The notes beneath the pieces are model-generated. The model saw nothing but the letters and a program-made list of their open reading frames with translations. It had not been told where the DNA came from and made no database searches. The translations under genes were made by a program, and so were the position numbers. Below are positions 1-21,948 of a stretch of DNA of 21,948 nucleotides, one piece after another; the stretch's first letter is position 1, and each line of letters starts with the position of its first letter. Origin of the DNA: a virus; the IMG/VR virus record IMGVR_UViG_3300032217_000784, positions 1 through 21,948 of that record. The stretch is one strand, 5' to 3'.

Positions 1-41
1 AAATCTAATTCATCTAATTTTAGATTATTATCTGCAGCCAT
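1..41 (-). CDS. 6: Start of baseplate wedge protein gp6-like (partial)
   Basis: Only the first 13 codons are in the window. They read MAADNNLKLDELD and run off the left edge. The ATG (41-39) sits one base after the TAA of the gp25 gene, with an AAGG ribosome-binding site inside the end of that gene, so the two are translationally coupled. In aquatic T4-like phages gp25 is commonly followed by gp6, whose N-terminus has a similar 'L-DFD-IK' start. The assignment therefore rests on position plus a very short match. gp6 is a wedge subunit that forms the inner ring of the baseplate. Confidence 0.55.
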   Translation of the reverse strand, partial: MAADNNLKLDELD

Positions 42-42
42 T

Positions 43-426
43 TTACGTTGACCTTGAAATTGTTGTTTCTAAAGTTGAAGTTGAGCCAGTATTATTAATC
101 GTATAACTCAAATTCATAGTAATGCCATGATCTTCAATTTTAATATCAACATTTCTTAAGGTAACTCTAGGCTCAAATCTTTTAATTGTGTTTGATATAC
201 TTTCTTTTATATTGAATACTGTAAATGCAGAACTCGGTTCAAATAAAAAATTAAAAATTGTACTTCCATATTCTGGATAAAATGGTCTACTTCCTTTTTT
301 TGTTAATAATAGATTCATCAATGATCTACGAATCGCTGCTTCATTTGTTATAGGACGAATGTCTCCACTCACAGGATGAGGAGTAAAATCTAAAGGTAAA
401 TCTTTATAAAAAGTTATAGTAGCCAT
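43..426 (-). CDS. 25: Baseplate wedge subunit gp25-like
   Basis: 127 aa, close to the 132 aa of T4 gp25. The family is the GPW/gp25 fold, a lysozyme-related but non-enzymatic wedge protein that binds the gp6/gp53 wedge and contacts the sheath at the baseplate rim. Visible family marks are the stretch LLTKKGSRPFYPEYGS (about residues 40-55), the following FEP, and the later RFEPRV (about 83-88), which match T4 ITTRKGSRPFDPEFG, FE and YEPRI. The start is ATG; no good Shine-Dalgarno is visible, and the gene begins 9 nt after the end of the H1-like gene, so coupled translation is likely. It lies in a run of baseplate genes on the same strand. Confidence 0.92.
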   Translation of the reverse strand: MATITFYKDLPLDFTPHPVSGDIRPITNEAAIRRSLMNLLLTKKGSRPFYPEYGSTIFNFLFEPSSAFTVFNIKESISNTIKRFEPRVTLRNVDIKIEDHGITMNLSYTINNTGSTSTLETTISRST

Positions 427-435
427 ATGTCATAT

Positions 436-621
436 TTATGCTACTTTTTCCACAACTTTTGCTTCTTGAATCTCTTTTCTACGTTCTTTTGCTAATTTTG
501 AGAACTCAGCTAATGCTTTTCTTGCTCTTGTACCAGCAGCTTTGTTTCCTTTTTCTTCGAACTTTTGATTCTCGGATACATAAGTTTCAAAGATGCTTAA
601 TAGATTATCGTGATTAGTCAT
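436..621 (-). CDS. Small histone H1/Hc1-like protein
   Basis: 61 aa, basic and predicted helical. The core GNKAAGTRARKAL (residues 25-37), followed by KLAKERRKEIQEAK, resembles the helical part of the chlamydial Hc1 histone-like family (there GNKAAAQRVRTES...YRKESIKAEK). Unlike Hc1 it lacks the long lysine/alanine-rich tail, so it is the helical domain alone. The Shine-Dalgarno AAGGA lies about 11 nt before the ATG. It sits between gp5 and gp25 and is probably made late with the structural proteins, so a role in DNA condensation or as a packaged DNA-binding protein is possible. That role is inference only. Family confidence is moderate because the protein is short. Confidence 0.65.
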   Translation of the reverse strand: MTNHDNLLSIFETYVSENQKFEEKGNKAAGTRARKALAEFSKLAKERRKEIQEAKVVEKVA

Positions 622-687
622 GTGGTATTATTCCTTAGTTAAATTTGACAAAGTGCTTGACAAGTGTTAATATCAGTGTGTTGACCG

Positions 688-1260
688 TCAAGAGGGTAAA
701 GGTAATGTCTTAGCTAATTCAATTCCCGCATCAATAGAACTTGGTGTAACTGATTTACTAGAGTCGCTAATAGTTACTGATTTCCCGGTTATTGTAATGG
801 AGTTTCCAGAGATTGTCAAGTCTGAGTTAGCAGTTATATTTAGATTACCATTATTAAGTATTTCAATCTTAGTTCCATTCACATCTAAAACAACGGATTC
901 TTTTTGTGTAACAGCAGCAAAGTTTCTAGTTAGATTAGGAGTCACTCCAAAATACTCTGATGTAGCTTGAGGAATTCCTGGAATGTATCCTAGAATTGCT
1001 GGCTCTTGTGCTGACAATGCATCGAGAAAAAACCCAAACACCCATTCACCAACTCTTGGCGTACCATATAGATTTGGAGTGTTTAGTGGATGAATTGCAA
1101 GTGCCCAAGGCAAATCTTCCGTAGGAACGGTATTCTCTTTAATTGCTGGATGATAGCCGAAACATCTAACTTTGCATCGACCAAGAGTCAAAGGATCATC
1201 AATATCTTCAACTACACCAATCCACCAAATGAATCCATCATGACCAAGAAAATTTCTCAT
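688..1260 (-). CDS. 5: Baseplate central spike, gp5-like OB domain with short beta-helix, no lysozyme
   Basis: 190 aa against 575 aa for T4 gp5. Residues about 8-95 look like the gp5/VgrG OB-fold: WIGVVEDIDDPLTLGRCKVR near the start, then PWALAIHPLN and VGEWVFGFF, the usual pattern of hub OB domains. After a linker, residues about 125-168 consist of short alternating beta strands with N/G/T turns (NGNLNITANSDLTISGN and on), like the start of a needle-type beta-helix. The lysozyme domain that T4 gp5 carries between these parts is absent. The ATG overlaps the preceding TAA by one base (TAATG). It should trimerise on the gp27-like hub and form the membrane-piercing spike. The missing hydrolase may be supplied by the 1791-aa protein at 8674-14049. 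Confidence 0.88.
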   Translation of the reverse strand: MRNFLGHDGFIWWIGVVEDIDDPLTLGRCKVRCFGYHPAIKENTVPTEDLPWALAIHPLNTPNLYGTPRVGEWVFGFFLDALSAQEPAILGYIPGIPQATSEYFGVTPNLTRNFAAVTQKESVVLDVNGTKIEILNNGNLNITANSDLTISGNSITITGKSVTISDSSKSVTPSSIDAGIELAKTLPLPS

Positions 1261-1496
1261 TAATGTCCCATGTGTTTGAAATATTGTATTTCACGTTCTT
1301 GTTGTGTAACCCAAGCGTCGGAAGGCTTTCCTTCGCCTTTGTAATATCGTAAAGGTCTACCAGTTTTTTTAGAGACTAAAGCCCATCTACCGTCTACTTG
1401 TTGTAGTGTTTCAAATAGTTCTGGTCCGTAGACTTGCTCTTCCCATTCTTCATTTGAAAGAGTAGTGCCTTTAATCATGTCTTTATATCGTTTCAT
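1260..1496 (-). CDS. Unknown 78-aa protein in baseplate operon
   Basis: 78 aa, charged and soluble, with no signal peptide or membrane segment. Aromatic- and glycine-rich motifs such as DGRWALVSKKTGRPLRYYKG (about residues 35-54) suggest a small beta-sheet domain, perhaps a nucleic-acid- or protein-binding fold. I do not recognise a family with a known function. The ATG overlaps the stop of the upstream kinase gene (ATGA, 1493-1496), and its own stop overlaps the gp5 start, so it is translated as part of the baseplate operon. It may be a virion component or an assembly factor, but nothing in the sequence decides this. Confidence 0.8.
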   Translation of the reverse strand: MKRYKDMIKGTTLSNEEWEEQVYGPELFETLQQVDGRWALVSKKTGRPLRYYKGEGKPSDAWVTQQEREIQYFKHMGH

Positions 1497-2455
1497 AGCT
1501 TATCCAAATCTGAAGTATCTACGGCTCCCTCAGGAGTATTGTCTCTGATCCAAGTAAGAAGCTGCTTCTTAATTTCAATTTCTTTCTTTGCTGGCTTACC
1601 CGGTTCTTTTAAAGTCAAGTATTTAAAATCTTTCACAACAATATCACCATGCATGTTTTTGTATGGCTTATTAGTCTTAGGATCAATCACGACAATCGTA
1701 TTTTCTGGATTATTTAGAATGACGTAAATACCGCCTTGAACTTCTTTAGGCATTGAATGTGTGACTAAACCATAGACTGTTTGCGCAGCACCCTTGTGTG
1801 TTGCTAATAGAACATCGTCTGGAACAACTCTTGCTCTAGACTTATTATTTTTGATTGCAATCTGATAATTCGTCAAAACCCAGGTAACATGAATATTTTT
1901 TTCTTCATATCCAGCAGCAAATAGTTTTGGTAGAACATCAGTCATATCTGTAACATCTTTGAAAGTGCTATCAAAGATAATATTTGGAAGTGTTCCTTTC
2001 TCTGCGCCATCTAGCATCAAGTCTAAAGTTTTATCTTTAACACCAGTTGCACGAACTAACACATGAAGAATATACACATGAGTTGGTGTCTTTAAATTAA
2101 GATCCGACATACCAAGACCTTTCTCGGTCAATTCTCTATCAATAATTGCTCTATCTTTGTCGGAGATTTTATCTCCATACTTTGCTAACAAATCTTTAGT
2201 TGTAAACTTTTGAAGAGAATCGAGTTTTTGAAATGCAAGTTTCATTTCGTCAACGTCACGAACTTTAAAATCACTTCCTGGCATGAAATTCTTAATTGCG
2301 AATCCTTTACCGGATCCTGCACCACCAGCAAGAAATACAATCTGTCCATATTTCTTTCCGTTGTTATAAAGAATCTGTTTCTCGCAAAGTTGATTTGCAT
2401 GAAAGTCTTTCATTAAAACAAATTCCGAAAAAGATAATTTTACTAAATTTTTCAT
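1493..2455 (-). CDS. P-loop kinase, zeta-toxin-like
   Basis: 320 aa. A Walker A motif GGAGSGKG is at residues 44-51, after the beta strand GQIVFLA. A later segment KSRARVVPDDVLLATHKGA resembles the arginine-containing motif of zeta-toxin/PezT-type kinases (there S-R---R-VP--V---TH). The first 35 residues (SFSEFVLMKDFHANQL) form an N-terminal extension. Zeta-type kinases phosphorylate UDP-N-acetylglucosamine or other small molecules; the true substrate here is unknown. No antitoxin-like gene is next to it. It overlaps both neighbours by 4 nt (ATGA), inside a run of baseplate genes, so it is probably expressed late. It could be an enzyme, a virion-associated kinase or an assembly factor. Confidence 0.6.
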   Translation of the reverse strand: MKNLVKLSFSEFVLMKDFHANQLCEKQILYNNGKKYGQIVFLAGGAGSGKGFAIKNFMPGSDFKVRDVDEMKLAFQKLDSLQKFTTKDLLAKYGDKISDKDRAIIDRELTEKGLGMSDLNLKTPTHVYILHVLVRATGVKDKTLDLMLDGAEKGTLPNIIFDSTFKDVTDMTDVLPKLFAAGYEEKNIHVTWVLTNYQIAIKNNKSRARVVPDDVLLATHKGAAQTVYGLVTHSMPKEVQGGIYVILNNPENTIVVIDPKTNKPYKNMHGDIVVKDFKYLTLKEPGKPAKKEIEIKKQLLTWIRDNTPEGAVDTSDLDKL

Positions 2456-3990
2456 GGTACTATGTTATTTCTCCAGTTGTCTACTATGGATGAGTTGTCT
2501 AAATCGTTTTTCTTTTTTACATCGCCAATGCTTGTTCTAAGTGTTGCAATATCTAGTGAAAAATCAATTTCAGCTCCAGCTACTGTTTTATTATGATCTA
2601 TAGGAGATGATGCTCTACTTAAAGTCAATCCTTTAATATATTCACCAGAACGAATTCTATGTTCGACTGTTGTTACGAAATATTTTCCAGACTCCAATCG
2701 ATTAGGAATCAAATTTGAATTTGTTGGATTCGATACTCTCTCAGTATGACTAGGAGAATACAAATAAACTATATTGCCAATACCGATATTATTAGTCCCG
2801 CCTTGTATTTCTACACCAATTTTAAATAAAGTTTTTGAAATTTGACCAACAATATTGTCTGACAACCAAACATTTCTATTTGCTGTGTCATTGATTGAAG
2901 ATGTAATTAATTTTCTTCCGGGAATTTCATTTTTAGAATCATTATAAACATTAAATATATTGTACTCGTCAATTAATTTATAAGAATAAAAATCATTTGT
3001 TACTGAGTCTTCTGTTGTGTATCCAAATTTTTTTGTTGAATGTGTTCTTGAGATTGGATCGATTGTTGTCAATGATGTATTATAGAATCCTAAAATCATT
3101 GCTTGAATATGATTAAAATTAGAATCTCTTTCTAAGATTGGTGTTCGAATTATTTTTCCAGATTCTAAAGCTAGATTTGTTTTTTCATGAAAGTAAATTG
3201 TTTGTGGAGTTGATAAATTTGCTTCAGCAATTAAAGCCTCTATGCTTCCAAAGTAATGCGAAGCCGTAAATGGTTTATTGTCTGTATATGTTCCAGTCAA
3301 AGGAATTAATCTTTCAAAGAAAACAAAAAACTTGTCTTTTTTACATGATCTATGACAAAGAAACTCCATTGCTTTGTGTGGCATTAATCCAGTCGAAATG
3401 AAAGGTTTTGACAAAGTTAAATTTGGATCATCTACAATTAAATCATTTACTGACATTTCTGAGTAAATTAACTTAGCAGCTTCTTTATAAGAAATGTTTT
3501 TATAACTTTTAAATAAAGATTTTTTTAATGAGTTTACATGTGATCTCGAAACAAAATACAAATCAAATGATGAATTAAATGTAGTTGGATCAACAGCTGA
3601 TTCACTAATTTTATGAACTACTAGATCTTCTCTCCAAATAATAATATCATTTGTATTTGGCTTTGTGATCTTAATGTTGATGTGTTCTCCGCCTTTAATT
3701 CTAAATGATTCAAGAAATCCAGCTGTGTCAATAATTGTAATTGATCCTGAAATACATGATGCAAAAATATCTTCATGAATTGATATGTTTGAGTATTGTC
3801 CAGCTAATGTAATTCTTTCTCCACTTCTAACTGTAATGCTTATTTCTGCTACATTTACTGTACCGCCAGGAATAGTGCTAGTTACATTTCTAGTTTCACT
3901 TAAATTATAATTAGGCGAAGCATTATTTGCAGATGAAGTGGCTCTTATGTATGCATCAACAACCTGATCGGGAGAAAATAAACGACTCAT
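2452..3990 (-). CDS. 27: Baseplate hub protein, gp27-like
   Basis: 512 aa, longer than T4 gp27 (391 aa). Residues about 45-150 form a beta-rich domain of hub type (ISGSITIIDTAGFLES..., then IKITKP and a strand with WREDLVVHKI), and a middle segment EFLCHRSCKKDKFFVFFERL parallels gp27 YVREVALAVGSDKFVFVW. Near the C-terminus GKYFVTTVEHRIRSGEYIKGL parallels the gp27 strand pair EFYVDEVIHELSNNNSV. Hub proteins of this kind form the trimeric ring joining the tail tube to the gp5 spike. Position agrees: it lies between gp53 and gp5. The first ~40 and last ~40 residues look like low-complexity or flexible arms. Overlaps gp53 and the kinase by 4 nt each. The match is by pattern, not strong identity. 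Confidence 0.7.
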   Translation of the reverse strand: MSRLFSPDQVVDAYIRATSSANNASPNYNLSETRNVTSTIPGGTVNVAEISITVRSGERITLAGQYSNISIHEDIFASCISGSITIIDTAGFLESFRIKGGEHINIKITKPNTNDIIIWREDLVVHKISESAVDPTTFNSSFDLYFVSRSHVNSLKKSLFKSYKNISYKEAAKLIYSEMSVNDLIVDDPNLTLSKPFISTGLMPHKAMEFLCHRSCKKDKFFVFFERLIPLTGTYTDNKPFTASHYFGSIEALIAEANLSTPQTIYFHEKTNLALESGKIIRTPILERDSNFNHIQAMILGFYNTSLTTIDPISRTHSTKKFGYTTEDSVTNDFYSYKLIDEYNIFNVYNDSKNEIPGRKLITSSINDTANRNVWLSDNIVGQISKTLFKIGVEIQGGTNNIGIGNIVYLYSPSHTERVSNPTNSNLIPNRLESGKYFVTTVEHRIRSGEYIKGLTLSRASSPIDHNKTVAGAEIDFSLDIATLRTSIGDVKKKNDLDNSSIVDNWRNNIVP

Positions 3991-4517
3991 AATACTGGTT
4001 TAGTTATGATAGATTTTAAACCCATGTCTACAGCATTAACTAATTCTTTTTTAACAAGTTTTATTCTAGATTTATTAATATTTCTACGAACTTCATATTC
4101 GTATTGAGACTCTGATTTTCTTTGATTTGTTGGTAAACTGGTCCAAGCAGTTTCATCAATTATATCATTATTTAAATTATAATAATATTTTATTGTACCT
4201 AATGCTGATGTTATAGTTCCGTATTTTTCTTCAATATAAGAATTTAATGTCGTAGTGTTTTTAGGCCAATCATCGTAAATATTATAAATGTCATTTGACA
4301 ATAGAATCACCCAATCATACATTGGTGTTCCATAAAATTTAAATGACACATAGTCTGGTCTTTCTCCATCTTTTACAACATAAGGAGTGAAAGAAATACC
4401 TCGATATGTTTTGAAGAAATCTTTTATTTTTATTGAAGTTGTAATATCGATTGCTTTGATGTAATCAACATTATCGACTTTATAAGCAACTTTTGGGTAG
4501 TATTGAAATATACTCAT
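3987..4517 (-). CDS. 53: Baseplate wedge subunit gp53-like
   Basis: 176 aa (T4 gp53 is 196 aa). The family signature is clear at about residues 50-85: RPDYVSFKFYGTPMYDWVIL, followed by SNDIYNIYDDWP, as in gp53 proteins (Y-YYGTP-Y-WVILL-NDI-DPY-DWP). The N-terminal FQYYPKVAYKVDNVDYIKAIDIT is also typical of the family. gp53 joins the inner baseplate wedge and binds gp25 and gp6. It starts 5 nt after the gp48-like gene with no obvious Shine-Dalgarno, so coupled translation is likely, and ends in an ATGA overlap with the hub gene. Very AT-rich with many isoleucine, asparagine and lysine codons, like the whole window. Confidence 0.92.
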   Translation of the reverse strand: MSIFQYYPKVAYKVDNVDYIKAIDITTSIKIKDFFKTYRGISFTPYVVKDGERPDYVSFKFYGTPMYDWVILLSNDIYNIYDDWPKNTTTLNSYIEEKYGTITSALGTIKYYYNLNNDIIDETAWTSLPTNQRKSESQYEYEVRRNINKSRIKLVKKELVNAVDMGLKSIITKPVL

Positions 4518-4522
4518 GATTA

Positions 4523-5548
4523 TTAGAATATTGTGTGATTGTTTGCAGAAGCGTATACATCATAAGCAGTGAGAAGTTTAGTTTCTTTTAATCCTAAATT
4601 CAATGTAACCTCTGTTGGAAAATATTCATCGCCATCAAAAAATGTCATCTTATTTCCTGATCCATAATCTGTAGCAACAGAGTCTATCACGCATAAATTA
4701 GATTCAAATAAAGGTGTTAACACACTCATACTATGATTGTAAAGAAGCAATTCAAATTTACATAGGTCTGGATATCCAAACAGTTTACTTTGACCAGTGC
4801 TTGCAATTAAAAGATCAAATTCAGCTCCAGTATATGATGCTTCTGTCGAAGATCCACTGGAAGATTCAAAATCACTACCACTAAGACCTAATCCACCGTT
4901 TGATCTTGATAGTTCATTTTCATAATCATTACCATCATGAGGCTGAGTTGGGTCATTAGATGGATCTGATTCTGATGTTCTAGGAGAAGATGCTATTCTA
5001 AATGTTTGAATAATATCTCGCATTGCTTGTGCTTCTACTAAACTTGTCGGTTTCATCGAAAATTGCAATGAAAATGGTCTAAAATTTGGTCCAGAATAGA
5101 TTAGTTGTTGAAAGTTATTGAATGCTTTTCTTTGCAAAAATTCAAAATTAGCTTTTCCAGATTGACCAGCAGATGCAAATGATCCAGCAGCAGAACCAAC
5201 AGAATTCATTAATTGCTTTTGCAATGCTTCATAAAAGCTACCACCCATTCTCTGAATAACACCAAGACCAGTATCGTCTACTCCTACAGATGGGTTTCCA
5301 TAAATGTTTGTAGCTGCATTCCATTGATTAGATAAAGATGATTGAAATGTTCCACCCATCTTGATATAAATAATCGGAGAAGGTGATTCTGTCTCTTCAC
5401 CCAATGAATTAAAAAATTTAAATCTAACTACAGGAATAATATACTCGGATCCTGCAAAATCTGTTCCAAAATTTAATTGAGTAGCTGATGGATAGTCCCA
5501 TGCTCCGTTCCCGGGAACAAAATTTGAATTTATATTAATTGTTGCCAT
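4523..5548 (-). CDS. 48: Baseplate tail-tube cap, gp48-like
   Basis: 341 aa (T4 gp48 is 364 aa). A segment NFRPFSLQFSMKPTSLVEAQ followed by AMRDIIQTFR (about residues 155-184) matches the gp48 pattern in which an aromatic residue, a beta strand and an 'E-----IREIIKTF' helix follow one another. The C-terminal half is a tube-like beta domain (KFELLLYNHSMSVLTPLFES..., YFPTEVTLNLGLKETKLLT). Between them is a Ser/Gly/Asp-rich linker (about 185-230). gp48 caps the hub and, with gp54, nucleates the tail tube. It is the first gene of the minus-strand baseplate operon, with AGG at 5557-5555 six nt before the ATG and a late-promoter-like box at 5581-5574. gp54 is the alternative assignment. Confidence 0.75.
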   Translation of the reverse strand: MATININSNFVPGNGAWDYPSATQLNFGTDFAGSEYIIPVVRFKFFNSLGEETESPSPIIYIKMGGTFQSSLSNQWNAATNIYGNPSVGVDDTGLGVIQRMGGSFYEALQKQLMNSVGSAAGSFASAGQSGKANFEFLQRKAFNNFQQLIYSGPNFRPFSLQFSMKPTSLVEAQAMRDIIQTFRIASSPRTSESDPSNDPTQPHDGNDYENELSRSNGGLGLSGSDFESSSGSSTEASYTGAEFDLLIASTGQSKLFGYPDLCKFELLLYNHSMSVLTPLFESNLCVIDSVATDYGSGNKMTFFDGDEYFPTEVTLNLGLKETKLLTAYDVYASANNHTIF

Positions 5549-5573
5549 TTTTTTCCTAACTAAATTATTATTC

Positions 5574-5581
5574 TATTTATG
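5574..5581 (-). promoter_or_regulatory. Late-promoter-like box CATAAATA before the gp48-like gene
   Basis: On the minus strand the octamer is CATAAATA, one mismatch from the T4 late consensus TATAAATA. Taking it as -13 to -6 puts the start of transcription near 5568, giving a leader of about 20 nt that holds the ribosome-binding site AGG (5557-5555). The box overlaps the ATG of the divergent gp4 gene (5579-5581). It is the only promoter-like signal in the 30-base divergent gap. Confidence 0.45.
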
Positions 5582-6022
5582 TCATATAAAGGCAAATTTA
5601 AACCACAAAATTATCAAAAGTATAAGGGTGATCCAACTAACATTATTTATCGAAGTCTTTTAGAGCGTAGATTCATGGTATATTGTGACACAAATGCTTC
5701 AGTGCTTGAATGGTCTTCAGAAGAAGTTGTCGTTCCATATGTCTCTCCTATTGATAATCGTTATCATAGATACTTTGTTGATTTTTGGATGAGATATAGA
5801 GATCGAGAAGGAATTCTTAAATCAGTTCTTATTGAAATAAAACCAGCAATACAAACACAACCACCAAAGAGAAAAGACACTCCTACTGGAAGACCGACTA
5901 GAAGATTTCTAAATGAAGTAAAGACTTGGGGTGTTAATCAAGCAAAGTGGAAAGCTGCAACAGAATATGCTAAAGATAGAAATTGGGAATTTAAAATAAT
6001 TACAGACAAAGATTTGAGATAA
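5579..6022 (+). CDS. 4: Head completion nuclease gp4-like (TnsA-type fold)
   Basis: 147 aa, nearly the same length as T4 gp4 (150 aa). The N-terminal KFKPQNYQKYKGDPTNIIYR-S is typical of gp4. The likely nuclease centre follows the TnsA/restriction-endonuclease pattern: E29 (in SLLER), D68 (YFVDFW) and E86-x-K88 (LIEIKP). In T4, gp4 acts with gp50 and gp65 at the head-tail joining step and appears to trim or finish packaged DNA ends. No Shine-Dalgarno is visible in front of the ATG, and no plus-strand promoter was found in the 30-base gap; its transcript probably starts further upstream, inside the opposite gene. It is the first gene of the plus-strand morphogenesis block. Confidence 0.9.
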   Translation: MSYKGKFKPQNYQKYKGDPTNIIYRSLLERRFMVYCDTNASVLEWSSEEVVVPYVSPIDNRYHRYFVDFWMRYRDREGILKSVLIEIKPAIQTQPPKRKDTPTGRPTRRFLNEVKTWGVNQAKWKAATEYAKDRNWEFKIITDKDLR

Positions 6023-6031
6023 ATAGAATAT

Positions 6032-6631
6032 ATGGATATATTCGACAAAATCATACAACAAGGATTAGCTAAAGGAATCGTGCCTGCGAAGAGCAAGGCT
6101 GCGAGAACTTGGTATCGAAACTCTGTAAAGAATTTAGCTTCGAATATTCCATCTTCGCAAATGGAGAGATTGACAAATCCAACAAGAAAAGTTGGTACAA
6201 TGGAAATTGGTTATATGTACGCTTTTGCTTATGATCCTAAGATGAAGAAAGAGTTGCCATACTATGACACATTTCCATTAATCTTTCCTGTTAAGTTTGA
6301 GTCTGATGGGTTTTTAGGAATCAACTTTCATTATTTGCCTCTAATGCTTAGAGCAAAATTAATGGATGCTTTATATTCTACTTTGACAAATAAAAATTAT
6401 GATGCTACTACAAGAGTTAAGATTTCATATTCAATTTTACAATCAGCTTCAAAGTATAGATATTACAAACCTACACTTAAAAAGTATTTGAGAAATCATG
6501 TTAGATCGCAGTTTTTAGAAATAAACGTAAACGAATGGGACATTGCATTGTTTCTTCCAACAGAATCATTTAGAAAAGCTGATGCAAGAAAAGTGCATGA
6601 AGATTCTATTAGAAAAATATCGAGAGCATAA
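6032..6631 (+). CDS. Possible DNA end protector gp2-like protein
   Basis: 199 aa. A conserved-looking core reads GYMYAFAYDPKMKKELPYYD followed by TFPLIFPVKF and GINFHYLPLMLRAKLMDALY (about residues 60-115), and the C-terminal EWDIALFLPTESFRKA (about 167-182) is also distinctive. I associate this pattern with proteins labelled gp2 or DNA end protector in aquatic T4-like phages. In T4, genes 2 and 4 are also neighbours. T4 gp2 is longer (274 aa), so the identity is tentative. gp2 binds packaged DNA ends and protects them from host RecBCD. The gene starts 9 nt after gp4. The sequence GATAAATA at 6018-6025 resembles a late promoter but would leave almost no leader. Confidence 0.55.
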   Translation: MDIFDKIIQQGLAKGIVPAKSKAARTWYRNSVKNLASNIPSSQMERLTNPTRKVGTMEIGYMYAFAYDPKMKKELPYYDTFPLIFPVKFESDGFLGINFHYLPLMLRAKLMDALYSTLTNKNYDATTRVKISYSILQSASKYRYYKPTLKKYLRNHVRSQFLEINVNEWDIALFLPTESFRKADARKVHEDSIRKISRA

Positions 6632-7252
6632 ATGGCAACTAGAGTAGACAATTTTTTTAGCGTATCTTCATTTAAAGAATCTATCAAAGCTATGGTTCGC
6701 CCAAACTATTTTATTGCTGAACTGGGCGGTATACCATCATTTCTTCAATATGATATCAACAACACGTTTAAATTTAGATGCGAAAAAGCAGAATTTCCTG
6801 GGAAAACACTTGCAACAAATGAAGACGTTGGTGGAGGCGGAACAACATTAAAACTTCCATATGATGTAACATATAGCGACATTCAATTGTCTATCATATG
6901 CTCTGAAGATAAAGTAGAAAGATTATTTTTTGATAATTGGATTGATAATATTATCAATCCAGCTGGATATGATACTACAAATGCAAAAGACGTTGCTATG
7001 ACAAAAAATTCTTTCACATCTTACGATCCAAAACCAGGTTTAGTTAAATATTATGAAGACTATGCAAAAGGAGTAACCCTTTCGGTTAAACAATTAAATG
7101 CAACTGCAAACGTAATTATGAATTTTGTAATGCATGATGTTTATCCAATTGCAATTTCAGCTATGAATGCTTCTTGGGATGAAACCAACTCATATCAAAG
7201 ATTCTCTGTCACACTCAACTATCGCTATTATACACTACCTATAGTGCTTTAA
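6632..7252 (+). CDS. Tail-tube-fold protein, probably gp54-like tube initiator
   Basis: 206 aa with the tail-tube (gp19/gp54) pattern. A strand with FRCEKAEFPGKTL (about residues 47-59) is followed by a Gly-rich loop, then LPYDVTYSDIQLSIIC with an RLFFDNWIDNI helix. At the C-terminus there is a VYPIAISAMNASWDE strand and QRFSVTLNYRYY. T4 gp54, which starts tube polymerisation on the baseplate, ends in a comparable SPELSYEDNNTITTFNVTFAYR. The location next to baseplate genes and the length favour gp54 over the main tube protein gp19, usually next to the sheath gene. Its ATG directly follows the TAA of the previous gene. Confidence 0.65.
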   Translation: MATRVDNFFSVSSFKESIKAMVRPNYFIAELGGIPSFLQYDINNTFKFRCEKAEFPGKTLATNEDVGGGGTTLKLPYDVTYSDIQLSIICSEDKVERLFFDNWIDNIINPAGYDTTNAKDVAMTKNSFTSYDPKPGLVKYYEDYAKGVTLSVKQLNATANVIMNFVMHDVYPIAISAMNASWDETNSYQRFSVTLNYRYYTLPIVL

Positions 7253-7281
7253 ATTATTTTTTTTTATTTTTGGAGATTATT

Positions 7282-8028
7282 ATGCCTTTACCTAAAATTA
7301 ATTCGCCTATCTTTGAATTGATTCTACCTTCAACAAAACAAACTGTGAAGTATAGACCTTTTCTTGTCAAAGAACAAAAGATTCTTTTGATGGCTGGAGA
7401 GTCAAACGATCAGAATGCTAATCTAATCGCAATCAAACAAATCATCAATAATTGTGCAATTGACAAGATTGATGTAGAAAAACTTCCAACTTTTGATTTA
7501 GAATATTTGTTTATTAATTTAAGAGCAAAGTCTATTGGAGAAAATGTAGAATTGCGTATGCGTCATCGAACTGGATACAACGATGAAGGTGTAGAATGTG
7601 ATCATGTTACACTAGTAGATGTTAATTTATTAGAAATTGAAGTCGATCAGGGAGTTGGTCACACGGATAATATTATTCTTGACGAAGAAAATCAAGTCGG
7701 TGTTAAAATGAAATATCCAACACTTGATGAAGCAAGTCTAAAAAATCTAAACAAAAAATCTAAAAATCAAATGGATATTGCAATGGAAACTATTGCAAAT
7801 TGTATCGAATACATTTATGATAAAGAAGAGATTTACAAGATTGAAGACGTTACAAAAAAAGAATTGTTTGAATTCATCGACAATCTTTCGCAAGAACAGT
7901 TTTTGAAAATCAATAACTTTTTTACTTCAATGCCTAAAGTCAAAAAAGAAATTGAATGGAAATGTGGCGGATGCGGATCACATGATAAAGTTACATTAGA
8001 AGGAATGTCAAATTTTTTCGTATTGTGA
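7282..8028 (+). CDS. 26: Baseplate hub assembly protein, gp26/gp51-like (T4_baseplate family)
   Basis: 248 aa. I place the start at the ATG at 7282, with a GGAG ribosome-binding site at 7272-7275, rather than the in-frame TTG at 7270. Family marks are the N-terminal SPIFELILPST and the central LPTFDLEYLFINLRAKSIGE (about residues 68-87), typical of the T4 hub-assembly family. The C-terminus has a C228-G-G-C231 pair and ends in a hydrophobic EGMSNFFVL. These proteins are needed for hub assembly but are not always found in the finished particle, much like tail assembly chaperones. The last codons contain an in-phase slippery stretch (8010-8019) leading into the next frame, so a minor 312-aa fusion product is possible. 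Confidence 0.85.
   Translation: MPLPKINSPIFELILPSTKQTVKYRPFLVKEQKILLMAGESNDQNANLIAIKQIINNCAIDKIDVEKLPTFDLEYLFINLRAKSIGENVELRMRHRTGYNDEGVECDHVTLVDVNLLEIEVDQGVGHTDNIILDEENQVGVKMKYPTLDEASLKNLNKKSKNQMDIAMETIANCIEYIYDKEEIYKIEDVTKKELFEFIDNLSQEQFLKINNFFTSMPKVKKEIEWKCGGCGSHDKVTLEGMSNFFVL
8010..8019 (+). promoter_or_regulatory. Candidate programmed -1 ribosomal frameshift site
   Basis: The end of the gp26-like gene reads TCA AAT TTT TTC GTA TTG TGA in frame. It contains two overlapping X XXY YYZ heptamers in the correct phase, A AAT TTT (8010-8016) and T TTT TTC (8013-8019). A -1 slip continues through CGT ATT GTG ATG straight into the 64-aa frame with no stop, giving a 312-aa fusion. A Shine-Dalgarno-like AGAAGGA is at 7998-8004, which could help pausing, although its spacing is shorter than in dnaX. 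No strong downstream hairpin was seen; AGCAAA (8045-8050) with TTTGCT (8067-8072) is a weak candidate. Confidence 0.5.
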
Positions 8029-8219
8029 TGGGCAATGATAATTTAGCAAATTATTATAAAACTAATTTTGCTCTGATTCAGCATCATAAATATAGTTTAG
8101 AAGTGCTTGAAGATATGATTCCCTTTGAACGTGATTTATACTTAATGTTATTGGCTCAGCACATCGAAGAACAAAATAACAAAATAGAAGCACAAAATCA
8201 AAGGGCTAGACAACGATGA
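8028..8219 (+). CDS. Short tail-assembly-chaperone-like frame
   Basis: 63 aa from the ATG at 8028, which overlaps the TGA of the gp26-like gene by one base (TGATG). An in-frame GTG one codon earlier is less likely as a start. The protein is helical and contains VLEDMIPFERDLYLMLLAQHIEEQNNK, a pattern often seen in the second (T) part of phage tail assembly chaperones and other small proteins encoded just before tape measure genes: an aromatic-plus-ERD-Y segment followed by a leucine helix and an acidic end. It lies in the -1 frame relative to gp26, so it can be made by re-initiation at TGATG, by -1 frameshifting as a fusion, or both. Stop overlaps the next start (ATGA). Confidence 0.7.
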   Translation: MGNDNLANYYKTNFALIQHHKYSLEVLEDMIPFERDLYLMLLAQHIEEQNNKIEAQNQRARQR

Positions 8220-8674
8220 CAACAAAGCACCACCATCATAAAAAAGAAGACTGGATGAACAGCAAATGGCGCCCTATGATGGGGTGGTCATACATGGTAA
8301 CTTGTATTGCTGATTTTATTATTTTTCCAATTCTATGGTCGGTGCTTCAAGCAATTCAGCACGGCAATGTTTCAAGTCAATGGAATCCAATCACGCTTCA
8401 AGGTGCTGGACTCTATCATCTAGCGATGGGTGCAGTTCTTGGAGTTGCTGCTTGGAGTCGCGGACAAGAAAAAATTGCTGGTGCTAGTTCATTCTCAACA
8501 AGTGTTGGTTCCCCATCGCCATTTCAAAATCAACAACAAACGTCTACTTTTAGTTCAGAGAAAATTGTAGATACTGTTACTCCAGTCAATCAGATTAGTA
8601 AACCTGCAAGACCAGTAGTTAAAAAACCTACAGTGATTAATTCAAATCCCGATTCTGTTTTGGATAGAGACTAA
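8216..8674 (+). CDS. Holin-like membrane protein (GTA_holin_3TM type)
   Basis: 152 aa. It has a cytoplasmic N-terminus with four histidines (5-8) and a conserved-looking KWRPMMGWSYM (18-28). Two hydrophobic segments follow, at about residues 24-45 (VTCIADFIIFPILWSVLQ) and 62-80 (GAGLYHLAMGAVLGVAAW). A Ser/Thr/Pro-rich soluble tail runs from about 88 to the end. The 'RP--GW-Y' start with paired helices matches the 3TM holin family found in gene transfer agents and aquatic T4-like phages. A holin opens the inner membrane for lysis. Its position between a tail chaperone-like frame and a tail protein is unusual for a lysis gene, so a virion or assembly membrane protein is the alternative. An ATGA overlap with the previous frame and AAAGGG before the start support translation. 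Confidence 0.7.
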   Translation: MTTKHHHHKKEDWMNSKWRPMMGWSYMVTCIADFIIFPILWSVLQAIQHGNVSSQWNPITLQGAGLYHLAMGAVLGVAAWSRGQEKIAGASSFSTSVGSPSPFQNQQQTSTFSSEKIVDTVTPVNQISKPARPVVKKPTVINSNPDSVLDRD

Positions 8675-11600
8675 TGGCTTCAATAGGAAACTATGCTTCA
8701 GCTTTAGCTGAAGCTGCAAAAAAAACTGTAACAGGATCTATTTCCGGAATTGGTGCTGCAATCAAAGGCGCAGCAAGATCTGAGATGCCGGGAATTAATA
8801 GCGCATACTCTTTTGCTGAAGCATTGAAAAGTAGTGCTAATTCGTATTCTAATAAAAACGATAAAGATGAAAAGTCATCATCTTCTAAATCATCGTCATC
8901 AGCATCAACTAACACATCTTCAGATAGTTCAAATTTTAATGCTGCAGTTGTTCGCGAATTGCAACTAATAAATGCAAGCATTATTGAACAAACTAGATTA
9001 TTAAGATATCAAGTAGATTCTGCTAAAACAAAATCCCAATATGATGAAGAAAATGCTAGAGAACAAGCATTAAGAGATAGTAAATTATTAGATGCAATTA
9101 ACAATATTGGTTCTAAAGGTGGTGGTAGGGGTGGAGGTGGGGGTGGTGACGGAAATGAAGATTCTTCTGGTATAGGTTCAGCATTAGCTTCCGGAGCCGC
9201 TGAAGGGATTATGGATAGAATTTTGGGTGGTAGGGGTGGTGGCGGTAAAGGTGGAAAAGATAAAGGTGATGGTAAAGGTGGAAAAGATAAAGGTGATGGA
9301 AAAGATAGCGGAAAGGCTGGCGGCAAGAGTCGTCGAGGCGGAATTGGTGGAAAACTTTTAAAAGGTGCTGGCGCGGTTGGTCTTGGTCTTGGTGCTTACA
9401 TGGCATATGATAGAGTCTCTAATGGTGGCGAATCAATTGCTGGTGTTGCTAAAGATTTAGCTCCAGGAGCAATCGGTGCTACTGTTGGTGGTCTCGTCGG
9501 AATGATTGGCGGTCCTATTGGAGTAGCGATTGGATCTGCTATTGGAGGAGCAATAGGTGACTCCGATTTCGGACATAAGATGTTTGAAACAATTCTTCCA
9601 GATTTAGAAAATTACGGAAAAATATTTAGTCAAAAATTTCAAGAAGTTAGTGCAAGTGTAACAAAAATATTTGATGAGTTTGTTCCCACATTTAATAATA
9701 TTAAAGATACTATTACATCATCTTTTACAACTGCTACAAATTATGTAGTTTCCGCATTTGATGGAATTAGAAATTCTGTAGAATCATCTTTTACAACTGC
9801 TACAAATTATGTAGTTTCTGCATTTGGTGGAATTACAAAATCTGTAGAATCATCTTTTGGTGAAGTTAAAAACTGGTTCACTAATTTCAAATTTCCAGAT
9901 TTAAAGACTATTGTTGACAAAACTGGTTTAGGACAAACACTAGTAGATCCAAAACTAGCAAAACAAGTTAACGCCGAAATGAACGCTCCAGCAAATCAAG
10001 CTGGAAACATTTTAGGAAATGTTCCAAATCCAATGGGAGGTAAAGCAGCAAAACAAGCTGCAATGAGAGCTGCAAATGCGAGTGCTGCGACAACTTCTGC
10101 AGTACCTGCACCAGGAGTAGTAGTACCTCCTGGTGGTGCCGTTGCTACTTCTCCACCGCCTAATGCGAGTGCTGCAGCAACTTCTGCAGAACCTGTTAAA
10201 GCACCGGAAATTGGCAAAGCAACAGAAACAGTTAAACCAGAATTAGGCAAATTAAGTTCAAAATTTGAAACTGGTGGTAGAAAAAGTTCTGCTGGAATAG
10301 TTGGATGGGATAAAAAAGGAGGAACAAGCTACGGTACTTATCAAATAGCAGCGGGAGTTGGTAGTATGGCTGCTTTTTTAAAATTTGCTAAAGCTAAAGG
10401 TGAAACAGATATTGTATCTAGATTAAAAGCATCTGGACCAGCAGATACGGGTGGAAAAACGGGACCATTTGTTGATGAATGGAAAAAAATAGCCAGTGAA
10501 AAAGGACAATCTTTTGAACAATTACAACATGATTTTATAGAAGAAACACAATATAAACCTGCCGTATCTTCTTTATTAAAACAAACAAAATATGATGTCC
10601 AAAAGCAATCACCTGCAATAAAAGATGTTTTTTTCAGTACAGTAGTACAACACGGTCCAGGTGGTGCTAATGATATATTTAAAACTGCAATCAAAGAATC
10701 TGGTGGGAATGATGCCGATCCCGAAAAAATAATTTCTAATGTGTATAAACTCAGAGCAACTAAATTTTCAGGTAGTTCTCAAGCAGTACAAGAAAGTGTC
10801 AGAAAAAGATTTATTCAGGAAGAAAAAGACGCATTGGAAATGCAAAGAAAACCAAATGAACAAAAAAATTTAACTCCAGATAATTCAAAAACACAATCAG
10901 AATCAAAACCTACACCTAAACCAGCAGAACCAGCAAAGACACCACAATCTCCAGGATTCAATTCAGCGAGAGATAGTCAAGCAGCATATGAGGCTATGCC
11001 GACAACTCCAGTATTTACTGGTCCAGGATTTGGATCATATAAAGAAGGTCCAAACCCAGAAGCTGATACACCATTCTCTGGATCAAAGATTCCAGAAAGT
11101 CCAAAGCCAAAAACTTCTCCATTGACTCAAAAGATGGAAGAAGTTAGAACTGAAATTCGTAAAGCATCAAATGCTACTATCAAAGTTGCTGAAAAAATTG
11201 GTAAAGAAACAGTAGACAATTTCAAAAATCTTGCACAAAGTAGCGCAAGAATTGCAAGAGCTGTTGCTCCAAGAGATAAACCAATTCGTCCAATATTAAA
11301 AACTCCAGAACAAATCATTGCAGAAACAAATGCGAATTTTGCAAAACAATTTCAAAAGACTGTTCCAAAAGCATTTAGTCTTGCACTAAGACAAGCATTA
11401 TTTCCTAAAGGTGTTGGTGTAAGTCAACAAGCTGCTGGTGGAGCATTATTCCGTGGACAACAATTAAATAATATCTTTGGCGTAGGCAAGAGTGTAAACA
11501 AATTAGCGACAAGTCTATTTGGTAAGCAATATGGCGGAATGTTTGCGCCAGCACTCAATAATCTAGCAACTGGATATCTTGAAGCAGGCGCTCGCGCTGG

Positions 11601-14049
11601 AGGAAGACTTCTATTTGGTATGATCGGTGGAATGGATGCTGAAAAGAGTAACATTCTCACTGGTCAGATTCTTGGTAATTATGCTAGAGGTAATAAGAAA
11701 CTAGCTGCTGAACAATTGATATACGGTACTACTGGTGTAGCTACTGGATATGAGACTGTCTTTTCTAAGTATGGATTCAAGAATCCAATGGAAGGCGTCA
11801 ACTACATGGCTAACACTCTTGGTGCTGCCGTTAGTGATCCTGTCGGCAGATTCATGGATCCAAATGCAAAGGCTTCTGAGTGGGTCGATCCAAGAACTGG
11901 TAAAAAAGTTAGTTTAAATAGCACTTCATCATTTAGCACAGATGCTTATGGTAGATATAACGTTCCATCATCAGAGAATAAAACTAATGCTGCCGTTGGA
12001 CCAACATGGACAAGTGGTTATGATAAAGAACCTACCGTCAAATCAGTTGTTGGTGGAGACAATGCATTAACTATTAGAGATGATGTAGCAAACGAAATAG
12101 CAAAGAAAAATGCTTGGCTTCAGGAAGAAGGAAATGCTCAAAGGGCAGAAGCTGAAATTAGAAGACAAACTGATGCTGCTGAAGCAAAGTATGCAACTGA
12201 ATCTAGTGGTCAAGGTATAATAGGTAAACTTCAAGAAGTTATAACTGCAATATCTGAAGGTAGAGTTGGATCAGGATCTACTGCTGGTGGATCTCTTGGT
12301 TTTGGTGGTGGTGGAGGTGGTGGATTTTTCGGTTCTGGAGGTCCACTAGCAAATGTCGGTAACATGGCTCTCGATCTTGGTAGAGTCGCATTAACTAATA
12401 CAATTTATAAAGGATTGGGTGGTAAAGGAAAAAATCCATACACAGCAGCTCTTGCAAACTTTGCAATTAGTGAAGGTCTTAAATATGGAGCAAAACTTGC
12501 ATATTCATATGCAGCTCCATATATTGCTCCATATGTTAACGCAGCTACTGGTGCTCTTCAGACGGGTGGTGCTTATGTAATGAATCAAATGGGACTTTTA
12601 ACCCAATCGCAAACAGCAGCACCTATTATAGACGGAACACTTGCTGCTGGTGGATCTACTTTACTCGGTACGGCTGGTGCAGCTACAGGTAGTTCATCTA
12701 CGGCTGGAGCTGCCGCGTGGGCAAATAGTGTTGCACAAGGACAAGCTGCCGCCGGCACCGGAACTATTGGTGCAGTTGCACCTACCGCCACCCCCGCTGC
12801 TGGTGGTGGGATGCTTTCAGGTCTGGGGGAAGCAGCATATGCATTAGCATTGAATCCAGTCACGTGGATTATTCTTGGGGCTGCGGCATTTACTGCGTGG
12901 ATGAAGGGACGTAATGATCCACCAAATCCAACAATTCAAAGGGTACTTTATATTAATGGAAATAATGACATTTCAAAAATAACAACTAATTGGGTATTTG
13001 AATTTGATGCTTTGAATCAAGATCAGAAAATGGCATGGATAGAAATTTCAGATCAATTATTGAGAATCGCATTCAATGCTGCAAAAGCATTTGAAGTGCA
13101 AGCTGGAACTCTTAGTACATATATTGGTGCATTCGAATATCTCGGCACACAAATTAACAAATGGGGCGTTATTATAGGTTTTTATAATGGCACTCCAAAA
13201 GCACCTCTGCCTCAATCAATTGATCAAATCGACTTTGGTACTCCAGAAGCATTTTCTAAATTAAATGCTAATGAAGTTGCAAGAAGAATTGTAAAAAAAG
13301 TTGAAGAACTTTATAAAAAAGGCGTGACTCATGATGCTAAAGTAACAGAAGAACTCAGCAAGACTGCAGAAGCATTACAAAAAGTCAATTACAAGACACT
13401 TGGTTCGGGATTACTTGAAGCTACTGCGAAACGAATAGATACTTCTATAAGTAAAGCTAATTATAATATGCAACCAATTGAAGCCTCGAACGGCTACTTT
13501 GTTGAGGATGTGGGAATGACTGGGGGATCTCCTCGAGTCGTATGGAATGAACAAACTGGTACTTATGTCCCTGTCCCAGTATCAGATCAACCACAATATG
13601 TTGATACTGGACGTACAGAAACAGTTTTGGGTCAAGAAGGCGAATATGTTACCAGACCAATTTACGAATGGAAAACTACAGGAATACAAAATATTGTAGG
13701 ATATGATAAACAAGGAAGACCTATCTATGATTTGAATAATGATAATAAACTAACTGCTGAAGACTTCACAACAAATCTTGATACAGTAAAAGCAATCATT
13801 CCTTCAGCAACTGCAACAAATGTCGGAAACTATATTGCAAATCAATCTGCAGCGGCAGCAACTACTGCTGCAGTCGCTGCATCTGGTGGCGGAACTAGTA
13901 GCACAAATACCAGCGGAACTAATGCCGTTGTTAACTCCGGAAACAAAATCACTAACAATAATTCATCGACCACTATAATTAAACGCACAGATACTCTTGA
14001 TGTTCTACGATCTGTGGGTGCACAAACTGCAGTTCCAGTTATTGGATAA
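8674..14049 (+). CDS. Very large virion protein with lysozyme-like domain (possible tape measure / tail hydrolase)
   Basis: 1791 aa. N-terminus: Ser-rich (about 60-85), a helix with NAAVVRELQLINASIIEQ, a Gly/Lys-rich linker with tandem repeats (about 150-220), and a Gly-rich hydrophobic hairpin (about 222-296). A 22-aa tandem repeat is at 349-392. Residues about 527-725 look like a lysozyme/chitosanase-type domain of tail-tip proteins: SKFETGG with E532 as candidate acid, GGTSYGTYQIA, then FIEETQYKPAV and STVVQHGPGG. There are Ala/Gly-rich stretches, a further hydrophobic helix at about 1389-1412 (NPVTWIILGAAAFTAW), and an EF-hand-like loop at 1686-1697. Tape measure genes usually follow tail chaperone frames, as here, but the glycine-rich composition is unlike a coiled-coil ruler. 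Peptidoglycan cleavage during entry is the likely role of the middle domain. It ends just before a terminator. Confidence 0.72.
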   Translation: MASIGNYASALAEAAKKTVTGSISGIGAAIKGAARSEMPGINSAYSFAEALKSSANSYSNKNDKDEKSSSSKSSSSASTNTSSDSSNFNAAVVRELQLINASIIEQTRLLRYQVDSAKTKSQYDEENAREQALRDSKLLDAINNIGSKGGGRGGGGGGDGNEDSSGIGSALASGAAEGIMDRILGGRGGGGKGGKDKGDGKGGKDKGDGKDSGKAGGKSRRGGIGGKLLKGAGAVGLGLGAYMAYDRVSNGGESIAGVAKDLAPGAIGATVGGLVGMIGGPIGVAIGSAIGGAIGDSDFGHKMFETILPDLENYGKIFSQKFQEVSASVTKIFDEFVPTFNNIKDTITSSFTTATNYVVSAFDGIRNSVESSFTTATNYVVSAFGGITKSVESSFGEVKNWFTNFKFPDLKTIVDKTGLGQTLVDPKLAKQVNAEMNAPANQAGNILGNVPNPMGGKAAKQAAMRAANASAATTSAVPAPGVVVPPGGAVATSPPPNASAAATSAEPVKAPEIGKATETVKPELGKLSSKFETGGRKSSAGIVGWDKKGGTSYGTYQIAAGVGSMAAFLKFAKAKGETDIVSRLKASGPADTGGKTGPFVDEWKKIASEKGQSFEQLQHDFIEETQYKPAVSSLLKQTKYDVQKQSPAIKDVFFSTVVQHGPGGANDIFKTAIKESGGNDADPEKIISNVYKLRATKFSGSSQAVQESVRKRFIQEEKDALEMQRKPNEQKNLTPDNSKTQSESKPTPKPAEPAKTPQSPGFNSARDSQAAYEAMPTTPVFTGPGFGSYKEGPNPEADTPFSGSKIPESPKPKTSPLTQKMEEVRTEIRKASNATIKVAEKIGKETVDNFKNLAQSSARIARAVAPRDKPIRPILKTPEQIIAETNANFAKQFQKTVPKAFSLALRQALFPKGVGVSQQAAGGALFRGQQLNNIFGVGKSVNKLATSLFGKQYGGMFAPALNNLATGYLEAGARAGGRLLFGMIGGMDAEKSNILTGQILGNYARGNKKLAAEQLIYGTTGVATGYETVFSKYGFKNPMEGVNYMANTLGAAVSDPVGRFMDPNAKASEWVDPRTGKKVSLNSTSSFSTDAYGRYNVPSSENKTNAAVGPTWTSGYDKEPTVKSVVGGDNALTIRDDVANEIAKKNAWLQEEGNAQRAEAEIRRQTDAAEAKYATESSGQGIIGKLQEVITAISEGRVGSGSTAGGSLGFGGGGGGGFFGSGGPLANVGNMALDLGRVALTNTIYKGLGGKGKNPYTAALANFAISEGLKYGAKLAYSYAAPYIAPYVNAATGALQTGGAYVMNQMGLLTQSQTAAPIIDGTLAAGGSTLLGTAGAATGSSSTAGAAAWANSVAQGQAAAGTGTIGAVAPTATPAAGGGMLSGLGEAAYALALNPVTWIILGAAAFTAWMKGRNDPPNPTIQRVLYINGNNDISKITTNWVFEFDALNQDQKMAWIEISDQLLRIAFNAAKAFEVQAGTLSTYIGAFEYLGTQINKWGVIIGFYNGTPKAPLPQSIDQIDFGTPEAFSKLNANEVARRIVKKVEELYKKGVTHDAKVTEELSKTAEALQKVNYKTLGSGLLEATAKRIDTSISKANYNMQPIEASNGYFVEDVGMTGGSPRVVWNEQTGTYVPVPVSDQPQYVDTGRTETVLGQEGEYVTRPIYEWKTTGIQNIVGYDKQGRPIYDLNNDNKLTAEDFTTNLDTVKAIIPSATATNVGNYIANQSAAAATTAAVAASGGGTSSTNTSGTNAVVNSGNKITNNNSSTTIIKRTDTLDVLRSVGAQTAVPVIG
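9244..9297 (+). repeat. Two perfect 27-bp tandem copies in the large virion gene
   Basis: 9244-9270 and 9271-9297 are identical and encode GKGGKDKGD twice, within a Gly/Lys/Asp-rich linker. Perfect identity at the DNA level indicates a recent duplication or slippage. Confidence 0.95.
9718..9849 (+). repeat. Two 66-bp tandem copies in the large virion gene
   Basis: 9718-9783 and 9784-9849 differ at only 4 of 66 positions by eye. Each encodes 22 residues beginning SSFTTATNYVVSAF (residues 349-370 and 371-392). A partial third start, SSFGEVKNWF, follows. The unit looks like an amphipathic helix repeat. Confidence 0.93.
10075..10194 (+). repeat. Pair of 33-bp direct repeats in the Ala/Pro linker
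   Basis: 10075-10107 and 10162-10194 match at 30 of 33 positions and encode NASAATTSAVP and NASAAATSAEP. They flank a proline/valine-rich stretch directly before the lysozyme-like domain and probably form a flexible linker. Confidence 0.85.
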
Positions 14050-14050
14050 A

Positions 14051-14078
14051 AAAAAAGGAGAGCTGATGCTCTCCTTTT
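14051..14078. terminator. Bidirectional rho-independent terminator
   Basis: A 7-bp stem GGAGAGC (14057-14063) and GCTCTCC (14068-14074) has a TGAT loop. It is flanked by A-runs on the left and TTTT on the right. Read on the plus strand it ends the large virion gene 2 nt after its stop. Read on the minus strand the A-run gives a long U-tract and ends the gp32 transcript, 22 nt after its stop. It is placed exactly between the two convergent genes. Confidence 0.93.
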
Positions 14079-14099
14079 CACATAATATAAGAATTAAAA

Positions 14100-15002
14100 T
14101 TAGTCTTCTGCTAATTTCTCAAAGTAACTCAAAGATTCGTCATCGTCATCTTCTGATGCATCAGCAACAGTCTTCTTTGCTTTACTTGCTACTGGAGCAG
14201 CTGGTGCGCTCTTTGCAACGATAGAAGAGATTGAATCGCTATCGCCACCACCATCAAGACCAAGAACTTTATTGAGTTTAGCTTTCAATTCGTCATACGA
14301 TTTGAAATTCTTTGGATCAAGAAACTCAGACAATGCATGTTCTTGTTTCCAAATGTTCTCCAAATCATCATCATCTTGCGACAATGGTGCTGGACGATCA
14401 AACTCAGACTTGTCGTAGTTTTGATATCCTTCAACTTTACGAATTTTTAGCTTAAAGTTAGCACCTTCCCAAAGATCGAATGGATTCGTTGGCGCTTCAT
14501 CTTCAAATTCGGGATTCATCAAATCGTTTAACTTGTCAAAGATTTTCTTGCCAAACTTATACAAAAAGACTTTTCCTTCATTCTCAGGATTGGCTGGGTC
14601 TTTAACAACATAGATGTTGCTAATGTATTGCAACTTACGCTTCTGCTTACGCGCAACGTCTTTGTTTGAATCGATACCAGAGTTCCAAAGAACTGTGTTA
14701 TGTTCTGAGACTGGATCTTTTTTGTTTAGCGTCGTAAGAGAGTTTTCGATATACCATCCACCTGGACCTTGAAACGAGTGCTGAAATATTTGAATCCAGG
14801 GAACGTCTTCGCCTTCTGGTGCGGGAAGAAAGCGGATTGTTGCGAAACCGTTACCAGCTTTATCTACTGTGGGTTTCCAGAATCGAAGGTCTTCGTATGA
14901 TTTTTTACCTTCTTCTTTGTTTGAGAGTTTAGAAACTTCTTGTGTTAGTTTCTCTAAGTCCTTGTTGCGGGACTTCTTTAGATCTGCAAATGATGATGCC
15001 AT
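14100..15002 (-). CDS. 32: Single-stranded DNA-binding protein gp32-like
   Basis: 300 aa (T4 gp32 is 301 aa). The core is well matched: NGFATIRFLP (51-60), GGWYIENSLTT, NIYVVKDPANPENEGKVFLY with KFGKKIFDKLND (about 129-160), and PFDLWEGANFKLKIRKVEGYQNYDKSEF, all parallel to T4 gp32. A basic N-terminal LKKSRNKD plays the part of the cooperative-binding segment, and the C-terminal tail is acidic (SEDDDDESLS), as needed for contacts with replication proteins. There is not one cysteine, so the T4 zinc site (His plus three Cys) is gone; only the histidine (FQHSF) has a counterpart. The start has GAGGT eight nt upstream. A perfect late promoter lies 78-85 nt upstream, and a leader hairpin suggests translational self-control. 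Confidence 0.95.
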   Translation of the reverse strand: MASSFADLKKSRNKDLEKLTQEVSKLSNKEEGKKSYEDLRFWKPTVDKAGNGFATIRFLPAPEGEDVPWIQIFQHSFQGPGGWYIENSLTTLNKKDPVSEHNTVLWNSGIDSNKDVARKQKRKLQYISNIYVVKDPANPENEGKVFLYKFGKKIFDKLNDLMNPEFEDEAPTNPFDLWEGANFKLKIRKVEGYQNYDKSEFDRPAPLSQDDDDLENIWKQEHALSEFLDPKNFKSYDELKAKLNKVLGLDGGGDSDSISSIVAKSAPAAPVASKAKKTVADASEDDDDESLSYFEKLAED

Positions 15003-15075
15003 AGTGTGTTACCTCGTATTAAAATGTATAAATGTGTATTACTGTGTAATTAAAGTATATGTAGATTTCTCTACA
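15003..15075 (-). promoter_or_regulatory. gp32 mRNA leader with 5'-end hairpin, candidate autoregulatory operator
   Basis: On the minus strand, TGTAGA-GAAA-TCTACA (15075-15060) is a 6-bp stem with a GNRA tetraloop. The start predicted from the late promoter (near 15074) falls at the hairpin's 5' edge. Between it and the GAGGT site (15015-15011) the leader is A/U-rich and nearly unstructured, apart from a weak ATTAC-ACA-GTAAT hairpin (15050-15038). In T4, gp32 represses its own mRNA by nucleating on a 5' structure (a pseudoknot) and coating an unstructured leader; this layout is similar, though no pseudoknot pairing is evident. Confidence 0.45.
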
Positions 15076-15079
15076 ACTT

Positions 15080-15087
15080 TATTTATA
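15080..15087 (-). promoter_or_regulatory. T4-type late promoter TATAAATA before gp32
   Basis: The minus strand carries a perfect match to the T4 late promoter octamer, in the intergenic region upstream of gp32. As -13 to -6 it predicts a transcript start near 15074 and a leader of about 72 nt. This box is recognised by gp55-type sigma with gp33 and the gp45 clamp; gp33 is encoded just upstream. Confidence 0.75.
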
Positions 15088-15110
15088 AGACTTTGTGTCT
15101 TATTCTTTGG

Positions 15111-15156
15111 CAATACTAGGGCGCAAAGTGGTTTATTACTTTTGATCTTAGTATTG
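15111..15156. other. Nested inverted repeat between the 138-aa gene and gp32
   Basis: CAATACTA (15111-15118) and TAGTATTG (15149-15156) form an 8-bp outer stem. AAAGT (15125-15129) and ACTTT (15138-15142) form an inner stem, with six bases between the stems on each side. There is no U-tract, so it is not a standard terminator. It could be an mRNA-processing or protein-binding site between the 138-aa gene and gp32. Function unknown. Confidence 0.4.
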
Positions 15157-15187
15157 TTGTTCAATGTTTTTAGTAGTAGAACTGGAA

Positions 15188-15604
15188 TCATTGTTCTTCA
15201 ATCTTTAATGGACCAGAAACATTGATTTCGCAATCAACAGATACCCATCCATCTTGTTCTAATCCCCATGTGCCGTCTTCTTCATAGATTGAATTGAATG
15301 CTTCTCTATCTTCTTCTGGCATGTTACTTGGAAAATCCCAATCTTCCCAAACACCATCTTGTGTGTCAAAATCAAATACATCACCAAAGTCTTCATATAG
15401 ATCAGTTCCAACACTCGAATCATATGATGCTAACCATTGTTCGATGGTAAGATCATCTGGTGCTGGTACTGTAAATTTACCCCAGCGCCAACCCATGTTT
15501 TGTTGGACCATGTAGTCGTTTTTTCTCCAGTAACAAATGTCGTTGATACATTTTTTGTGTTCTGGAGTAATGATCCAAACTTTGTCGTTAACTTCTGGTT
15601 CCAT
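15188..15604 (-). CDS. Acidic 138-aa protein of unknown function between gp33 and gp32
   Basis: 138 aa, very acidic and rich in tryptophan. The N-terminal 55 residues (NDKVWIITPEHKKC..., MGWRWGKFTVP) look like a small beta domain. The second half has repeated Asp/Glu/Trp segments (YEDFGDVFDFDTQDGVWEDW, NMPEEDREAF) and ends SGPLKIEEQ. I know no function. In T4 the gene between 33 and 32 is 59, the helicase loader; this protein shows no resemblance to gp59 and is much shorter. It begins 3 nt after gp33 with GAGGA before the ATG, so it is co-transcribed from the sigma70-type promoter. Its charge would fit a partner of a DNA-binding protein or a DNA mimic, which is speculation. Confidence 0.8.
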   Translation of the reverse strand: MEPEVNDKVWIITPEHKKCINDICYWRKNDYMVQQNMGWRWGKFTVPAPDDLTIEQWLASYDSSVGTDLYEDFGDVFDFDTQDGVWEDWDFPSNMPEEDREAFNSIYEEDGTWGLEQDGWVSVDCEINVSGPLKIEEQ

Positions 15605-15607
15605 AGT

Positions 15608-15847
15608 TTAGTCCTCATCGTCTAGTGGTAGTCTTGCTTTTTGGGGAATCAATCTAGCTTTCATTGCTTCGCTTTCAATCGTAGCTTTCATCTTTGGTGT
15701 AATGAGTGCTGCCGCTGTTTCGACTTCAATCTTCTTCCGTTCACAATATTCTAGAATCGTGTCTATCATTGTAATCGGCTGTAGCTGTTTTTGCAAGGAT
15801 TTGATTTCTCCTTCAAACTCTTTTTGAGTTAGAATTTTAAGATTCAT
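15608..15847 (-). CDS. 33: Late transcription accessory protein gp33-like
   Basis: 79 aa. I choose the ATG at 15847, with AGGA seven nt upstream, over a TTG six codons earlier. The core MIDTILEYCERKKIEVETAAALITPKMK, followed by ATIESEAMKARLIP, matches the aquatic-phage form of gp33 (a helix with DAV-HYCE, then IEVE--AKLI, then K-KIE-EA). gp33 binds the flap of RNA polymerase and, with the sigma-like gp55 and the gp45 clamp, activates late promoters. It is shorter than T4 gp33 (112 aa) and ends LPLDDED, so a T4-style hydrophobic clamp-binding tail is not obvious. It sits directly behind a sigma70-type promoter and upstream of gp32, as in T4. Confidence 0.82.
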   Translation of the reverse strand: MNLKILTQKEFEGEIKSLQKQLQPITMIDTILEYCERKKIEVETAAALITPKMKATIESEAMKARLIPQKARLPLDDED

Positions 15848-15871
15848 AGTTTTCCTATTGAACAAAGAATA

Positions 15872-15900
15872 AGTATAACAGACTCTTACTTAAAAGTCAA
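15872..15900 (-). promoter_or_regulatory. Sigma70-type promoter for gp33, the 138-aa gene and gp32
   Basis: On the minus strand, TTGACT (15900-15895) is followed by a 17-bp spacer (15894-15878) and TATACT (15877-15872). This is one mismatch from consensus in each hexamer, at the best spacing. The start of transcription would be near 15865, about 18 nt before the gp33 ATG. It lies in the 54-base gap right after the FkbM methyltransferase stop. This would let host polymerase make gp33 and gp32 before late promoters work. Confidence 0.75.
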
Positions 15901-15901
15901 A

Positions 15902-16579
15902 TCACTTGAATAATAACTTTGCCGGGAATTGATTAGTCGCTGCTCGGATCTTAATATCGTTTGCAACTTCCATATTCACTAGATCTGGTGCTACCCACCA
16001 ATCTTCATATGGATTGCCACCATCGACTAATACGTCACCAATAATTAGTTCGTATCCTAGATTTGATAGAAATTTTCTACTTTCCTGTCGAACCTCGAGA
16101 CCTTCATCTCCAGTATAAGCATCGGTTTCAAAAGTAATTATTTTAAATCTATATTCATCATGAGGTAGTCTTTTAAGAACTCGAAATGTTTTTTCTGGAG
16201 GTTCAATATCACATTGAAGATAATCTAATACTTTTTCGCCATTATAGTTATTGTCGAGAATTTGCTTATAGTCTACTGTCAAAGCATCACAAGCTAAAAA
16301 CTTATCTTTACTTCTTTGCATATTCCAAGATTCACGCAAACTTTCTATACAATCTATACTTACACCAGTCCAATCATATTCTTTTGAAAGTAGATATGTA
16401 TTATTCGTATAGTCTGGAACATTGCATCCAATTTCTAAATAACTTCCATTCATTTTCCCATCTAACACAGATAGAACAAATATGTCTTGATATGCTTGAC
16501 TAAATGTTTCGCGAATCGTATCACTCTTATTGAAAGAATAGTATAAAGTGCCAGACCAGTTGTTGTAGTATCTACTCAT
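15902..16579 (-). CDS. FkbM-family methyltransferase
   Basis: 225 aa. It has the SAM-dependent methyltransferase pattern of the FkbM family: SQAYQDIFVLSVLDGKMNGS (27-46) leading into motif I YLEIGCN (47-53), then NNTYLLSKEYDWTGVSID (59-76), where the final acidic residue would bind the SAM ribose. FLACDALTVDY and DYLQCDIEPPE follow. FkbM enzymes add methyl groups to hydroxyls, often on sugars or lipopolysaccharide. As the last gene of the sugar operon, overlapping the glycosyltransferase by 4 nt (ATGA), it probably O-methylates a glycan. There is no signal peptide, so it is cytoplasmic. It is immediately followed by the gp33 promoter, with no terminator seen between. Confidence 0.82.
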   Translation of the reverse strand: MSRYYNNWSGTLYYSFNKSDTIRETFSQAYQDIFVLSVLDGKMNGSYLEIGCNVPDYTNNTYLLSKEYDWTGVSIDCIESLRESWNMQRSKDKFLACDALTVDYKQILDNNYNGEKVLDYLQCDIEPPEKTFRVLKRLPHDEYRFKIITFETDAYTGDEGLEVRQESRKFLSNLGYELIIGDVLVDGGNPYEDWWVAPDLVNMEVANDIKIRAATNQFPAKLLFK

Positions 16580-17502
16580 TTTTCTATAATGCTCTCATAA
16601 AGATTTAAAAGATTCGTTGGATTCCATGCATCATAGAATTCTTGAAGTGGCTCAACACCAGCAGCAATTATATCTTTAATTGATGTTTTTGTCAAATCGT
16701 TAAAGTCCCTTCTTACATGTGAAAAGAAGCTAGAATGATTTACACCAAATGGTTTTCTTGATGCTAATGCACGATCAATAGATCCAGAGACTCCAGGAAC
16801 TTCTGGAGTCTGATACCAATACAAATTAATATCATTTTGATTTAGCCATGAGATTAAATCTTTTTTGGATAAAAAATCTCTAGTGAAATTAATTTTCACA
16901 TTGCTATTTGCAAGTTCTAAACATTTATCCACTAATGCACCAGATAGTTTACCAGTAGGATCAACAAACACGCCATCAGAAACATGTAGATTTAGAATCA
17001 CATCTTCTGTGAATTGTTCATTGATTAATCGAATTAATGTTGGCAAGTCTTTAGTTCGATTACTGATTCCACTAGTACCAATTTTAATAGTTCCATTCGG
17101 CTTGCTATATTGGATGTCATCGTAGTATGTAATTGGGGGGATTCCTGCAAATTCATTTTCTTCTAATTCAGCATTAGGATCTGTATGTATATAATAATCG
17201 GCGCCAGTAAATGTGTTTAGATGTTCATGTCCAAAGATCGCAATTTGCTTTACAAGACCAGCATTATGAATTGGACGAGTGATGCTACTATTCAACCAAT
17301 TCATTGTATGTGGATGATGATTGTAAATGATTGCTACTGTATCATTTTCTTCTAGATGATTATACAAATCTTCTTTGTTGTTTGTTGCGAGAAAATCAAA
17401 TTCGTATTTTGTTGAAGTCTTTAGAATTTCAAAGACAGAATCAGCATATTGATAGATGCCACATTCTTTAGATTCACCAGTAACTAATAATACATTTTTC
17501 AT
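16576..17502 (-). CDS. Glycosyltransferase, GT-B fold (GT4-like)
   Basis: 308 aa. The N-terminal half starts MKNVLLVTGESKECGIYQYA, the usual first strand and Gly loop of a GT-B enzyme, and contains a VAIIYNHHPHTMNWL strand-helix. The C-terminal half begins at about residue 137 with IKIGTSGISNRTKDLPTLIR and carries SGSIDRALASRKPFGVN near 242-258, which resembles the nucleotide-sugar-binding segment of GT4 enzymes (G-S---EALA-GKPVV). The usual E-x7-E is not clear, so family assignment is loose. It probably transfers a sugar from an NDP donor inside the cell. It overlaps both neighbouring genes by 4 nt. Confidence 0.65.
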   Translation of the reverse strand: MKNVLLVTGESKECGIYQYADSVFEILKTSTKYEFDFLATNNKEDLYNHLEENDTVAIIYNHHPHTMNWLNSSITRPIHNAGLVKQIAIFGHEHLNTFTGADYYIHTDPNAELEENEFAGIPPITYYDDIQYSKPNGTIKIGTSGISNRTKDLPTLIRLINEQFTEDVILNLHVSDGVFVDPTGKLSGALVDKCLELANSNVKINFTRDFLSKKDLISWLNQNDINLYWYQTPEVPGVSGSIDRALASRKPFGVNHSSFFSHVRRDFNDLTKTSIKDIIAAGVEPLQEFYDAWNPTNLLNLYESIIEK

Positions 17503-18416
17503 TCAAATAACTCCACAGTGGGCTTTTTATAATTTACATACGAAGGATGTCGTATTAAATTTTCACAGATTTCAATTGCTTTGTTATCATCAATAGTATC
17601 ACTAAAAAATGAATTTGCTAAGTATTCACCTTCACCCATCAAACAATCTCTCATCTTATGCGAAAAACACATGAACGTCTTTTGATAGTTATTCATGTTT
17701 TCTTTAATATGTGCATAACTGAACGGACCACTATTCTTTCCGATAATCAATTTAGTGAATTGACTTAGATAAGCAATCTGATTTAAATTTCCTATATGAG
17801 CATTAAATAAATCATCAGTATATGTTACGTTTGGTAACTCAACATCAACTTTATATGTCATAAGAAAATCTTTTTCTGGAAATCTCGTAGCAAGTTCAAA
17901 AATAATATTTTGCATATCACCCATGCTACTTTGCTCACTTTGCTGAACACCATTGCATATTAAAATGAATTCTTTAGGATTCGACCTAAGAAAATAATGA
18001 TTTGCTTCTGTAAGATCGAACTTTTGAAAATCGATAGAAGGATGATATCGTGAATAATCACCTTTCATTTCTAGATTTAATGCTTGATAAAACTCTTTCC
18101 ACATGTCATGCAAACAGTAAAAATTTGCATGATCTTTTTCTTTTAGATGCTTACCGATCCAACAGCCAACCCAAGTGTTGATGTAAAGAGTATTCTCTAC
18201 TTGTGCTAGTGGAGTGAATGTTCCAATAGGATGAATTGCACTTAAAGGAACATGCTCACAATTCAAATCCGAAACAATGTTTGGATGATTATCATGAGCA
18301 TATTTAAAAGTGATTCCGTTAGGATATCTCGAAATAATATCCCTAACGTATTCTTTATTGATGAAGCAATCGCCGTTTCTCCAACGATTGAAAAATGTTA
18401 TGTTGGTGATGTTCAT
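17499..18416 (-). CDS. Probable glycosyltransferase, GT-B/GT9-like, poorly characterised
   Basis: 305 aa. The layout suggests a GT-B fold: ITNITFFNRWRNGDCFINKE at the N-terminus is like the first strand and loop of heptosyltransferase-type proteins, with two Rossmann-like halves. The second half has FILICNGVQQSEQSSM (about 149-164), IIFELATRFPEKDFLMTYK, and NLNQIAYLSQFTKLIIGKNSGPFSYAHI (about 209-236), the last resembling the donor-site region of GT9 enzymes (a strand, then --D-G--H-A). No strict catalytic motif is visible. The gene is embedded between a C-methyltransferase and another glycosyltransferase, with 3- to 4-nt overlaps. The enzyme class is inferred from fold-like pattern and context. 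Confidence 0.5.
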   Translation of the reverse strand: MNITNITFFNRWRNGDCFINKEYVRDIISRYPNGITFKYAHDNHPNIVSDLNCEHVPLSAIHPIGTFTPLAQVENTLYINTWVGCWIGKHLKEKDHANFYCLHDMWKEFYQALNLEMKGDYSRYHPSIDFQKFDLTEANHYFLRSNPKEFILICNGVQQSEQSSMGDMQNIIFELATRFPEKDFLMTYKVDVELPNVTYTDDLFNAHIGNLNQIAYLSQFTKLIIGKNSGPFSYAHIKENMNNYQKTFMCFSHKMRDCLMGEGEYLANSFFSDTIDDNKAIEICENLIRHPSYVNYKKPTVELFE

Positions 18417-19642
18417 TTGGAGATAATTTCAAAAACTGGACAAGGAACAATAAACGCACCACCAGCATCTAGAAATGCTTTCTCTCTTACTTGAAACTCG
18501 CTAATGAAATGCCAGGGAAGTACCAAAGCATAGTCTGGCTTTGCTTTTCGCATTTCATCTTCGCTGATGATGGGAATGTTTGAACCAACTGTCTTGTATC
18601 CAAACTTGTATGGACTACGCTCTGCAATTGCTGTAACATGCGTATGATCGATACCAAAGTATTGTAGCAACGTATTGCCTTTGGTGCTTGCGCCATAGCC
18701 ATACACACTCTTACCTTTGCTCTTCGCATTGTCAATGAATTCAAGAACATCAACTTTCAAATCGTCAAGTCGGTGCTTGAATGAATTCCAAATGATTGGA
18801 CTTGAAATGTCAACCACATTGTTCTCATAGTTAAGGATTGATTCTACACGATAGTCACAAACATCGCGCAAAGGTGATGATCCAAAACTTGTAATTGATG
18901 CAGTATCTTTTTGGAAATAGATTCTAAAACTTCCACCATTAGTGTCATTCAAACTGCAATCAACAACACGGAAACCGTGCTGAGAGAATAGCTTATTGAT
19001 ACTCTTTAGATCATAGTAGTAAACATGCTCATGGCAAATGTTATCAAATGCTAGTTGATTAATCATCAAAGGTGTATAACTCATTTGAAGAACTGCAACA
19101 CCATCATCATCAAGAACATCATACATGTCTTTTACAAATGGATGCGGATCATCTAGATCATAAAACATTGCAATACAAGTAATGACTTTTGCTTTCTTGC
19201 CAGCAAATTTAGTTCTTTCCCATGCAGATTTAGTAAAGTAATCTTGGACAACTGTAGCAACTTTGCTGCTCTCTGCATAGAATGAATCGTCGCAAGGATC
19301 GATACCGACTTTGTTTAGATTGTCTGGAACCGCTTTCAATAGCGTTCCATCATTACATGCAATGTCAAGCCAAATGTCATCATCTTTTAGTTTAACGCGG
19401 GATGTAATTTCTTTTACGATACCTTGTAATTCAAGTGTCATGCTTGTATTGATTGCGCTACGATACCAATACTTGCCCCACATAGTAGATGGTGGAGCAA
19501 TATCTTTTGGATCCAAACGTGGTGCACCCAATTCTTCATCAAGATACAAATCGAGACTATATTTCTGACGACCTTGCATTTCGCTATCGTCTTTGATGAA
19601 ATCACTTACATAATGATTTCCAAGTTCAAGTAGTTTTTTCAT
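18413..19642 (-). CDS. Sugar C-methyltransferase (TylCIII-type, C-terminal Methyltransf_14 domain)
   Basis: 409 aa from the ATG at 19642, chosen because GGAG lies six nt upstream; an ATG at 19654 and a TTG at 19672 are less well placed. SAM site: WLDIACNDGTLL (91-102). NICHEHVYYYDL (201-212) is the conserved HEH-Y segment of NDP-sugar C-methyltransferases. KSVYGYGASTKGNTLL (311-325) starts the C-terminal domain typical of this family, and it ends VPCPVFEIISK. These enzymes add a methyl branch to carbon 3 of NDP-4-keto-6-deoxy sugars. The N-terminal CxxC zinc half-domain is missing: the protein begins right at its LLELGN end. It follows the DUF6165 gene with a 17-nt overlap. Confidence 0.82.
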   Translation of the reverse strand: MKKLLELGNHYVSDFIKDDSEMQGRQKYSLDLYLDEELGAPRLDPKDIAPPSTMWGKYWYRSAINTSMTLELQGIVKEITSRVKLKDDDIWLDIACNDGTLLKAVPDNLNKVGIDPCDDSFYAESSKVATVVQDYFTKSAWERTKFAGKKAKVITCIAMFYDLDDPHPFVKDMYDVLDDDGVAVLQMSYTPLMINQLAFDNICHEHVYYYDLKSINKLFSQHGFRVVDCSLNDTNGGSFRIYFQKDTASITSFGSSPLRDVCDYRVESILNYENNVVDISSPIIWNSFKHRLDDLKVDVLEFIDNAKSKGKSVYGYGASTKGNTLLQYFGIDHTHVTAIAERSPYKFGYKTVGSNIPIISEDEMRKAKPDYALVLPWHFISEFQVREKAFLDAGGAFIVPCPVFEIISK

Positions 19643-20024
19643 TAGTTTCTCCATGGTAAGATTTCTCTTCAATCAATTCAGAATTACAAAGTAGATTAAT
19701 TTCTTTCTTAATTCTTGCACGTTCATCATTAGTTTTAGGAATCAATTTAGCAACATTAATAAAATGTTCTTCATAAGATTCTATAGCAATTAGATCACGA
19801 ATGTCATCCTCAAGATTCCAGATTTGATAATTGATAGCAAATAATTCGTGAAATTGCTTTAGAACAACATCTTTGATTTGCTTATATGTATCTAGTGAAG
19901 TTAAAAGATCGTATTCTTTCTTAATATTTGTTAGCTTCTCTTCGTTTTTGATTTCAATCATCTTTATTTGAAGAATTGTAATTCGATCAATAAGATCACC
20001 GATACTTCCTGGTATTAACGTCAT
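19626..20024 (-). CDS. DUF6165-like helical protein
   Basis: 132 aa, nearly all helix and charged. The N-terminal GSIGDLIDRITILQIKMIEI (6-25), the central LFAINYQIWNLEDDIRDLI (about 62-80) and the C-terminal KTNDERARIKKEIN (about 97-110) with a closing EEKSYHG match the DUF6165 pattern found in lipopolysaccharide and surface-sugar gene clusters (GELIDKITILEIK; N--LW-IEDDIR; ND-RA-IK--IN). Biochemical function is not known. It has a 4-nt overlap with the upstream cytidylyltransferase-cupin gene and extends into the C-methyltransferase start, so it is made with these enzymes. A structural or scaffolding role in sugar synthesis is a guess. Confidence 0.65.
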   Translation of the reverse strand: MTLIPGSIGDLIDRITILQIKMIEIKNEEKLTNIKKEYDLLTSLDTYKQIKDVVLKQFHELFAINYQIWNLEDDIRDLIAIESYEEHFINVAKLIPKTNDERARIKKEINLLCNSELIEEKSYHGETNEKTT

Positions 20025-20881
20025 TTTCTTTCAATATCCTCTTCAGCGCAATTTTCGCCATACTGTATTTCAATAATTCTCAATGGACTATCTGTTTCGT
20101 TACAGAGTTTGTGCCATTGTTCTTTATCGATATGTAGACATTCAAATTTATTAAAATTTCCAACTAGTTCAATATCAGAATTTAAAGTATATACTGAAGC
20201 TGTGCCTTCCGCAACAAACCAATGCTCCGCACGATTCTTATGCCGTTGCATACTCAAACATGTTTTTGGCTCAATCGTCAATTCTTTCACTTTAATTTCT
20301 TTGTTTTGTTCATGCAAAACTCTATAATATCCCCACGACCTATTAGTCTTAGGCGCTTTCCATTCTTCAAGAATCCATGAAGATGAATTCATTTTATTGT
20401 CACCACCAACGGAGAATGCAAACTCCAAGTTGGTTTTATATTGTTCATCATCAAGCAATCCCATTTCTGGAATGTTATCTACCGTTCGATCTCCGCCATT
20501 TGCAAAAATAATTTTTGCATTAGAAAATTTTTCGGAAACTTGTTTGATTGCATTGATTGAATTATTTTCGTCATCGTTAAATTCGATAACGTAATCTACC
20601 ATTTCTAAATTCTTAATCAATTGAAATCGTTCATTCCAAGTATAGAATGAACGACCTTTTTTTCTCTTCAACCAAGAATCCGAATTAATACCAACAACAA
20701 GTATATCTCCAAGTTCTTTAGCAGATTTGAAGTATGCGAGATGCCCAGAGTGAAGTGGATCAAATCCACCAGTAACTAGAACTACTTTTTTTTCTGGTGA
20801 TCGGACTAGAATTTTTTCTAATGAACCAAATTCTCTTTTGTAAATTGTTTCACCTTTATCAGGACTTTCATAGATATGCAT
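20021..20881 (-). CDS. Fused nucleotidyltransferase (HldE/RfaE2-like) and cupin (mannose-6-phosphate isomerase type)
   Basis: 286 aa, two domains. Residues about 31-170 are a cytidylyltransferase-type fold: [16 protein letters not shown] with the H44-x-x-H47 motif, [13 protein letters not shown] (65-76), and ANGGDR (127-132), which parallels the KGGD segment of the C-terminal half of HldE. Residues about 181-285 are a cupin of the type fused to or paired with mannose-1-phosphate guanylyltransferase: [30 protein letters not shown] with metal ligands Q212, H214, E219 and H257, and [16 protein letters not shown]. The fusion suggests activation and isomerisation of a sugar phosphate. GAGGAAA precedes the ATG; the gene overlaps the end of gmd by 14 nt. 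Confidence 0.8.
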
Positions 20882-21899
20882 TTTTTTGTTTCCTCATTTC
20901 AGTTTCACACATTTCGAATACCAAGTCTTTAAACGTGTACTCAGACTGCCAGTCTAACATTTTCTTAGCTTTACTGCAATCGCCGAAAATCATTGGCACT
21001 TCTGCCGGCCGATAGAATTGTTTATTGACTTCAATAATTTTATTGCCAGTCGAAGTGTTGATACCAACTTCATTCAAACCTTCTCCACGCCATTCAATTT
21101 CGAATCCGAGATATTCTGCAACACCTTCGCAAAAATCGCGAACTGAACGCTCTTCGTCACTGGAGATAACATAATCATCCGGCTTGTCTTGTTGCAACAT
21201 TGCCCACATTGCGCGGACATAATCTTTAGCATGGCCCCAACCACGGCGAGTATTTAAATTACCTAATTGTAGAATTGGCTGTAATCCAAGGTGGGTACGA
21301 ATCATTCCTTGAACGATCTTTCGAGTAACAAACTCTGGACCACGTCGTGGGCTTTCATGATTGAATAGGATACCATTACATGCGAAGAGATTAAAACTTT
21401 CGCGATAGTTCACTACAATCCAGTAGCCGTAGAGTTTGGCTATAGCATATGGTGATCGTGGATAGAATGGAGTATTCTCTGTTTGCGGAGTCTCTTTTAC
21501 TTTGCCATATAATTCACTTGTCGATGCTTGATAAAACTTTACTTGTTTTTCTTTCGCAAGTGTTTTAACAGCTTCAAGTAATTTTAGAACACCGATTGCG
21601 TTTGTCTCAGCAGTGTATGTTGGGCAATCGTGACTTACGCTAACGTGACTTTGTGCGCCAAGATTATAAACCTCATCTGGCTTCACTTTAAAAACAATAG
21701 ACTGTAGATTTGCAGAATCGGTCAAATCGCCATAATGAAGTTTAAGTCTATGTTGAATGGATTCGATGTTGACAGCATTGATTCCTGTACTTGAGCGCCT
21801 AACAATTCCATGAACCTCGTATCCCTTATCAAGTAGAAGTTCTGCGAGATAGCTTCCGTCTTGACCAGTAATACCAGTAATCAATGCAACTTTACTCAT
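20868..21899 (-). CDS. gmd: GDP-mannose 4,6-dehydratase
   Basis: 343 aa, full length. Short-chain dehydrogenase/epimerase type: [11 protein letters not shown] (8-18) binds NADP, RRSS (34-37) is the usual NADP phosphate contact, and QASTSELYG (124-132) holds T127 and E129, with Y151-x-x-x-K155 in the SPYAIAK segment; these match the catalytic residues T, E, Y and K of E. coli Gmd. [18 protein letters not shown] is also highly typical. It converts GDP-D-mannose to GDP-4-keto-6-deoxy-D-mannose, the precursor of GDP-fucose, GDP-rhamnose and GDP-perosamine. No fucose synthase or Rmd is within the window. AGAGGTG lies before the ATG and an extended -10 promoter upstream. First gene of the sugar operon in this window. 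Confidence 0.95.
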
Positions 21900-21926
21900 A
21901 ATTTTTCACCTCTAAAGAAAAACATT

Positions 21927-21935
21927 ATTCTAACA
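21927..21935 (-). promoter_or_regulatory. Possible extended -10 promoter for the sugar operon
   Basis: The minus strand has TGT directly followed by TAGAAT (21935-21927), i.e. a TGn extended -10 with one mismatch to TATAAT, giving a start near 21920 and a leader of about 20 nt before gmd. The -35 region would lie at or past the window edge. Confidence 0.4.
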
Positions 21936-21948
21936 TACAACTATATAT

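Follow-up and report, generated by a model that had tools for sequence, protein, structure and literature searches.

A ladder of phased words in phage gene 32 leaders, with a late promoter octamer and plain 5' hairpin in some, as a candidate translational operator

Leaders of gene 32 from several groups of phages carry a ladder of short words that recur roughly every 10 nt. This regularity is widespread across gp32 leaders and open to test, and the ladder words are probably docking sites through which gp32 shuts off its own production. The pitch is shared and the words change, which makes the regularity directly testable. The anatomy of these leaders, its conservation, the period and, in one group, compensation within a hairpin stem are observed directly. 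The analysis began from the window, a virus record of the IMG/VR type with 21,948 bases, for which a first-pass annotation had read the gp32 leader as an autoregulatory operator. The promoter octamer, hairpin and unpaired leader of that reading stood, its GNRA loop did not, and both the ladder and an overlapping 50-codon ORF had been overlooked; the phased repeats are a stronger sign of an operator than the hairpin. The features of the window are as follows.

14100 to 15002, minus strand: gene 32, single-stranded DNA-binding protein of 300 aa, the presumed repressor (P0001 against phrog_224, E 6e-119)
15012 to 15015, minus strand: GAGG Shine-Dalgarno sequence of gp32
15016 to 15019, minus strand: ladder word ATAC at -17, abutting the Shine-Dalgarno sequence
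15026 to 15029, minus strand: ladder word ATAC at -27
15036 to 15039, minus strand: ladder word ATAC at -37
15046 to 15049, minus strand: degenerate ladder word TTAC at -47
15055 to 15058, minus strand: ladder word ATAC at -56
15060 to 15075, minus strand: hairpin HP2, TGTAGA-GAAA-TCTACA, where the transcript is predicted to begin (-5.2 kcal/mol)
15080 to 15087, minus strand: TATAAATA, T4-type late promoter octamer (exact match)
15085 to 15103, minus strand: second hairpin HP1, ATAAGAC-ACAAA-GTCTTAT, abutting the octamer (alignment A2)
15039 to 15191, minus strand: 50-codon ORF (MIPVLLLKT...LCALVLPK...), absent from the ORF list
15608 to 15865, minus strand: gp33-like co-activator of late transcription, three genes upstream of gp32 (phrog_254)

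The gp32 gene starts with the ATG at 15002 on the minus strand, and its best named match is Synechococcus phage S-CREM1 (68% identity over residues 4-246). The minus-strand order is the gp33-like gene, a 138-aa ORF, the 50-codon ORF and gp32, and the start of the 50-codon ORF overlaps the stop of the 138-aa ORF (ATGA). A late transcription factor of the kind that belongs with a T4-type late promoter is present within the window fragment, as the gp33-like ORF matches the late promoter transcriptional regulator phrog_254 over 15611-15847 (E 4e-13). The 50-codon ORF has no convincing match in PHROG (best E 0.054), and L003, L007, L018, L019, L026, L093 and L094 have ORFs of 54-71 aa at the same position, with a motif resembling CALLLPK. 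A megablast of the region against named phages returned a single partial match, located inside gp32.

The gp32 leader holds the only chain of at least three ATAC words at 8-12 nt on either strand of the whole window. It has 8 matches of 4-mers at lags 9-11 against 2.7 in shuffled sequence (P 0.034), and its period score is the second-best among separate 60-nt stretches of the window. The signal in this leader alone is modest, and its weight comes from the periodicity across the gp32 leader family. ATAC words about 10 nt apart were first noticed by reading leaders side by side; the period test avoided the choice of a word by counting identical 4-mers at every lag in the 60 nt before gp32, against dinucleotide shuffles. 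The leader set was built from the window and 552 loci; of these 553 sources, 541 were usable, having a start codon preceded by 70 nt or more. Many loci came from the same contigs through different scans, and merging identical 70-nt leaders left 335. Observed and expected counts were 163/39 at lag 10 in group A (76 non-redundant leaders, z 14.9), 86/20 at lag 9 in the marine group B (55 leaders, z 10.9), 50/16 at lag 10 in the Straboviridae-like group C (21 leaders, z 7.3) and 18/3, with the peak within lags 9-10, in the few rows of group D (six leaders, z 5.7). Groups A and B have secondary peaks near lags 18-20. The words differ between groups (AUAC; AAUCC/AAAUC; ACUGU), and enriched 5-mers include AATAC and ATACA in A, AATAC, CAAAT and AATCC in B, and AACTG and ACTGT in C. 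Counted within 7-13 nt, the mean pitch is 9.7 in A (109 spacings) and 9.4 in B (59 spacings), and three close ACTGT spacings in C average 11.0. Two group words 8-12 nt apart are lacking from 27/76 leaders in A, 20/55 in B and 15/21 in C.

Two control sets, each of 150 non-redundant leaders from genes other than gp32, lack the lag-10 peak (32/41 and 44/47); they were drawn from the first 219 distinct loci of the same kind, with later loci excluded. The set in which some leaders overlap upstream genes has an excess at lag 9 (67/42, z 3.1), accompanied by raised counts at lags 6, 12, 18 and 24 and attributed to codon periodicity. Under a redundancy limit of 60%, the lag-10 peak stays in A (14 leaders, z 6.6) and C (9 leaders, z 4.8), in both cases also with the Shine-Dalgarno region left out, and B (13 leaders) keeps the period only with that region. 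Ranked by period score within single phages, the gp32 leader is first of 187 in G002, first of 143 in the part of PVA8 analysed apart from one half-N artefact ranked above it, and in a tie within the first four in P-SSM3 (166 leaders) and T2 (226). The pattern ATAC-N4-7-ATAC-N4-7-ATAC has 27 matches in 16/18 records. Of these, 18 are in gp32 leaders, from 12 records, and the remaining 9 are the same in number as the matches of a reversed control pattern (9); the sole match in 246,888 bases of PVA8 is the gp32 leader. In group A, ATAC words are concentrated from -40 to -6 and are almost gone behind the AUG. The highest period score among the T2 leaders belongs to that of the gp18 tail sheath gene (MH751506.1, 94472-94531), which has ATTAAAG-type repeats at about 11 nt. 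By homology and Shine-Dalgarno position, the annotated gp32 start may be 75 nt too late in P-SSM2 (L083) and 45 nt too early in S-CREM1 (L081); starts misplaced in this way cause the ladder to be read as coding sequence.

An A/U-rich and mostly unpaired leader up to the ribosome-binding site, as the first-pass annotation described, was borne out by prediction. The window leader is A/U-rich and folds no better than shuffles (z +0.98), its centroid fold is unpaired and its minimum-energy fold pairs part of it weakly, so that by prediction a less structured stretch of more than 40 nt includes the ribosome-binding site. The mean fold z of group A leaders is +0.52; leaders of groups A and C fold less than shuffles, and those of B and D do not differ from them. 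An A/U-rich stretch that adjoins the Shine-Dalgarno sequence and is predicted to be unpaired in groups A and C, before a gene whose product is needed in large amounts, would also suit a ribosome standby site or S1-type enhancer that raises gp32 translation without being bound by gp32. This explanation of the repeats is improbable: a pitch of about 10 nt with group-specific words should be unnecessary for S1, the ladder is absent from the leaders of other genes, and the T4 precedent is one of repression (PMC535899).

In the window the ladder lies behind the perfect late octamer that the first-pass annotation had claimed, an exact TATAAATA at 15087-15080 that is identical across seven aligned close loci; the count of TATAAATA in the window is at chance level (2 matches, 2.6 expected). 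The 6-bp hairpin with a GAAA loop claimed for the transcript 5' end is likewise there: HP2 (arms 15075-15070 and 15065-15060, loop 15069-15066) begins four bases 3' of TATAAATA. At T4-type late promoters the start lies roughly a helical turn past the octamer (PMC2988020), and a start at this distance would place the 5' end of the transcript at the base of the HP2 stem. The literature searched on cyanophage transcript starts gave no gp32 start. HP1 would be present only in read-through transcripts; one of its pairs in alignment A2 is A-U in 2/6 and G-C in 2/6 distinct rows, and its register is not formed by two L010-type rows. Only a simple hairpin is apparent in the window leader. Rfam gave no match in the window or in six other loci, T2 included, a result that is uninformative because T2 itself is also unmatched.

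Conservation of the hairpin in close relatives, absence of which the first-pass annotation had named as grounds for refutation, was found. Octamer and hairpin are kept in L001, L002, L003 and L111 (gp32 identity 96-99%), with stem substitutions that still pair as G-U at the inner pair of L111 and the outer pair of L002. A scan with a pattern that fixed only the octamer and the 5' arm matched 103 stretches, and a stem of at least 6 bp is present in 8/8 stretches with a gp32 homologue compared to 20/95 others, where many of the 95 are near-identical and 6/8 of the gp32 stretches are previously found records. L010 and L094, which are 88% identical, have the stem TGTAGAG/CTCTACA with the loops TCTA and GGCA. 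The GNRA loop, put forward as a defining part, was rejected as the key feature because the loop differs (GAAA, TCTA, GGCA) on nearly the same stem.

HP2 could instead be due to chance together with the coding constraint of the enclosing 50-codon ORF, of which the 3' end (15191-15039) holds the promoter octamer, HP2 and the first ladder words, and in which HP2 is read as the codons V-E-K-S-T. Five of the seven aligned W-clade loci are mutually close, and formal covariation across the seven (six distinct) is not above shuffles, the score being reached in 88/500 with an ungapped alignment that does not keep the two L010-type rows in register. The chance of such an origin is nevertheless judged to be small, because L010 and L094 keep the stem in a hairpin that is 2 nt longer and has other loops, so that the reading frame behind it is shifted. 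Six loci that lack a gp32 homologue (L595, L607, L640, L556, L579, L597) have a hairpin directly behind TATAAATA all the same.

Hairpins also occur at the same place in distant phages. The 335 distinct gp32 leaders contain 58 exact octamer sites with enough downstream sequence, which were reduced to 33 non-redundant sites by removing any at least 70% alike over 30 nt. A hairpin that begins within 10 nt of the octamer reaches -2 kcal/mol or better at 21/33 sites and -4 kcal/mol or better at 16/33, compared to 23% and 10% of shuffled sequences. Octamers before ORFs other than gp32 have such hairpins at 5/49 and 4/49 sites respectively (Fisher P 4e-7 and 4e-5), these 49 being unthinned for redundancy and taken from four phages (P-SSM3, most of T2, G002 and part of PVA8). 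The difference is weak (P 0.027) from a smaller control of 20 late promoters in flanking loci, 8 of which reach -2 kcal/mol. No hairpin of -2 kcal/mol is formed in this register at 12/33 of the gp32 sites, including that of T2, which has no such hairpin directly behind its octamer and for which the published element is a pseudoknot. Of the two parts, the ladder seems the more common and the hairpin an optional one, because many relatives (e.g., L004-L009) have neither TATAAATA nor such a hairpin before gp32 and keep the ladder. In place of the hairpin, L007, L009, L031 and other group A leaders have a TTATGA-N4-6-GTGGACAAG block, which we take to be DnaA-box-like, at about -70 to -45; its exact matches number three in 11 records, all in gp32 leaders. 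A general promoter role for this block was rejected: 6/19 matches with one mismatch are at gp32, and the other 13 do not exceed the 15 of the reversed control.

These distributions bear on a division of roles in which the ladder is the gp32 operator and the hairpin merely stabilizes the 5' end of the late mRNA against 5'-end-dependent decay, with no part in repression. The hairpins at other octamers (5/49, 8/20 and, in the relatives scan, 20/95 loci with at least 6 bp) and the free variation of loops, and of stems between groups, would fit a stabilizer, but hairpins are enriched at gp32 over other octamers, and many group A leaders without a hairpin bear the other 5' block, of which exact matches are at gp32 only. 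A purely stabilizing hairpin is thus considered unlikely, although it carries some weight.

A hairpin of the GCTAC...GTAGC type often stands directly behind TAAATA in the marine cyanophages. Of 72 distinct marine leaders, 39 have TAAATA; setting aside nine (four with a hairpin of another shape, five with none that is good), dropping two duplicates and adding L082 (TACATA) gave 29 rows, with L260, L303 and L312 shifted by hand, and this choice leans towards structure. The other 32 leaders have neither TAAATA nor such a hairpin in this register. Within the 29 rows, 94.2% of stem cells are paired, compared to at most 65% when slid, and pair changes on both sides occur in 13 cells compared to 2.4 in shuffles (0/500 as high). 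These changes are confined to 2/6 pairs (C-G/U-A/G-C and U-A/C-G); the counts of pairs changed on both sides and of pair types are not above shuffles (301/500 and 280/500), and relatedness can raise the other covariation measures. Compensating changes, proposed as a check in the first-pass annotation, were found at two of six pairs in the marine cyanophages and not by formal covariation in the W-clade loci. Marine leaders without TAAATA (e.g., L270, L288) have a recurring GTACACA-AAGCCAAATC block, which sits behind an early-type promoter and just upstream of the repeats.

A pitch near the helical turn, with the group C spacings averaging 11.0, and the overlap of a marine hairpin arm with an early -10-like sequence would be expected if the leader were a DNA element, with helix-phased words for a DNA-binding protein or an architecture belonging to the promoter. 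Such an element is very unlikely, and we argue for recognition of RNA rather than DNA, because the pitch in A and B and the second peaks at 18-20 fall below multiples of 10.5, the group A ladder ends at the start codon, and the marine stems change sequence and keep their pairing.

In T4, gp32 represses its own mRNA, and its binding to a 5' pseudoknot presumably sets off cooperative spread; the operator consists of this pseudoknot and a less structured stretch of UUAAA repeats that includes the ribosome-binding site, both essential (PMC535899). The gene 32 operator of T4, T2 and RB69 (PMC535899, PMC3014915) has the same location in the 5' leader and the same plan as the leader analysed here: structure at the 5' end, then a less structured stretch of repeated words with the ribosome site. 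A pseudoknot stands where the window has a plain hairpin, placed at the 5' end predicted for a late transcript, and the repeat word is UUAAA/UAAA where the window has AUAC at a pitch of about 10 nt. With a different word and only a simple hairpin apparent, the leader is not classed as a T4 pseudoknot operator. RB49 also has a T4-type gp32 without the T4 pseudoknot, but its leader is reported to lack a conserved pseudoknot or A+U-rich stretch near the ribosome-binding site (PMC3014915), whereas the leader here has a hairpin and a ladder. The gene 43 operator of T4 and RB69 is a plain hairpin upstream of the ribosome-binding site that is bound by a self-repressing replication protein; its loop bases matter (PMC3014915), whereas here the loop is unconserved and repeats follow. 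The same review calls for study of diverse phages (PMC3014915). No report of phased words in gp32 leaders was found in the literature searched, which covered open-licence papers and is weak evidence of absence. By analogy, the leader may work like the T4 gene 32 operator with other parts, which is ordinary in principle.

On balance we favor, by analogy with T4 and with some reserve, a gp32 translational operator in which a plain hairpin takes the place of the pseudoknot and phased words take the place of UUAAA. Where transcription starts, that gp32 binds and represses, and what the hairpin does are inferred, as follows. Late RNA polymerase would start at TATAAATA, and the transcript would open with the short hairpin; the unpaired ladder of AUAC-type words, spaced about 10 nt apart, would reach the ribosome site and stop at the AUG. 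When gp32 is in excess over free single-stranded DNA, its monomers would occupy the ladder in register, with a single monomer to each word, and would thereby cover the ribosome site; the structured 5' end would assist them, either by nucleating the binding or by acting as a block. The occluded site of T4 gp32 is 8+/-1 nt (PMC12424627) or about 7 nt (PMC3016280), and a paper on UvsX gave no value for it. The ladder pitch is 1-2 nt longer than the T4 site, so that at pitches of 9.7 and 9.4 a single monomer on each word is plausible, not exact. A further proposal, to which we give a little less than an even chance, is that the leader is a molecular ruler in which each word docks one monomer, the pitch is the footprint of gp32 on RNA, and the words (AUAC, AAUCC, ACUGU, T4 UUAAA) co-evolve with the base preference of the protein. 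If this were true, the mRNA of a nominally sequence-independent single-stranded DNA-binding protein would disclose which bases that protein prefers, and the preference would be specific to the clade.

The gp32 proteins were compared as well: in an alignment of P0001 with T2 gp32 (alignment A3), the cyano-type gp32 has other residues at the zinc-site cysteines of T2, positions that we take to be zinc ligands, and PVA8 keeps the cysteines.
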